A DNA stretch of 64,000 nt from Desulfurivibrio alkaliphilus AHT 2 (GCF_000092205.1 NC_014216.1:1431742-1495741), one strand, 5' to 3'. Positions 1 through 64,000 are shown, numbered from the stretch's first letter. The notes: generated from the sequence alone by a model not told the origin. Program-made: numbers and translations.

Positions 1-440
1 CCATGGGGGTGGAACAGATCGGGCTGTACCCCGCCTCTTTCGACGTGATTTTTCTAATGGGGGTGATCTATCACCGGCGTGACCCGCTGACCATGCTGCA
101 ACAACTGCATGCGGCCCTGCGCCCCGGCGGCACGCTGGTCCTGGAGTCCCAGGCCATTCCGGGAACCGACAGCCTGGCCCTGTTCCCCGAGCGCACCTAC
201 GCCAAAGCCCCGGGGGTATACTTTGTTCCCACCGCCGCCTGCCTGCACAACTGGCTCAGCCGCGCCGGCTTCAAAACAGTACACCTGCTCAGCCAGGTGC
301 CCACCAGCCCCGAAGAACAGCGCCGCACCGAATGGATGACCTTCGAATCGTACAGCGACTTCCTCGACCCGGAAAATCCGGCCCGAACCATCGAGGGCTA
401 CCCCGCCCCCGACCGGGTCATTTTCATCGCCAAAATCTAA
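1..440 (+). CDS. cmoB: tRNA U34 carboxymethyltransferase, C-terminal part
   Basis: This is the 3' end of a gene that starts before the window; the reading frame is open from the first base. The 146 or so visible residues match the C-terminal half of CmoB, which transfers the carboxymethyl group of carboxy-SAM to 5-hydroxyuridine at position 34 of certain tRNAs. Visible family motifs are MGVIYHRRDP near the start, EEQRRTEWM in the middle and EGYPAPDR close to the end. The SAM-binding core lies outside the window, so completeness cannot be judged. The gene converges on a minus-strand phosphate transporter with only 10 bp between the two stop codons. Confidence 0.93.
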   Translation, partial: MGVEQIGLYPASFDVIFLMGVIYHRRDPLTMLQQLHAALRPGGTLVLESQAIPGTDSLALFPERTYAKAPGVYFVPTAACLHNWLSRAGFKTVHLLSQVPTSPEEQRRTEWMTFESYSDFLDPENPARTIEGYPAPDRVIFIAKI

Positions 441-450
441 AAAAACTACC

Positions 451-2178
451 TTAAATACTGCTTACGGTTTGCATTTTGCCGCCGGCCAGCGACTCGTTGA
501 CGTTGATGATATGATCGCCCACCTTTTCCAGGCGATTGAGCAGGTCAAGGTACATCACCCCGATGCGGGGCGAATAGACCCCCTGCTCCAGGCGGCCGTA
601 ATGGCGGTTGCGCAGACAATCACGCAGGTTGTTGATCCCCTTTTCCAGCTCGACGGCTTTTTGCATGTTCACCCGCACCGTGGTGTCCCGCAGGTTCTGG
701 GTCATGAAAACCAGGGCCTCGTGCACCGCCCGCAGCATCTCGTGAAGCTCGTCCATCACGTCCTCGGGCACATCCAGGCCGTCTTCCAGGATACGCTCAT
801 AGGTTCTGGACATCTCGTAATAGATATCACCCATCCGCTCCAGATCATGGAGCATGTTCTGCATGTGCCGGATCTGGTTTAACGAGGCCAGGGAAAGCGA
901 GGCGTTCTCCTGGATCTGCACCAGATACTCGGCAATCTCCAGCTCCAGCTGATCGGTAATCTGTTCCCGTTTTTCGATCTTTTCCAGAAACCCCTTTTGC
1001 TTCTGCCTGTCTTTGAGCAGCAGGCCGGTAAAGGAAAAATGCATCTTGACGATGAGGGCGGCAAACTGCTGAATCTCGCGCTGGGCCTGCTCCAGCGACA
1101 GCTCGGCCGACGACATCAGGCCGGTGTGGATATAGCGCAACCGAAATCCTTCCCGCTCGCCTGCCTTTTCCGGCTGAATATACTCCACCAGCCGCACCAG
1201 CATGGGCACCAGGGCAAAGAGCAGCAGCACGTTTAAGATGTTGAATGTGGTGTGAAACAGTGCCAACGCCAGGGTGGCATTGGTCCGCGCCGCCGGATCG
1301 TCACTGAGCACCGAGACCCCACTGGCGGAAACGCTCTGCATTACCCAGTCGATGCCATGCAGAAAGGGGGTGATCACCAGCAGCATCCAGCAAACCCCGA
1401 TGACGTTGAAAAAAAAGTGGAAGCGCGCCGCCCGTTTGGCCTGCACATTGCCCACCAGAGCGGCGATATTGGCGGTTACCGTGGTGCCGATATTCTCCCC
1501 CAGAATCATCGCCGCGGCGATAGGGAAAGTAATCCAGCCCTGGGCCAGCATGACCAGGGTAATGGCGGTGGCGGCCGAGGAAGACTGGGTCAGCAGGGTC
1601 AGCACGGTGCCCACCACAATGAACAGCAGGGTGGAGGCAAAACCAAAATCGGCAAAGCTTTGGAGAAAGGCAAACATCTCCGGATTGGTGTCGATATCCG
1701 GCACTGAATTTTTAATAAAATCCAAGCCGATAAAGAGGATACCGAAGCCGATCATCGCCTCGGCCATATTGCGCAGTTTTTCGTTTTTTACAAAGAGAAA
1801 GGGGAAAAAGAGCCCGATCATGCTGATGGCCACGGGGGTGATCTGGAACTTGAAGCCGAAAACCGAAACCATCCAGGCAGTGACCGTGGTCCCGATATTG
1901 GCCCCCATAATCACCCCGGTGGATTCAACGAAGGTGATCAGGCCGGCATTGACAAAACCCACCACCATGACGGTGGTGGTGGTGGATGACTGGGTGATGG
2001 CGGTGGTGCCGAAACCGGTGAAGATACCCATCAACCGGTTGCGGGTCATGCCTTTTAAAATGGCCCGCAAACGGTTGCCGGCCACCTTCTGCAAGCCGTC
2101 GCTGAAGACCTTCATCCCGAAGATGAAAACCCCCAGCGAGCCGGCCAACTGGAGAAAATCGAAAAAAGTATACGACAT
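451..2178 (-). CDS. Na+/phosphate cotransporter family protein with PhoU-like tail
   Basis: A 575-residue inner-membrane protein of the Na/Pi cotransporter (NptA/YjbB-like) family. The N-terminal 340 residues are strongly hydrophobic and hold the two inverted-repeat signature segments, QSSTTTTVMVVGF near residue 62 and TQSSSAATAITLVM near residue 197, which form the substrate path in this family. From about residue 350 the protein becomes charged and helical, as expected for a PhoU-like domain that couples transport to phosphate regulation. The ATG start has GAGGG just upstream (GAGGGTCC-ATG). The length is normal for the PhoU-fused subgroup. The actual substrate and direction of transport are inferred from the family. 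Confidence 0.9.
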   Translation of the reverse strand: MSYTFFDFLQLAGSLGVFIFGMKVFSDGLQKVAGNRLRAILKGMTRNRLMGIFTGFGTTAITQSSTTTTVMVVGFVNAGLITFVESTGVIMGANIGTTVTAWMVSVFGFKFQITPVAISMIGLFFPFLFVKNEKLRNMAEAMIGFGILFIGLDFIKNSVPDIDTNPEMFAFLQSFADFGFASTLLFIVVGTVLTLLTQSSSAATAITLVMLAQGWITFPIAAAMILGENIGTTVTANIAALVGNVQAKRAARFHFFFNVIGVCWMLLVITPFLHGIDWVMQSVSASGVSVLSDDPAARTNATLALALFHTTFNILNVLLLFALVPMLVRLVEYIQPEKAGEREGFRLRYIHTGLMSSAELSLEQAQREIQQFAALIVKMHFSFTGLLLKDRQKQKGFLEKIEKREQITDQLELEIAEYLVQIQENASLSLASLNQIRHMQNMLHDLERMGDIYYEMSRTYERILEDGLDVPEDVMDELHEMLRAVHEALVFMTQNLRDTTVRVNMQKAVELEKGINNLRDCLRNRHYGRLEQGVYSPRIGVMYLDLLNRLEKVGDHIINVNESLAGGKMQTVSSI

Positions 2179-2325
2179 GGACCCTCGCGGGAAACTACGC
2201 CCGCCAGGAGCCGCGGCGGGTTTTTGTTGAGCTGTATCGCTTGTTGGAATTTAACCAAACACTAACAGTTGCCCGCTTTTACTATAAGACAAACGTCCAG
2301 GTCAACTGAAAACGGACAACAAATT

Positions 2326-2949
2326 TTATACTTCCGGGAAAGGGAAGTCGGGTTCGTCCAGCAGACGGGCCAGCCGCTGCTTTTTGGGGGTCTTGGCGTC
2401 GTGGTAAGCCAGCAGGGTTTCCACCGTCTTAATTACCTGATCGGCATCGGCCGCCCTGGCAATCCGGCGACCGACCAAGGGATTGGGGCCGCCCTTGCCG
2501 CCGGCATAAATATCGTACCCTTGCTTGGTGCCCATGATCCCGATATCGGTGGTCTTAACCCCGGAACAGCAGAAAGGACACCCGGAAATGGCGATTTTGA
2601 TTTTCGGCTTAAACGGCCCGCGATCCTGAAAATGAGCCAGCAACCGGCGGGAAAGTTCCTCGGGCTCCTGAACCCCGGCAGTGCAATCCCGCTTGCCGAT
2701 ACAAACCCTGGGAACAGGAAATTTGCCCGGACCCTTGAACTCTACCCCCAGCGGTGCCAGCTCGGCTTTGGCTTCGGCCAGCTGTTCTTCACTCAAACCC
2801 ATCAGCCGCAAATTCTGCAAGGTGGAGAGATAAACCTCCAGCCCGTAGCGCTGGGCCAGCTCATAGGCCTTGGCCATCACCGGCAGCGGCAGGCGACCGG
2901 CCGGCAGCAGAATGGTAAGTCGGTTTTGTTTACTGGCATCATTGTTCAT
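2326..2949 (-). CDS. Small siroheme/4Fe-4S sulfite (or nitrite) reductase-like protein
   Basis: A 207-residue protein with the compact layout of low-molecular-weight assimilatory-type sulfite reductases known from sulfate reducers. After an N-terminal ferredoxin-like half it shows CIGKRDC (residues about 92-98) and SGCPFCC (about 130-136). Together these give the paired cysteine clusters that hold a 4Fe-4S cluster bridged to siroheme. The length is about half that of DsrA or CysI, and no separate ferredoxin domain is present. The start is preceded by GAGG seven bases upstream. It stands alone without dsrAB or sirohaem genes beside it, so whether it reduces sulfite or nitrite, or has another role, is not settled by the sequence. 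Confidence 0.8.
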   Translation of the reverse strand: MNNDASKQNRLTILLPAGRLPLPVMAKAYELAQRYGLEVYLSTLQNLRLMGLSEEQLAEAKAELAPLGVEFKGPGKFPVPRVCIGKRDCTAGVQEPEELSRRLLAHFQDRGPFKPKIKIAISGCPFCCSGVKTTDIGIMGTKQGYDIYAGGKGGPNPLVGRRIARAADADQVIKTVETLLAYHDAKTPKKQRLARLLDEPDFPFPEV

Positions 2950-3187
2950 TGGGGCACCTCATCAGCTTTAAATATGGATAATTTCAAAACTAAACAACCT
3001 TAAACCGAAGCTAAGCAAGCTGGCACATCCGCCGCCGGCGTTATATGCCTAAGAGCGAGGGAAAAATCAAGAAAACCATTATTTTTGCTTTCTCTTTCAA
3101 CGCATTTCCAGTATCTATTTCAAGAGTAGACAAGGTCGTAGAACTTTCTGCGGCACGAACCTCAAAAGAGACAAGACAGGAAAAACA

Positions 3188-3607
3188 ATGGGTAGCCAGA
3201 CCAGACCATTCAACGATAAAACCGCCGGCGCCATCGATCGCAAGCGGGAGCGGGAACGGCAGCAAATGTTGCAGAACCTCTATCGCCACGCCCCGGAGTT
3301 GGCCACCAAGTTGGTGCAGCGCCTGTTGGACAAACACATCATCGAAACCAACTCCGCCGAGGCCATTCGCGAGGTCTTCACCAACCTCTTTCAGCGGCTG
3401 CCGGACATGGAGGACTTCGACATCCAGTACAAAACCGCCCCCCTGCGAGGCCTGATCAGCAACCCCAACTTCATCAGCCTTTACGTTACCCAATATATCG
3501 CCGAGGATCTGCTGGAGCACGACAAAATCCAGGATGTCTACGGCGAGGACCGGGATATCTACCAGGCGGTTGACTCGGTTCTGGGCGCCCTGCGCCCCCC
3601 CTCATAA
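3188..3607 (+). CDS. Conserved-looking hypothetical protein, 139 aa
   Basis: I do not recognise this protein. It starts at an ATG preceded by AGGA and has a basic N terminus (KRERERQQ, residues 19-26) followed by a helical body rich in Leu, Glu and Asp. There is no signal peptide, membrane segment or cysteine motif. Codon use matches the chromosomal neighbours, which supports a real gene. It lies alone between a sulfite-reductase-like gene and speA, and its stop is followed directly by a degraded copy of the dispersed palindromic repeat. A helical, possibly oligomeric cytoplasmic protein is all that can be inferred. Confidence 0.7.
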   Translation: MGSQTRPFNDKTAGAIDRKRERERQQMLQNLYRHAPELATKLVQRLLDKHIIETNSAEAIREVFTNLFQRLPDMEDFDIQYKTAPLRGLISNPNFISLYVTQYIAEDLLEHDKIQDVYGEDRDIYQAVDSVLGALRPPS

Positions 3608-3609
3608 AC

Positions 3610-3705
3610 CGCAAACAACCAGCAGCGCCACACCTTCGGGCAAGCAGCCAGGCTTGCGTACTGGTGTACACGGCGCCCGACTGCTGTAACCGTTCAGCAT
3701 ATCAG
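3610..3705. repeat. Degenerate copy of dispersed palindromic repeat (R1)
   Basis: Read on the minus strand this segment shares a 19-base block (GTACACCAGTACGCAAGCC) with copy R3 at 14414-14520 and another 19-base block (GCCTGGCTGCTTGCCCGAA) with copy R2 at 7458-7565. One arm has decayed, so it no longer folds end to end. It fills the gap between two convergent genes. Confidence 0.7.
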
Positions 3706-3713
3706 CATTTTGT

Positions 3714-5645
3714 TCACTCCAGCCTTAAATAGGTGTAACCTTTCAGGTTGCGGTTGTATTCGTTGAGCAACCGCATGGCCTCGTTGGGGCGCAGCCGGTC
3801 TTCGCGGATGGCCCGGTCGAACTGGCGCTTGAGCTTGCGCCCCAGGTCCTCTTCACTGTACTGCACCAGGGCCAGCACCTTTTCCATGGTGGTGCCGGGA
3901 ATGGTTTCCTCGATATAGTAGCCGTTTTCCTCGTCCTCATCCAGGTAAACATGCGCCTCGTTGACCCGGCCGAAAAGGTTGTGCAGATCCCCCATGATAT
4001 CCTGGTAGGCCCCGGTGAGGAAAATTCCCAGGTAATAGGGCTTGCCGTTGAGTTCGTGGAGCGGCAGGGTGGCCACGCCGTCTTCATAGAGGTTGATGAA
4101 GCGGGAAACCACCCCATCGGAGTCGCAGGTGATATCGGCCAGCGTCCCGCGCCGCTGGGGCTCTTCATCAAGGCGGTGGAGGGGCATGATCGGGAACAAC
4201 TGGCCAAACCCCCAGTGGTCCAGCAATGACTGGAACACGCTGAAGTTGCACAGGTACTGATCGCTGTATTTGCTCTCCAACTCGACGATCTCATCGGGCA
4301 CGAACTCCGCGCCGCGGAAAAATTTCAGTACCTCCACCCCCACCAGCCAGAAGATCCGCTCCACTTCGGCCTTAACCTCCAAATCCAGCATCCCCAGTTC
4401 GAAGCGGGTCTGGGCCTCGCTCTTGTAATGCTGGGCATCGTGGTAAGCCTCCAGCGGATTGTTTTCACTGATATTCTGGTAGGCGTACCAGGCGTCGTCA
4501 ATCAGTTTATGCTCGATGGTGGGAGCCACCGCCTCCTCTTCCACCTGGGCCTTCTTGATATTGCCGAAGGTTTCCACCACCAGCAGGGAATGATGGGCCA
4601 CCAGGGCCCGCCCCGATTCGCTGATCACCACCGGATGGGCTACCTCCTCGGCGTCGCAGACATCCATGATGTTGTAGATCACATCCCGGGCGTACTCGTT
4701 GAGGGAATAGTTGATGGAAGAGTGAAAGGTGGTGCGGCTGCCGTCGTAATCCACCCCCAGGCCGCCACCCACATCGAGGTACTCCAGCCCCGGGTGAGCC
4801 AGCTTGCTGAGCTTGGCATAAAACATCGCCCCTTCCCTCACCGCCTTTTTGATGGTCAGGATATCGGGCACCTGGGAGCCGATATGGAAGTGGACCAGCT
4901 TGAGGCAATGGGCCATATTGGCCTCCTGGAGCAGTCGCGAGGCCCGCATGATGTCGATGGTGGAGAGCCCGAACTTGGCGTTCTCGCCGCCGCTCTCGGC
5001 CCACTTCCCCTTGCCGCCGCTCATCAGCCGCACCCGGAAACCGATCAGCGGCTCCACCTTCATCTTGTTGACCATGGCGATGATCTGGCGGATCTCTTCC
5101 ACCTTTTCCACCACCAGGATCACCTTCTTGCCCAGTTTGCGGCCGATCAGGGCCACCCGGACATAATCCTCATCCTTGTAGCCGTTGCAGACGATCAAAC
5201 TGTCGGGGTCTTCATGCAGGGCCAGGGCGGCGTGCAGCTCGGGCTTGGAGCCCACCTCCAGGCCATGGTGATAATCGTGGCCGGCATCCAGGATCTCTTC
5301 CACCACCTCCCGCAGCTGGTTGACCTTGACCGGATAAACCCCCCGGTACTGGTTACGGTACTCGGCTTCGGCGATGGCCTCGGAAAAGGCCCGGTTGATA
5401 CGGGCCACCCGGTTGCGCAGCAGGTCGTGGAAGCGGATCAGCATGGGGAAGTGCAGCCCCTGCTCGCGGGCCTCCTTGGCCACCTCGAGTATAGGAATAC
5501 TGATTCCCTCTTCCTTCAGCGGGGCAACAGTCACCACCCCCTGTTCGTTGATATCAAAATAGCGCAAACCCCAGCGATTAACCCCGTACAGCTCCCGGGC
5601 CTGGGCAATATCCCACTGCTCTTCCGACGGTTTCTCGGTGCTCAT
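3714..5645 (-). CDS. speA: Biosynthetic arginine decarboxylase
   Basis: A 643-residue protein, the usual length for SpeA, which uses PLP to convert arginine to agmatine, the first step of the agmatine route to putrescine. The N terminus has the family segment WGLRYFDINEQG. The PLP-lysine region of the alanine-racemase-type barrel reads YPVKVNQLREVVEEI (residues about 98-112). Further barrel motifs include EVGSKPELHAAL, GFRVRLMSGGKGKW, HFHIGSQVPD and YLDVGGGLGVDYDG. The C-terminal region ends with the typical YNRNLKGYTYLRLE. The ATG is preceded by GGAG. No other polyamine gene is next to it, so it appears to be a single-gene unit. Confidence 0.96.
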   Translation of the reverse strand: MSTEKPSEEQWDIAQARELYGVNRWGLRYFDINEQGVVTVAPLKEEGISIPILEVAKEAREQGLHFPMLIRFHDLLRNRVARINRAFSEAIAEAEYRNQYRGVYPVKVNQLREVVEEILDAGHDYHHGLEVGSKPELHAALALHEDPDSLIVCNGYKDEDYVRVALIGRKLGKKVILVVEKVEEIRQIIAMVNKMKVEPLIGFRVRLMSGGKGKWAESGGENAKFGLSTIDIMRASRLLQEANMAHCLKLVHFHIGSQVPDILTIKKAVREGAMFYAKLSKLAHPGLEYLDVGGGLGVDYDGSRTTFHSSINYSLNEYARDVIYNIMDVCDAEEVAHPVVISESGRALVAHHSLLVVETFGNIKKAQVEEEAVAPTIEHKLIDDAWYAYQNISENNPLEAYHDAQHYKSEAQTRFELGMLDLEVKAEVERIFWLVGVEVLKFFRGAEFVPDEIVELESKYSDQYLCNFSVFQSLLDHWGFGQLFPIMPLHRLDEEPQRRGTLADITCDSDGVVSRFINLYEDGVATLPLHELNGKPYYLGIFLTGAYQDIMGDLHNLFGRVNEAHVYLDEDEENGYYIEETIPGTTMEKVLALVQYSEEDLGRKLKRQFDRAIREDRLRPNEAMRLLNEYNRNLKGYTYLRLE

Positions 5646-5870
5646 CTCCTACACTCCCGGAAAAATTGCAAAACCATCACCATAACGTATTGTCCCGAAA
5701 ATTCAATATTTCAATAATCACCTCTTCTTTTTTTACCGAAAATCGTCTAAAGTGGCGGCCCGGAGGCAGCGACATGCCCCGCCTGCCCCAACAATGCAAT
5801 CGTCGCCGGTTACGAAATTTTTACGCCCAACAAGGCTGCCAACTTTAAGGAAGTTATACAAGAGGTTATT

Positions 5871-7457
5871 TTGATCAGCAAACTCATTCAGCGCATCCGG
5901 CGCCGCCTGCGCACCGGCAGCGACGCCACCGCCCAAACCGACCACAAGCCAGCGGACGACACCCTGCAAACAGCAGATTTCGGCGCAATAGCAACAGGTG
6001 CCGCCACTTCCGGCGAAACCGACGAAAGCCGGCCCCAAAAACGCCGGCGGCGGCGCAAGCGCAAACCCAAAGCAGACCAGCCGGCCACCGCCGACCAGGC
6101 GGCAACCACCCCGGAGGCCGCCAACTGGAGCCTGGAGGATTTTCAAGTACCGCCGGCGGAAGGCAAGACCCGCTTCCACGATCTTGATCTGCCTCAGGAG
6201 TTGATGCGGGCCATTCACGCTTCAGGTTTTCAGTATTGCACCCCCATACAGGCGGAGATTTTGCCCCCCACCCTGGCGGGCCACGATGCTTTCGGCAAAG
6301 CCCAGACCGGCACCGGCAAAAGCGCGGCCTTTTTGATCAGTATCATCACCCGCCTGCTGCGGGAGCCGGACACCGTGCCGCGCCAACTGGCACTCCCCAA
6401 GGCCCTGATCCTGGCCCCCACCCGGGAGTTGGCCATCCAGATTCACCGGGACGCCGAAGAGCTTACCCAATACTCCGAGCTCAACTGCGTGGCGGTGTTC
6501 GGCGGCACCGATTACGAAAAACAGCGCAAAATGTTCGAGCAGGCCCCGGTGGACCTGCTGATTGCCACCCCCGGCCGGCTGCTGGATTTCGCGCGCCAGA
6601 AGGTGGTCTCGCTGAAAGAGGTACGGGTACTGGTCATCGACGAGGCCGACCGGCTGCTGGACATGGGTTTTATCCCCGATGTACGCCGGATTATCCAGCA
6701 GACTCCCGAGAAGAGCCAGCGCCAGACCCTGTTCTTCTCCGCCACCCTTAACTCCCAAATCGCCAACCTCTCGGCCCAGTGGACCAAAGACCCGGTCACG
6801 GTGGAGATCGAACCGGAACAGGTGGCCTCGGACCGGGTTGAACAGCGGGTTTATATGGTTACCGCCAAGGAAAAGATGACCGTGCTTTACAACCTGATCA
6901 CCGGCAAGCAACTGGAGCGGGTGATTGTCTTCTGCAACCGCCGGGACGTTACCCGACGGGTGCGGGAACGGCTCTACCGCCACGGCATCTCCTGCGCCAT
7001 GCTCTCCGGCGAGGTAAGCCAGCAGCAGCGGATGAAAACCTTGGACAACTTCAAGGAAGGCAAAATCCGGGTGCTGGTGGCCACCGACGTGGCCGGACGA
7101 GGGCTGCACATCGAGGGCATCAGCCACGTGATCAACTACAACCTGCCCGAGGACGCCGAGGATTACGTGCACCGTATCGGCCGCACCGGCCGGGCCGGGG
7201 CCAGCGGGATTTCGGTGAGTTTCGCCGACGAAGAGGAATCCTTCTACCTGCCGGCCATCGAGGAGTACATGGGGCGCAAACTCGATTGCGTCTACCCCGA
7301 AGACGAGTTGCTTATCCCCCTGCCCCCGCCGGTACAAAAAGCACCGCCGGTGGACAAAAATTTAAGCGGCAACCAAGGCGGCCGCTCCGGCAAACCCGGG
7401 CGCAAAAGCGGCCCTCCCCGCCGCAGCAGCAACAGCGGCCGCCCACGGCGCTCGTAA
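5871..7457 (+). CDS. rhlB: DEAD-box ATP-dependent RNA helicase, RhlB-like
   Basis: A 528-residue helicase that unwinds structured RNA. Residues 1-95 form a low-complexity tail with a basic patch ([11 protein letters not shown] near residue 56) as in Pseudomonas-type RhlB. The core follows with the Q motif (FQYCTPIQ), motif [26 protein letters not shown] ([13 protein letters not shown]), SAT, and the C-terminal motifs [11 protein letters not shown] and [11 protein letters not shown] short Pro/Gly/Arg-rich tail ends the protein. The start is TTG, preceded by AGAGG at good spacing; there is no in-frame ATG before the helicase core. The stop abuts palindromic repeat R2. RhlB rather than RhlE or SrmB is the best guess but not certain. 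Confidence 0.9.
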
Positions 7458-7565
7458 GTAATCGTTCAGCAGCACCGCATCTTCGGGCGATCAGCCAGGC
7501 TTACGTACAGGGGGTACGCTGCGCCTGGCTGCTTGCCCGAACCTGCGGCACTGCTGAACGATTAC
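7458..7565. repeat. Dispersed palindromic repeat, intact copy R2
   Basis: An imperfect inverted repeat about 108 bp long. The outer arms read GTAATCGTTCAGCAG and, inverted, CTGCTGAACGATTAC; the inner arms hold a CGGGC-N-AGCCAGGC block and its complement. The apex is GTACAGGGGGTAC. It begins one base after the stop codon of the helicase gene and lies between convergent genes. Confidence 0.85.
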
Positions 7566-7625
7566 AGCCCGTTAAACCGACAGGTTAGTACCTCTGGTGA
7601 ACGGTTACGCTCGTAAACCACCCCT

Positions 7626-8186
7626 TTACACCCCCAACTCCGCCAGCAACGCCGTCACCACCTGGGGGACCGCCGCCGCCACCGGCGGGCTTAAGGCCTC
7701 GCTGAACCCCGCCGTCTCGGCTGCTTCCACCCCCCACACCCGCAAGTATTGCGGCACCGGCAATCCCAACCGCTCGGCCTGCACCATGGCGGCCGCAGGA
7801 GAGCCGCCATGACCCGAGCCAATGACCAGGGGGCCGGGTGGAAAGGACTCGACCAGTTGTCGCGGGCTGAAAACCTTGATGGTCCCCGGCGGCCAGCGGC
7901 CGCTGTGCATGGCGTCCACCAGCAGCACCCGCCGGTAAGCGGCAAAGATCTCCAGCAGCGGCAAGCCGCCGGTCAGCAGATCCGGCGGCGGCACCGGCAA
8001 CGCGCCACCCCGCCTGGCGACATCCAAGCGCCGAGCCAGGGAGGCGACCACCTGCGGCCCCACTCCATCATCTCCCCGCAGTGTACTGCCCAGGCCCACC
8101 ACCGCAGTGGCTTCATCCAAGGGAGCATCACCCCGTAAGCGGTCACCGGGCACCAGATGCGTCGGTTTAACACCTGTTGCGGTCAT
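7626..8186 (-). CDS. Hydrogenase maturation protease (HycI/HyaD family)
   Basis: A 186-residue endopeptidase of the family that trims the C terminus of NiFe-hydrogenase large subunits after nickel insertion. The N-terminal signature is GLGSTLRGDDGVG (usual form GxGNxLxxDDGxG), followed by LLVDAMHSG and GSGHGGSP, which supply the acidic and histidine residues that sense nickel. I chose the ATG at 8186 rather than an earlier in-frame start because it overlaps the upstream stop codon in an ATGA junction, showing translational coupling to the Nudix-like gene. No hydrogenase structural genes are in the window. The Asn of the first motif is replaced by Ser, which does not exclude activity. Confidence 0.82.
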   Translation of the reverse strand: MTATGVKPTHLVPGDRLRGDAPLDEATAVVGLGSTLRGDDGVGPQVVASLARRLDVARRGGALPVPPPDLLTGGLPLLEIFAAYRRVLLVDAMHSGRWPPGTIKVFSPRQLVESFPPGPLVIGSGHGGSPAAAMVQAERLGLPVPQYLRVWGVEAAETAGFSEALSPPVAAAVPQVVTALLAELGV

Positions 8187-8827
8187 CCAGCGCCCTGCCG
8201 GCGCTGGCGGACAACCAGGGAGACGGCGTGCAGGGCCCATTTTTCAAAACGCTCTTCCTGCTCGTAAATCTCCGCCGCCGACCACCAGCCCTCGGGGTGA
8301 ATATCCTCCCCCTGGGCCCTGATGCCCAACGCGGTCCGGGTCTGCTCATCGGTCATTTGCCCCAGGTGTACGGCCCCCAGATGAACCCGGCCCACCGGCG
8401 AGTCGTCGTCGTTGATCCAGCCCACGAAACGGCAGCTTACCCCGTCGCTGTTGACCAGCTCTTCCCGGCGTTCCCGCAACAGGGCCTGCCGGTACGCCGC
8501 CGCCGTCAGCAACCCGCCGGCATCGGCATCTTCCCGGTTGATATGGCCACCGACCCCCACCGAAAGCCGACCGGCCAAGCGCCCCTCGCCCACCCCACCG
8601 CCGCGCCGGTACACAAAGAAGCGCTGCTGGAAGGAGAAAAGCTGGTAGGGAATCAGTTGCTTGAAAGACGGGTCTTCCTCGCAGATGCCACGGGCAATGA
8701 AACGCTGGGGCAACTCCAGCAGCCGCTCCGGCTCCGGGCCGGCAAAACCGCCCTGGGGCAACTCACCGCCAAAAAGCTGCTCCAGCTCGCGGCGCGGCAA
8801 ACAAAAAACCTCTTCCGCCATCTTCAT
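8183..8827 (-). CDS. Nudix-fold-like conserved protein (often labelled phosphoesterase)
   Basis: A 214-residue protein starting MKMAEEVFCLPRRE. The ATG at 8827 has AAGGAG ten bases upstream; a longer reading frame toward 8929 has no such site. The middle carries GVGGHINREDA and, after a loop, RERREELV, which resembles a stretched Nudix box (G-x5-E-x7-REUxEExGU). FVGWINDDDSPVGRVHLG follows, a conserved block in this uncharacterised family. The stop overlaps the start of the hydrogenase protease gene, so the two are co-translated. The substrate is unknown; the Nudix assignment is inference from motif shape. Confidence 0.65.
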   Translation of the reverse strand: MKMAEEVFCLPRRELEQLFGGELPQGGFAGPEPERLLELPQRFIARGICEEDPSFKQLIPYQLFSFQQRFFVYRRGGGVGEGRLAGRLSVGVGGHINREDADAGGLLTAAAYRQALLRERREELVNSDGVSCRFVGWINDDDSPVGRVHLGAVHLGQMTDEQTRTALGIRAQGEDIHPEGWWSAAEIYEQEERFEKWALHAVSLVVRQRRQGAG

Positions 8828-8976
8828 AATCGTAAATCTCCTTGGGCTGTCGGCAAGGGAACACCTTTCCGGGCTGCCGGGGATTATCTTGCCGGCTTCA
8901 ACATAATCGCCCAAGGCCCGCCGGGTCAACTTTTCCTCTCCCGGCCGGCGGCAAGCTGTGCTATTTTGACCAGACC

Positions 8977-10206
8977 ATGAAAATTCTGCATACCTCAGAC
9001 TGGCACCTTGGCCGCACCCTGTACGGTCGCCGGCGCTACCCGGAGTTCAGTGCCATGCTGGACTGGCTGGCGGAGGTCATTGAACAGCAAGGGGTGGAGA
9101 CCGTGCTGGTGGCCGGCGACATCTTCGACACCACCGCCCCCGGCAACCGGGCCCAGGAGCTTTATTACCGCTTTCTCTGCCGGGTGGCCGCTTCGTCTTG
9201 CCGCCATGTGGTGGTGATCGCCGGCAACCACGATTCCCCCACCTTTTTAAACGCCCCCAGGGAGTTATTGCGGGCCCTGGATGTCCACGTGGTGGGCGCT
9301 GCCACCGATCCGGCCAACGAGGTGCTGCTGCTGCACGACCGGCAAGGGCAGCCGGAACTGCTGGTGGCTGCGGTGCCCTACCTGCGGGACCGCGATGTGC
9401 GCCTGGCCGAAGCCGGCGAAAGCCTGGCGGATAAAGAACGCAAACTGCTTGCCGGTGTCCGGCAACATTACGCGCAAGTGGCGGCCGCCGCCGAGCAAAA
9501 GCTGCAGGAACTGGTTCGACCGATACCCGCCGTGGCCATGGGCCACCTCTTCACCGCCGGTGGGCAAACGGTGGAAGGCGACGGGGTGCGGGAGCTCTAT
9601 GTCGGCTCTTTGGCCCATCTGCCCGCCGGTGACCTGCCCGGCAATTTTGATTACCTGGCCCTGGGCCATCTCCATGTTCCCCAGCGGGTCGACGGGGCGG
9701 ACAACCGCCGCTACAGCGGCTCACCGCTGCCCATGGGATTTGGCGAAGCAGGCCGGGAGAAAAGTGTTTGCCTGGTGGAGTTGCAGGCCGGGCAAGCGGC
9801 GGCCGTAACCACCCTGCCGGTGCCGGTGTTCCAACCTTTAGAGCGAGTACAGGGCAACTGGGAAAGCATTGCTGCAAAGCTGGGGGAACTGGCCGCCGCC
9901 GACCAGGATTGCTGGCTGGAGATCGTATACCAGGGCGAAGAGGTAATTCCCGAGTTGCGGAAGCGCCTGGAAGAAAAAATCGCCGGCAGTCGGCTGGAGA
10001 TTCTGCGGATCACCAACCAGCGGCTCAGCCGCCACATCCTGGAACAGACCAACCCCAGCGAAACCCTGGACGACCTGGACATCTACCAGGTGTTCCAGCG
10101 CTGCCTGGAAACCCACAAAGTTCCCCCGGAGCAGCAAGCCACCCTGCTTCAGGCCTACCGGGAAACGGTCACCGCACTGCAGGAAGAAGACCGCCGGGCG
10201 GAATGA
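8977..10206 (+). CDS. sbcD: Exonuclease SbcD (Mre11-like nuclease subunit)
   Basis: A 409-residue metallophosphoesterase, the nuclease half of the SbcCD complex that cuts DNA hairpins and protein-blocked ends. The protein opens MKILHTSDWHLG with Asp8 and His10 as metal ligands, then GDIFDT, IAGNHDSP and a GH(L) metal site (MGHLFTAGG, LGHLHVPQ). The ATG at 8977 is preferred to an earlier in-frame ATG at 8842 because the metallophosphoesterase fold begins exactly there. It is followed 13 bp later by sbcC and then by nfo, forming a repair operon on the plus strand. Confidence 0.96.
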   Translation: MKILHTSDWHLGRTLYGRRRYPEFSAMLDWLAEVIEQQGVETVLVAGDIFDTTAPGNRAQELYYRFLCRVAASSCRHVVVIAGNHDSPTFLNAPRELLRALDVHVVGAATDPANEVLLLHDRQGQPELLVAAVPYLRDRDVRLAEAGESLADKERKLLAGVRQHYAQVAAAAEQKLQELVRPIPAVAMGHLFTAGGQTVEGDGVRELYVGSLAHLPAGDLPGNFDYLALGHLHVPQRVDGADNRRYSGSPLPMGFGEAGREKSVCLVELQAGQAAAVTTLPVPVFQPLERVQGNWESIAAKLGELAAADQDCWLEIVYQGEEVIPELRKRLEEKIAGSRLEILRITNQRLSRHILEQTNPSETLDDLDIYQVFQRCLETHKVPPEQQATLLQAYRETVTALQEEDRRAE

Positions 10207-10219
10207 GCAAAGGGAAAAC

Positions 10220-13200
10220 ATGCAAATCCGGCAACTGCGCTTAAAAAACCTCAACTCCCTGGTGGGGGAATGGGAGATCGACCTGACCCACCCCGACTAT
10301 GCCAGCAGTGGCATCTTCGCCATCACCGGACCCACCGGGGCCGGCAAGAGCACCATTTTAGACGCCCTGTGCCTGGCGTTGTACGGAACCACCCCACGGC
10401 TGGGCAAAATCACCCAGGCCGACAACGAGATCATGAGCCGGCAGACCGGCGAGTGTTTTGCCGAGGCGACCTTTGTCACCGCCGCCGGCCGATACCGTTG
10501 CCACTGGAGCCAGCACCGGGCCCGGCGCAAGCCCGACGGCAAATTGCAGGCCCCCAAACATGAACTCGCCGAGGCCGACAGCGGCCGGATTATGGAAAGC
10601 AAGCAGCGGGGGGTGGCTGAACAGATCGAAACCGTCACCGGTATGGATTTCGACCGCTTCACCCGCTCCATGCTGCTGGCCCAGGGCGGTTTTGCCGCCT
10701 TTCTGCAAGCGGACCCCGACCAGCGGGCGCCGATTTTAGAGCAGATCACCGGCACCGGCATCTACAGCCTGATCTCGATCAAGGTCCACCAGCGACGGGG
10801 GGCCGAACAGCGGCAACTGGAAAATCTGGAGCGCCAACTGACCGGCATCCGACTGCTGCCCCAGGAAGAAGAAGAGCAGTTGCAAAAAGAGTTAACCGCC
10901 GGGCAGGAGCGGGAGAAGGAGCTGGCCGAACAAATCGGGGTCGGCAACCGGGCCATCGGCTGGCTGGACAACCTGGCCCGCCTGGCGCAGGAGCTGGCCC
11001 AAAACTCCCGCCGGCAGGAGGAGCTACAACAGCGCCGGCAGGCCTTTGCCCCCCAATTCACCAAACTGCAACGTGCCAACCAGGCCCTGGAACTGGCCGG
11101 CGCTCATGCCGCGCTTGCCGCCCTGCGCCAGGCTCAGCAAGCCGACCGGGACAACCGGGAAAGTTGCCGCCGGGCCCTGCCCGCCCTGGAAGCCGGCTGC
11201 CACCAGGCGCAAAATGAACTGGAGCAGGCGGAACAACAACGACAGGAGCGAAAAAACAACCTGCAAGCCGCCCAGCCCCTGCTGCGCCAGGCGCGGGAAC
11301 TTGACCTGCAACTGCGGGAGCTGGCCAAACCGCTAAAAACCACCACTGAAGCCATCGAAGAGTTGCAGCGTCGACTGTGCGAGTTGGCAGAGGACCAAAA
11401 AAGCACCGAGCTTAAGCAACAAACAGCCAATACCAAGCTGCAAGAAGTTGACCGGGAACTGACGGACACGGCGGCGGACCAGCAGCTGGTGGAACACCTG
11501 GCCGCCATCGAGGAACGATTCAGCGATTTTGCCGAACTCAGCCGCCGGCGGCAGGAACACCGACAGCGACTGGACGAAGCCCAAAAGCGGCAGCAGGCGG
11601 CGGAGCAGACCTGGCAGCGCCAGCAGCAGCAGGTACAGAAAAACCGCCGGGACTTGCAGCAAGCGGAACAAGAGCTGGCAAGCAAGGGCGAAAAACTGCA
11701 ACAACTGCTGGCCGGCAAGGAGTTGACCGCCTGGCGCCGGGAGCTGCTGACCCTTAAAGAGGCCGCCGTGCGGCGGGAAAGGTTCCTGGAGTCTACCCAT
11801 TCGATGGAGCAGGCCCGAGGGCAGTTACGGCCCCAGGAACCCTGCCCCCTTTGCGGCTCCCGCAGCCATCCCTTTGCCAACGGCGAAATCCCGGACCCGG
11901 ACCCGCAAGCCACCGCCGCCTGCGAGCGGGTTACCAAACTGGTAGACACCGCCGAAGAACTGGAAAAAGCGCTGCAACGGCAGCGCGAGGCCATGGCCGG
12001 CTGCAAGGATGCACTGAACCGGCGGGAACGGGAAAGCCAGAGCGCCCGGTACCAGCTGGATAACGCCCAACAGACGGTAACGCGGCTGCTGGAGGAGTTG
12101 CGAGACCTGGAAACCAGTTTGCAGCAGCAACGCGATCGGTTGCTGGCCCGCATCGCCCCGTACGGAATCAAGGAGTTGACCCCCACCACCTGGGAGCAGG
12201 CCCGGCGACGACTGACCGAGCGCCGCGACCGCTGGCAGACCCGGCAGCAGGAAAAAAATGATCTCACCCAGCAGCTTGCCGGTCTGAAGCTGCGCGGCGA
12301 ACACCTGGCGGAACAGCACCGGCAGGTACTGGCCGAACGGCACAAACAGCAGGAGCATGAGCAACAACTGCAGCAGCAACGTCGGCAGTTGAGCCAAAAG
12401 CGGCAGCAACTGCTGGGGGAACAGGACCCGGAGCGGGAAGAACAGCGCCTGCAACACGCCCTGGAAGCCGCCGAAAAACAGGTTGAGCTGGCCCGCCAGG
12501 CACTGGCAACCGCCCGGCAGGAGCAGGAAAAAGTGCAAACCAGAAGCCGGGAGCTGGCACAAGCCATCGACCAGCGGGCTAAATTATTGGCCCAGTCGGA
12601 GGCGGAGTTCAAAAAACGCCTGGCCGCCGCCGACTTTGCCGATGAAGCCGAATATCTCGCCGCCAACCTGCCGGAAGATCAACGCCGCCGATTGCAACGC
12701 CAGGCCCAGCAGTTGGCCGACGAGGAAGCCGCGCTCTCGGCCGGCCACCAGGAGAAAAGCCGCCAATTACAAGAACTGCAGGCACAGCAAATCACCACCG
12801 CCGACAAGGAAGAACTGCAGGCGCAACTGGCCACCCTGGAAGAGCAGCGCCGGACAGTGCAGGAGCAGATCGGGGCGCTTAAACAAAAGCTGGAGGACAA
12901 CCGGCAACTGAGACGGCAACAGGAGCAACAGGTCCAATTGCTGGAGGCCCAGCGGCAGGAATGCGCCCGCTGGGAACTGCTCCATGAGCTGATCGGCTCC
13001 GCCGACGGCAAAAAATTCCGCAACTTCGCTCAGGGGCTGACCTTTGAAGTGATGGTTGGCCAGGCCAACCACCAGCTAAAAAAAATGACCGACCGCTACC
13101 TGCTGCTGCGCGACCCCGCCCGCCCTCTGGAACTCAACGTGGTGGACAACTACCAGGCCGGTGAGATCCGCCCCACCAGGAATCTCTCGGGCGGCGAGTC

Positions 13201-13483
13201 CTTCCTGGTCAGCCTGGCCCTGGCCCTGGGGCTTTCCCGCATGGCCAGCCGCAACGTGCAGGTGGACTCCTTGTTTTTAGACGAGGGATTCGGTACCTTG
13301 GATGACGAGGCCCTGGACAGTGCGCTGGAAACTTTGGCCGGCCTGCAGCAGGACGGCAAGCTGATCGGCATCATCTCGCATGTGCCGGCCTTAAAAGAAC
13401 GGATCGCCACCCGCATCCGGGTAGTGCCGCAAACCGGCGGCCGCAGCAGTTTAAGCGGCCCAGGGATCACCCATCAACCTTAA
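10220..13483 (+). CDS. sbcC: Exonuclease subunit SbcC (Rad50-like ATPase)
   Basis: A 1087-residue SMC-type ATPase that partners SbcD. Walker A is GPTGAGKSTILDAL near residues 37-50. Two long coiled coils rich in Gln, Glu and Arg run from about residues 190 to 530 and 560 to 930. Between them lies a zinc hook, EPCPLCGSRSHPF, near residue 540. The C-terminal ATPase half has the ABC signature LSGGESFLVSLALALGLS and Walker B SLFLDEGFGTLD. The start has GGGA upstream. The gene follows sbcD closely and precedes nfo by 14 bp. The length is normal for the family and no frame breaks are seen. Confidence 0.96.
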   Translation: MQIRQLRLKNLNSLVGEWEIDLTHPDYASSGIFAITGPTGAGKSTILDALCLALYGTTPRLGKITQADNEIMSRQTGECFAEATFVTAAGRYRCHWSQHRARRKPDGKLQAPKHELAEADSGRIMESKQRGVAEQIETVTGMDFDRFTRSMLLAQGGFAAFLQADPDQRAPILEQITGTGIYSLISIKVHQRRGAEQRQLENLERQLTGIRLLPQEEEEQLQKELTAGQEREKELAEQIGVGNRAIGWLDNLARLAQELAQNSRRQEELQQRRQAFAPQFTKLQRANQALELAGAHAALAALRQAQQADRDNRESCRRALPALEAGCHQAQNELEQAEQQRQERKNNLQAAQPLLRQARELDLQLRELAKPLKTTTEAIEELQRRLCELAEDQKSTELKQQTANTKLQEVDRELTDTAADQQLVEHLAAIEERFSDFAELSRRRQEHRQRLDEAQKRQQAAEQTWQRQQQQVQKNRRDLQQAEQELASKGEKLQQLLAGKELTAWRRELLTLKEAAVRRERFLESTHSMEQARGQLRPQEPCPLCGSRSHPFANGEIPDPDPQATAACERVTKLVDTAEELEKALQRQREAMAGCKDALNRRERESQSARYQLDNAQQTVTRLLEELRDLETSLQQQRDRLLARIAPYGIKELTPTTWEQARRRLTERRDRWQTRQQEKNDLTQQLAGLKLRGEHLAEQHRQVLAERHKQQEHEQQLQQQRRQLSQKRQQLLGEQDPEREEQRLQHALEAAEKQVELARQALATARQEQEKVQTRSRELAQAIDQRAKLLAQSEAEFKKRLAAADFADEAEYLAANLPEDQRRRLQRQAQQLADEEAALSAGHQEKSRQLQELQAQQITTADKEELQAQLATLEEQRRTVQEQIGALKQKLEDNRQLRRQQEQQVQLLEAQRQECARWELLHELIGSADGKKFRNFAQGLTFEVMVGQANHQLKKMTDRYLLLRDPARPLELNVVDNYQAGEIRPTRNLSGGESFLVSLALALGLSRMASRNVQVDSLFLDEGFGTLDDEALDSALETLAGLQQDGKLIGIISHVPALKERIATRIRVVPQTGGRSSLSGPGITHQP

Positions 13484-13497
13484 AAAGGAGAACCCCA

Positions 13498-14367
13498 ATG
13501 CCCCTGCTGGGAGCGCACATGTCGGTGGCTGGCGGCCTGCACCACGCCTTTGAGCATATCCACAAGGTTGCGGGTGAATCTTTGCAGATTTTCACCCGCA
13601 ACCAGCGCCAGTGGCGCGCTGCTCCCGTCGGCCCGGAGGAAGCGGCGGCCTTCCGGGAAGCCTGGCAGGCGGCTAAAACCGCCACCGGGGAAAAGATGCC
13701 GGTGGCGGCTCACAATTCTTACCTCATCAACCTGGCGGGCAACAAACCGGAGACCGAACAGCGCTCCGTTCAAGCCCTCTCCGAAGAACTGATTCGCTGC
13801 CAGGCCCTGCAAATCCCCTGGCTGATCATGCACCCCGGCTCCCACCTGGGCCAAGGAGTCGAGGCGGGAATAAAACGCTGCAGCCGCAACCTGGACACCG
13901 TTCTGGAGCAGGCCGGGGGCGACAACCGGGTCATGATCCTGCTTGAAAACACCGCCGGCCAGGGTACCAACCTGGGCCACCGCTTTGAGGAACTGGCAGC
14001 CATCATCGCGGCCTCCAAGCACCCGGAACGCTTCGGCATCTGCTTCGACACCTGCCACGCCTTCGCCGCCGGCTACGACCTGCGCACCGCCGAGGCCTAC
14101 GAGCAAACCTTCACCGAGCTGGACCGGCTCATCGGCATAAAGCACCTGCATTTTTTTCACCTCAACGACGCCACCAAGCCTTTGGGCAGCCGGGTGGACC
14201 GCCACACCCACATCGGCCAGGGCGAGATCGGCCGGGAAGGCTTCCGCCTGCTGATGAACGACCCCCGGTTTAAAAACCACCCCATGGTTCTGGAAACCGA
14301 CAAAGGCCCGGACCTGGCCGAGGACATCGAAAACCTCAAGGTACTGCGAGCGCTGATCGGCCAATAA
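13498..14367 (+). CDS. nfo: Deoxyribonuclease IV (AP endonuclease)
   Basis: A 289-residue TIM-barrel endonuclease that cuts 5' to abasic sites in base excision repair. Recognisable elements are LGAHMSVAGGL at the start (residues 3-13), LIMHPGSHLG, ILLENTAGQG, FGICFDTCHAFAAGYD and the C-terminal HTHIGQGEIG, which together give the His, Glu and Asp ligands of the three-zinc site. The ATG has AAGGAG eight bases upstream and follows sbcC by 14 bp, so sbcD-sbcC-nfo are very likely one transcript. Palindromic repeat R3 follows the stop. Confidence 0.96.
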   Translation: MPLLGAHMSVAGGLHHAFEHIHKVAGESLQIFTRNQRQWRAAPVGPEEAAAFREAWQAAKTATGEKMPVAAHNSYLINLAGNKPETEQRSVQALSEELIRCQALQIPWLIMHPGSHLGQGVEAGIKRCSRNLDTVLEQAGGDNRVMILLENTAGQGTNLGHRFEELAAIIAASKHPERFGICFDTCHAFAAGYDLRTAEAYEQTFTELDRLIGIKHLHFFHLNDATKPLGSRVDRHTHIGQGEIGREGFRLLMNDPRFKNHPMVLETDKGPDLAEDIENLKVLRALIGQ

Positions 14368-14413
14368 TACTGCCCGAAAATGCAGGGGGAACCAATTTCA
14401 CCAAGCAAGCACC

Positions 14414-14520
14414 GTAAACGTTCAGCAGTGCCGCAGGTTCGGGCAAGCGGATCGGCGCCGCGTACACCAGTACGCAAGCCGGTCCGATCGCCCGAAGATG
14501 CGGTGCTGCTGAACGTTTAC
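14414..14520. repeat. Dispersed palindromic repeat, intact copy R3
   Basis: An inverted repeat with outer arms GTAAACGTTCAGCAG and CTGCTGAACGTTTAC and the apex GTACACCAGTAC. The right end supplies the TAA stop codon (minus strand, 14517-14519) of the TIM-barrel gene. It sits between the convergent nfo and TIM-barrel genes. Confidence 0.88.
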
Positions 14521-15356
14521 AGCAGTTGGCGGGACAGGCGGCGCAGATAGAGCCGGGCCCGGGCGGCCTCCCGGAGCATGGTTTCCGGGTCGATTTTGGC
14601 ATCACCGTTGAGCTCCAGGATAATCCCGCCGGCAAACCCCATCCTCTGCAGGTGCCCCAACAGAGGCAGCCAGTCGATACCGCCCTGCCCCGGCGGCAGG
14701 TGGTCATCGTAGTGGCCATGGTTGTCGCTGGCATGGATCATCTTAAGCGATCCGGCCAGGGTGGTGGCAATATGGAACAGCTCGCCGCTTAATACGGCGT
14801 GGCCGGTATCCAGGCAGGTCCCCACCCCGCCCTCCCGCACCGCCCCCAGGCAACGCAGCAGCTCGCTGATATCACCGCAGAAAAGATGGGGGAGCATGTT
14901 TTCCAGCACCAATTGCACCTGGCGCAGGCGGCAGCGAGCGGCGATCTCGTTTAAGGCCAGCACCCCGTTTTGCCGGCGTTGCAGGTATTCCCCGGGCTCC
15001 GGCTGCAGCTCTTTTTCCGGGCCGGGATGCAGCACCAGGTAACGGGCCCCGAGCAGGGCTGCCGCCTCGACGGCGGCCAGCATTTCGTCGATGCTGCGCC
15101 GCCGCTGGGCGGCGGCCGGGCTGGTAATATCCAAACCGGCGGCGAACGGGGCGTGGAAGGAGTAGGCCTCCAGGCTCCAGGCCTCCAGTTGCCGGGCCGC
15201 CCGCCGGACCAGGGCCAGATCGTGGTAATCGAGATGGTCCGGATGCGAACAGATTTCCAGCATGCTAAAGCCATGCTCCCGGATCAGGGGCAGACATTCG
15301 AAGATACTGGTGCGGTAAAAGCACCCGGTGGACAGTCCCACGCTCCAGTCACTCAT
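14517..15356 (-). CDS. Xylose-isomerase-like TIM-barrel protein (sugar phosphate isomerase/epimerase or AP endonuclease 2 family)
   Basis: A 279-residue TIM-barrel protein. Probable metal ligands are in the strand ends LVLHPGPE, VQLVLENM, GTCLDTGHA, HASDNHGHYDDH and IILELNGD. Family members range from sugar isomerases to endonuclease-IV relatives, and sequence alone does not decide between them. Its ATG overlaps the TGA of the upstream primase-like gene (ATGA, 15353-15356), so the two are translationally coupled, and it ends facing nfo, a distant relative by fold. That context makes a DNA-linked role worth considering. Its stop codon lies inside palindromic repeat R3. Confidence 0.8.
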   Translation of the reverse strand: MSDWSVGLSTGCFYRTSIFECLPLIREHGFSMLEICSHPDHLDYHDLALVRRAARQLEAWSLEAYSFHAPFAAGLDITSPAAAQRRRSIDEMLAAVEAAALLGARYLVLHPGPEKELQPEPGEYLQRRQNGVLALNEIAARCRLRQVQLVLENMLPHLFCGDISELLRCLGAVREGGVGTCLDTGHAVLSGELFHIATTLAGSLKMIHASDNHGHYDDHLPPGQGGIDWLPLLGHLQRMGFAGGIILELNGDAKIDPETMLREAARARLYLRRLSRQLL

Positions 15357-16783
15357 TGCTCAATCCTTGCCAGTAAAGTGTTGCGCAGTTCCTCGAGGGC
15401 GCACGCCCCGCCGTCGTTGAGGCACAGCCCCTTCTCCCGGGCCGAAACACAGTTGAAGTCCTGCAGGCGATCAAGGCCGGTGGCGATCAGCCCGGCGAAG
15501 ACGCGGGTGTAGAAGTCGGCCCGGCTGGCGGCGTCGTAAAGGTACCACTTACCGCCCCAGCCATAATCCCGCTCATACTTGGAACGAATCAGGCCGGCGA
15601 TATGCCGCGGGTGCCAATCCAGGGCCAGCAGCGCGGTCACCACCTGGCGGATGGCAGCCGGCTGCAGGAGCAGATCGTTGGGCCGGCGCAGAATCCGGAC
15701 CACACAGGGCGGCAAACGGGACATGGGCAACAGGTCGTACCCCCCGGGCCATTGTTCCGGCAGATCGTGGCCGGCGGCGTAAAAAAAACGATGAAAGGCG
15801 GCCAAGCGGGAGCGGCGATAAGCCGCCAGCAGTCGGGCGGTGGCTGCCGCCTGGACCGGAATGCCGACCTCGACCTCCTCGGCCAGGGCGGCGGCCCGGC
15901 CGGCGTCGCGCATCACCGCCACCATCTGTTCCGAGTCCGACGCCGCCACCGGGATCGCAAACATCAGGGGAATTCGCCCTTCCCCGCCCGGGTGCATGAT
16001 GCCATACTGGCGCCAGGGTTTGAGGTAAGCGCTGAAGGGCAGGCGAATCATCCGCAGGTTCAGGGGATCGGCGTATTCGCTGATATCCACGGAAACCATC
16101 TCCCGCCCACGCTGCTGGGGACCGACCTTCACGGCGGTAAGTTCCACCGGCAAGACACAGGCGGCCGCCGCCCGCTCCTTGATGCAATGAGCCAGATACT
16201 CAACGACCAGGGCCAGGCCGGCAAAGGCGCGGCCATGGCCCAAGGCCACCGGCTCCCCGTGCGGGGGCTGGGGACGGCGGTAGAGTTCGGCCAGGTGCGC
16301 CGGTAGGGCCACCAGTTCCGTTAACTCACGGAAAACCTCGCTGTCTGCCGGCACCTGCCAGACATAATGATGCCCCCGGCCGCTGAGCAGGTGCAGAGGC
16401 TCAAGCCCGAAGCCCGCCAGCAGCTCACTCAGCGCCACCACCAGCGGCTGCTGCAGGGCAAAGGTCCGCTGGGGATCAAGATAGGGCTCGGCGGGAAAAT
16501 CGAAGTTGACGTATTCCAGGTCCAGGTGCACCAGCAAAAACCGCCGGTCCCACAAGGAGCGCCCCACATCCAGGCCCTGCTCGAGAAATAAGTCCAATTC
16601 GCGAGGCCGGCGGGGAGAAAAATCGTAAGGGTTGCCCAGGTCGCAACGACTCAGATACATGGCGGTAACGTTTGCCGGTTGGTCACCGCCAAGAAACTCC
16701 AGCATCCGCCGCCGTACCGCCGGCCGGCGGTAATAGTCGGCGACCTCAAACATCACCGCCCGTGTGCCGTCAGCCCCAAACAT
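15353..16783 (-). CDS. Primase-like protein: archaeo-eukaryotic primase (PriS-type) core with PriL-like cysteine domain
   Basis: A 476-residue protein counted from the ATG at 16783. Three features match the archaeo-eukaryotic primase fold in order: LLVHLDLEY (Asp88, Glu90; metal-binding motif I), LLSGRGHHYVW (134-142; motif II with the SGRGxH nucleotide site), and SVDISEYADP...MIRLPFS (Asp233 to Ser251; motif III and the following basic strand). The C-terminal part looks like the iron-sulfur domain of the large primase subunit: RLPPC (Cys360), a helical stretch ALLALDWHPRHIAGLIR, then Cys445, Cys454 and Cys461. The assignment is by motif inspection only. It sits 7 bp after a hibernation-factor gene and overlaps the TIM-barrel gene. 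A GTG start at 16816 is possible but would overlap the upstream gene. Confidence 0.6.
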   Translation of the reverse strand: MFGADGTRAVMFEVADYYRRPAVRRRMLEFLGGDQPANVTAMYLSRCDLGNPYDFSPRRPRELDLFLEQGLDVGRSLWDRRFLLVHLDLEYVNFDFPAEPYLDPQRTFALQQPLVVALSELLAGFGLEPLHLLSGRGHHYVWQVPADSEVFRELTELVALPAHLAELYRRPQPPHGEPVALGHGRAFAGLALVVEYLAHCIKERAAAACVLPVELTAVKVGPQQRGREMVSVDISEYADPLNLRMIRLPFSAYLKPWRQYGIMHPGGEGRIPLMFAIPVAASDSEQMVAVMRDAGRAAALAEEVEVGIPVQAAATARLLAAYRRSRLAAFHRFFYAAGHDLPEQWPGGYDLLPMSRLPPCVVRILRRPNDLLLQPAAIRQVVTALLALDWHPRHIAGLIRSKYERDYGWGGKWYLYDAASRADFYTRVFAGLIATGLDRLQDFNCVSAREKGLCLNDGGACALEELRNTLLARIEQ

Positions 16784-16790
16784 CGGCGGT

Positions 16791-17345
16791 CTACCCTTTT
16801 CCCGCCGGGTGCACACTGCTGGCCTGTAACCCCTTATCTCCCATCTCCTCGCTGAAGCGAACCTCGCTGCCCACTTCCAAGGAGTCGAAACCGCCGCCCA
16901 GCACGCTGTTGCGGTGAAAGTAGATCAGCTCGCCGTCCGGGGTTTCGATGCGGCCGCAATCCAGATCTGGATCGAGGCTGACCACCCGACCCCGGGGTGG
17001 ACCTTCGCCGGCCTTGACCTCGCCGCGTTCGATGCGGCCGCATTCTTCCAGGCGGCGGGCGGCGGCGTCAAAGGCGTCCCGCAGCGCAACATAGACATCC
17101 TCGTGGGCGTGGTCTTTGGGGTGATGCCGGGTGATCGCCAACTCCTTGCCGGGCACCTTGATATCGAGCCGCACCTGAAAAAGATTGCCCTGGCGGTGCT
17201 GGCCATGGGCCGCCTCCACCACCACCCGGCAACTCATGATGTGATCGTGGTAGCGCTCCAGCTTTTGGGCTTTCTCACGTATTTTGGCCTCCAGGGCAGG
17301 CGAGGAGTCCATCCGGCGAAACGTGATTTCCAGCGGTAATTTCAT
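16791..17345 (-). CDS. Ribosome hibernation/S30EA-like domain fused to a cold-shock domain
   Basis: A 184-residue two-domain protein. Residues 1-100 resemble the HPF/YfiA fold (LEITFRRMDSSPALEAKIREKAQKL and the later HEDVYVALRDAFDAAARRLEE), which binds the 30S decoding site of idle ribosomes. Residues about 117-180 form a cold-shock-like barrel (GRVVSLDPDLDCGRIETPDG, IYFHRNSVL, VGSEVRFSEEMGDKGLQASSV), an RNA-binding module. Standard long HPF carries a different dimerisation domain instead. The start follows GGGAGG at seven bases. The gene precedes the primase-like gene by 7 bp and may share its transcript. Binding of ribosomes is inferred from the family. Confidence 0.85.
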   Translation of the reverse strand: MKLPLEITFRRMDSSPALEAKIREKAQKLERYHDHIMSCRVVVEAAHGQHRQGNLFQVRLDIKVPGKELAITRHHPKDHAHEDVYVALRDAFDAAARRLEECGRIERGEVKAGEGPPRGRVVSLDPDLDCGRIETPDGELIYFHRNSVLGGGFDSLEVGSEVRFSEEMGDKGLQASSVHPAGKG

Positions 17346-17369
17346 CGTACACCTCCCGGTTAATGGGGT

Positions 17370-17636
17370 TTACTCCGGCCCCTGGTGACACCTGATACAA
17401 CTGTGATCACTCCAGCCGGTGTGCCTGGGGGGATAGGGCCAGTCACTTTGCGGCCCGTGACAGTCAAAACAGTTTTCCATGCCGGCCAGCGGGTGCGGCA
17501 GCTCCACGGCCACCCGCTGCGCCGCCTTGCGGTGTTCCAGCAGCTCGGGGGATTGCTTGAGGGCGAAGGCGGCACTGACCACCAGGAGCAGCACGCCGAC
17601 CACGACCGCCAACTGGGTGGAATAATACTCACGCAC
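17370..17636 (-). CDS. Small membrane-anchored two-heme c-type cytochrome
   Basis: An 88-residue protein with one N-terminal hydrophobic helix (about residues 8-25, a signal anchor) followed by two CxxCH heme sites, CFDCH (residues about 56-60) and CIRCH (about 80-84). It should sit on the periplasmic side of the inner membrane with two covalently bound hemes. The start is GTG with AGGAGG seven bases upstream. It lies 20 bp downstream of the ferric-reductase-like gene on the same strand, so it probably receives or donates electrons together with that protein. It is shorter than NapC/NrfH cytochromes and matches no named family that I recognise. Confidence 0.82.
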   Translation of the reverse strand: MREYYSTQLAVVVGVLLLVVSAAFALKQSPELLEHRKAAQRVAVELPHPLAGMENCFDCHGPQSDWPYPPRHTGWSDHSCIRCHQGPE

Positions 17637-17656
17637 GAGCTAACCTCCTTGGGGCA

Positions 17657-18967
17657 CTAAACAAAGTTGAAACTCTCGGAATGAATCTTCTCCGGCAGCA
17701 GCCCCAGCCTGGCCACCACCTGCTGCATGGCTTTTTGCATCGGCACCGGCCCGCAGATAAAATACTCCAGCTGCATGCGGTTTTCCGGCAGGTAACGGGC
17801 CATCAGTTCAGCGCTGAGCCGCCCCCGCTCGCCGGTCCAATCCGGCGGCGGATCGCCCAAGGTGTGCACCACCTTGAGGTTGAGCCGCTTTTCTAACTCT
17901 TCCAGCTCTTCCCGGAAGGTGATGCTCGCCGGGTTTTTGCTGCCGTAAAACAGCACCACCGGCCGCCGGTCGTGCCGATCCGCCATGGTGCGCAGCATGC
18001 TCATGATCGGGGAGATCCCCACCCCGCCGGCGACAAAGCAAAAACCCGGCGCCTCTCGCTCATCGAGCACAAAGGAACCGTAAGGGCCGTCCAGGTAAGC
18101 CCGGGTGCCGGGCGCCACCCGGCCGATGCCGGCGGTAAAGTCGCCCAGTTCCTTGATGGTCATCTCCACCGCGCCCGATTGCATGGCGCTGGAGGAAAAG
18201 GAAAAGGGGTGCTCCCGGATGGCAAAGGGCAATTTTTCCAGGGTCAGCCAGGCAAACTGGCCGGCCTTGAAGGCCATCCCGGCGTGGCCCTCGGGCCGAA
18301 GGCGCAGGGTCCAGGATTGGCCATGCTCCGGCCGCACCTCTTCGACCACATAGGGCCGGTACCAAGAGACAAAGGATTTACAGAGTCGCACATAGACCAG
18401 GGCCAGGCCCCAGGCGGCCACCATCACCAGCCACACCCCCTGCTTGACGGGGCTTTCGGTGTAGTAGCCCACCCCCACCACATGGGCGACACTCAGCACC
18501 ACCGCGGCCAGGGAAAGATAGCCGTGGAGCAAACGCCAGAGTTCATAGTGCAACCCCAGCCCCTGGCGAAAAAGTGAGCTGAGGATGACCACCACGAAGG
18601 CCAGCAGGCCGATCACCCCCACCACCATCCACCACGGCGCGGTGGCCGGCTGCAGCAGGTGCAGCAGTTCGGGGCTGGCCGCCAGCAGCACCACGGCATG
18701 GAGCAGGATGAAGGCAAAGGCGACCAGGGAGATATTGCGGTGAAAATGGTAGACCACGTCAATCCCGTAGGGGGCGGTCAGGATCTTGAAGCGGCCGGTG
18801 ATAAAAAACTGCAAGCCCATCATCGACAGCCCGGCAAAACCGATGGCCACCGAAAATTCCCGCCAGAACCCCCGCCCCGGCGGCGGGTCCACCAGCATGG
18901 CCAGCAGAGGGGCCACGGCCACGATGAAATAGAGTCCGATCCAGAAAGTGCTTCTCAGATAACGCAT
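17657..18967 (-). CDS. Ferric-reductase-like transmembrane flavoprotein oxidoreductase
   Basis: A 436-residue protein. The first 200 residues hold about six hydrophobic helices with histidines in helices (LHAVVLL, LHGYLSL, SVAHVVG) that could bind two b hemes, as in ferric reductase and NADPH-oxidase-type domains. The C-terminal half is a ferredoxin-NADP reductase module: FAD site REHPFSFSS, the loop GVAPGTRAYLDGPYGSF-like segment, NAD(P) site AGGVGISPIMSMLR, VVLFYGS and FICGPVPM. It would move electrons from cytoplasmic NAD(P)H across the membrane. The adjacent two-heme cytochrome is a likely acceptor. The terminal acceptor cannot be read from the sequence. Confidence 0.85.
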   Translation of the reverse strand: MRYLRSTFWIGLYFIVAVAPLLAMLVDPPPGRGFWREFSVAIGFAGLSMMGLQFFITGRFKILTAPYGIDVVYHFHRNISLVAFAFILLHAVVLLAASPELLHLLQPATAPWWMVVGVIGLLAFVVVILSSLFRQGLGLHYELWRLLHGYLSLAAVVLSVAHVVGVGYYTESPVKQGVWLVMVAAWGLALVYVRLCKSFVSWYRPYVVEEVRPEHGQSWTLRLRPEGHAGMAFKAGQFAWLTLEKLPFAIREHPFSFSSSAMQSGAVEMTIKELGDFTAGIGRVAPGTRAYLDGPYGSFVLDEREAPGFCFVAGGVGISPIMSMLRTMADRHDRRPVVLFYGSKNPASITFREELEELEKRLNLKVVHTLGDPPPDWTGERGRLSAELMARYLPENRMQLEYFICGPVPMQKAMQQVVARLGLLPEKIHSESFNFV

Positions 18968-19150
18968 ATTTCCGCCACCTTGATTGCTGCCCGTTTTAAT
19001 CCAATACCGATGCGTTGAATCCAGTATGCGCTATTTTTCCGGCGACGTCCAGCCTGCCCGCAACACTCTGCCGGTGATGTTTGACAACCATCCTGCCCTT
19101 GTGCTGTAATGGGTTGATCCCAAAAAACTGTCATAAGGGGAGATGGGGCC

Positions 19151-20164
19151 ATGCGGGAAGCGATGTTTTACCAACTGGAAAAGGAAGGCATCCTGAACTG
19201 CCACTTGTGCAACCATAACTGCCGGATCAAGGATGGGCGGCGGGGGTTGTGCGGGGTGCGGGAAAACCGGGGCGGCAAGCTCTACAGCCTGGTTTACGGG
19301 CGGCTGGTGGCGGAGAATTTCGACCCCATTGAAAAAAAGCCGCTCTTTCATTTTTTGCCGGGCAGCCGCTCCTACTCCATCTCCACCGTGGGCTGCAATT
19401 TTCGCTGCCGGCATTGTCAGAATTACGAGATCTCGCAGTACCCCCACCGGCACCATGGGGAGATCGCCGGACAAGAGCGAACAGCGGCCGAGGTGGTGGA
19501 GGCGGCGGCGGCCAGCGGCTGCCAAAGCGTCAGCTACACCTACGTGGAGCCCACCATCTTTTATGAATTTGCCTACGATTGCGCCGTGTTGGCCAATCAA
19601 CGGGGAATAAAAAACGTCTTTGTCAGCAACGGTTACATGGGGCAAGAGGTTGGCCGCCACCTGGCCGGGGTGCTGGATGGGATCAACATCGACCTCAAGT
19701 CCTTCGACGACCGGTTTTACCGCCAGGTCTGCCAGGCCCGGCTGCAGCCGGTGCTGGACAACATCCGCCGGCTGCATGAACTGGGGGTGTGGGTGGAGGT
19801 GACCACCCTGCTTATTCCAGGCCTCAACGACAGTGATGAAGAACTGCGGGATATCGCCAACTTTATCAAGGAAACCGACCCCGGCATCCCCTGGCACGTC
19901 ACCGCCTTCTACCCCACCCACGAGATGCTGGACCGGCCGCCCACACCGGCGGCCACCCTGCGCCGGGCCCGGGAAATCGGCCTGAAAAACGGCCTGCGCT
20001 TTGTCTATGAAGGCAACATCCCCGGTAGCGGCGGCGAAAACACCTATTGCCCGGCCTGCCAAAAACTGCTCATCGAACGGCACGGCTTCAGCATCCGCGC
20101 CAATCACCTGGCCGCCGGCACCTGCCCCGCCTGCGGGGAAAAGATCTCCGGCGTATGGTCATGA
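19151..20164 (+). CDS. amrS: AmmeMemoRadiSam system radical SAM enzyme
   Basis: A 337-residue radical SAM protein, usual length for AmrS (PflA-like). An N-terminal cysteine set (CHLCNHNCRIKDGRRGLCGVR) precedes the radical SAM cluster motif CNFRCRHC near residue 80. The SAM-binding TIM barrel follows (SYTYVEPTIF, NGYMGQE, DGINIDLKSFD, LLIPGLND). A C-terminal pair CPAC...CPAC forms a zinc-ribbon-like tail. The start has AAGGGGAG upstream. The family is named for co-occurrence with AMMECR1 and Memo proteins; here the AMMECR1 partner is 37 kb away at 56750-57352. The substrate is unknown, though roles in RNA modification have been proposed for the family. Confidence 0.92.
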   Translation: MREAMFYQLEKEGILNCHLCNHNCRIKDGRRGLCGVRENRGGKLYSLVYGRLVAENFDPIEKKPLFHFLPGSRSYSISTVGCNFRCRHCQNYEISQYPHRHHGEIAGQERTAAEVVEAAAASGCQSVSYTYVEPTIFYEFAYDCAVLANQRGIKNVFVSNGYMGQEVGRHLAGVLDGINIDLKSFDDRFYRQVCQARLQPVLDNIRRLHELGVWVEVTTLLIPGLNDSDEELRDIANFIKETDPGIPWHVTAFYPTHEMLDRPPTPAATLRRAREIGLKNGLRFVYEGNIPGSGGENTYCPACQKLLIERHGFSIRANHLAAGTCPACGEKISGVWS

Positions 20165-20193
20165 CCTTCCACCAGGGTGCCACTAAACGATTA

Positions 20194-23100
20194 CTACCTG
20201 TTAACTTGGCTGCTTGTTGGCTCCGGTGAACGGCTACGCGACAACAGTTTGTTGAGCAGCCGGACCAGTTCCTGCAGGTCGAAAGGTTTGGCCAGGGCGG
20301 CCTGGAAGCCGTAATCGGTGTAATTGGCCATAACCGGGTCGTGGGAGTAGCCGCTGGCCACCACTGCCTTGGCCTCCGGATCCAGGGCCAGAATCTCCTT
20401 AACTGCTTCCTGGCCGCCCATGCCGCCGGGGACGGTCAGGTCCATGATCACCAGATCAAACGGCACCCCCTGCTCTTTGGCCGCGCGGTACTTGGCCACC
20501 GACTCGGCTCCGTCCACCGCCAGCTCCACCTCGTGCCCCATTTTGCTCAACACGGCATGGCCGACCTGGCGGATCATCTCTTCGTCATCCATCAACAATA
20601 CCCGTGCTTGCCTGGTGCCGACCCGAAAAACCTCGCTTTTACCGGCAACCACAGCATCATGCACCGCCACCGGCAAAAACACTTCAAAAGTCGTTCCCTG
20701 ACCGGAAAGGGAAGAGACCGTGATCCGGCCCTCGTGCTTGCTGATAATGGAATGGCAGATGGCCAGCCCCAAGCCGTTGCCCAGTTGCTTGGTGGTAAAA
20801 TAGGGGTCAAAAATCCGGTCGATCACCTTGGCGGGTATCCCCACCCCACGGTCCTTGACCATCATCTTCACGTAATCACCCTTGGCGGGCAGGGCCAGCG
20901 CCGCCGCCCGGGCGGCGGGCAGATTCTCACAGACCACCTCGATGACGCCACCATCGGGCATGGCCTGGCTGGCGTTTAAAATCAGGTTCTGAATCACCTG
21001 GCTGATCTGGCCTTTGTCGATATCCACCAACCAGAGATCGGCGGGAATGGTATAACGGCAGGCCGTTTTACTGCCGCGCAGCACAAAATCGGCGGAATCG
21101 CGGATCACCTCCGGCAGCGAAGCCGCCTCGCGGATCGGCTGGCCGCCCTTGGCAAAGGTTAGCAATTGCTGGGTCAGCTGCCTGGCCCGCAGGGAGGCTT
21201 TGGCCGCCTGATCCAGCAGTTCGCGGGGTTGGGAGGGCATTTCGGCATCGTGCAGTGCAAGCTGGATATTGCCCAGAATAGCGGTAAGAATGTTATTGAA
21301 ATCATGGGCCAGCCCTCCGGCCAGCACACCGATTGATTCCAGTTTTTTAATCTTCATCAACTCCTGCTCGGTGCGGAGTTGCTGAGTGATATCCCGGAAC
21401 ACCAGCACCACCCCGATCACCTCGCCGGCCTGATTTTTGATCGGGGCGGCACTGTCGGCAACCTTGAGTTCCCGCCCATCCCTGGTGCGCAGAACCGCCC
21501 GCTGCTCCAGGGTGGTGATCCGCCCCTGGGCCAGCACCTCAGCCACCGGATCAACAACGGGTTCACCGGAAGTTTCATCCACCAGGCTAAACACTTCCGC
21601 CAGCAAACGCCCCACGGCCTCTTCCGCCTGCCAGCCGGTAAGCGATTCCGCCACCTGATTGACCATGGTCACCCGGCTTTGGGTATCGGTGGTGATCACG
21701 CCATCACCGATACATTTCAGGGTCACCGCCAACCGCTCACGCTCTTCAGCCAGCGCGAGCTCTGCCTGTTTGCGCTGGCTGATGTCGGTGGCCACTTCCA
21801 GTCGCACAATCCGTCCATCCAGCCATTTAATGGCCTGGTCCCTAAGGTAAAACCACTGGCCGGTATCAGCGTGTTGCCGCTCCCAGGTATAAACTCCCGC
21901 CGGCCGGCCGGCTTCATCCAGCAACAAGGGGTTGGTGCAAAACGAACAGGGGCCGGCCTGATCCTGGTGCAGGCTCTGCCAGCAAAGTTTGCCGGTTACC
22001 TCGCCAAATAGCTGCCGCCCCGTTTCATTGATAAAGAGAATCTCGTAGGTTTTCATATCGGCGACATAAACCACCGCATCCAGACTGTTCATCAGCAGGC
22101 GAAAACGGGCTTCATTTTCCCGCATTATCTGCTGGCTGGCCTTCAGTTCGGCAGCCATATCGTGAAAGGCCCGGGCCAGGGTGGCGATTTCATCGGGCCA
22201 GTGGTCCGAGCGCAGGCGGGCATCGAGACGGCCGTCGGCGAACTGGCGGCTAAGATCAACCAGGCTGGTGATCGGCCTGACCAGTTTTTTTCTGCTCAAC
22301 AGCCAGGCGACCGCCAGGGAGACCACGGTGGCCAGGCCCAGCAGCAACAAGTTGCGCAGCAGCACCCGGTTGGCCGGCTGCAAAATAATTGCTTCCGGCA
22401 CCCCGGCCCATACGTAGGCATAGGGCGGCTCCAGATCGGTTAATTGTACCGGCTTAAAGGCAAAAATCCGGCGCAGGCCGTCGGAGCCCTTACCCACAAA
22501 AATCCCCGGCCCAGCGGCCTCGCGGGCGATCTCCCAGGATCTGACGGCGATGGGCTGCCCCAGGGGGTTGGTGTCTTCTCTGGGCGGATGATAAAAGAGA
22601 CGAATCCCTTGGTGATCGGTAATGGCGACAAAAGAGCCGGGGGGCAGCTCGACGACATCATGGACACGGGCAAAACGGGCCAGAGAGACCGAGGCGGTGA
22701 GAATCGCCGCCAGCTTATCATCGGGGCCGAAGACCGGATGGGCAAAGGCAAAGGCCGGGTCGGTATAGCCAACCCGGGCAATGATAAACTCCCCCACGGC
22801 AAAATCCTGCCGCTTTCGGGCTTCTTGAAAGTGCTTGCGGTCGGCCAGGTTGGCCGGGGAAAAAGCCCCCCCGGAGACCAGCACTTCACCATCCAGGGCC
22901 GTGAGGGTGATATTTCGAAAATCCGGTTGTTATCCAGCACGGCGGCAAGGATCTCCCGGCTTTCCGCCAGGTTGCCCTTGCGAATTTCCGGCAGCAGCGA
23001 CAAGGTGGAAAGGATTTGCCAAGCGGCACGGGTAAGATCTCTTTGCCCTTCGGCCATGTTGCCGGCCAGCAGCAGCACCTCCTGCCGGGCGTTTTCAATT

Positions 23101-23216
23101 GAAAGGCGCCGCTGTTCCAACCCGGTGTACAGCAGGATCAGCAGCGCCGGCAGCACGGCCACCAGCACCAGAAAAGCAAGATTTTTGCCGATGGAACCGG
23201 TCTTACTGAAAAGCAT
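20194..23216 (-). pseudogene. Hybrid sensor histidine kinase with one-base frameshift in the sensor domain
   Basis: The gene reads as one 1007-residue protein if a single base is restored near 22911-22917. The first frame (from ATG 23216, GAGG upstream) encodes a membrane helix and about 100 residues of a periplasmic sensor up to NNRIFE. The sequence continues one frame over as ITLTALDGEVLVSGGAF. Downstream are a cache-like sensor, a second membrane helix, HAMP, two PAS domains (ENEARFRLLMNSLDAVVYV; LAVTLKCIGDGVITTD), the phospho-His box GLAHDFNNILTAILGN, an ATPase domain (GNGLGLAICHSII) and a receiver (VLLMDDEE, VIMDLTVPGGMGG). The downstream frame is clean, so the shift is recent, a sequencing error, or a phase-variation state. 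It follows the NorD-like gene by 32 bp. Confidence 0.85.
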
Positions 23217-23248
23217 CCGTTTTCCTCGCAGGTTTCCCCCACCGCAGG

Positions 23249-25687
23249 TTAAGTGGTCAGCGTCCGGTAGATACCGGGCAGGCGCAGGGGCAGCTTTTTA
23301 ACATCATCGATGAAGCAGTAACTCACCGCCCCGTAGAGGTGGGAGATATAATCCTGGGCCTGGCGATCGATGGTGATACAAAAAGGATGCACCCCGGCCG
23401 CCCGGGCCTCGATCAAGGCATGGCGGGTGTCCTCGATGGCGTAATCGCCCTTGTAATCATCATAATCCTCGGGCTTGCCATCGGACAGGGTGATCAGCAG
23501 CCGCACCCGGGCCTCGGTGGCGGCCAGCAGTTTGGTTACATGGCGAATGGGCGGCCCCATTCTGGTGTACTCCCGGGGATTGATGGCGGCTATCCGGCCC
23601 CGTACCTGCTCGTTGTATTGCTCGTCCAGATCCTTGACGTGATAAAATTCGGAGCGCTGGCGCCGCATGCCGGAAAAACCGTAAATGGCATAGCGATCGC
23701 CCAACACCTCCAGGGCCTCGCACATCAGGGTCAGGGACTCCTTGAGGGCCAGGCTGACCCAGCCCTCGGTGGACGACGACATGTCCACCAGGAAAACAGC
23801 GGCGATATTGCGTTCATCCCGGCTCAGGCGGATAAAAAGTTTTTCCCCGGGCGAAACCCCGGCTTTGGCATCGGCCAGGGCATCCACCACGGCGTCAAAA
23901 TCGATCTCGTCTCCGTCCCGCTGGCGCTTGAGATAGCGCTGCTGCAGGCGCATCATTTCAAACTGCCTTTTGAGTTGCAGCAAAAGTCCGCGATGGCGCT
24001 GCAAGGTAGTGTCGACAAAGGTGCTCTGCACCGGGGCCAGCTCTTTGAGCAGCAGCTTGCACCAGTTTTTACGAAAACCCTGGCGGCGGTAATCCCATTC
24101 ATCGTAGACCAGCGCCCCCACCAGGGCCTCCTGTCCATCCTGGCCGGCCGCCGGCCCGGGCCCCCGTATCGGCGCACCACCGGCCAGGCCCACGGCGGCA
24201 CTGAGGTATCGCTGGGGTATTTGCCCCAGGTCGTCCCGGATCTGCCGCGCCAGGGCCTGAATCTCCTCCGGGAGCTTAAATTCCCGGCCGCCGATCACCA
24301 GATATTCCGGAGGACCGGCCTCCATTGGCGATTCCCGCCCCACTTCATCCTCTTCGGCCCCGGCGATCAGCATGGCCAATCCCTGGCTGTCCGGCGCGGA
24401 CAGGGACTGGTCAAACCACTTGCTTGTCTCCTCGGACGTCTCTGGGGAACCGGCGGCAACTTCCGGCGGCAAAAAAGCGCCCAGGGCCTCGACAAATCGC
24501 TGCCGGCGCTCTTCACGGCGCCGCAAACGAACCGCCTGGAAGGCGGCGGGACGCAAAACGCCCAGCAACGGGACAACCCCTGCCCCATCAGCCACAGCAT
24601 CCCCGCCATGATCACCGGGCAACGGCTCCAGCAAGCGGTAAAGCTCGGCGGTCAGCTCCATGCTCAACCCCACCCCGCCATTCTGTCGGCCCGCCCCGCT
24701 GTCCTTGGCCGGTGGCCCGGCAACGTCGGTTTGCCCCGCCTGCCCGACCCTGGCCAGCAGCCCCAACCCCCGGTGGTAAAGCTCCTTTTCCCCGGGGCGC
24801 AGCCCTGGCCCGGCATCACCGGTCAGCACCCATCGACTCCAGGACTCCAGCAAGCGTGCCCGGCCGCGTAAGGCCACAGGCGGCGGGCGGCGATTTTGCA
24901 GTCGTCGGCAGACCGGCTGGCTGTCGCGCATCAGGCCCGGCAATTCGGCCTGCAGGCAGCTAAGCACCCGGTGGGTTTCCAGCAGCATGAAAAGATCGGC
25001 CGCCAGGCCGGGGGCTGGAAAAAGCGCATAAAAATCACCAGGAAAAGGCTCCTGGTCGGCGCTTTGACGGCCATAACGACGGGCCAGTTCGGCCGCCAAC
25101 TCGGGGCGCAAAGCGAGCGCGCCCTCCAGGGTGCCAAACCTGAGCAGCCCCCACTGGAAGGAGGCCAGCAACTTATAGGCGGTGAAGTTGGCGCCGCTTT
25201 GTTTAAACAGGCTAATCTCCGGCGGCAGGAAGATGGTTTCGCCATCGGTCCAGCTTTCCGGCCCCGGTGCCAGAGCCAGTTCGTAACCGGCCAGCCCCCG
25301 CAGGTATGGCAGCAACCGTGGGGTGGCGGCGGCCAGGCTCAAACCGTGCTCCCCCCGCAGGCGGCACAGGAAGTTATTTTCCACCTCGGCCAGGTAGCGG
25401 GTGGCCGCCTGCAGCCCTTCCTGCTCGTAGACATCCAGGGTCGCCTTAACCCACTCGGCCAACTGTTCAAGAGTCAGGCAACCAAGCCCCTGGTCCACCT
25501 GATCCAGGAAATTGTAGCCCAAGGCATAACTGACCGGCCAGATGGCCGCCGCCAGGCGCAACACCTCCTCCCGCACCTCCTGGGGATAACCGGCCAGGCG
25601 CTCAAGATACTCATCCTTGCCCCAGTAGGCCAGCTCGTCCAACAAGGCCTGACCGGCGCCGGTGGTGGCGGTAAGCTCGCTGCTCAC
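23249..25687 (-). CDS. VWA-domain protein of the NorD/CbbO type
   Basis: A long protein of about 812 residues ending in a von Willebrand A domain. The MIDAS metal site reads VDMSSSTEGW, followed by GDRYAIYGFSGMRR and ITLSDGKPEDYDDYKGDYAIEDTRHAL, the typical NorD/CbbO block. The N-terminal 450 residues are helical and family-specific. The partner AAA+ ATPase lies directly upstream. Such pairs remodel target enzymes, for example inserting metals or releasing inhibitors (Rubisco, nitric oxide reductase). No Rubisco or NO reductase gene is here, so the client is unknown. The start is uncertain: GTG codons at 25693 or 25687 follow GGGAAG just after the upstream stop, while the ATG at 25762 lies inside the previous gene. 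Confidence 0.85.
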   Translation of the reverse strand: MSSELTATTGAGQALLDELAYWGKDEYLERLAGYPQEVREEVLRLAAAIWPVSYALGYNFLDQVDQGLGCLTLEQLAEWVKATLDVYEQEGLQAATRYLAEVENNFLCRLRGEHGLSLAAATPRLLPYLRGLAGYELALAPGPESWTDGETIFLPPEISLFKQSGANFTAYKLLASFQWGLLRFGTLEGALALRPELAAELARRYGRQSADQEPFPGDFYALFPAPGLAADLFMLLETHRVLSCLQAELPGLMRDSQPVCRRLQNRRPPPVALRGRARLLESWSRWVLTGDAGPGLRPGEKELYHRGLGLLARVGQAGQTDVAGPPAKDSGAGRQNGGVGLSMELTAELYRLLEPLPGDHGGDAVADGAGVVPLLGVLRPAAFQAVRLRRREERRQRFVEALGAFLPPEVAAGSPETSEETSKWFDQSLSAPDSQGLAMLIAGAEEDEVGRESPMEAGPPEYLVIGGREFKLPEEIQALARQIRDDLGQIPQRYLSAAVGLAGGAPIRGPGPAAGQDGQEALVGALVYDEWDYRRQGFRKNWCKLLLKELAPVQSTFVDTTLQRHRGLLLQLKRQFEMMRLQQRYLKRQRDGDEIDFDAVVDALADAKAGVSPGEKLFIRLSRDERNIAAVFLVDMSSSTEGWVSLALKESLTLMCEALEVLGDRYAIYGFSGMRRQRSEFYHVKDLDEQYNEQVRGRIAAINPREYTRMGPPIRHVTKLLAATEARVRLLITLSDGKPEDYDDYKGDYAIEDTRHALIEARAAGVHPFCITIDRQAQDYISHLYGAVSYCFIDDVKKLPLRLPGIYRTLTT

Positions 25688-25706
25688 ATGCACTTCCCGG
25701 TAAAAA

Positions 25707-26519
25707 TTAAAAAACGGAACTGACGATTTCTTCCAGGGCCGCCAGCATCTCCGGCTCATCACTGAGTGGGGCGCAAACGGCCACCCGGCAGGCGGTGCGC
25801 CGGTCGATTCCCCCTTTGATCAGCTTGCCGGCGTGGATCAGCAGCCGGGTGCTGGCCCCTTCCTGGAGGCCGGAATCTTTAAGCCCCCTGGTCATGGCGG
25901 CCACCTTGACCAGATTGCGGGCGGTAGCTGCCTCCAGGCCGGCCTCCCGGGCCACGATCTCGCTTTCAAATTCGGCTTCCGGGTAATCAAACTCCAGGGC
26001 CACAAAGCGCTGGCGAGTGGACTGCTTGAGGTCCTTAAGGACGCTCTGATAGCCCGGGTTGTAGGAAACCGCCAGCATGAACTCCGGCGGCGCGGTGAGC
26101 AATTCACCGCGCTTTTCCACCGGCAATTCCCGGCGGTCGTCGGCCAAGGGATGGATCACCACCGTGGTGTCCTTGCGGGCCTCGACGATTTCATCGAGAT
26201 AACAGATGGCCCCATTGCGCACCGCCAGGGCCAGGGGACCGTCCATCCAGACCGCCTCCCCGCCCCGGATCAGGTAACGGCCCACCAGGTCGCCGGTGGT
26301 GAGGTCATCGTGGCAGGAAACGGTGATCAGGGGACGCTGCAACTCCCAGGCCAGGTACTCCATAAAACGGGTCTTGCCGCAACCGGTGGGGCCTTTGAGC
26401 AACAGCGGCAAGCCATGGGCATAGGCCATCCGGGCAATTGCCAACTCATCGCCTCGGGGCAAGTAGTAGGGCTCGGAGGTAATCCGGTGTTCCTCAATTT
26501 TTTGCTGGCCGACTGACAT
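25707..26519 (-). CDS. MoxR-type AAA+ ATPase of the NorQ/CbbQ family
   Basis: A 270-residue AAA+ ATPase starting [10 protein letters not shown]; the ATG at 26519 has GGGG seven bases upstream. Walker A is [16 protein letters not shown], Walker [12 protein letters not shown], and sensor 1 lies in [26 protein letters not shown], a hallmark of NorQ/CbbQ. It forms a hexameric motor working with the VWA protein encoded 20 bp downstream. It follows gnd by 18 bp on the same strand, so gnd, this gene, the NorD-like gene and the sensor kinase may be one transcript. Confidence 0.92.
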
Positions 26520-26537
26520 ATAATTTCCCCGCAAAAT

Positions 26538-27995
26538 TCAAGCGTTATAGGTTGAAGAAGCGACCTTGCCGCCCCGGCCGGTCCAGTCGGTGTGGAAAAA
26601 TTCTCCCCTGGGCCGGTCCACCCGCTCGTAGGTATGGGCGCCAAAGTAGTCCCGCTGGGCCTGGAGCAGATTGGCCGACAGCACGGCACTGCGATAGCCG
26701 TCGTAAAAGCTCAGGGCCGAGGAGAGCGCCGGTACCGGCAGCCCCAGTTCGGCAGCCCGGGCCACCACCCGACGCCAGCCGGCCTGGGCCTGGGCGAGGG
26801 CATCGGCAAAAAAGTCCGCCAGCAGAAGATTGTCAAGATCGGGATCGGCATCGAAGGCCTGGGCAATGTTGTCCAGGAAAACGCTGCGGATAATGCAGCC
26901 GCCGCGCCACATCCGGGCAATGCCGCCGTAGTTGAGGTGCCAGCCATGTTCCCGGGCCGCCGCCCGCATCAGCAGGTAGCCCTGGGCATAGGAAACGATT
27001 TTCGCGGCATACAGGGCGTCTTGCAGGGCCTGCACGTATTGCTGGATCTCACCGGCAAAAACCGCCTCCGGCCCGCGCAGCACCGCCGCCGCCCGCTCCC
27101 GCTCCTCCTTCATGGCCGAGAGAAAACGGGCAAACACCGCTTCGGTAATCAAACTAAGCGGCACGCCCATTTCCAGGGCGTTGATCCCGGTCCATTTGCC
27201 GGTGCCTTTCTGCCCGGCGGCATCGAGAATCCTGTCTACCAGGGGAGCACCGTCACTGTCCTGGTAGCCCAGTATTTCACTGGAGATTTCCATCAGGTAC
27301 GACTCCAGCACGCCCCGGTTCCAGGCACTGAACACGTCGGCGATTTCGCCTGCCGGCAAACCCAGCCCCCGGCGCAAGAAATCGTAGGCCTCGCAGATCA
27401 ACTGCATATCGCCGTACTCAATGCCGTTGTGGGCCATTTTCACAAAATGACCGGCTCCCTCCTCCCCCACCCAGTCACAACAGGGCTCACCTCCCACCCG
27501 GGCGGCAATATTCTGAAAAATATCCTTGACCAGCGGCCAGGCGGCGGGGTTGCCCCCCGGCATGATGGAAGGCCCCCGGCGGGCCCCTTCCTCACCGCCG
27601 GAAATGCCGGTGCCGACAAACAAGATTCCCTTTGCCGCCAGGTCGCGAGTGCGCCGGTTGCTGTCGGTATAAAGCGAGTTGCCGCCGTCGATGATGACAT
27701 CGCCCGGCTCCAGATGGGGCAGCAGTTGCTCGATGAAGGAATCCACCACCGCCCCGGCCTTGACCATCAGCATCACCTTGCGGGGTCTTTGCAGCACCAC
27801 GCTCAGCTCTTCCAGGGAGTGGGTCCCAATGATGCCGGTGCCGGCAGCCGGACCGGCCAGAAATTCATCCACCCGGGCGGTGGTGCGATTGTAAACCGCC
27901 ACTTTGTAGCCATGGTCATGCATATTGAGCACCAGATTCTGGCCCATGACGGCCAGGCCGATCAGGCCGATATCCGCTTGCACTTCTTGGGTCAT
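26538..27995 (-). CDS. gnd: 6-phosphogluconate dehydrogenase, decarboxylating
   Basis: A 485-residue enzyme that oxidises 6-phosphogluconate to ribulose 5-phosphate and CO2 with NADP, in the pentose phosphate pathway. The Rossmann start reads IGLIGLAVMGQNLVLNM and is followed by VYNRTTARVDEF. Catalytic segments include GISGGEEGARRGPSIMPGG and FVKMAHNGIEYGDMQLI with the active lysine, then RAAAREHGWHLNYGGIARMWRGGCIIR. The C terminus ends with a substrate-binding tail (QRDYFGAHTYERVD). The ATG at 27995 has GAGG five bases upstream and replaces an earlier weak start at 28055. Length fits the long dimeric class. Confidence 0.96.
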   Translation of the reverse strand: MTQEVQADIGLIGLAVMGQNLVLNMHDHGYKVAVYNRTTARVDEFLAGPAAGTGIIGTHSLEELSVVLQRPRKVMLMVKAGAVVDSFIEQLLPHLEPGDVIIDGGNSLYTDSNRRTRDLAAKGILFVGTGISGGEEGARRGPSIMPGGNPAAWPLVKDIFQNIAARVGGEPCCDWVGEEGAGHFVKMAHNGIEYGDMQLICEAYDFLRRGLGLPAGEIADVFSAWNRGVLESYLMEISSEILGYQDSDGAPLVDRILDAAGQKGTGKWTGINALEMGVPLSLITEAVFARFLSAMKEERERAAAVLRGPEAVFAGEIQQYVQALQDALYAAKIVSYAQGYLLMRAAAREHGWHLNYGGIARMWRGGCIIRSVFLDNIAQAFDADPDLDNLLLADFFADALAQAQAGWRRVVARAAELGLPVPALSSALSFYDGYRSAVLSANLLQAQRDYFGAHTYERVDRPRGEFFHTDWTGRGGKVASSTYNA

Positions 27996-28095
27996 TGTCG
28001 CCTCACTTGGTTGATTTGGCCCGCCGACAGAGCAGGGAGCAGTCTCGCCCTTCAATTAATTACGGCCGACATTAATACGGAGTCGCTCTTTATAG

Positions 28096-30567
<2,472 letters not shown>

Positions 30568-30589
30568 AAGACAACGCACCAAACACGCA

Positions 30590-30632
30590 AAAAGGGGTTT
30601 ACGGAAGCTTCCGTAAACCCCTTTTGTTTTTT
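30590..30632 (+). terminator. Rho-independent terminator after icd
   Basis: A perfect 18-bp inverted repeat (arms AAAAGGGGTTTACGGAAG and its complement, no spare loop) is followed by a T run at 30627-30632. It stands 22 bp after the icd stop codon. Confidence 0.85.
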
Positions 30633-30635
30633 AAC

Positions 30636-30712
<77 letters not shown>

Positions 30713-30812
30713 AAAACCGGACAACTCCGGCAAAATGCAAAGAAAGTAAGATACCGGCCCAAAAGGCCGCTGTCAAGGAGAATGCGCCGACAGGAAACGC
30801 ATTTTAAACGCT

Positions 30813-31247
30813 TTATCGCTCCAGAATCTTTTTCAAGTTCTGCAGTTCTTCCTTGATGCCGCTAAAGAACTCGGCGGGGTTTGGCTGGGCATCTGCCGCT
30901 GGGGCCTTTGCTGAAGCCTCGGCCGGCGGCCCGGCCGGCGCTGGTGCCCCAACTTTATCGGGCTCCCGGGGAACCCCTTTTTTTCGTTCCCGGGCCAGCA
31001 GCTTCTTGGCGCCGCTAATGGTGAACCCCTCTTCCTTGAGCAGCCGCTTGATCCGCAGGATATTTTCCACATCACTGCGCCGGTACAGGCGCTGGCGGGA
31101 ATTGGCCCGCTGGGGCGCCAGTATTCGGAATTCAGACTCCCAGTAGCGCAGCACGTGCTGCTTGACCCCGGTGATCTCGCAAACCTCACCTATTTTAAAA
31201 TAAAGCTTGTCGGGAATCCCGGGTCCCTGCTGCTCAGCGGCACTCAA
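30813..31247 (-). CDS. MerR-family transcriptional regulator
   Basis: A 144-residue protein with an N-terminal MerR winged helix-turn-helix: [26 protein letters not shown], then [32 protein letters not shown]. The C-terminal 50 residues are Ala/Pro-rich and end in a short helix, with no cysteine pair for metal sensing. The start is TTG with GAGG seven bases upstream. This gene follows ihfA in many Desulfobacterota genomes at the end of the pheST cluster; its target is unknown. Confidence 0.9.
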
Positions 31248-31277
31248 AACCAGGCCTCACCATCGACCCGCCGCTGA

Positions 31278-31571
31278 CTACCGGCGATTGATCCGCTCCC
31301 GCACGCTCTTGCTGGGCCGGAAGGAAATCATGCTGCGCTTACTGATTTCCATGGGGTCGCCGGTCCGGGGATTGCGCCCCTGCCGGGGAGACTTGCGGCG
31401 GACGTTGAAGGTCCCGAACTGTACCAGCTTAATGGGTTCTTCGGCCAGCAGGGTCGCCTTCAAACGATCAAATACTATATCCACCAGGTCGGCGGCGCTG
31501 CGCTGGGAAAAGCCCATCTTTTCGTTGATGGCCTTGGCCAGGTCCTTGCGGGTCAGATTTGCGCGATTCAT
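31278..31571 (-). CDS. ihfA: Integration host factor alpha subunit
   Basis: A 97-residue HU/IHF-fold protein that binds and sharply bends DNA. The start MNRANLTRKDLAKAINEKMG and the beta-arm region FGTFNVRRKSPRQGRNPRTGDPMEI, with the tip RNPRTG, are typical. Its place directly after pheT (3 bp) matches the conserved pheS-pheT-ihfA order and favours IHF-alpha over HU. It may also serve as accessory factor for the integrase of the mobile element at 48-56 kb, which is inference. Confidence 0.92.
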   Translation of the reverse strand: MNRANLTRKDLAKAINEKMGFSQRSAADLVDIVFDRLKATLLAEEPIKLVQFGTFNVRRKSPRQGRNPRTGDPMEISKRSMISFRPSKSVRERINRR

Positions 31572-31574
31572 TTT

Positions 31575-34034
31575 TCAGGCCTCTCTTAGTTGACCGTGGA
31601 AACGCTGTTCCAGCATCTTGATGATCTTGCCGTGAACCACTCCCACTTTTTTATCATTCAGGGTCTGCTCAGCGTCGCGATATTGAATGGCAAATGCCAC
31701 GCTTTTACGCCCCGGTTCGATGTGCTTACCACGATAAACGTCAAAAATCTCCACCTGTTCCAGCAACTTGCCGCCGGTCTGCCGGATGGCCGCCAGCATC
31801 TCGCCGGCCTCCACCTCTTCCGGCACCAGCAGGGCCAGATCCCACTTGACGGCGGGAAACCTGGGCAGGGGTTTAAAACCCACCGCCGCCGGGCGGCAAT
31901 GGCTCAGGCCGGTCAGGTTCAGGTCAAGATAAAAGACTTCCTGCTTGATGCCAAATGCTTTTAAGACCGCCGGCTGAATTTTTCCCGCCTCGCCCAGCGG
32001 CTCTCCCGTCGCTTCCCGGTTCAGGCTCAACTGAAAGCCGGCAACCGCGTAAGGCGGCACGGCAGCAGCCGGCACCAGTTGCAGGCCAGACAGGCTAAGG
32101 CCGGCCAGCAACTCCTCCAGCACCCCTTTCACATCATGGATATCCACCGGCTCTTCGCCGTTCCACAGCAGCGGTGCCTGCGGATAACGACGACCGCTGA
32201 ACACCGCCGCCAGCTGTTCTTCTTCCCGGGGCAACTCCTGCCCTGCGTCAACATAAAAGACCTTACCCAACTCAAAGAGGCGCAAGTCCGGACTCTGGTG
32301 GTTGATATTATGGCGGGCGTTTTCCAGCAACCCGGGCAGCAGCGAAGTGCGCATCACCCCCAGTTCTTCACTCAAGGGGTTGAGCAAGGGTAGCGCCCGG
32401 CGCCGCTGATCTTCCGGGTCCAGCCGCAAGGTGTCGGCATGGGCCGGGTTGACAAAGCTGTAGTTGATCGCCTCGCAGCAGCCGGCGGCCAGCATCAGCG
32501 CCCGCAAACGCCGGCGGCGCTCGGCGGCCGGGTCCGCCGGCGGCAGCTCCATGGCCACTTTCGGCATGGCGGCGGGGATCTGATCGTAACCAATCAGGCG
32601 GGCCACCTCTTCGATCAGATCCACCTCCCGTTCCAGGTCCACCCGGAAGGAGGGGGGAATGATCCGCAGGGTGCTTGCATCGACCCGCTCACCGCGGATT
32701 TCAATCCCCGCCAGGACCTTTTCCACACTATCCAGGTCCAGGGTGGTGCCCAGCAGATCGTTAACCCGCGGCAAGCGCAGGGTTAATTCCGGCGGCGGCT
32801 GCACCCCGGCCCGATAATCGATGCCCCCGGGCATTACCTGCGCCCCGGCCAGTTCCTGAATCAAGCGCACCGCCCGCTCCATGGCCAGGGGGGCCAGTTG
32901 AGGATCAACCCCGCGCTCAAAGCGATAGGAGGAATCGGTGTTAAGCTTCAGGGCGGCGGCGGTGGCGCGAACACTTTTGGCTTCAAAACAGGCGCTTTCC
33001 AGCAGGATGTTAACCGACTCCGGCCCCACCTCGGAACTGGCGCCCCCCATCACCCCGGCCACCGCCACCGCCCGGTCGGCATCGGCAATCACCAGCATGG
33101 CGGGGGTTAACTCACGCTCAACACCGTCGAGGGTGGTGATCTTTTCCTGCTCGGCCGCCCGGCGCACCCGAATTTGGCCGCCGCTTAAGCGGTCGAAGTC
33201 AAAGGCGTGCATGGGCTGGCCGTACTCCAGCATCACCAGGTTGGTAACATCCACCACGTTGTTGATGGGGCGCAGCCCCACCGCCTGCAGGCGCTGCCGC
33301 ATCCAGGGGGGCGAAGGCGCAATCCGCACGTTGCGCAGCAGTCGGGCGGCGTAACGGTGGCAATCTGCCGCCTCCACCGACACCGTAAAGGGCACATCGT
33401 CGCCGGCCTGCTCCGGGGTGGGCAGCCCGGGGGCCTGGTCAACCGGCCGCTTCAGCGGCAGGCCGGTAAAACCGGCCACCTCGCGGGCAATCCCGATCAC
33501 CCCGGTGCAATCGGGGCGGTTGGGGGTAAGGTCCACTTCGATCAGAGTATCGGCCAGCCCCAGGGCCTCACGAAACGGTATGCCCGGCTTAAGGCCGGGA
33601 AAAAGTTCCGGGTCAAGGTCCATAATGCCGCGGCTGCCATCTCCTTCGGCCGCCAGCCCCAGTTCCTCTTCGGAGCAGAGCATCCCTTCCGAGCGTTCGC
33701 CGCGGATCTTGCTGGCCTTTATCTTCAGCCCGCCGGGCAGTACCATCCCCGGGGTGACCAGGGCCGAAAACATCCCGGCCCGAACGTTGGGGGCACCGCA
33801 AACCACCCGCCGCAGCTCGGTCTCTCCCTCTTCGACATCGCAAAGGGTCAGCCGGTCGGCATTGGGATGGGGATGCACCGCCGCCACTCGAGCCACCTTA
33901 ACCGGCGCCAACTCGGCATGCAGCGGCTCCACCGCATCAACCTCCAGGCCGAGCAGGGTAAGACGGGCGGCGATCTCCTCGGGACCGAGGTCGACGGCCA
34001 CATATTCCCGCAACCAGTTGTAAGTGAATTTCAT
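31575..34034 (-). CDS. pheT: Phenylalanyl-tRNA synthetase beta subunit
   Basis: An 819-residue subunit of the alpha2-beta2 enzyme that charges tRNA-Phe. It starts MKFTYNWLREYVAVDL at the ATG of 34034. The order is: an EMAP/tRNA-binding domain (residues about 40-150, VDAVEPLHAELAPVKVARVAAVHPHPNADRL), the B3/B4 editing domain, B5 with the DNA-binding-like fold, the catalytic-like core, and the C-terminal anticodon-binding FDX-ACB domain (FPAVKWDLALLVPEE, FDVYRGKHIEPGRKSVAF). A longer in-frame extension to 34271 has no family match and is left out. Confidence 0.96.
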   Translation of the reverse strand: MKFTYNWLREYVAVDLGPEEIAARLTLLGLEVDAVEPLHAELAPVKVARVAAVHPHPNADRLTLCDVEEGETELRRVVCGAPNVRAGMFSALVTPGMVLPGGLKIKASKIRGERSEGMLCSEEELGLAAEGDGSRGIMDLDPELFPGLKPGIPFREALGLADTLIEVDLTPNRPDCTGVIGIAREVAGFTGLPLKRPVDQAPGLPTPEQAGDDVPFTVSVEAADCHRYAARLLRNVRIAPSPPWMRQRLQAVGLRPINNVVDVTNLVMLEYGQPMHAFDFDRLSGGQIRVRRAAEQEKITTLDGVERELTPAMLVIADADRAVAVAGVMGGASSEVGPESVNILLESACFEAKSVRATAAALKLNTDSSYRFERGVDPQLAPLAMERAVRLIQELAGAQVMPGGIDYRAGVQPPPELTLRLPRVNDLLGTTLDLDSVEKVLAGIEIRGERVDASTLRIIPPSFRVDLEREVDLIEEVARLIGYDQIPAAMPKVAMELPPADPAAERRRRLRALMLAAGCCEAINYSFVNPAHADTLRLDPEDQRRRALPLLNPLSEELGVMRTSLLPGLLENARHNINHQSPDLRLFELGKVFYVDAGQELPREEEQLAAVFSGRRYPQAPLLWNGEEPVDIHDVKGVLEELLAGLSLSGLQLVPAAAVPPYAVAGFQLSLNREATGEPLGEAGKIQPAVLKAFGIKQEVFYLDLNLTGLSHCRPAAVGFKPLPRFPAVKWDLALLVPEEVEAGEMLAAIRQTGGKLLEQVEIFDVYRGKHIEPGRKSVAFAIQYRDAEQTLNDKKVGVVHGKIIKMLEQRFHGQLREA

Positions 34035-34113
34035 GCCCAAAAACCCTGGTAAAAAAAAGATCAGCGGCGAAGGCAGCCATCGGCTGCCGGCGGCACCGGT
34101 CTTTAAATGATGA

Positions 34114-35121
34114 TCAGAACTGGCGCAAGAAGCGCAGGTCGTTTTCGTAGAACAGGCGAATATCGTTGATGCCGTAACGGAGCATGGCAATCCGCTCCAC
34201 CCCCAGCCCGAAGGCAAAGCCGCTGTACTCTTCCGGATCGTACCCCACCTTGGCAAAAACCGCCGGATCAATCATGCCGGCGCCCAAAATCTCCAGCCAA
34301 CCGGTCTGCTTGCAGACCCGGCATCCCTTGCCGCCGCAGATTACACAACCGATATCCACCTCGGCGCTGGGTTCGGTAAAGGGGAAAAAGCTGGGGCGAA
34401 AACGGATGGCGGTTTGCGGATCAAATACCCGGGCGATGAACTCCGAGAGTACCCCTTTAAGGTCGGCAAAAGAGACCTTGTCGTCCACCAGGAAGCCCTC
34501 CACCTGATGAAACATGGGGGTATGGGTGATATCGGAATCGCAGCGGTAAACCTTGCCCGGGGCGATCATCCGCAGCGGGGGCCGGGCCTGTTCCATGGCC
34601 CGGATCTGCATCGGCGAGGTGTGGGTGCGCAACAGCCGACCGGCATCGACATAAAAGGTGTCGTGCATGGCCCGGGCCGGATGGTGAGGGGGAATATTGA
34701 GGGCCTCGAAGTTGTAGAAATCGGTCTCCACATCCGGACCTTCGGCCACGGCAAAACCCATGCCGGCGAAGATGGCACAAATCTCGGCCATCACCTGGCT
34801 GACCGGATGCATCCGCCCGGCGGGGAAGCGACGCCCCGGCAGGGTCAGGTCGGGCCGCTGCCCGGCCGCGGGCGCGGCGGCAGCCAGTGCCTCCCGGCGG
34901 GCGCTGAAGGCATCCTCGAGCGCCGCCCGGCTCTCGTTGGCCAGCTTGCCCAGCCGGGGGCGGTCTTCGGCGGGCGCCTGCCCCAAACTGCGCATCAGGC
35001 CGGTAAAACGGCCCTTGCGGCCAAGATATTCGACCCGGAAGGGCTCAAGCTCTTCCGGGTCGGTAATCTGCGCCAAGCGCGCTTCGGCCTCGTTTCGCAG
35101 CCGCTGGAGTTCTTCTTCCAT
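34114..35121 (-). CDS. pheS: Phenylalanyl-tRNA synthetase alpha subunit
   Basis: A 335-residue class II synthetase subunit. The N-terminal coiled coil ([16 protein letters not shown]) binds tRNA. Motif 2 is [24 protein letters not shown] and motif 3 [18 protein letters not shown]; the substrate region [19 protein letters not shown] is also clear. A CxxCxxxxxC-like set ([17 protein letters not shown]) replaces a plain loop, common in Desulfobacterota and Gram-positives. The ATG at 35121 is preferred over a GTG at 35130. It lies between rplT and pheT. Confidence 0.96.
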
Positions 35122-35181
35122 CGCTATCACATCAGCATTCCGGTCAACGTTACAGCGTAAGCGCTCATGGAGGTCCGCGAC

Positions 35182-35532
35182 TTAATTGCTCTGCGAGGTT
35201 TGCACCACGGCCGCGAAACCGGCCGGGTCCATGATGGCCAGGTTGGCCAGTACTTTGCGATCCAGGTCGACGCCGGCCTTTTTCAGGCCGCCCATCAACC
35301 GGCTGTAGGTGGTGCCGTGCTCATGGGCCGCCGCGCCGATGCGGACGATCCAAAGGCTGCGGAAGTCACGTTTTTTCTGCCGCCGATCACGATAGGCGTA
35401 GTTAAGGGCGCGATCCACCGCTTCGGTGGCGCTGCGATAAAGACGATGCCGGCCACCGACATAACCGCTGGCCTGCTTGAGTACTTTTTTCCGGCGGCGG
35501 CGCGCCTTGAATCCACGGGCTGCTCTGGGCAT
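35182..35532 (-). CDS. rplT: 50S ribosomal protein L20
   Basis: A 116-residue basic protein beginning [24 protein letters not shown], standard for L20, which is required early in 50S assembly. The middle segment [24 protein letters not shown] is strongly conserved. The start follows AAGGAG at seven bases. In many bacteria L20 represses its own operon by binding mRNA upstream of rpmI; the short 11-bp gap to rpmI fits such coupling. Confidence 0.97.
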
Positions 35533-35543
35533 GACTGCTCTCC

Positions 35544-35741
35544 TTAAAGATACGGAAGTATACGCTTAATACCGGCCGCGTTGGTGGCATCGACGATGGC
35601 ACCCTGGCGCAGACCGCGCTTCCTCTTGGTGGTTTTCTTGGTGAGAATATGGTTGGCAAAGGCCTTGCGCCGAGCCACCTTACCGGTGCCGGTGCATTTG
35701 AAGCGCTTGGCCGCTCCCCGGTTGGTTTTCATCTTAGGCAT
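35544..35741 (-). CDS. rpmI: 50S ribosomal protein L35
   Basis: A 65-residue basic protein [20 protein letters not shown], with [22 protein letters not shown] in the body, the standard L35 pattern. AAGGAG stands six bases before the ATG. It lies 17 bp after infC and 11 bp before rplT in the conserved infC-rpmI-rplT operon. Confidence 0.97.
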
Positions 35742-35758
35742 TGCTTACTCCTTAACAG

Positions 35759-36301
35759 TTATTTATTGGGGCCGACCAGCATGGTCATCTGCCGCCCTTC
35801 CATTTTAGGCGCCTGCAGCACGGTGGCCACTTCCGTCAACTCCTGGGCGATCCGATTAAGAACCTCGACCCCCAGGGTGTCGGCATAAACGATCTCCCGC
35901 CCCCGAAAACGCAGAGTCACCTTGACCTTGTTGTTCTGGTCGAGAAATTTTTTAATATTTTTAATTTTAAAGTCCAGGTCGTGTTTTTCGGTCTTGGGGC
36001 GCAGCTTGATTTCCTTGACCTCGACCACCGCCTGTTTCTTCTTGGCGTCCTGCTGTTTTTTGCTCAGCTCGTAGCGGTATTTGCCGTAATCCATGATTCG
36101 GCAAACCGGGGGCTTGGCGGTGGGTGAAACCTCCACCAGATCCAGCCCGCTCTCTTCCGCCTTCATCAGGGCCTCCCGCGGAGTCATGATCCCCAGCTGA
36201 CTACCATCTTCATCGATCAGCCGCACTTCATCACAGCGGATCTGCTGGTTGGTCCTGGCCCTTACTTCCTTTTTTTCCGGCTCTTTGCGTCTTCCCTTAA
36301 T
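35759..36301 (-). CDS. infC: Translation initiation factor IF-3 with AUU start codon
   Basis: A 180-residue IF-3, which keeps 30S and 50S subunits apart and checks the start codon. The N-terminal domain (NQQIRCDEVRLIDEDGSQLGIM) extends well upstream of the first usual start codon (GTG at 36226). Reading back in frame gives KGRRKEPEKKEVRARTNQQIR, ending at an ATT at 36299-36301 with GGGAGG nine bases before it. AUU starts are the known basis of IF-3 autoregulation. The C-terminal domain is clear (KEIKLRPKTEKHDLDFKIKN, VKVTLRFRGREI). It ends 17 bp before rpmI. Confidence 0.95.
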   Translation of the reverse strand: MKGRRKEPEKKEVRARTNQQIRCDEVRLIDEDGSQLGIMTPREALMKAEESGLDLVEVSPTAKPPVCRIMDYGKYRYELSKKQQDAKKKQAVVEVKEIKLRPKTEKHDLDFKIKNIKKFLDQNNKVKVTLRFRGREIVYADTLGVEVLNRIAQELTEVATVLQAPKMEGRQMTMLVGPNK

Positions 36302-36316
36302 GGTACCCGTCCTCCC
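36299..36316 (-). promoter_or_regulatory. infC translation start: Shine-Dalgarno GGGAGG plus ATT initiator
   Basis: On the minus strand GGGAGG (36311-36316) is followed after nine bases by ATT (36299-36301) in frame with IF-3. No ATG, GTG or TTG in this frame lies near a comparable ribosome site upstream of the conserved N-terminal domain. Confidence 0.85.
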
Positions 36317-36549
36317 GTTTCAAATGAAACCCGCAACCACAGCCCGGTCGTTCAAACGGTTGCTTGCCAAAACCAGTTGGCCTTGGCAACACCATGAACT
36401 GAACTGCATGGGCCCGGGCCCGGTTCACTCCGGCGAGTGCAGATGCAACCTTGAACCCGCCTTGCCCCGCAAACTGCCTCCGGCACAACCGGAAGCTACG
36501 TAAACGGGGATATATAACATATTCACCCAGGATTGCGCCAACAAATTCG

Positions 36550-38490
36550 TCATTGACCCACAGGATCACTCTCCTGGTTAACGGTTACTTCCGCCGCCAC
36601 CAGGGCGGCAAACTCGCTCACCGGCATGGGCGGCAGATTTTTACCGTCCCGCTGCCGCACCGTCACCGTGCCCTCGGCGGCTTCCTTGTCGCCGACGATC
36701 AGCATGTAGGGGATTTTCTGCAGCTGGGCCTCGCGGATCTTGTAATTGAGTTTTTCGTTGCGCAGATCCTTTTCCACCCGCACCCCGGCCCGGCGCAAGG
36801 CGGCGTAGACCTCTTCCCCGTAGTCAAGCTGGGCGTCGGTGATGTTGCAGATACGGGCCTGCACCGGCGCCAGCCAGAGCGGGAAGGCGCCGGCGTAGTG
36901 CTCGATCAGGACCCCGAAAAAGCGCTCCAGCGATCCCATCAGGGCCCGATGAATCATGATGGGCCGGTGCTCACGGCCATCTTCACCGGTATAACCCAAC
37001 TCAAAACGCTCCGGCAGGTTGAAATCCACCTGAATGGTGGAACACTGCCAGGCCCGACCCAGCACATCTTTGATCTTGATGTCGATCTTGGGCCCGTAAA
37101 AAACCCCTTCGCCGGGATCCAGGCTGTAGCTCAGCCCTTTTTTCTCCAGCGCGGCCTGCAGGGCGGCAGTGGAGCGGTCCCAGTTTTCATCGCTGCCGAC
37201 ATACTTTTCCGGCCGGGTGGAGAGATAGATATCGTAATCGGCAAAACCAAACGCCTGCAAAATATGGAGGTTGAGATCAAGAATGCGGAAAATCTCTTCC
37301 TCCAGGTGATCGGGGCGGCAGAAGATATGGGCGTCATCCTGGGTAAAGCCCCGCACCCGCATCAGACCGTGCAAAGCGCCGGTCTTTTCAAAGCGATAAA
37401 CGGTCCCCAGTTCGCACCAGCGCAGGGGAAACTCCCGGTAGCTGCGCTTGCGGGTTTTATAGATGGCGATATGAAAAGGACAGTTCATGGGCTTGAGCTG
37501 GTACTGCACCTCCTCGACTTCCATGGGGGAGTACATGTTCTCGCCGTAAAAGTCCAGGTGGCCACTGGTCTGCCACAGCTCACGCCGGGCAATGTGAGGG
37601 GTGGACAGCAGCTCGTAACCGTGCCGGTAATGCTCGTCGCGCCAGTAATCCTCAATCAGCCGCCGCAGCAGGGCCCCTTTGGGCTGCCACAAAATCAGGC
37701 CCGGGCCGATCTGGTCCTGAATGGTGAATAACTCAAGCTCCTTGCCCAGCTTGCGATGGTCCCGCTTCTTGGCTTCTTCCAGGCGCTCCAGGTAGGCGCG
37801 CAGCTCCTTTTTGTCGAAAAAGGCCGTACCATAAATGCGCTGCAGCATTCGGTTGTTTTCGTCTCCACGCCAGTAAGCGCCGGCCAGGCGGGTCAGCTTG
37901 AAAGCCTTGAGCCAGCCGGTGGACGGCAGGTGCGGGCCCCGGCACAGATCGACAAAATTGCCCTGACTGTAAAGACTTACCTGATCATCTTCAATCTCGT
38001 CAAGCAGCTCCAGCTTATAGTTCTGCCCCTGCTGCCGGAAAAACTCCAGGGCCTCGGCCCGGCTCACCTCCCGGCGCTCAAAGGGGCGGTCGGCCGTGGC
38101 GATCTCGGCCATCAACGCTTCGATTTTTTCCAAATCCGCCGGGGTAAAGGGCTGCTGGCGATCGAAATCGTAGTAAAAACCATCGGCGGTGGCCGGCCCG
38201 ATGGTGACCTGAACCTCATCGCCGTACAACTCCAGCACCGCCTCGGCCATCACGTGGGCCGCGCTGTGGCGAAGAATCTCCAGGGCCTCGGGGCTCTCCG
38301 GGGTAATGACCGCCACCTCACCGCCGCTGTTCAGGGGAGCGGCAAGGTCTACCAGCCGGTCGCCAACCTGCAAGGCCAGAGCCCGCTTGCGCACCTTGTT
38401 GGAAAACATCTCCTTGAGTGCCTGGGCGGCAGTGGTGCCGGCGGGAAAATTCCGGCTCTGTTCGGCGTTGGTCAGGGTAATTTCGGTCAT
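36550..38490 (-). CDS. thrS: Threonyl-tRNA synthetase
   Basis: A 646-residue class II synthetase. Domains in order: TGS (residues 1-60), the editing domain with ILRHSAAHVMAEAV (the HxxxH site) and a conserved LCRGPHLPSTG, the catalytic core with the zinc cysteine in LKPMNCPFHIAIYK, motif 2 YRFEKTGALHGLMRVRGFTQDDAHIF, motif 3 HRALMGSLERFFGVLIEH, and the anticodon-binding domain (YALRRAGVRVE-like, ending with QRDGKNLPPMPVSEF). I chose the ATG at 38490, which begins MTEITLTNAEQ; an upstream GTG at 38532 would run into a palindromic repeat. It heads the translation-gene cluster. Confidence 0.95.
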   Translation of the reverse strand: MTEITLTNAEQSRNFPAGTTAAQALKEMFSNKVRKRALALQVGDRLVDLAAPLNSGGEVAVITPESPEALEILRHSAAHVMAEAVLELYGDEVQVTIGPATADGFYYDFDRQQPFTPADLEKIEALMAEIATADRPFERREVSRAEALEFFRQQGQNYKLELLDEIEDDQVSLYSQGNFVDLCRGPHLPSTGWLKAFKLTRLAGAYWRGDENNRMLQRIYGTAFFDKKELRAYLERLEEAKKRDHRKLGKELELFTIQDQIGPGLILWQPKGALLRRLIEDYWRDEHYRHGYELLSTPHIARRELWQTSGHLDFYGENMYSPMEVEEVQYQLKPMNCPFHIAIYKTRKRSYREFPLRWCELGTVYRFEKTGALHGLMRVRGFTQDDAHIFCRPDHLEEEIFRILDLNLHILQAFGFADYDIYLSTRPEKYVGSDENWDRSTAALQAALEKKGLSYSLDPGEGVFYGPKIDIKIKDVLGRAWQCSTIQVDFNLPERFELGYTGEDGREHRPIMIHRALMGSLERFFGVLIEHYAGAFPLWLAPVQARICNITDAQLDYGEEVYAALRRAGVRVEKDLRNEKLNYKIREAQLQKIPYMLIVGDKEAAEGTVTVRQRDGKNLPPMPVSEFAALVAAEVTVNQESDPVGQ

Positions 38491-38520
38491 GGCTAGTCCA
38501 ACTGGGGCATAATAAAAAAA

Positions 38521-38554
38521 GTAAGCGGCCACAGGGTGCCCGGTGACCGCTTAC
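38521..38554. repeat. Short palindromic repeat R6, possible internal-deletion derivative
   Basis: A 34-bp palindrome with ends GTAAGCGG and CCGCTTAC and a CACAGGGTGCC core. The ends and the CACAGGGTGCC block recur in copy R5 (28135-28243), so this looks like a copy that lost its middle. It lies 31 bp upstream of thrS. Confidence 0.55.
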
Positions 38555-38679
38555 TCGATGAAAAAAATCGTCACTTTTAAGGGTAGCCGGTGAGCCGTTG
38601 GCAAAGCAAAGCTCCGCCGGGATGGGGCCGGCAGTGCCGGCAATCCTTACGGAGCCTGGTCGTGTTTCGGTTGTTACGC

Positions 38680-38754
38680 TGGTAGGCGCGGGCGGGATTG
38701 AACCGCCGACTTCTACCGTGTCAAGGTAGCGCTCTCCCACTGAGCTACGCGCCT
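38680..38754 (-). tRNA. tRNA-Val (anticodon GAC)
   Basis: On the minus strand a 75-nt cloverleaf: acceptor AGGCGCG/CGCGCCT, D arm GCTC-AGTGGGA-GAGC, anticodon stem CTACC/GGTAG around TTGACAC, T arm GGCGG-TTCAATC-CCGCC. ACCA is encoded at the 3' end. GAC reads valine GUC/GUU. Confidence 0.95.
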
Positions 38755-38839
38755 GCGCCAAGTCTGAAGCGGAAAGGAATTACCAACTCGCCGGGCAACT
38801 GTCAAGATTAAACTTGGTGGACATCAACGGTTTAGCCGG

Positions 38840-39442
38840 TTACTGCTGCTGGCGGGAGGCGATGGCCCGGGACAGGGTTAGCTCATCGGCATACTTGATG
38901 TCCATCCCCATGGGGATGCCGCAGGCCAGGCGGGTAATCCTTACCTTGCTGTTTTCCTGCAAATGGCGAATCAGATAGGCGGCGGTGGCCTCTCCCGGCA
39001 CCGTGGAGCTGGTGGCGATCAAAACCTCGTTGACCTGGTCCCGCCGAATTCTTTCCAGCAACCGGTCGATTTTCAACTCACCCGGTCCGATACCATCCGC
39101 CGGCGAGAGCACCCCATGGAGGATGTGATACTTGCCCTTGAAGGAAGCGGTTTTTTCAATGGCCACCAGATCGGCGGGTTCCTCCACCACGCAGACCAGG
39201 CCCTGCTCACGGTCGGGATTGCAGCAGATCTCGCAGGGATCAGCTTCAGAAAAGGCGCAGCAGGTTGAGCACATGGTGATCAACTGGTGGAGTTCGGTAA
39301 GACTCTTGGCCAGGGCTTGGGCCTCCACCGCCGGTCGGCGCAACAAATGCATGGCCAGACGGCTGGCGGTCTTGCGGCCGACTCCGGGCAGGCGGCCAAA
39401 ATCGGCGATCAACCTGGCCAGGGCGGGAGGGATAACATTCAT
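38840..39442 (-). CDS. recR: Recombination mediator protein RecR
   Basis: A 200-residue protein that loads RecA at gaps with RecF/RecO. It has the N-terminal helix-hairpin-helix LIADFGRLPGVGRKTASRLAMHLLR, a zinc finger CSTCCAFSEADPCEICCNPDR, and the Toprim domain starting VCVVEEPADLVAIEKT with the conserved YHILHGVLSPADGIGP. The C terminus has ARLACGIPMGMDIKYADELTLSRA. It lies 19 bp after ybaB, as in the common dnaX-ybaB-recR operon. Confidence 0.96.
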   Translation of the reverse strand: MNVIPPALARLIADFGRLPGVGRKTASRLAMHLLRRPAVEAQALAKSLTELHQLITMCSTCCAFSEADPCEICCNPDREQGLVCVVEEPADLVAIEKTASFKGKYHILHGVLSPADGIGPGELKIDRLLERIRRDQVNEVLIATSSTVPGEATAAYLIRHLQENSKVRITRLACGIPMGMDIKYADELTLSRAIASRQQQ

Positions 39443-39461
39443 GGCAAGCGCGGCGACCTGG

Positions 39462-39770
39462 TTAAAAAAGGCCGGGGATATTCATGCCGCCGGTCAACTT
39501 ACCCATTTCCTTCTGGATCATCTCCTGGGCCCGGGCCATTGCATCGTTGACCGCCGCCATCACCAGATCCCTGAGCATGTCGGGATCTTCCGGGTTGATC
39601 ACCTCCGGCTCAATCTTCAACTCAACCAGTTGGTGGCGGCCATTGACCGTGGCCTGCACCATGCCGCCGCCGACACTGGAAGTCACCGTGCGTTCGGCCA
39701 ACTCAGCCTGGAGACCGGCCATTTTTTGCTGAAACTGCTGGGCCTGCTGCATAAGCTGCTGCATGTCCAT
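39462..39770 (-). CDS. ybaB: YbaB/EbfC family nucleoid-associated protein
   Basis: A 102-residue protein starting MDMQQLMQQAQQFQQKMAGLQAEL, with the central strand segment GMVQATVNGRHQLVELKIEPEVI and a helical C terminus. Family members form DNA-binding dimers. AGGAGG lies seven bases before the ATG. Its position between dnaX and recR is the standard arrangement. Confidence 0.95.
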   Translation of the reverse strand: MDMQQLMQQAQQFQQKMAGLQAELAERTVTSSVGGGMVQATVNGRHQLVELKIEPEVINPEDPDMLRDLVMAAVNDAMARAQEMIQKEMGKLTGGMNIPGLF

Positions 39771-39788
39771 AAAAAGACCTCCTAAACC

Positions 39789-41825
39789 TTAATTACGGCC
39801 GGTTCTCACCCCAGCCACATCTCCGTTAAAAATCTCCACCACCGTCCGCACCAGGGGATCGTTGGCCAGCGCCCGGCGTTCTTCCCGGGGCATCTCGCCA
39901 CCGCCAAGCTCCACCGTGCTGCCCCCCCGGATTCGCAAACGTACCGTTAACTCACGCTGAAAATAATCCTGGGCGAATTCAGTGAGCAAACGGTTGTTCT
40001 CCGGTTCCTCCAGGAGCTTGCAATCGGCCAGGTCATCGTAGCGGATCAGCAGTTGGCCGTTTTCCTCCCGGGCCCCGGAAGCCATGTCCAGCACCGGGGC
40101 CATCCAGACCTTGCGCCGGCGCACGTAGGCGATAAAGCCGTCCCAGTCCGGCCGCAGATCCCGACCGGAGCCGGACGACCGTTCGGCGACCGGCTCTGCC
40201 CGGTCGGCGCCCACCTTTGCCGCCGCCGAACCAGCTGCCGTATCCGCCTTCGTCGCATCAGCCGCCATAACGGGCGGCTCCGGCTTTTCCTTGGCCGGTG
40301 GCGGGGCGGCTTTCGGGGTGTCCCGATTTAAAGACGGAACCGGCTCCGGGACGTTCCCCGCAGCAGAGTCCGCAGCAACGTGCGCAGCGCCAGGCGCAGC
40401 ATCAGGCGCAAGATGATTTGCAGGATGTTCATCGTTTTTCTCCACTCGCTCACGGCCGCCGACCAACGGCTTGCTCTCTTGTTGCCCAGGCGCTGCGGAC
40501 GGGGCTGGGGCTGGGCGGGACAACTCCGGTTCCGGCTCGGCCAGACCAGGGGTCACCCCCGGTTCCGCAGCAAAATGCCGTTCCCGCTCCCCCCCCGCCG
40601 CCGAAGCTTCCCCTCTCCTCGGCTGGCCGGCGGCCGCTGCGGCAACAGCGGCGCCAGCGGCCGGAGCCGGGTCGCCGGGCAGACCCGCCAGCAACTGCTC
40701 CAACCGTCCCAGCACTTCGCTGGTGGGCACAATGCCGCCAGCCTGGGCGGCGCGAACAAAGGTCATCTCCAGCACCAGCTTGGGCCGGGAGGCATACTGC
40801 ATCTCCTCGACCCCCTTGAGCAGCAGATTGAAACAGTAGAGCAGGGTTTCCGGGCTGTGGGCGGCGGCGATTTCTTCCAGGGCGGCCAGTTCCTGATCGG
40901 CCAGGTCCAGCAGGCCGGCGGCCCGGCCGGTATTACGGCAGACCACCAGATTGCGGAAGTAGTTGAGCAGATCGCCGGCAAAACGCTTGAGATCCAGGCC
41001 GGCCCGGTAACACTGGTCAAAGAGTTCCAAGCAGCGGGCCAGATCGGGGGCCAGCAGGGCCCGGGCCAGTTGCTCGAAGGTCCGGCGGTCAACCAGGCCC
41101 AGCATCTGGCGCACATCCTCATCGGCCACCTGCCGGCCGCCGAAAGAAAAAACCTGATCCAGCAGGCTCAGGCCGTCCCGCACACTGCCATCGGCCTCGC
41201 GGACGATCATCTCCAGGGCGGAATCGGGGATTTCCACCTCCTCGGCCGCCGCCACCCGCCGGAAAAAATCCTGCAGTTCGGCAAAGGGCACCCGGGTCAA
41301 TTCATGGCGCTGGCAGCGGGAAAGGATGGTAACGGGGATCTTGTGCAGCTCGGTGGTGGCGAACATGAAATAGACATGGGCCGGCGGCTCCTCCAGGGTC
41401 TTCAGCAGGGCGTTGAAGGCCTCGGTGGTGAGCATGTGCACTTCATCGATGATGACGATCTTGTACTTGCCGGCAACCGGCATGAAGCGGATGTTTTCCT
41501 TGAGCTCGCGAATCTCCTGGATGCCGCGGTTGCTGGCCCCGTCGATTTCGTGAAGATCAACGGCCTGACCGGCATTAAAGGCCAGGCAGGAAGCACACTG
41601 GTTACAGGGCCGCTGCTCGGCCTCGGCGGCCAGGCAATTGAGGGCTTTGGCCATGATCCGGGCCAGGGTGGTCTTGCCCACCCCACGAACCCCGGAAAAG
41701 AGCATGGCATGAGCCACCCGCTCCCGCCGCAAGGCATTTTGCAGGGTCCGCACCACCGGGCGCTGCCCCACCACCTCGGCAAAAGTCCGGGGGCGCCACT
41801 TTCTGGCCAGCACAAGATAAGACAT
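39789..41825 (-). CDS. dnaX: DNA polymerase III subunits gamma/tau
   Basis: A 678-residue clamp-loader ATPase. It begins MSYLVLARKWRPRTFAEVVGQ, with Walker A FSGVRGVGKTTLARIMAKAL, a zinc module (CNQCASC preceded by an upstream cysteine), Walker B KIVIIDEVHML and sensor 1 FATTELHKIPVTILSRCQRHEL. Residues about 365-560 are a long Ala/Pro/Glu-rich linker, then a tau-type C-terminal domain (DWDGFIAYVRRRKVWMAPVLDMASG). I see no A-run slippery site in the linker, so a shorter gamma form by frameshifting is not evident. Confidence 0.95.
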   Translation of the reverse strand: MSYLVLARKWRPRTFAEVVGQRPVVRTLQNALRRERVAHAMLFSGVRGVGKTTLARIMAKALNCLAAEAEQRPCNQCASCLAFNAGQAVDLHEIDGASNRGIQEIRELKENIRFMPVAGKYKIVIIDEVHMLTTEAFNALLKTLEEPPAHVYFMFATTELHKIPVTILSRCQRHELTRVPFAELQDFFRRVAAAEEVEIPDSALEMIVREADGSVRDGLSLLDQVFSFGGRQVADEDVRQMLGLVDRRTFEQLARALLAPDLARCLELFDQCYRAGLDLKRFAGDLLNYFRNLVVCRNTGRAAGLLDLADQELAALEEIAAAHSPETLLYCFNLLLKGVEEMQYASRPKLVLEMTFVRAAQAGGIVPTSEVLGRLEQLLAGLPGDPAPAAGAAVAAAAAGQPRRGEASAAGGERERHFAAEPGVTPGLAEPEPELSRPAPAPSAAPGQQESKPLVGGRERVEKNDEHPANHLAPDAAPGAAHVAADSAAGNVPEPVPSLNRDTPKAAPPPAKEKPEPPVMAADATKADTAAGSAAAKVGADRAEPVAERSSGSGRDLRPDWDGFIAYVRRRKVWMAPVLDMASGAREENGQLLIRYDDLADCKLLEEPENNRLLTEFAQDYFQRELTVRLRIRGGSTVELGGGEMPREERRALANDPLVRTVVEIFNGDVAGVRTGRN

Positions 41826-41872
41826 GCCACCCCTGTATCAATTAGAAGATAAACACCCGAGAAGGCAAACAC

Positions 41873-41983
41873 GCGCCAGCGTGCAGCAGTGCCGCAGGTT
41901 GCGGCAAGCGGTTCGGCGCCGCGTACCCCGGTACGCAAGCCGGGCCGATCGCCGCAAGATGCGGTGCTGCTGCACGCTGACGC
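41873..41983. repeat. Dispersed palindromic repeat, intact copy R4
   Basis: An inverted repeat with outer arms CAGCGTGCAGCAGTGCCGCAG and, inverted, TGCGGTGCTGCTGCACGCTG, and apex GCGTACCCCGGTACGC. The sequence between the arms closely follows R3. It occupies most of the gap between dnaX and the 4.5S RNA gene, right next to the T run that ends the RNA. Confidence 0.87.
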
Positions 41984-42094
41984 AAAAAAAATGATAGCCA
42001 GGCACCCCCGCGGCACACAGATAAACTCGCTACCGCTGCTTCCTCCCGGACCTGACGGAGTTTGCAAGCCTCTGTTGCGCGGGACCCGGCTATC
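41983..42094 (-). ncRNA. ffs: Signal recognition particle 4.5S RNA (small bacterial type)
   Basis: On the minus strand the RNA starts GATAGCCGGGTCCCGCG and ends with a pairing strand CGCGGGGGTGCCTGGCTATC, forming one long hairpin of about 102 nt (41993-42094). The apical domain carries the SRP signature TCAGGTCCGGGAGGAAGCAGC-like core with a GGGA-type tetraloop and the two symmetric and asymmetric loops that bind Ffh. A run of T follows at 41983-41990 and should terminate transcription. It lies upstream of dnaX, as in many Proteobacteria. Confidence 0.92.
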
Positions 42095-42174
42095 AAACTG
42101 AAATACTGGCTAAAATACTGACCAAAATACTCACTTTGACCAGCACTCTGATCATTTATTCATGGGATGCGCCA

Positions 42175-42263
<89 letters not shown>

Positions 42264-42335
42264 GAAGCACTCATCACGAATCCGGGCAGTCTACAATGAA
42301 TCGCCGTTTTTTGAAAGGGGAAAATCAGACAGCGG

Positions 42336-43175
42336 TTAAGGCTTACCTTGAAGCAGCTCCGTGATCTGGGTCTGGTTCAGGTTCATGCCTTGAGTTAAGG
42401 CAAATAAACCGCTTTGGCGCAGCATGTTGATCCGGGCCAGATTCATGGTTTCCTCGGCCAGGTCGACGTCGGCCACCTGGGAGTGGGCCGACCAGATATT
42501 AACGGCGGCGCTGGAGAGTCCGGCCATCTCCGAAACCAGTTGATTCTGCCGGGCGCCGAACTCGCCCCGCATGGTACTGAGCCTGACAAGGGCGCTGTCA
42601 ATGGCCCCCACCGCCGCCTCGGCCCCTTCCCGGGTGGTGACGTCAATCCCGCCGGGGATCAGCCCTTCGGGGCGGTCTTCAGCCCCTTCCGCCGGAACCC
42701 CTTCTGGCGGAGCCCCATCCGGCGGCTCGGCGGGCGGCATCGTAATCCGCACCTCTTCCCCCAGCACCCGCTGGCCGGCGAAGGTGGTGGTGCCGGCGAT
42801 CTCATTGTAAACCCCGAGCAGGCGGTTGATGTCCGCCTGGATGGCCTGGCGGGACTCGGGCGACTGCGCGGCACTGGCCGCCTGCAAGGCCTTTTCCAGG
42901 ATGCTCATCAGAATCTCACTGCCCTGCCCCAACGCGCCATCGGCGATCTGGGTCATGGCAATGGAATCGGCCGCGTTGCGCAAGCTCTGGCCGGCGCCCA
43001 GGGCCTGACTTTTCAGCAGGTTGGCAATCTGCAAACCGGCGGCATCATCGGCGGCCCCGACAATACGCCGGCCCGAGCCGATCTTGGCCAACGACGCCGC
43101 CTGCCCCTGCTGGATCTTCTGCAAAGAGCCCAGGGCAAACATGCTGTTGATATCGGTATTAATCTTCAGGCTCAT
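42336..43175 (-). CDS. Short flagellin
   Basis: A 279-residue flagellin with both conserved ends: the N-terminal D0/D1 helices (MSLKINTDINSMFALGSLQK, GSGRRIVGAADDAAGLQIANLLKSQ) and the C-terminal D1/D0 (QVADVDLAEETMNLARINML, LFALTQGMNLNQTQITELL). The central D2/D3 region is replaced by a short Pro/Glu/Gly-rich segment (residues about 150-175, AEPPDGAPPEGVPAEGAEDR-like). It exports through the flagellar type III system and forms filament, or may be a minor filament protein. No other flagellar gene is beside it. GGAG precedes the ATG. Confidence 0.9.
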   Translation of the reverse strand: MSLKINTDINSMFALGSLQKIQQGQAASLAKIGSGRRIVGAADDAAGLQIANLLKSQALGAGQSLRNAADSIAMTQIADGALGQGSEILMSILEKALQAASAAQSPESRQAIQADINRLLGVYNEIAGTTTFAGQRVLGEEVRITMPPAEPPDGAPPEGVPAEGAEDRPEGLIPGGIDVTTREGAEAAVGAIDSALVRLSTMRGEFGARQNQLVSEMAGLSSAAVNIWSAHSQVADVDLAEETMNLARINMLRQSGLFALTQGMNLNQTQITELLQGKP

Positions 43176-43292
43176 GGCTCTTCTCCGCGCTTGACCGGCA
43201 AGCTTTACCGCCCGATTTCCCGCTCTTGTCTTATTTTAGACTTTTCCCCAAATCTTAGTCAAACAAAATGCAAAGCCAAGATCAAGTGGTGC

Positions 43293-44741
43293 TCAGATTA
43301 CCCTTACCTGAACCGTTTCCACGAATTTGCCGCCGGCCAGAATATCGGAGAGCACGATGATCTTTTCCCCCGACCGCACCACCCCTTTGCGCAGCAACTG
43401 CTCGATGGCCCGCTGGATGGTAACCTCCGGATCACTGGACAGGGCCACCACAAAAGCCTGCACCCCCCAGTAAATGCCCAGCCGCCGCCGCACATGGGTG
43501 GTGTTGGTGAAGGCGAAAATCGGCCCCCGCGGCCGGCACTGGGACAACAGGGCGGCCATCAGGCCGCGGCGGGTAATGACCAGGGTGCCCACCGCCTGGA
43601 GATTGTTGCTCAGCATGGCGGCGCTGTGGGCAATTTCCCTTTTGGGCCGCAGCCGATCCTCCCGGGCCGACAAAAAGGGGGCGGAGCCGGCGGCCAGGTG
43701 GCGTTCGATCCGCCCCGCCACCGTCCCCATCACTTCCAGGGCCTTGCGGGGGTAACGGCCGGTGGCGGTCTCCCCGGAGAGCATGATGGCATCGGCCCCC
43801 TGCTGGACGGCGTGGGTGATATCGGTTACTTCGGCGCGGGTCGGGGTGGGGTTGACAATCATCGACTCCAGCATGTGGGTGGCCACAATCACCGGCTTGC
43901 CGGCCCGGCGGCACTTGGCAATGATTTCATCCTGCAGCAGGGGCACGTCCTCGTAGGGCAGCTCCGCCCCCAGGTCGCCGCGGGCGATCATCACGCCATC
44001 GGCAACGGCGATGATGTCATCCAGTTCCGGGATGGAGGCCGCGCTCTCGATCTTGGCAAAAACCTCCATCGCCACCCCCCTGGCTTGCAGGCGCTTTTGC
44101 AGATCGACAATGGGCCCGGCTTCCCGGACAAAGGAAAGAGCGATGAAATCGACCCGCTGGTCGATACCGAACTCGATATCACGCCAATCCTGCTCGGTTA
44201 TCGTGGGCAATTCGGCGCTTTTGCCCCGGACATTGAGATGCCGCCGGGAACTCAGCACCCCCTCGTCCAGGGATTGGCAACGGATATCGGTCCGCCCCAC
44301 CCCCAGCACCCGCAGCCGGAGCATGCCGCCGTCCACCAGGATAATATCGTCCGGCGCCACTTCGGCCACGAAGCCATCATGGCTGACCTCGACGCAATAG
44401 GGCTCCAGCTCGGCCTGGCGCCGCGTGGTAAGGGTCAGGATATCACCCACCTTGAGAGCCAGGTCCTGCTTGAGATCGCCGCTGCGGATCTCCGCCCCCC
44501 GGGTGTCCAGCATGATCGCCAGGCTGCCGGCAAATTTTTTGTTGTAGCGTTTAATATTTTTAATTACCCCCAGGTGCCAATCCTGGGTGCCGTGGGACAT
44601 GTTAAGGCGGGCCACATTCATCCCCAGCTCGGCCAGGCCCTTGATCGCCTCAAAAGAGGCGGTTTTGGGGCCAATGGTACAAACGATCTTGGTCTTGCGC
44701 AGCAAGCGGTGCTGTTCCTGTTCAGTTTCGGCGGCCAACAT
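43293..44741 (-). CDS. pyk: Pyruvate kinase
   Basis: A 482-residue glycolytic enzyme transferring phosphate from phosphoenolpyruvate to ADP. N-terminal motif KTKIVCTIGPKTASFEAIKGLAELGMNVARLNMSHG, the B domain, the catalytic strand EVFAKIESAASIPELDDIIAVADGVMIARGDLGAEL, and MLESMIVNPTPTRAEVTDITHAVQQGADAIMLSGETATGRYP are all present. The C-terminal domain (VLSDILAGGKFVETVQVRVI) closes the protein. AGGGGG precedes the ATG. Confidence 0.96.
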   Translation of the reverse strand: MLAAETEQEQHRLLRKTKIVCTIGPKTASFEAIKGLAELGMNVARLNMSHGTQDWHLGVIKNIKRYNKKFAGSLAIMLDTRGAEIRSGDLKQDLALKVGDILTLTTRRQAELEPYCVEVSHDGFVAEVAPDDIILVDGGMLRLRVLGVGRTDIRCQSLDEGVLSSRRHLNVRGKSAELPTITEQDWRDIEFGIDQRVDFIALSFVREAGPIVDLQKRLQARGVAMEVFAKIESAASIPELDDIIAVADGVMIARGDLGAELPYEDVPLLQDEIIAKCRRAGKPVIVATHMLESMIVNPTPTRAEVTDITHAVQQGADAIMLSGETATGRYPRKALEVMGTVAGRIERHLAAGSAPFLSAREDRLRPKREIAHSAAMLSNNLQAVGTLVITRRGLMAALLSQCRPRGPIFAFTNTTHVRRRLGIYWGVQAFVVALSSDPEVTIQRAIEQLLRKGVVRSGEKIIVLSDILAGGKFVETVQVRVI

Positions 44742-44825
44742 TGCCTCTACCCCCTACCCATGCCTGAAGTTAATTTCAGCTTTAGTTTTTTATGCTAGCA
44801 GTTTTTTGAGCAGCCAGAGAAGTTT

Positions 44826-46217
44826 ATGGTAAAGAGAGCCATGCCCAAACCCGAGCCTTCCATATCCCTTGCCGCCGGCCTGACCGAACTGCGACAGCTC
44901 TGGCGCCTTAGCCTGCCCCTGATCCTGGCCCAGCTGTCGCATATGGCCATGGGTTTTGTTGATACGGTGATGGCGGGCAGGGTCAGCCCTGCCGATCTGG
45001 CGGCGGTGGCCATCGGCAGCAGTGTCTGGTTTCCGGTGATGCTGTTTGTCGCCGGGGTCCTGATGGCCATTACCCCCATCGTCGCCCAGTTGTACGGGGC
45101 CGCCAACCATGACCGAATCCCCACCTCGCTCCGCCAGGGCCTGTGGATGGCGCTGGTTCTGGGGCTGGGCGGTTTCCTGCTGCTGGGCAACATGGAATGG
45201 CTGCTGAAACTGCTGGATCTGGAACCGGAAGTTCGCAGGCTGGCCGCGGGCTACCTGAGCGCGGTCGCCTGGGGCTTCCCGGCCCTGGCACTCTACCAGG
45301 CCCTGCGCTCCTTCAGCGAGGGGGTTTCGCTGACCAGACCGATTATGCTGATCGGCTTTCTGGGCCTGGCCTGCAACATCCCCGCCAACTATATTTTCAT
45401 ATACGGCAAGCTGGGGCTGCCCCCCATGGGAGGGGTGGGTTGCGGCTGGGCCACCGCCCTGGTGATGTGGGTAATGATGCTGGCCTTGGCCGGCCTGATT
45501 CTTTATGGGCGGGGCTACCGGTTCCTGCCGCCGCTCTTTGCCTGGGAACGACCTGATTTCAAGAAGATCGTCCACATGCTTCGCCTGGGATTTCCCATCG
45601 GCATCTCGTTTTTCATTGAAACCAGCCTGTTTGCGGCCATTGCCCTGCTGGTGGCCTCGCTGGGGGCGGTGGTGGTGGCAGGGCACCAGGTGGCTCTGAA
45701 TTTCACCTCACTGCTCTTCATGGTGCCCCTGAGTTTTTCGCAGGCCATCACCATCAGGGTCGGCCAGGCCATCGGTCGCCGCGAGCCGGCCAAGGCCCGT
45801 TTTGCGGCCCTGTGCGGGGCCCTGACCACCCTGACCACCGCCGTACTTTTTGCCACCGCCATTCTGCTTTGGGCCCCAGCCATCGCGACCCTTTACACCC
45901 CCGACCTGGAGGTTCGCCAGGTCGCCGCCAACCTGCTGTTTTTCGCAGCCCTCTTCCAGATCTCCGACGCCATCCAGGTCAGCGCCGCCGGGGCCTTGCG
46001 GGGCTACAAGGACACCCGGGTACCCATGTTCATCACTTTTTTCGCCTTCTGGTTCGTCGGGCTGCCGCTGGGCTACCTGCTGGGCCTGTCCGAGCCCGTG
46101 GGTCTCCATTTGGGGGCCCAGGGCTTCTGGATCGGGCTGGTTGCGGGCCTGACCACCGCGGCCATCCTGCAAAGCGCGCGGTTATGGCACGTCAGTCACC
46201 CCCGCAACCGGCCCTGA
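44826..46217 (+). CDS. MATE family efflux transporter
   Basis: A 463-residue polytopic membrane protein of the NorM/MATE type with about 12 hydrophobic helices in two related halves. Clear family segments are LPLILAQLSHMAMGFVDTVMAG, GSSVWFPVMLFVAGVLMAITPIVAQLYGA and, in the second half, LGAVVVAGHQVALNFTSLLFMVPLSFSQAITIRVGQAIG. It exports cationic compounds in exchange for Na+ or H+. The start ATG at 44826 has AGAGAAG upstream; an internal ATG six codons on is an alternative. It is a single-gene unit on the plus strand. Confidence 0.94.
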   Translation: MVKRAMPKPEPSISLAAGLTELRQLWRLSLPLILAQLSHMAMGFVDTVMAGRVSPADLAAVAIGSSVWFPVMLFVAGVLMAITPIVAQLYGAANHDRIPTSLRQGLWMALVLGLGGFLLLGNMEWLLKLLDLEPEVRRLAAGYLSAVAWGFPALALYQALRSFSEGVSLTRPIMLIGFLGLACNIPANYIFIYGKLGLPPMGGVGCGWATALVMWVMMLALAGLILYGRGYRFLPPLFAWERPDFKKIVHMLRLGFPIGISFFIETSLFAAIALLVASLGAVVVAGHQVALNFTSLLFMVPLSFSQAITIRVGQAIGRREPAKARFAALCGALTTLTTAVLFATAILLWAPAIATLYTPDLEVRQVAANLLFFAALFQISDAIQVSAAGALRGYKDTRVPMFITFFAFWFVGLPLGYLLGLSEPVGLHLGAQGFWIGLVAGLTTAAILQSARLWHVSHPRNRP

Positions 46218-46257
46218 TGGTGCTTACCCCTGTTTGGTCGACACCGGGTCCGGGCAT

Positions 46258-46857
46258 TCAGCCCAGGTTGGCGTTGACGAAGTCCCAGTTGATCAACTTT
46301 TCGACAAAGGTGGTCATATAATCGGGACGCCGATTCTGATAATCCAGATAATAGGCGTGCTCCCAGACATCCATGGTCAGCAGCGGCTTCATCCCCATGG
46401 TCAGGGGTGTTTCGGCATTGGGTGTCTTGACCACCTTGAGCCGCCCCGAGGCCTCGTCCAGCACCAGCCAGGCCCAGCCGCTGCCGAACTGGGTGGCGCC
46501 CGCGGTTTTAAACGCTTCCGCAAAACCGGCCAGGCCGCCGAAGTCGGCATCAATCATGGCGGCGATCCTGCCGGTGGGCGCCCCGCCCCCACCCGGCTTC
46601 ATGCTCTGCCAGTAAAAGGAGTGGTTCCAGACCTGGGCCACGTTGTTGAAGATGCCGGCTGCCGCCGGATCGGCCGCGGTTTTTTTAATAATTTCCTCCA
46701 TCGGCAGCCCCTTGAGATCGCTACTTGCAAGCAGTTTGTTGCCATTGTCAACATAGGCCTGGTGGTGCTTGCCGTGGTGAAACTCCAGGGTACGGGCGCT
46801 GATGTGGGGCTCCAGGGCATTCTGGGCATAGGGCAGTTGCGGCAATACGAGTGTCAT
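46258..46857 (-). CDS. sodB: Superoxide dismutase (Fe/Mn family)
   Basis: A 199-residue cytoplasmic enzyme with no signal peptide. Metal ligands are in LEFHHGKHHQAYVDNGN (first His), NVAQVWNHSFYW (second His) and DVWEHAYYLDYQNRRPDY (Asp and His). The segment GGGGAPTGRI and GSGWAWLVLDE fit the iron-type group, though iron and manganese forms are hard to separate by eye. AAGGAGG is seven bases before the ATG. The gene follows the two YeeE/YedE genes by 33 bp and may be co-transcribed with them. Confidence 0.94.
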   Translation of the reverse strand: MTLVLPQLPYAQNALEPHISARTLEFHHGKHHQAYVDNGNKLLASSDLKGLPMEEIIKKTAADPAAAGIFNNVAQVWNHSFYWQSMKPGGGGAPTGRIAAMIDADFGGLAGFAEAFKTAGATQFGSGWAWLVLDEASGRLKVVKTPNAETPLTMGMKPLLTMDVWEHAYYLDYQNRRPDYMTTFVEKLINWDFVNANLG

Positions 46858-46890
46858 GGCAGGACCTCCTTTATGGTCATGGTTGCTGTT

Positions 46891-47415
46891 TTACAAACCT
46901 TTCTTCTCGAAGAAACGAAACAAAAAGAACGCACCAAGGGCCACCGCCGCAATCACCAGCCAGTGGCTGACCCCCAGCAGATCAGGGAGCGACAGGGCGC
47001 CAAAATTGCCCAGCGGCCGGAGATAGGCCTGCACCAAGGGATAGATGAAGGCAAATATCATCCCGCCCAGGAGCATGCCGAGGATCGGCCAGATTACATG
47101 ATAGCGCCCTTCGGCCAGCGCCCCGATGCTGGTTCCGGGGCAATAGCCGATAAAGGCCCAGCCAATGCCGAACAACAGGCCGCCAACCACCTGCAGGCCG
47201 ATGCTCAGGCCGCGCGGCGAGAAGCTGACCACGCCAAGATCGGCCAGCAGATGAACCCCGATTGCCCCGACGATGATGGTGCTCAGCATGAACTTGACAA
47301 TCGTCATGTCGAGCAAACGCATCGCCCCAACCTGTTTCTCGAAACGCAACACCCGGGCCTGTTGCAGCAAGGCGCCAAAGAGCATCCCGGTTATCAATCC
47401 CATGATCAAGGTCAT
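46891..47415 (-). CDS. YeeE/YedE-type membrane protein, second half
   Basis: A 174-residue membrane protein with about five hydrophobic helices. The cysteine motif GWAFIGYCPGTSIGAL is the second conserved Cys site of the YeeE/YedE (TsuA-like) family, which takes up thiosulfate or related sulfur species. It begins 3 bp after the stop of the companion gene and is translated from an ATG with GGAGG upstream. The two short proteins together match one full-length YeeE. Confidence 0.85.
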   Translation of the reverse strand: MTLIMGLITGMLFGALLQQARVLRFEKQVGAMRLLDMTIVKFMLSTIIVGAIGVHLLADLGVVSFSPRGLSIGLQVVGGLLFGIGWAFIGYCPGTSIGALAEGRYHVIWPILGMLLGGMIFAFIYPLVQAYLRPLGNFGALSLPDLLGVSHWLVIAAVALGAFFLFRFFEKKGL

Positions 47416-47418
47416 GAC

Positions 47419-47946
47419 TTACTTGCCTCCCTGGTAAAGAATGCGGGCGGTAATGATGCCGCCGAGAAAAAACATCGCCAAAGCCAGCATGCTGCTGAGT
47501 CCCAACTGGCTGACCCCGCTTACTCCATGACCGCTGGGGCAGCCGCCGGCAATCCGGGCGCCGATCATGACCAGGGCCCCACCAAAAAGCGAATGAACAA
47601 TGCGCAGCCCCAGTCGGTCACCAAATCGCGCTGCCCACATCGGTGGCAGCGACTCAAGCTTGAAGCTACCGTTGAGTCGAGACATGATAAAGGCGCCCAG
47701 GCCGATGCCGATAACAAACAACAGCTGCCAGTCGGGGAAAGCGGCCCCGGTCAGAGAACCGTTGCCCGCCTGGTAAAAAGCCAGGTGGCTCAAATCAATG
47801 CCAACCTTGTCGGCGATCCAGGTTGACAGTCGTGGAAAAGTGGTTGAAGTGCCGAAAAACGATCCTGTAATGCCCACGCTGGCGGTCAGCAAAAGACCTG
47901 CCAGGCCGCCAAGCAAATAGGGTTGGTACCACTTCTGTTTTGCCAT
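47419..47946 (-). CDS. YeeE/YedE-type membrane protein, first half
   Basis: A 175-residue membrane protein with four to five hydrophobic helices and the motif RIAGGCPSGHGVSGVSQLGLSS, the first conserved Cys site of the YeeE/YedE family. GGAGG stands seven bases before the ATG. Paired with the next gene, it would form a heteromeric channel for sulfur compounds. No TusA-like partner is visible nearby. Confidence 0.85.
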   Translation of the reverse strand: MAKQKWYQPYLLGGLAGLLLTASVGITGSFFGTSTTFPRLSTWIADKVGIDLSHLAFYQAGNGSLTGAAFPDWQLLFVIGIGLGAFIMSRLNGSFKLESLPPMWAARFGDRLGLRIVHSLFGGALVMIGARIAGGCPSGHGVSGVSQLGLSSMLALAMFFLGGIITARILYQGGK

Positions 47947-48145
47947 TTGCTCACCTCCGTTGCTTAATAATAAGCCAGCACCAACAGTATTTTTTTTGCC
48001 GCCAAATAAAAATAATGCCGGCCGGCAAATCCTAACCTGCTACTGTCCATCTTACGAATTCCCCACCGGCAGTCAACCGGCAAGGTCCAACATTTCTCCG
48101 GCCCGCCTATTTTTTTGCAGAGCCTTGGCCAGACCGGACAGCAAC

Positions 48146-48182
48146 AAAAAACCCGCAATCCGTTGCCAGATGCGGGTTTTTT
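48146..48182 (-). terminator. Rho-independent terminator of the original tRNA-Leu unit
   Basis: Stem arms AAAAAACCCGCA (48146-48157) and TGCGGGTTTTTT (48171-48182) flank a 13-base loop. Read leftward it ends in a T run and lies about 30 bp beyond the 3' end of the split tRNA-Leu gene. It can also act rightward. Confidence 0.75.
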
Positions 48183-48213
48183 CTATCTTCCAGGGGTTAC
48201 CTGGATATGACTA

Positions 48214-48271
48214 TGGTGCCCGGAGCGAGAATCGAACTCGCACAGCCTTACGGCCGAGGGATTTTAAGTCC
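48214..48271 (-). pseudogene. 3' half of split host tRNA-Leu(UAA)
   Basis: Minus strand from the anticodon loop (GGACTTAAAATCC at 48259-48271) through the variable arm, the T arm GCGAG-TTCGATT-CTCGC and the acceptor strand TCCGGGC followed by ACCA. The 5' part is missing here and is found at 56588-56629. Joining the two at the shared 13 bases gives a perfectly paired tRNA-Leu with acceptor GCCCGGA/TCCGGGC. Confidence 0.93.
48259..48271. repeat. Left attachment core (13-bp direct repeat)
   Basis: GGATTTTAAGTCC, identical to 56588-56600. It covers the anticodon (TAA on the minus strand) and part of the stem of tRNA-Leu, so crossover took place in the anticodon arm. Confidence 0.9.
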
Positions 48272-48313
48272 ATAATTGCCAGTTTTAATAAATTTGATTG
48301 ATCAAGAAAAAGC

Positions 48314-48342
48314 TTGCAATTTCAACAAATCCCCTCTATTTT
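48314..48342 (+). promoter_or_regulatory. Candidate promoter for the integrase gene
   Basis: TTGCAA (48314-48319) and TATTTT (48337-48342) are 17 bp apart and about 80 bp upstream of the integrase ATG, in AT-rich sequence. Confidence 0.4.
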
Positions 48343-48374
48343 ATCCCTAATGTGTTTGAACGGTTTTGAACCAA

Positions 48375-48395
48375 TCTGATGCACCGCTGATGCAC
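48375..48395. repeat. Left arm-type site, paired TGATGCAC repeats
   Basis: TGATGCAC-CGC-TGATGCAC, two copies of an 8-bp unit 11 bp apart (about one helical turn). The same 21 bases recur in direct orientation at 56509-56529 near the right end. Placement near both cores fits integrase or excisionase arm-binding sites. It lies 25 bp before the integrase gene and could let the protein regulate itself. Confidence 0.7.
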
Positions 48396-48419
48396 CAGGC
48401 AAAAACCAGGGGGTAAAAA

Positions 48420-49715
48420 ATGGCTATATCAACCAGAGAGCAAGCGGCAAAAATACGGATCAATAAAACCAATGTCGAAAAACTCACCGCCACCGATGGC
48501 CGGGCCATTTTTTGGGATGATTCTATAACAGGTTTCGGTGTGCGGGTGATGCCGTCCGGCACCAAGACCTATTTTTTCCAAGGCAGAGTCGGCCGGGAGT
48601 TGATCCGCATCACCATAGGGAAACACCCCGCCGTCACTCCAGAGCAGGCCCGCAAGCTGGCCAAAATCCACGCCGGGAACATTGCCACCGGCAAAGACCC
48701 CCGCCCGGAACGCCAGACCGCCGCAAATGCCACCTTTGGCGACCTCATGACCGCATATGCCGATCTGTTGGAAAGCCAAGGAAAGAAGGACGCAAGGCCC
48801 GTCCGCCTGCAAATAATCAGGAACATTCAGAAGGCCCACCCCCGCATCTGGAAAAAGCCGGTTTCCACCATTGATCTTGACGACTGCATGGTGATCGTAG
48901 GCAAGCTTCGGGATGAGGGCAAACCCCGCCAGGCCGACAAGATCAGGTCATATATCAGAACCGCTTTTTCCGAGGCCATTAACGCCCGTGGTGACGTGAA
49001 CATGCCCGCGACCATGCGGCGGCTTGACATCAAATACAACCCAGCCCGCGACATGCGGAAAGTGAAGGGATCGAGCGGCGCTAAAGACCGCGCCTTGTCC
49101 CTGGCCGAGTTTCAGGCTTACTGGAGGCGCATCAAGGAGCTACAGGAACCGGCCCGATCATTAACCATGCTGCATGTGCTTACCGGCGGACAGCGCCAGC
49201 AACAACTGGCCCGTGCCACCCTGAACGATATTGACCGTGACGCCCCTTCCCTTTCCATCCTGGACTATAAAGGCCGCCGATCCAAGCCCCGCTTGCATGT
49301 TCTCCCGCTGCTGCCGGAGGCCCTGGAAGCTATCGACGCCATAACCGGTGGCGGTGAGTTTGTTTTTTCCTGCGACGGCGGCTTAACGCCTATCCACAAC
49401 GCATATCTGAATGATCAGATCAAGAAGGTTCGGGCCGCCATGGAGGCCGCCGGGGAACTGGAAAAAGGCCCGTTTACTGCCGGTTCAATCCGGGCAACCA
49501 TAGAAACGAGGCTGGCCGCCAAACCTTACCGGGTAGGATCTGACGTCCTGGCCCACCTGCTGTCTCACGGTATGGGCGGCATACAAGCCAGGCACTATCA
49601 GCACCATAATTTTTTCGATGAAAAACTAGAGGCCCTGGAAAAACTCCACCGTATGCTTGAAGGGCAGGCGGAGCCGGTGGCCGAGATCATCCCGATGCGG
49701 AGGGCGACAGCATGA
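48420..49715 (+). CDS. int: Tyrosine site-specific recombinase (integrase) of the element
   Basis: A 431-residue integrase of the P4-like type. The N-terminal domain (TDGRAIFWDDSITGFGVRVMPSGTKTYFFQGRV) is the arm-binding DUF4102-like fold; a core-binding SAM-like domain follows (residues about 105-190). Catalytic residues are the first Arg in LTGGQRQQQLARA, an Arg in GSIRATIETRLA, His in LLSHGMGG and the nucleophile Tyr in ARHYQHHNF. The usual His of the HxxR box is replaced (GSIR), a variation seen in some recombinases. AGGGGG precedes the ATG. Its stop overlaps the next start (ATGA). Confidence 0.93.
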   Translation: MAISTREQAAKIRINKTNVEKLTATDGRAIFWDDSITGFGVRVMPSGTKTYFFQGRVGRELIRITIGKHPAVTPEQARKLAKIHAGNIATGKDPRPERQTAANATFGDLMTAYADLLESQGKKDARPVRLQIIRNIQKAHPRIWKKPVSTIDLDDCMVIVGKLRDEGKPRQADKIRSYIRTAFSEAINARGDVNMPATMRRLDIKYNPARDMRKVKGSSGAKDRALSLAEFQAYWRRIKELQEPARSLTMLHVLTGGQRQQQLARATLNDIDRDAPSLSILDYKGRRSKPRLHVLPLLPEALEAIDAITGGGEFVFSCDGGLTPIHNAYLNDQIKKVRAAMEAAGELEKGPFTAGSIRATIETRLAAKPYRVGSDVLAHLLSHGMGGIQARHYQHHNFFDEKLEALEKLHRMLEGQAEPVAEIIPMRRATA

Positions 49716-50335
49716 GGCTAAAAAACCTTTCAAAGGACGCTAGGCGTTATCTAGAAAACCACCCCTTGACCAAGGCCGCCATGGATGCAACAGACCTTTC
49801 CTTTGGGCAATTATTGGAACGCCTGAGCGTTCATCCAGGTGATCCGATTTACCCTGAAACATGGGCTGTTTCATGGTTTAACGAAACGGCCGAGAACATC
49901 CCACAAATCCTCCCGCAATTCATTCCTAGCTTGCAGCCATTTGCCTTGCTTGTGTGGTTTCACCTGCCCGATTCCTGGGATGGAACTTGCCGCCGCGACA
50001 CTGTGGGGCAATACCTCTTAAAGGCAGAGTATAGCCTATCATGGAAGGCAAACGTCGCGAGGCAAGCGCCCCTTAATCAGATCAATGCTGCCCGGCGGGA
50101 GCTTAAAGACTTCACAAAAGAGCTTGCAAAAAAAGAATGGGCCAAGGACACAGACCGCACCGTCAGGATCAAGGACATGTGCAAAAAGGTTTACCCCGCA
50201 TTGTGCGAGCATGCCGCCAATAAAAACATTTCCGATCTTGTTCCAGACAAAGAAGAAGGAATAAAGCCGTGGTTACGAGATGTTGCGCCTGACTACGCAA
50301 AAAAACAGGGCAGACCACCAAAAAAGAGAAAATAA
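49712..50335 (+). CDS. Hypothetical protein of the element, 207 aa
   Basis: I do not recognise this protein. It overlaps the integrase stop by four bases (ATGA), so it is translationally coupled to it. It is hydrophilic and moderately basic, with a basic C-terminal tail (KKQGRPPKKRK) and a tryptophan-rich middle (WAVSWFNETAEN, LLVWFHLPDSWDG). Base composition is more AT-rich than the host genes, in line with foreign origin. A DNA-linked function is possible from the tail, but nothing more can be said. Confidence 0.7.
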   Translation: MRLKNLSKDARRYLENHPLTKAAMDATDLSFGQLLERLSVHPGDPIYPETWAVSWFNETAENIPQILPQFIPSLQPFALLVWFHLPDSWDGTCRRDTVGQYLLKAEYSLSWKANVARQAPLNQINAARRELKDFTKELAKKEWAKDTDRTVRIKDMCKKVYPALCEHAANKNISDLVPDKEEGIKPWLRDVAPDYAKKQGRPPKKRK

Positions 50336-50345
50336 AATATTGGTG

Positions 50346-50372
50346 CCGTACGTAAAATATAATTACCGTACG
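50346..50372 (+). promoter_or_regulatory. Candidate promoter/operator before the AlpA-like gene
   Basis: A perfect -10 box TATAAT (50358-50363) lies between two CCGTACG repeats (50346-50352 and 50366-50372) that start 20 bp apart. Each contains the palindrome CGTACG. The layout fits a repressor pair covering a promoter; no good -35 box is visible, so the promoter may need an activator. Confidence 0.5.
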
Positions 50373-50450
50373 CAAGCCAAATTTTATTCGTAGTTACAAT
50401 GCTTTAATGTGCCTTCATCAGACCCAATTCCAACTGATGGAGGTAGCAAA

Positions 50451-50681
50451 ATGCAGGACCAACCAAACCACCCCACCACCACGTTGCCGGATTCGGCAAC
50501 CGTCACCCTGCCGCAACTATGGGATCAAAAACAACTCTGCGCTTACGTTAAAAAGTCCGAAGCCTGGGCTGAAAGGGCGCGGTGGGCAGGAGAGGGGCCG
50601 AAGTACATCAAGCTTGGCCGCCATGTCAGGTATCGAGTCTCTGACGTGCTGGAATGGCTTAATCAGTGCGAGGGGGTGTGA
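50451..50681 (+). CDS. AlpA-like helix-turn-helix regulator/excisionase
   Basis: A 76-residue protein with a MerR/AlpA-type winged helix: LWDQKQLCAYVKKSEAWAERARWAGEGP and KYIKLGRHVRYRVSDVLEWLNQ. In P4-type elements and satellites, such proteins switch on replication or excision. I chose the ATG at 50451, with GGAGG seven bases upstream, over an earlier ATG at 50409. The stop is followed after two bases by the primase-helicase start, so the two are coupled. Confidence 0.85.
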   Translation: MQDQPNHPTTTLPDSATVTLPQLWDQKQLCAYVKKSEAWAERARWAGEGPKYIKLGRHVRYRVSDVLEWLNQCEGV

Positions 50682-50683
50682 AA

Positions 50684-52969
50684 ATGACAACCCCCAATCA
50701 CCAGAGCGGCAACCGGGGGCAGATAGTGACTGGGCATCACTATACTGCCACAAAGGCGACCAAAAATCAAGATGCTATTACCCGCTTCCGGGCGGCAATG
50801 CTGGCCGATGGCCTCAACCCCCCGGCCGAGATCCCCACCGATGGCCGGGAAGTCCGATTCCCTGGCGAGGGAAAGGGTAGGGACAATACCGCCGGATATT
50901 GCAAGTTTAACGGCACAACCGGCAAATATGGCGACTTTATCCGCGACCTTCACCGGGTATGGCCTGACAAGAAGGAAGTCTCCGAGGATGACACCCGCCA
51001 CCAGGAGGCCGCTGATCGTGCCCGCTCAATCTGGAATGAAGCCGACCGGGCCAGGCAGGACCACCCCTATCTATGGAAGAAAGAAGTCGGCCACAAGGAT
51101 TTGAGGGCCACCCGCGACGGTGAACTGATCATCCCCCTCATTGACAATGCTGGCGAAATTCAAACCCTTCAATTCATCGACGCCAACGGCAACAAGAAAT
51201 TTTTGTCCGGCGGCAGAAAAAAGGGATGCTTCCACCTGATCGGCAAGCTGAGTGATGACCCCTCGACCGTCATCGTCTGCGAGGGCTACGCCACCGGCAT
51301 GAGCATCAGGATGGAAACCGGAGCAGGTGTAGCTTGTGCCATGGATGCTGGAAACCTGCTGTCAGTCGCCAAGGCGATCAAAGAGATTTGCCCCGAATCC
51401 GAAATCATCCTGGCCGCCGACGATGACCACCAGACCGATGGCAACCCCGGCCTGGCAAGCGCAGCCGAGGCGGCCCGCGCCGTCAACGGCTTGCTGGCGG
51501 TGCCTGACTTCGGGGATGACCGGCCCGATGGTGCAACCGACTTTAACGACCTGGCCCGCGCCAAAGGCCACTACGCCGTCCTGCGCTGCATCCAGGCCGC
51601 CACCCCGCCACCCACCGGACCGGCCGTCCTGACGTACTCTGACCCCCTGGAAGCGGCCAAGGTGTTTAGCGAGTCGGCCCCGCCTTTGAGATTTTGGCAG
51701 GATCAATTTTTCATTTATGATGGTTCGGCCTATCACGATGAATCGGCCAACGACATCAAGGCCGCGCTGTATGACTTCCTGGCCGACGCAAAGGTCGTTG
51801 TTGACGGCAAGCTCCAAAAGTACAAAGCCAATCGAAACAGGGTAGGCGAGGTGCTGGACGCCCTGAAAGCGGCTGTAAACCTGGCTGACCGGATTACTGC
51901 CCCATCATTTATTGGCAATAGTGGCCGGGATGCTTCCGAGTACATAGCCGCCGGTAACGGTATCTTGCACTTGCCCACCAGAGAGCTATTGCCACCGGAC
52001 CCGGCTTTCTTCACCCGGAACGCCCTACCCTTCAACTATAACCATGATGCGCCACCGCCTGCGGCCTGGCTTCAATTCCTCAACTCATTGTGGCCCGATG
52101 ACCCGGAGGCCATCAAGACCTTGCAGGAGATCATGGGCTATCTGCTGACATCAGATACGACCCAGCAGAAAATCTTCGGCATTGTCGGACCCATGCGATC
52201 AGGCAAAGGCACGATAGGGCGAATTATCACCGCTCTGCTGGGCCAGGCTAACGTCGCCGGACCTACCCTATCGGCTCTTTCTCAACAGTTTGGCATTGCC
52301 AGCTTGATCGGAAAAAAGGCCGCTATCATTTCCGATGCCCGCCTGGGATCAAGGGCAGATCAGGCCGCCATTACCGAGCGGTTGCTGGCGATCAGTGGCG
52401 AGGACAATATCTCGGTGCCGCGCAAGTTCCTAAATGACTTTACCGGCAAAATGGACGTTCGGTTTGTCATCCTCACAAACGAGCTACCCCGGCTTGCTGA
52501 TTCATCTGGCGCACTTGCCAATCGGTTCGTCATGCTCACGATGACCCAGTCATTCCTGGGCCGGGAAAGGCCAGGGCTGACCAAGGATCTACTGGCCGAG
52601 CTGCCGTCAATCCTCAACTGGGCGCTTGACGGCCTGGAGCGCCTGACCTCTCGCGGGTATTTCGTCCAGCCTGCAAGCAGTCGGGAGGCCATGCAGGAAC
52701 TGGCCGACCTGAGTAGTCCTATCGGAGCCTTTGTCCGGGACCGCTGCGAAGTCGGGCAGGGCCTGGCCGTCGAGGTGGGCTTGCTCTATGAAGCCTGGAA
52801 GCAATGGTGCAATGACCACGGCCGGGAGCATCCGGGCACCTCACAGAGCTTTGGGCGGGATATACGGGCCGCTGTACCGGGAATATCCACCAAGCAAAAG
52901 CGGGCCGGTGGCGATATAATTCGCGTTTACGAGGGTTTAACCCTGTCACGCAGTGTAACGCGTGTCTAA
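50684..52969 (+). CDS. Primase-helicase (Toprim primase plus D5/SF3 helicase)
   Basis: A 761-residue replication protein. The N-terminal third is a Toprim-type primase with STVIVCEGYATGMSIRMETGAGVACAMDAGNLL (catalytic Glu), and EIILAADDDHQTDGNPG (acidic pair). The C-terminal half has a D5-like region and an SF3 helicase with Walker A FGIVGPMRSGKGTIGRII, a Walker B-like AAIISDARLG and motif C VRFVILTNELPRLADSSGALANRF. Such proteins start and drive autonomous replication of satellites and plasmids. The ATG at 50684 has GAGGGGG upstream. The noncoding repeat region just after the gene is a possible origin. Confidence 0.9.
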   Translation: MTTPNHQSGNRGQIVTGHHYTATKATKNQDAITRFRAAMLADGLNPPAEIPTDGREVRFPGEGKGRDNTAGYCKFNGTTGKYGDFIRDLHRVWPDKKEVSEDDTRHQEAADRARSIWNEADRARQDHPYLWKKEVGHKDLRATRDGELIIPLIDNAGEIQTLQFIDANGNKKFLSGGRKKGCFHLIGKLSDDPSTVIVCEGYATGMSIRMETGAGVACAMDAGNLLSVAKAIKEICPESEIILAADDDHQTDGNPGLASAAEAARAVNGLLAVPDFGDDRPDGATDFNDLARAKGHYAVLRCIQAATPPPTGPAVLTYSDPLEAAKVFSESAPPLRFWQDQFFIYDGSAYHDESANDIKAALYDFLADAKVVVDGKLQKYKANRNRVGEVLDALKAAVNLADRITAPSFIGNSGRDASEYIAAGNGILHLPTRELLPPDPAFFTRNALPFNYNHDAPPPAAWLQFLNSLWPDDPEAIKTLQEIMGYLLTSDTTQQKIFGIVGPMRSGKGTIGRIITALLGQANVAGPTLSALSQQFGIASLIGKKAAIISDARLGSRADQAAITERLLAISGEDNISVPRKFLNDFTGKMDVRFVILTNELPRLADSSGALANRFVMLTMTQSFLGRERPGLTKDLLAELPSILNWALDGLERLTSRGYFVQPASSREAMQELADLSSPIGAFVRDRCEVGQGLAVEVGLLYEAWKQWCNDHGREHPGTSQSFGRDIRAAVPGISTKQKRAGGDIIRVYEGLTLSRSVTRV

Positions 52970-53047
52970 GCACTGTAGGTGCTTCAACAGGTAAAAATTA
53001 TATAAGTAGTAAACACAATGCACTGTATCGCGTGACATCGCGTGACA
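52944..53047. repeat. Iteron-like repeats, candidate replication origin of the element
   Basis: The 366-bp gap 52970-53335 has no gene. At its start are two tandem 10-mers TCGCGTGACA (53028-53037, 53038-53047), an inverted copy of the core TGTCACGC at 52944-52951 and two GCACTGTA copies (52970-52977, 53020-53027). An AT-rich stretch lies between them and a second, long AT-rich stretch follows. Such a layout beside a primase-helicase gene fits an origin. The rest of the gap shows no clear structure to me. Confidence 0.55.
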
Positions 53048-53335
53048 CCCTGGGACTTTACATCCTGGATGGTTTCGAGGGAATGGTTAATGGCAAATCT
53101 GCCCGTTTTTCGGCCCTCTACCCTGGCCCAAGCAAAATAAGTGATAAAAAACATGACATCAGGGATATTTAGTCCCTTATGTGTTGCAACTTTATCACGC
53201 TAAAAAAGGAACTTATACGCCGCTTTCTTACTCCGTGCATCATGTGGTTGATCAAAGCAGGGCTACATGGTATATATAGCAGGTATAAACGAGATAGGCA
53301 GCAGTTACAGCCAACCATACGAAACGAGGTGACAA

Positions 53336-53689
53336 ATGGCCGTCAAGACCCCACCTAGCAGATATTCAGCCGACTGGCTTGATAAGTTGGATGGACGCTC
53401 CAGGGTATACCAAGTACTCAAGCAGCGCCACGACAATATCTTGTCCGACCTGGGCGGCCCTGAAGGCATGAGCTATGCTCAACGGGCTTTGGCTTCGCGG
53501 GCTGTCTGGCTGGAATACTGGATAGAGCAGCAAGAGCGCAACCTTGCCAACGGCGGAGACTTCGACAGCGGGCGATATACGCAGGCTTGCAACTCGTTGA
53601 TGGGCTTGCTCGCCAAGCTGGGATTGAAGCGCCAAGCCAAGGACATAACCCTTGCTGATTACATTAAACAGCGGGAGGCCAGCGCGTGA
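53336..53689 (+). CDS. Putative small terminase subunit or terminase-associated protein
   Basis: A 117-residue helical protein with charged N-terminal part (SADWLDKLDGRSRVYQVLKQRHDN) and a C-terminal block MGLLAKLGLKRQAKDITLADYI that I associate with proteins encoded directly before large terminases. There is no clear helix-turn-helix. GAGG precedes the ATG at good spacing. Its stop overlaps the GTG start of the terminase gene (GTGA), a strong sign of partnership. The small-terminase label rests mainly on position. Confidence 0.6.
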   Translation: MAVKTPPSRYSADWLDKLDGRSRVYQVLKQRHDNILSDLGGPEGMSYAQRALASRAVWLEYWIEQQERNLANGGDFDSGRYTQACNSLMGLLAKLGLKRQAKDITLADYIKQREASA

Positions 53690-55083
53690 ACATCATTCAG
53701 GCGGCCCAAGACCCGGCGCTTTTTGCCCGGTGGTTTAAGCAAGGTGACTGGTCGGCCTGGTTTGCCTTTTTATCAGCCGTTTTTGGCCTGGAGATGAACC
53801 AGGAGCAGCGGCGGATATTTGAAACCTGCACAGGTCGCCAGAAAGCGCCAGAAAGCCCTGTCAAGGAAGCCTGGCTAGTGGTGGGCCGTAGGGGCGGCAA
53901 GAGCTTCACAACGGCCCTGATAGCCGTTTACCTGGCCGCATTTCACGATTACCGCCAGTTTCTCCAACCCGGCGAGCGGGGAACGGTCTTGATTCTCGCG
54001 GCAGACCGGAAGCAGGCAAGGACAATATTCCGCTACGCCCGCGCCATGGTGCTGGAAATCCCAATGCTGGCCGGGTTACTGGAGCGCGAAACAGCGGACG
54101 GCCTGGAGCTTAAAAACAGCGTGTCCATTGAGATTGCCACCGCCAGCTACCGGGCCACCCGTGGTTATACAGTGGTGGCCGCCCTGCTGGATGAGATAGC
54201 GTTCTGGTTTACAGACGGCGCGAACCCTGACCACGAAATCGTCAACGCCATTCAACCCGGCATGGCGACCATTCCCAACGCCATGATGCTGGTGCTGTCC
54301 TCGCCCTATGCCAAGCAGGGCGAGTTATACCGCGCCTACCGCGAGAGTTTCGGGGCAGATGACCCGGAAGTTTTGGTTTGGCAGGCAGACACTAAGACCA
54401 TGAACCCCAGCGTACCCGACCGCATTATTCAGCGGGCATATGACAGAGACCCGGCAGCGGCGGCGGCAGAGTATGGCGGGCAATTCCGGGATGACTTAGA
54501 GCAATTTGTTTCCCGCGAGGTGGTGGACAGCTGCACCCGTGAGGAACCTACCGAACTGCCGCCGATCTCCAGTAATCGGTATTACGGTTTTACGGACCCT
54601 TCCGGCGGGAGTGCTGACTCAATGACGCTTGCCATTTCCCACCGTGAGGGCGACCGGGTAGTAATTGACGCGGTACGCGAGGCAAAGCCACCGTTCAACC
54701 CCTCGGACGTGGTGAAAGAGTTTGCCGCCTGCCTGAAGGCTTACGGTTTGCGCCGTGTTACTGGTGACCGCTACGGCGGCGAATGGCCCCGCGAGCGTTT
54801 CCGGGATGCAGGGATTGAATACGACCTTGCCGACCGTGCCCGCACAGAACTTTATCGCGACATGCTGCCCATGATGAACGCGGCAAATATCGAGATTCCG
54901 CCCGTTGTGAAATTAACGGGCCAATTAACAAACCTGCAACGGCGCAAGGGCCGGAGCGGCAAGGACATTATCGACCACCCGCCAGGCGGTCATGACGACC
55001 TGGCTAACGCGCTAGCGGGTGCGGCAGTAATGGCAGACGGGGCCGACACATCAAGGCGGCTCCATAACTTAGTAACTTGGTAA
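53686..55083 (+). CDS. Phage terminase large subunit
   Basis: A 465-residue DNA-packaging motor. The ATPase has Walker A WLVVGRRGGKSFTTALIAVY near residue 65 and Walker B TVVAALLDEIAFW; a coupling motif VLSSPYAKQGELYRAY follows. The RNase H-like nuclease has acidic sites in YYGFTDPSGGSADSMTLAIS, RVTGDRYGGEWPRE and GGHDDLANALAGAA. All motifs look intact and the length is normal, so it is likely active. The start is GTG within a GTGA overlap. No portal, protease or capsid gene follows, which is unusual next to a terminase. Confidence 0.92.
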   Translation: MNIIQAAQDPALFARWFKQGDWSAWFAFLSAVFGLEMNQEQRRIFETCTGRQKAPESPVKEAWLVVGRRGGKSFTTALIAVYLAAFHDYRQFLQPGERGTVLILAADRKQARTIFRYARAMVLEIPMLAGLLERETADGLELKNSVSIEIATASYRATRGYTVVAALLDEIAFWFTDGANPDHEIVNAIQPGMATIPNAMMLVLSSPYAKQGELYRAYRESFGADDPEVLVWQADTKTMNPSVPDRIIQRAYDRDPAAAAAEYGGQFRDDLEQFVSREVVDSCTREEPTELPPISSNRYYGFTDPSGGSADSMTLAISHREGDRVVIDAVREAKPPFNPSDVVKEFAACLKAYGLRRVTGDRYGGEWPRERFRDAGIEYDLADRARTELYRDMLPMMNAANIEIPPVVKLTGQLTNLQRRKGRSGKDIIDHPPGGHDDLANALAGAAVMADGADTSRRLHNLVTW

Positions 55084-55097
55084 CCAAGAGGTACAAA

Positions 55098-55451
55098 ATG
55101 AAACTTTCAAGAGACAAAACACTTTGGGTAACGGGCCGTGTTGCCGCCAGTTATCCGCAACTGGACCCAGCTACCGTCAACAGCCTGGTTTCTGACACCC
55201 TTCACGCTGGCTTGATTTTCGACACCACCCCGGCCAGCCAGAGGGATGACGGCCTGCGGACCGATTCAGCACATGGCCGCCTAGACACAGCCCGGCGAGA
55301 AGCCGAAAAGGCAGTAACCGGGGCTTACAAACAGCCCAGCAAGGGATTAACCCGCGAGACTGCCAAGAGCGACGGCAAGGAGGTCAGCAGCTCATCCGAA
55401 GCGGCCCGCCAGCGGATGCTGGACGCCACCACCAACGCATGGCAACGATAG
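55098..55451 (+). CDS. Hypothetical protein of the element, 117 aa
   Basis: An unrecognised protein starting MKLSRDKTLWVTGRVAASYP, with AGG seven bases before the ATG at 55098, 14 bp after the terminase stop. It is hydrophilic with a disordered Ser/Lys-rich C terminus. It precedes the coiled-coil gene by 8 bp. No domain is evident. Confidence 0.6.
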   Translation: MKLSRDKTLWVTGRVAASYPQLDPATVNSLVSDTLHAGLIFDTTPASQRDDGLRTDSAHGRLDTARREAEKAVTGAYKQPSKGLTRETAKSDGKEVSSSSEAARQRMLDATTNAWQR

Positions 55452-55459
55452 GTGACAAC

Positions 55460-56026
55460 ATGAAGAACGTGCAAGAGCTGGAAAACAAAATCGAGGCAGC
55501 CAACCAAGAACAGGCGACGGCTCAAGAGGCCCTGGACGCTGCCAAGGCGACCTATCAGCAGGCCGTCAAGAGCGGCGACCTGAAGCAGGCAAAAGAGGCG
55601 GCCAAGGAGCAGGAAGAACGCCAGCGCGAGCTGGACCTACTGAGCGACCGCCTGGAGGCCCTGGAACAAAGTCGCGTGGAAGCCGAGCAACGCGACCATG
55701 GCCCGGCGTATGAGCAAGCCAAAAAGCAGGCACAGGAAGCGTTACAGGTCCAGGTAGCAACCCACCAAGAGTTTGCCGCGCTGGTCGATAAGTTGGGCGA
55801 GATGCGGCAACGCCTGGACAAGGTACACCGCGCCACGTTTTCCACAGTGCTTACTGCCTACCGCGCCGCCGATGCCGCACATCATACGCGCCCCCGCTAC
55901 CGGCCAAGCCAGTTAGCGAGCACGGGTGGACCGCAAAAGCTGCTGTCATTGGCCCGCGAGCTGGCGAACGTATCGAACGACAACGCGCGGCAAATGTTCG
56001 CGCTGGAGCAACGCCACAAAGAGTAA
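55460..56026 (+). CDS. Coiled-coil protein of the element, 188 aa
   Basis: Residues 1-120 form a heptad-rich coiled coil with many Gln, Glu, Ala and Lys (NVQELENKIEAANQEQATAQ, KEQEERQRELDLLSDRLEAL). The C-terminal part is basic and less regular. AGG seven bases before the ATG at 55460 supports the start; an earlier ATG at 55439 is inside the previous gene. A scaffold-like or structural role would be a guess; no known family is recognised. Confidence 0.65.
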   Translation: MKNVQELENKIEAANQEQATAQEALDAAKATYQQAVKSGDLKQAKEAAKEQEERQRELDLLSDRLEALEQSRVEAEQRDHGPAYEQAKKQAQEALQVQVATHQEFAALVDKLGEMRQRLDKVHRATFSTVLTAYRAADAAHHTRPRYRPSQLASTGGPQKLLSLARELANVSNDNARQMFALEQRHKE

Positions 56027-56075
56027 CCTAATTAAGTGGGCCGCCGGGTTTCCAGGTTTCCGGCACCTGCGGGGA

Positions 56076-56108
56076 GGTCACGTCGCAAGGCGTGGCCTTT
56101 CTTTTTGT
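56076..56108 (+). terminator. Likely terminator after the element's gene block
   Basis: GGTCACG (56076-56082) can pair with CGTGGCC (56091-56097) around an eight-base loop, followed by TTTCTTTTTGTT. It lies 50 bp after the coiled-coil gene. Between 56109 and 56371 I see only a small CGCCC-AAAA-GGGCG hairpin (56283-56296) and a perfect 12-bp palindrome GGTAACGTTACC (56344-56355). Confidence 0.6.
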
Positions 56109-56371
56109 TGTGCCAATCTCCCAAACAGTGGGACCAGGCGCAAAGGTTTACCAACGTTAACCCCCTTTCCTGCGATGAGGTGGCGGAACACCACCCCCAT
56201 AAGGTGAAGCGCCGCCCCCTTTATGCCCTAGAGGACAAAAACCCATCTATGGGTAACGAAACACCCCCACCGCCCCCCTTTTCGCCCAAAAGGGCGTAAA
56301 CTCATCATGAGGTCGTGATCTGCGACCCCACCACCCGTTATAGGGTAACGTTACCGGAAACGATATTTTAA

Positions 56372-56458
56372 TGGTGCCCGGAGCCGGAGTCGAACCGGCA
56401 CGGCCTAACGGCCGCGAGATTTTAAGTCTCGTGTGTCTACCAATTCCACCATCCGGGC
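56372..56458 (-). tRNA. tRNA-Leu (anticodon UAA), carried by the element
   Basis: A complete 87-nt type II tRNA on the minus strand: acceptor GCCCGGA/TCCGGGC, anticodon stem CGAGA/TCTCG around CTTAAAA, a variable arm, T arm GCCGG-TTCGACT-CCGGC and encoded ACCA. It has the same anticodon as the split host gene but differs in the D arm, anticodon stem, variable arm and T stem. It lies inside the element, 130 bp from the right core, and faces the same way as the broken host gene. Confidence 0.96.
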
Positions 56459-56508
56459 ATTTTGATCAAAAAAATACCTTCACCCTAGGGACTAAACTGC
56501 CACGCTGT

Positions 56509-56529
56509 TCTGATGCACCGCTGATGCAC
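56509..56529. repeat. Right arm-type site, paired TGATGCAC repeats
   Basis: A second identical copy of the 21 bases at 48375-48395, in direct orientation, 59 bp inside the right core. The match supports a role in integrase binding. Confidence 0.7.
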
Positions 56530-56587
56530 AGGGTATTTTATCTGCCATAACTAATTGTTTTTCCGTGCCACACCTGCCTGAAAAGCA

Positions 56588-56600
56588 GGATTTTAAGTCC
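56588..56600. repeat. Right attachment core (13-bp direct repeat)
   Basis: GGATTTTAAGTCC, identical to 48259-48271; marks the junction of element and host tRNA-Leu 5' half. Confidence 0.9.
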
Positions 56601-56629
56601 CTTGCGTCTACCAGTTCCGCCATCCGGGC
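56588..56629 (-). pseudogene. 5' half of split host tRNA-Leu(UAA)
   Basis: On the minus strand it begins GCCCGGATGGCGGAACTGG, runs through the D arm and the anticodon stem (AAGGG) and ends with the shared core. The matching 3' half is 8.3 kb away. Any host promoter upstream of 56630 would now transcribe this fragment and then run into the element's own tRNA-Leu. Confidence 0.93.
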
Positions 56630-56749
56630 AAGATACAAGATAAATGTTTGGCAGGATAACCGGCAGGTTGCCCGGCCGGATTTGCGGGATGTACCACAGG
56701 GCCTGGAAAAAAGCAAGATTAGGGGAGGTGCGGCCGGCTACAGTGAGCC

Positions 56750-57352
56750 TCACTTTTCGGCAAACGACTGCACCTGATAGGTTTCCACCTTTAGCTGGCC
56801 GCTCTGCCAGGCTGTCGCCGGCAAGCCGGCTTTGAGACAGAGCTGGGCAAGAAAATTTTCCGGTTGGGGCAACTGCTTCCATACCTGGGGCAAAAAGGTG
56901 GCGGACAAGCCGCCCTGCTCAATCAATACGCCATCCCGGTCGGGACGCAGCCTCGCCACCAGTTCCTCGGAACCCTGGTAGCTTAAAGGCTTCAACGGGG
57001 TCAGCACACTGATCTCTATTTGCACCGCTGCTAATTCCTCGACACTCAAGCCGGGGAAACGGGGATCGCCAAAAGCGGCTTTCAGCGCGTTATCCCGCAC
57101 CCCTTCCACGATGCTGCCCACCGGTTGCAGGCTGCCGATGCACCCCCTTAGCTGCCCGTTGCTTTTCAAGGTCACAAAGACCCCCCGCCGCTCCTGCAGG
57201 CGAGGGGAAGCCAAGGTTTGGCTGATCTCACCAGGGGGATCGGCGACGGCCTGCCAAAGTCGTTGAGCAATGGTCTGCCGGGCCAGCCACAACAGGGCCT
57301 GACCATCTTCCAAAGTAAGTTTGTCTACCGCCGTAGACGTACCGGGCTCCAT
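56750..57352 (-). CDS. amrA: AmmeMemoRadiSam system protein A (AMMECR1 domain)
   Basis: A 200-residue AMMECR1-fold protein. Family blocks are RGVFVTLKSNGQLRGCIGSL (with the conserved RGCIG), LKAAFGDPRFPGLSVEELAAVQIEISVLTPL, RDGVLIEQGGLSATFLPQVW and a C-terminal FLAQLCLKAGL. The ATG at 57352 has GGGGAGG seven bases upstream and is preferred to an in-frame start at 57418. The radical SAM partner amrS is at 19151-20164; no Memo-type gene is seen in the window. Confidence 0.92.
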   Translation of the reverse strand: MEPGTSTAVDKLTLEDGQALLWLARQTIAQRLWQAVADPPGEISQTLASPRLQERRGVFVTLKSNGQLRGCIGSLQPVGSIVEGVRDNALKAAFGDPRFPGLSVEELAAVQIEISVLTPLKPLSYQGSEELVARLRPDRDGVLIEQGGLSATFLPQVWKQLPQPENFLAQLCLKAGLPATAWQSGQLKVETYQVQSFAEK

Positions 57353-57394
57353 GACAAGTCCTCCCCTGCCGCTTAAAGGTGAACCTTCACAACA

Positions 57395-57429
57395 AAAAGC
57401 CCCCGGTGCCGAAGACACCGAGGGCTTTT
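57395..57429 (-). terminator. Rho-independent terminator after the HesB-like gene
   Basis: On the minus strand AAAAGCCCTCGGTG and CACCGGGGGCTTTT form a stem closed by a UCUUCGGC-type tetraloop region, followed by TTGTT. It lies 24 bp after the selenoprotein stop codon and before amrA. Confidence 0.85.
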
Positions 57430-57452
57430 GCGCTGGTCAGATCCCCGGCTGG

Positions 57453-57791
57453 TTAACAGCCGCAGGAACCACCGGCAGTGCTGCAGGAACTGCCGCATCC
57501 GCCGCCACCCAAGGGGTTGGCTGGGGTGATGGAGAAACCGGAGCGCGCCCCGGCATCGATGAAGTCGATCTTCACCGCACCGCACTGCTGGCTCAGGCCA
57601 TTGTCGATCAGGTACTTTACACCATCCTGGGTATGGGTGGTGTCGTTTTCTTTTGGCTCATCCAGAGCCAATCCCAGTGAGGGACCGGCTCACCCGCCCT
57701 GCATTAGGGCCACGCGTACTGGAGAATCAATACTGTTGTCCTCCAGGTAGGCCTTCAGTTTTTTGCTTGCCAATTCAGTTATTTCCAGCAT
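57453..57791 (-). CDS. HesB/IscA-like selenoprotein (in-frame UGA at codon 34)
   Basis: A 112-residue protein that is only complete if TGA at 57690-57692 is read as selenocysteine. The N-terminal part is MLEITELASKKLKAYLEDNS, then VRVALMQGG, Sec34, and AGPSLGLALDEPKEND. It ends with FIDAGARSGFSITPANPLGGGGCGSSC and a Cys-rich tail. The Sec position matches the first conserved cysteine of HesB/IscA iron-sulfur proteins, and HesB-like proteins are a known Sec-containing family in Desulfobacterota. AGGAGG precedes the ATG at six bases, frame use is unbroken on both sides and a suitable hairpin follows the UGA. A nonsense mutation is the alternative but is less likely. Confidence 0.9.
57653..57671 (-). 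promoter_or_regulatory. SECIS-like hairpin downstream of the UGA codon
   Basis: On the minus strand TTGGCTC-TGGAT-GAGCCAA forms a 7-bp stem whose five-base loop (TGGAT) starts 26 bases after the UGA. The second loop base is G, as expected for bacterial SelB-binding hairpins. A competing 11-bp stem starting in the UGA itself (GAGCC...GGCTC, 57665-57691) shares the GGCTC strand. Confidence 0.6.
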
Positions 57792-57961
57792 AAGATGCCT
57801 CCTGTAAGAAACCTTTCTTTAAGGTTATTAATAAGGTTGATTAGCTTAACTTCAACCACTTCCAACTTTAGAGAAAACTTAAGCTATTCTCGCCGATAAG
57901 TCAAGGGGCTGGATAAACAATTGTCGAAAAAGAGATTGCCCCTTTTTACCACTCCGGGGTA

Positions 57962-57990
57962 TTGACCTTATCAGCAAACCTTACTATAAA
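57962..57990 (+). promoter_or_regulatory. Candidate sigma-70 promoter for the phosphofructokinase gene
   Basis: TTGACC (57962-57967) and TATAAA (57985-57990) are separated by exactly 17 bp and lie about 55 bp upstream of the start codon. The remaining gap between the selenoprotein gene and this promoter is AT-rich and shows nothing else clear. Confidence 0.65.
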
Positions 57991-58045
57991 CCGGCATGTC
58001 AGTTTACCCCGCCCAGTGCCGGCGGCCATTCGGGAGATTTCCACC

Positions 58046-59143
58046 ATGAAAAAAATTGTTATTTCCACCGGCGGCGGTGACGCCCCGGGGCTCAACGCGG
58101 TGATTTACGCGGTAACCAAGTCGGCATATCAGCGGGGATGGGAGATATACGGCAGTAAGAGCGGCTACCGGGGCCTGCTGGACCCCGATGAACTAATTCG
58201 CCTTACCCCTGAAAAGGTGGAAGATATCATGCCACTGGGGGGAACCATCCTGGGCTCCACCAACAAGGGCAACCCCTTTGCCATGCCGGTGGAAAATTTG
58301 GCCGGCGAGATCCAGACCCTGGACCTGTCCGACCGGATTATGCGCAACTTCCGGCGGTTGGGTTTTTTCTGCCATATCGCGGTGGGCGGCGACGGCAGTC
58401 TGGAAATCGCCCACCGCTTTGCCCAAGAAAAAGGGATGCCGGTGATCGGGGTGCCCAAGACCATCGACAACGACCTGGAGGCAACCCAACGCACCTTCGG
58501 CTTTGATACCGCCGTCTCCACCGCCACCGAGGCCTTGGACAAACTCCATTCCACCGCCAAATCCCACGACCGGGTGATGGTGGTGGAGGTGATGGGCCGG
58601 GATTCCGGCTGGATTGCCTTGAACGCCGGCATTTCCGGCGGGGCCGACGTTATCCTGATCCCTGAAATCCCCTTTGACATCGAGCTGGTCTGCCAAAAAA
58701 TCAACGATAACGAACTACGGGACAAACATTACGCCATTGTGGTGGTGGCCGAAGGGGCCAAGGCTCGGGGGATGAAAAAAGCGGTGTGCAAAAAAAACTG
58801 TGAGTTGGGCCGGGACGGGGAACTGCTGGGAGGAATAGGGGAATGGGTGGCGGAACATATCCGCAAGCTCACCGGTAAAGACACCCGCTCGCTGACCCTG
58901 GGGCACCTGCAGCGGGGGGGCTCTCCCACCACCTTCGATCGCCTGCTGGCCCTGCGTTTCGGCGGGGCGGCGGTGCGCATGGCCGAACTTGAACTTTTTG
59001 ACCACATGGTGGCCCTGAAAACCCCGGACATGGCGGCAGTACCCCTGGCCGAAGCGGTAAAGGGCCGCAAAAAGGTGGAAGTCAACAGCGACAAACTGCT
59101 CACCGCCCGGGAAATCGGCATCTGTTTCGGGGATAACAACTGA
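58046..59143 (+). CDS. pfkA: 6-phosphofructokinase
   Basis: A 365-residue phosphofructokinase starting MKKIVISTGGGDAPGLNAVIYA (the usual Cys of GGDCPG is Ala). The phosphate-donor site reads IAVGGDGSLEIAH, with Gly typical of ATP users, while the next loop reads GVPKTIDNDLEATQ, with Lys typical of pyrophosphate users. Further motifs are EVMGRDSGWIALNAGISGGADVILIPEIPFD and LGHLQRGGSPTTFDRLL. This combination occurs in mixed-donor group III enzymes, so the donor cannot be fixed by eye. GGGAG precedes the ATG at 58046; an earlier in-frame start at 57962 lies in the promoter. Confidence 0.92.
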   Translation: MKKIVISTGGGDAPGLNAVIYAVTKSAYQRGWEIYGSKSGYRGLLDPDELIRLTPEKVEDIMPLGGTILGSTNKGNPFAMPVENLAGEIQTLDLSDRIMRNFRRLGFFCHIAVGGDGSLEIAHRFAQEKGMPVIGVPKTIDNDLEATQRTFGFDTAVSTATEALDKLHSTAKSHDRVMVVEVMGRDSGWIALNAGISGGADVILIPEIPFDIELVCQKINDNELRDKHYAIVVVAEGAKARGMKKAVCKKNCELGRDGELLGGIGEWVAEHIRKLTGKDTRSLTLGHLQRGGSPTTFDRLLALRFGGAAVRMAELELFDHMVALKTPDMAAVPLAEAVKGRKKVEVNSDKLLTAREIGICFGDNN

Positions 59144-60740
59144 GTAATGTCCCAACCTACCGATCTACATTTTAAAGCCTGGCCCTGGCTGCTGGCTTTC
59201 ATTGCCCTGCAGGCAACCGGGCTCGCGGTGCTGTTCAAATTCACCCATCTGTCACTGACCGACCCCGACCTGCAAAGCCTTTACGGTTGGCTGGCAGTCG
59301 CCGCCGTGGTCACCAACCTGATTTTTTGGCTGATCCTGCGCCAGACCAGCATCCTGCGCCGAACCCAATTGGAGTTGCAGAACAGCAAAACCCGGTTGGA
59401 GGAATCCCAGCGGATTGCCAAAATCGGCCATTGGGAATGGGATATCGAAAAAGAGCATCTGTTCTGGTCGCCGGAGTTGTACCGGATTTTCGAGCGCCGG
59501 CCCGAACAGTTTCAGGCCAGCTACCAGGCCTTCCTGGCCACTATCCATCCCGATGACCGGGAACTGGTCCAGAAGGAGGTCAATAAATCGCTGGAACGCC
59601 ATCTCCCCTACAGCGTTGATCACCGCATCATGCTGCCCGGCGGAGCGGAAAAGTTCCTGCGTGAAACCGGCGAACTGCTTTTTGACCAGAAGGGCAAGCC
59701 GTACAAGATGCTGGGCACGGCCCAAGATATCACCGCGGAGAAAACGGCGGAGCAAGAACTGCACCATCGCATGCAGATGCTGACCTTAACCGCGGAGGTC
59801 GGCATGATGCTGACCCGCAACACCCCCCTGGAAACCATCCTCCAGGAATGCTGCAAGGCCATGGTCAGACACCTGGACGCCGCCCTGGCCCGCATCTGGT
59901 TGATCCCAGAAATGGACTCCAGCCTGATCCTGACCGCCAGTGCTGGCCTGCACACCCGACTTGACGGAGAGTTTTCCCGGATACCCATCGACCCCCGCAC
60001 CAAAATCGGCGATATCGCCCTGCACCGCCGGGCCAAAGTTTCCAACCAACTGCTCAATGACCCCCAAATCAGAAACCCCCGCTGGGTTGAACAGCACAAG
60101 TTACGGGCGATGGCCGGCCACCCGTTGGTCATCGACGGCAAAGTGGTCGGGGTTATGGCCTTTTTCACCCGCCACCACCTGCCCCAGTCCATTATCGAGC
60201 CCCTGGCCACGGTGGCCGACATCGTCGCCCTGGGCCTGGAGCGCAAACAGACGGAAGAGCGGCTGCGGGTGCGAGCCAGGATCATCGAGGAACTCCACGA
60301 TGCCATCATCACCACCACCCCCGACGGCCTGATCAGCAACTGGAACCGTGGGGCCGAGCGCCTGTTCGGCTACACGGCCGCCGAGGCCCGGCAGCAGCCG
60401 TTGCACTTTTTTCTGCCCCCGCATGAACTGGATTTTTTCCAGTCGGAAATCCTGCCCCGGGTAGAGGAAAAGGGCAACCACCAGTTTGAAATTGAAATCC
60501 AGACCCAAAACGGCCTCCATCGCCATGCCGACTTTTCCCTTTCACGGCTCAACCGCGACAGTTTTATCGGCGGCGGCCTGATCTGTTACGCCCGGGATAT
60601 CACCGAGCGCAAGCAAAGCGAAGAAAAAATCAGGCTCTCCCGCCAGCTCCTGGATGAGACCAGCGAGGCGGTGGTGATTACCGACGCCGACGCAAAGATC
60701 ATCGAGGTCAACCGGGCCTTTGAAAAGGTCACCGGCTACT

Positions 60741-62125
60741 GGGTTATAGTCAAATCTGGTGTATGGGATAACTGAGGAAAATGGCGTATCATCCAGGTTG
60801 ATTGATCACCACGACGATCACAGCCAACACAGGAGGATACGCCATGACCAAGTCTACCCCAACCGCTCTTTCACAACAAGGAAACAATGTCGCCGACCCG
60901 CTTACCGACCTTTTGCGCGATGGTGCCAGGATGCTGATTGCCCAGGCCGTAGAAGCTGAATTACAGGCCTTCATGGCCCAATACTCCAGCCGCTTGGAAG
61001 ATGGCCGCAGGACAGTGGTCCGAAACGGCTATCTTCCCGGTCGCACGATCCAGACCGGAATCGGCGATGTCGAGGTCAAAGTTCCCAAGGTGCGAGATCG
61101 TAGCGGCCAAGGCCTCAAGTTCAACAGCAGTTTGTTGCCGCCTTATCTGAAGCGGGCGCGCAGTGTCGATGAGTTGCTGCCCTGGCTTTACCTGCGAGGA
61201 ATTTCCACCGGCGATTACCAGGAGGCCCTGGCCGCACTCCTCGGGGAACAGGCCAAGGGGTTGTCGGCCAACACCATCTCCCGCTTGAAAGCCAAATGGC
61301 TGGCCGAGCACACCAAATGGCGGCAACGTGACCTGAACGGAAAACGCTACGTTTACTGGTGGGTGGATGGCATCTACAGCAACGTCCGCATGGATGACAA
61401 GCTTTGCCTGCTGGTGATCATTGGAGTTACCGACCAGGGGCACAAGGAACTGATAGCGGTGGAGGATGGCTACCGGGAGTCAAGCGACAGCTGGTATGAA
61501 CTTCTCGCCGGGCTGCGGGCTCGGGGCCTGACCACAGGCCCCGAGTTGGCGGTTGGCGATGGTTCCTTGGGGTTCTGGAACGCCTTGGGCAGGGTCTATC
61601 CGAAGACCCGCCACCAACGCTGCTGGGTTCACAAAACGGCCAACGTGCTGAACAAGATGCCCAAAAAGCTTCAGCTCAAGGCCAAGGCTGATTTGCATGA
61701 TATCTGGATGGCTGAGACCAAGGAAGATGCCAGCCAGGCTTTTGATCGTATGCTGGCCCGTTTCGAAGACAAATACCCCAAGGCCATGGAGTGCCTGGCC
61801 AAGGACCGGGACGAGTTGCTGGCTTTTTACGATTTTCCAGCCGAACACTGGGTGCATATCAGGACCACCAACCCCATCGAGTCGGCCTTTGCCACTGTGC
61901 GCCTGCGCAGCAAGAGATCACGGAACTGCGGTTCCAGGGACACCACCCTGACCATGGTCTTTAAGCTGCTGCAAAGCGCTGAAAAAAGATGGAAAAAGAT
62001 CAAGGGATTTCGCCGGCTGGCTGAGGTCGTCACCGGCATACAATTCAAAAACGGAATCAAGGTGTCAGATCAACCTATGCGGATGGCCGCCTGAGGACTC
62101 CGTACACCAGATTTGACAATAACTC
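60741..62125 (+). mobile_element. IS256-family insertion sequence
   Basis: A 1385-bp element. Its ends are inverted repeats of about 25 bp that match at 22 positions (60741-60765 and 62101-62125), with the shared block GTCAAATCTGGTGTA. A 9-bp direct repeat CCGGCTACT flanks it (60732-60740 and 62126-62134), which is the target duplication. One transposase gene fills it. Perfect ends and duplication show a recent insertion. Confidence 0.95.
60844..62094 (+). CDS. Transposase, IS256/Mutator family
   Basis: A 416-residue transposase. The first 90 residues hold LQAFMAQYSSRLEDGRRTVVRNGY and EVKVPKVRDRSG. The DDE triad is in YVYWWVDGIYSNVRMDD (first Asp), LAVGDGSLGFWNALG (second Asp) and NPIESAFATVRLR (Glu), with the typical HQRCWVHKTANVLNKMPK segment between. 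AGGAGG lies seven bases before the ATG at 60844; an upstream in-frame start at 60802 is less likely. No stop or frameshift is seen, so it may be active. Confidence 0.95.
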   Translation: MTKSTPTALSQQGNNVADPLTDLLRDGARMLIAQAVEAELQAFMAQYSSRLEDGRRTVVRNGYLPGRTIQTGIGDVEVKVPKVRDRSGQGLKFNSSLLPPYLKRARSVDELLPWLYLRGISTGDYQEALAALLGEQAKGLSANTISRLKAKWLAEHTKWRQRDLNGKRYVYWWVDGIYSNVRMDDKLCLLVIIGVTDQGHKELIAVEDGYRESSDSWYELLAGLRARGLTTGPELAVGDGSLGFWNALGRVYPKTRHQRCWVHKTANVLNKMPKKLQLKAKADLHDIWMAETKEDASQAFDRMLARFEDKYPKAMECLAKDRDELLAFYDFPAEHWVHIRTTNPIESAFATVRLRSKRSRNCGSRDTTLTMVFKLLQSAEKRWKKIKGFRRLAEVVTGIQFKNGIKVSDQPMRMAA

Positions 62126-63727
62126 CCGGCTACTCCCGGCAGGAGGTGATGGGGCAAAACCCGCGCATCCTCAAGTCCGGCCACCATAGCGATGAGTTTT
62201 ACCGCCAGATGTGGCAACAGCTGACCACCACCGGTCACTGGGAAGGGGAAATCTGGAGCCGCCGCAAAAACAGTGAAGTTCACCCCAAGTGGCTGTCAAT
62301 CAGCGCCGTCACCGACCGCCGGGGCCGCACCAGCCATTACGTGGGAATTTCCAGCGATCTGACGGCGATCAAGCAAACCCAGGATCAACTGGAAAACCTG
62401 GCCCACTTTGACCAGCTAACCGGCCTGCCCAACCGCCTGCTCTTTCACGAGCGCCTGCAACAGGCCATCACCCGGGCCCGGCGTAGCGATCATCAGGTGG
62501 CCCTGCTGATGTTCGACCTGGACCGCTTCAAGGAGGTCAACGATGCTTTAGGCCACAGCGCCGGCGACTTTGTCCTTGGCGAGGTGGCCGAACGCTTGGA
62601 GCGGATCAAAGACGAAGCCGACAGTATCTGCCGCCTGGGCGGTGACGAATTCTGCCTACTGATCACCAAGGTGGATAACATCGACGAAGTGGCCCAGGCG
62701 GCCCAGCAGGTGCTGGGCCTGTTCACCCAGTCCTTCAAATTGAACGGTCACGAGCTGCACCTGACCCCCAGCATCGGCATCTCACTTTTTCCCGACGACG
62801 CCGAGGATGCGGAAACCCTGATAAAAAACGCCGACACCGCCACGTACCACACCAAGAAAAACGGCGGCAACAACTTCCACTTTTTTCAGGCCTCGATGTT
62901 TGAAGCGGTGCTCACCCGGATGACCATGAAAAACCGGTTGCGGCAGGCCCTGGAATTCGAGGAATTCGAGCTTTACTATCAGCCCAAGATCGGCGCCGAC
63001 GGCCTGACCGTCCGGGGGGTTGAAGCCCTGATCCGCTGGGTGCAGCCGGAACGCGGGCCGGTCAGCCCGGCGGATTTTATCCCCCTGGCGGAGGAAACGG
63101 GGCTGATCGTACCCATCGGGGAATGGGTGCTGCGCCAGGCCTGCAAGCAAAGCCTGCAATGGCAGAAGGAGGGCCTGCCCCATTTGCGGATTGCGGTCAA
63201 TCTCTCGGCGGTGCAGTTTCAGCAGCCGCAACTGGCGGCCGATATCGCCGCCATCATCCGAAACAGCGGCCTGAGCCCAGATTTCCTGGAACTGGAGATC
63301 ACCGAAAGCATTATCATGGAAAACCTGGAAACCGCCACCGCCACCATGCGACAACTGCAGGAGATGGGCATAACCCTGGCCCTGGATGACTTCGGCACCG
63401 GATACTCATCGCTGGGATATTTGAAAAATTTCCCTATCAACAGCCTCAAGATCGACCGGACCTTCGTCAATGACATCACCGACCACGAGGATGACCGGGC
63501 GGTGATTATAACCATCATCACCCTGGCCCACCTTCTCAAGATGGAGGTGGTGGCGGAAGGGGTGGAAACCGCCGCGCAGGTGGACTTTCTGCGGGAAAAA
63601 GGCTGCGATCTTTTCCAAGGTTATTTTTTCAGCCGCCCCTTGCCGGCGGCGGCCATCACCAGGTTTCTGCATGACCATTTCAGCCGGCCGGAAATCCCTT
63701 AACCGCCGGCTTTACCGCAGCGGGAGG

Positions 63728-64000
63728 TTAAAGATAACCCTCCCACTCCTGGGGCAGGCGGCTCTTTTTTTCGTTGTTACAGTTCTTGCAGCACGGCACC
63801 AGGTTGTTTTTCCGGCTCAGCCCCCCCCGGACCAGGGGCACCACATGGTCCATGGTCAACTCTGCGGGGGCAAACTTGCCGCCACAGTAATGGCAGATCC
63901 CCTGGGCCAACTTCTGCCGCCACCAGCGTGAACGGCGCAACTCCCTGGCCCTGGCCTTTTCCCGGCGGAGACAGGCCTCGTCAATGCCATCCAGGCTGCT
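63728..64000 (-). CDS. HNH endonuclease, 5' end outside the window
   Basis: The reading frame runs on past the window end, so the N terminus is missing. The visible 90 residues have the HNH core: [25 protein letters not shown] (first zinc pair and the DH of the active site), then [19 protein letters not shown] (Asn and the second zinc pair). A basic Arg-rich helix precedes it ([20 protein letters not shown]). The function could be a homing-type or a defence or repair nuclease; nothing nearby decides. It converges on the EAL gene with 25 bp between stops. Confidence 0.85.

Follow-up and report, generated by a model that had tools for sequence, protein, structure and literature searches.

The DNA analysed here is a 64,000-nt stretch of the Desulfurivibrio alkaliphilus AHT 2 genome (GCF_000092205.1 NC_014216.1:1431742-1495741; hereafter the window). 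An integrase-bearing element of 8.3 kb (48272-56587) with a 13-bp core at each end was found in this stretch, and both cores correspond to the anticodon stem-loop of a minus-strand tRNA-Leu(UAA), with the break in the anticodon loop. The features of the locus are as follows:

48214-48271, minus strand: host tRNA-Leu(UAA), 3´ part of the split gene together with the core (100% match, positions 30-87 of the rejoined tRNA)
48259-48271, unstranded: 13-bp att core GGATTTTAAGTCC at the integrase-proximal junction (identical to 56588-56600)
48375-48395, unstranded: arm-type repeat pair TGATGCACC/TGATGCAC on the integrase side (21-bp repeat identical to 56509-56529)
48420-49715, plus strand: tyrosine integrase, 431 aa, with an Arm-DNA-bind_3 domain (Pfam PF13356, 3.8e-14; PF00589, 1.4e-4; PHROG integrase, 4e-33)
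49712-50335, plus strand: protein without assigned function, 207 aa (no Pfam, PHROG or PADLOC match)
50409-50681, plus strand: AlpA-like HTH_17 regulator/excisionase (PF12728, 6.7e-9; PHROG_66, 3e-6)
50666-52969, plus strand: Toprim/D5-type primase-helicase (PF13362, PF19263, PF08706; PHROG DNA primase, 1e-74)
53336-53689, plus strand: putative small terminase subunit (TerS), 117 aa, before TerL (same place in other elements, 42-51%)
53686-55083, plus strand: terminase large subunit (TerL), 465 aa (PHROG_2 terminase large subunit, 3e-32)
55077-55451, plus strand: hypothetical protein, 124 aa (ORF only)
55439-56026, plus strand: hypothetical protein, 195 aa (ORF only)
56372-56458, minus strand: complete replacement tRNA-Leu(UAA), CCA encoded (ARAGORN; identity to the host tRNA 84%, every stem preserved)
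56509-56529, unstranded: tRNA-side pair of arm-type repeats (starting 59 and 70 bp after the core, the same spacing as in clade relatives)
56588-56600, unstranded: 13-bp att core GGATTTTAAGTCC at the distal junction (identical to 48259-48271)
56588-56629, minus strand: host tRNA-Leu(UAA), 5´ part of the split gene together with the core (100% match, positions 1-42 of the rejoined tRNA)

The element splits a host tRNA gene that neither junction restores

Joining the two halves in silico at the core gave a canonical 87-nt tRNA-Leu(UAA), bearing out an earlier note on this DNA, made from the sequence, which had claimed that the 13-bp cores lie at the halves of one tRNA-Leu. The rejoined sequence matches intact tRNA-Leu(UAA) genes in two genomes of the same genus at 100% (G003) and 99% (G001) identity over 87 nt, and the split is therefore not a matter of chance. 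Genes upstream in the window are conserved beside the intact tRNA in both genomes, so that these relatives, with their syntenic upstream flank, represent the empty site. When attP, attL and attR were each analysed alone, ARAGORN gave no tRNA, and the identity between attP and attB is limited to the 13-bp core. Analysis of attL and attR thus agrees with the earlier claim that the tRNA is not restored at either junction; regeneration at one junction, as in classical restoring integration, was not seen. The arm-type TGATGCAC sites flank the core, as expected for an integrase with a predicted arm-binding domain.

Searches with Pfam and PHROG recognised no capsid, portal or tail gene in the window element, which sets it, despite its TerL, apart from a temperate phage, and PADLOC gave no defence cargo worth naming. 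The 117-aa protein is a putative TerS by its position. The 207-aa protein has no homologue in the other elements described below, this slot after the integrase gene being filled by non-homologous genes in different members. Small size (8.3 kb), integrase, regulator and replication genes and an incomplete virion set are the composition of a phage satellite; capsid genes of its own, which would make the element a cf-PICI, were not recognised in it, and a capsid gene is present in a relative (L088). Since no virion genes were recognised in the element, we use "tRNA-dependent integration" as a safer term than lysogeny.

The element encodes the only UAA-reading tRNA found in the genome

The host genome (3.10 Mb, one contig) gave 46 tRNA matches. 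The other leucine tRNAs read UAG, CAA, CAG and GAG, with UAA coming only from the element, and neither a degenerate pattern nor a DNA search with the rejoined host sequence as query found a further UAA gene in the genome, in favour of the earlier note, whose argument had turned on there being no second such tRNA. The disrupted gene was accordingly the sole copy of its isotype. UUA, which under standard decoding is read only by a UAA anticodon, is used in neighbouring host genes such as those for AMMECR1 (three codons), PFK (two) and MATE (one). Given this usage and the single copy, the element's tRNA should be indispensable to the host.

The complete tRNA-Leu(UAA) that had been claimed to lie inside the element in the same orientation was recovered by ARAGORN at 56372-56458 (minus strand), 130 bp beyond the broken 5´ half. 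Fourteen of its 87 positions deviate from the host tRNA. Ten of these differences make up five double compensatory pair changes, one turns a G-U into a G-C pair in the variable arm and three fall in loops; none breaks a pair, and the acceptor stem is identical to that of the host. With no pair broken and five compensated, the replacement has evolved as a functioning tRNA. It is nearer (90%) to the tRNA of another genome of the order (G035) than to the host's (84%), and is thus foreign but structurally intact.

The locus shares its main features with tRNA-dependent lysogeny, defined and experimentally proven in mycobacteriophages (Guerrero-Bustamante & Hatfull 2024, PMC10865867): an attB for a tyrosine integrase within a tRNA gene, arm sites, a short core (13 bp, versus about 10 bp) with no tRNA reconstructed at attL or attR, disruption of the sole copy of an isotype, and a complete tRNA of the same isotype encoded by the element itself. 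The cores of the actinobacteriophage systems range from 8 to 17 bp.

The arrangement recurs in related elements

Three genomes of the GTDB collection encode integrases close to this one (61-67% identity): those of Vreelandella neptunia, V. glaciei and Marinobacter bryozoorum. In each, the tRNA 3´ half lies by the integrase gene and the 5´ half 9-10 kb off, with a complete tRNA-Leu(UAA) just inside, and the same arrangement with an integrase of the same clade is found in G803, a gammaproteobacterium like Vreelandella. The halves rejoin to a tRNA-Leu(UAA) in all five integrated copies (window included), and a pattern search of the five genomes found no UAA gene besides the replacement. The attP form occurs twice on an IMG/VR metagenomic contig (L088; integrase 63% identical), which carries complete tRNA, core and integrase without the host halves. 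The contig repeats a 9-kb unit, and the two copies agree perfectly for the most part, with 93.8% identity in one stretch; either the unit occurs in tandem or two variants were assembled together, and the repeat is not simple proof of a circle.

The elements measure 8.1-9.7 kb from core to core. Integrase, 117-aa protein and TerL (about 39-66% identity) are common to the integrated members, and the replication module varies (D5 type, VapE type, AAA_25 or DUF3987). L088 encodes an HK97-type capsid protein and a prohead protease instead, with no TerL recognised. Judged by their genes, the elements look like phage satellites.

Scanning the viral collection with the window integrase alone gave no match, and alignments yielded only L088. 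An integrase-independent pattern search of the viral contigs, whose matches were mostly ordinary tRNA clusters with two complete tRNA-Leu genes, added three with the layout: L137 (an attR with arm sites of the window's type), L136 (an attR in a 37-kb contig) and L133 (an attP form in a 60-kb contig, where the nearby integrase is different and distant). Integrases in the phage and plasmid collections were all below 60% identity, and no further copy of this integrase clade was found among 395 genomes of the window's own phylum. A strict attR pattern matched only V. neptunia itself among 391 genomes of its order, so that the layout is rare in this group. Near the outgroup integrases of G105 and G304 lie tRNA 3´ halves, with the other end not located, and both genomes have a matching tRNA-Leu(UAA) pattern elsewhere.

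The spacing around attP is similar across the clade, with arm repeats that start 57-60 and 68-71 bp after the core and a tRNA that starts 81-92 bp after it, as against 130 bp in the window. In the gap of the window, seven consecutive T follow a short CCCTAGGG palindrome, a feature that might reduce read-through. Stem mutations that remove the core from the replacement tRNA might have been a general protection from self-insertion, an idea that we rejected because the G803 replacement keeps all 13 bp; the core flanks are altered in the replacement tRNAs of the window, Vreelandella and L088.

A model for tRNA-dependent integration

We consider it highly probable that the locus arose by tRNA-dependent integration of an 8.3-kb phage-satellite-like element that destroyed the host tRNA and brought a replacement. 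The arm-binding tyrosine integrase would carry out recombination between the 13-bp core of attP and the anticodon stem-loop in the only tRNA-Leu(UAA) gene of the host. As attP carries no 3´ half, the host gene would be destroyed at integration, and the complete tRNA-Leu(UAA) directly behind the attP arm sites would let the cell survive. The replacement now follows the broken 5´ half on the same strand, 130 bp further downstream; transcripts begun at the host tRNA promoter would cross the broken half and the arm region and extend into the replacement, and the tRNA would be freed from them by RNase P and the usual tRNA nucleases. Excision would rebuild the host gene exactly. Making integration survivable is the documented role of such tRNAs in actinobacteriophages (PMC10865867) and would be the first job of this one.

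Capture of the host promoter by the replacement tRNA is the simplest reading of the sequence. Read-through from the host tRNA promoter, as the earlier note had proposed, fits the geometry of every integrated copy, and expression by this route is predicted from that geometry. For this step of the model, a promoter of the replacement's own, with the position beside attP merely inherited, is the competing reading, which we regard as rather unlikely. The tRNA of phage Fionnbharth, which lies antisense to gene 37 and overlaps its 3´ end, does have a strong promoter of its own (PMC10865867), whereas the tRNA is fixed beside attP here. Among the gaps of nine loci, no sigma-70-like site was clearly better than in shuffled sequences, a result that fits read-through, although such consensus scans can overlook weak or non-sigma-70 promoters. 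The shared orientation and short distance in all loci also favour read-through, as does the site in V. neptunia and V. glaciei, where the broken gene is the third in a tRNA array (Gly-Cys-Leu).

The earlier note had also suggested that the tRNA acts as an addiction or guard device, kept mainly for punishing cells that lose the element. With the only UAA-reading tRNA encoded by the element, an imprecise deletion would indeed be lethal, but the commonest route of loss, excision by the integrase, would be harmless because recombination at the 13-bp core gives back the exact host tRNA, and integration itself already requires the replacement, whatever that tRNA does afterwards. We therefore think it improbable that this is the primary role, and addiction is at best a by-product.

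Two further readings are ruled out by the relatives together with the junction analysis, and we give them almost no credence. According to one, 56372-56458 is an old host tRNA (a refutation that the earlier note had named) beside the att site and the broken gene a redundant duplicate; the sequence is indeed that of an ordinary bacterial tRNA-Leu(UAA) close to the junction, but it lies inside the cores and beyond the arm sites, the single intact gene of the same-genus genomes is identical to the broken one and only 84% identical to it, related elements in other hosts have a complete tRNA at the same place, and L088 carries one without host halves. According to the other, the integration was of the classical restoring kind, the halves being displaced debris and the complete tRNA the restored target, as a related element in G333 and a different one in G002 might suggest; yet the complete tRNA of the window differs from both host halves (84%), arm sites separate it from the core and neither junction contains a complete tRNA.

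The G333 element (integrase 53% identical), the nearest relative that behaves otherwise, restores the tRNA with a classical 57-bp core repeat, and the different element in G002 restores the same tRNA. Together with the replacing clade, they show that this tRNA is a hot spot used in both ways, as is likewise reported for tRNA sites of actinobacteriophages, which also have restoring sister integrases (PMC10865867). In the integrase tree, G333 is placed, with weak support (85/87), next to the replacing members or among them, a position compatible with either restoration or replacement having come first.

Precedents and implications

The split-and-replace arrangement, which the earlier note had set apart from the usual case, has precedents (PMC10865867, PMC8631192, PMC11476347), and the mechanism is not new. 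The actinobacteriophage carriers (Fionnbharth of K4, cluster L and Gaia; PMC10865867) are full-size temperate phages that mostly target tRNA-Lys(TTT), whereas the present elements are 8-10 kb, lack tail genes and target tRNA-Leu(UAA). Closer in target, a prophage of the Rhizobium phage vTRX32-1 group (PMC8631192) uses a 12-bp core to break a tRNA-Leu and encodes a tRNA of similar function, and prophages in S. meliloti like Mesorhizobium phage Lo5R7ANS (PMC11476347) break a tRNA-Leu centrally and carry a similar tRNA. The vTRX32-1 relatives, however, are phages of 42-45 kb, the S. meliloti target is tRNA-Leu(UAG), and in the rhizobial prophages replacement was inferred and not studied as an attP-linked design. 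Islander-type islands and prophages (PMC4383910) have a tyrosine integrase, a tRNA target and direct-repeat ends in common with the window element but restore the tRNA at one junction. P4-like, PICI and cf-PICI satellites share with it small size, integrase, AlpA-like regulator, primase-helicase, a packaging gene and the absence of tail genes, and differ in that the window element has its own large terminase and no capsid. Among open-licence papers, the type of carrier (satellite-sized TerL elements), the tRNA-Leu(UAA) target, the host range and the fixing of the tRNA beside attP appear to be new.

A broader reading, which we hold tentatively and would rate at somewhat less than an even chance, is that attP of a satellite-sized family has come to include a replacement tRNA permanently, just on the far side of the arm sites, where the act of integration places it behind the host tRNA promoter. 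One integrase clade, needing the conserved anticodon stem-loop and not the host 3´ half, could then find targets in the tRNA-Leu(UAA) genes of widely separated bacterial groups, and the only UAA tRNA left to the cell would be a horizontally acquired gene.

The authors of PMC10865867 asked how common tRNA-dependent lysogeny is outside actinobacteriophages. The elements described here are a conserved case from Gram-negative hosts and are much smaller than phages; they come with a restoring relative (G333) for comparison and a testable rule, a tRNA beside attP that would be driven by the host promoter. Island finders that seek restored tRNAs would overlook such elements, and an indispensable tRNA of these bacteria would be the gene of a mobile element.

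Elements in the same tRNA-Leu(UAA) and lone 3´ halves

In a genome of the same genus (G002; L098, G002:C1:352000-370000), a different 7.5-kb element, with an integrase that is about 28-30% identical, occupies the same tRNA-Leu(UAA) (positions 6804-6890 and 14407) and classically restores it. A tRNA-Ser is also found near this element. More distant integrases of the window-integrase group adjoin lone tRNA-Leu 3´ halves at L096 15211 (G105:C26) and at L092 (G304). In both G105 and G304, a matching tRNA is present on another contig than the integrase and lone 3´ half; the second end of the elements at these two loci was looked for and not found.

Repeated motifs and element interiors

A TAGGGACTA-like motif is repeated close to the arm sites (repeats beside the attP core) in the window, V. 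neptunia (L039), L105 and the metagenomic contig L088 (IMGVR_UViG_3300001097_001974), on the integrase and tRNA sides of attP. This motif is possibly a host-factor or excisionase site. L088 carries a 9-kb element, encoding a capsid protein and a prohead protease, in two apparently tandem copies that differ by 6% in one stretch.

Elsewhere in the window, an apparent truncated PAS-domain sensor gene (59147-60775) is directly followed by a transposase-like ORF (60802-62094) that, by eye only, resembles the IS256/Mutator type. In V. neptunia, a degenerate tRNA-Gly-like stretch (L039 19717-19803), flanked by tRNA-Gly and tRNA-Cys, is perhaps the scar of an earlier event.

The Vreelandella elements at L039 and L040 are nearly identical in integrase (99%) and replication protein (99%), yet their TerL proteins share only 40% identity and the gene after int differs. 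These differences between otherwise near-identical elements suggest module swapping.
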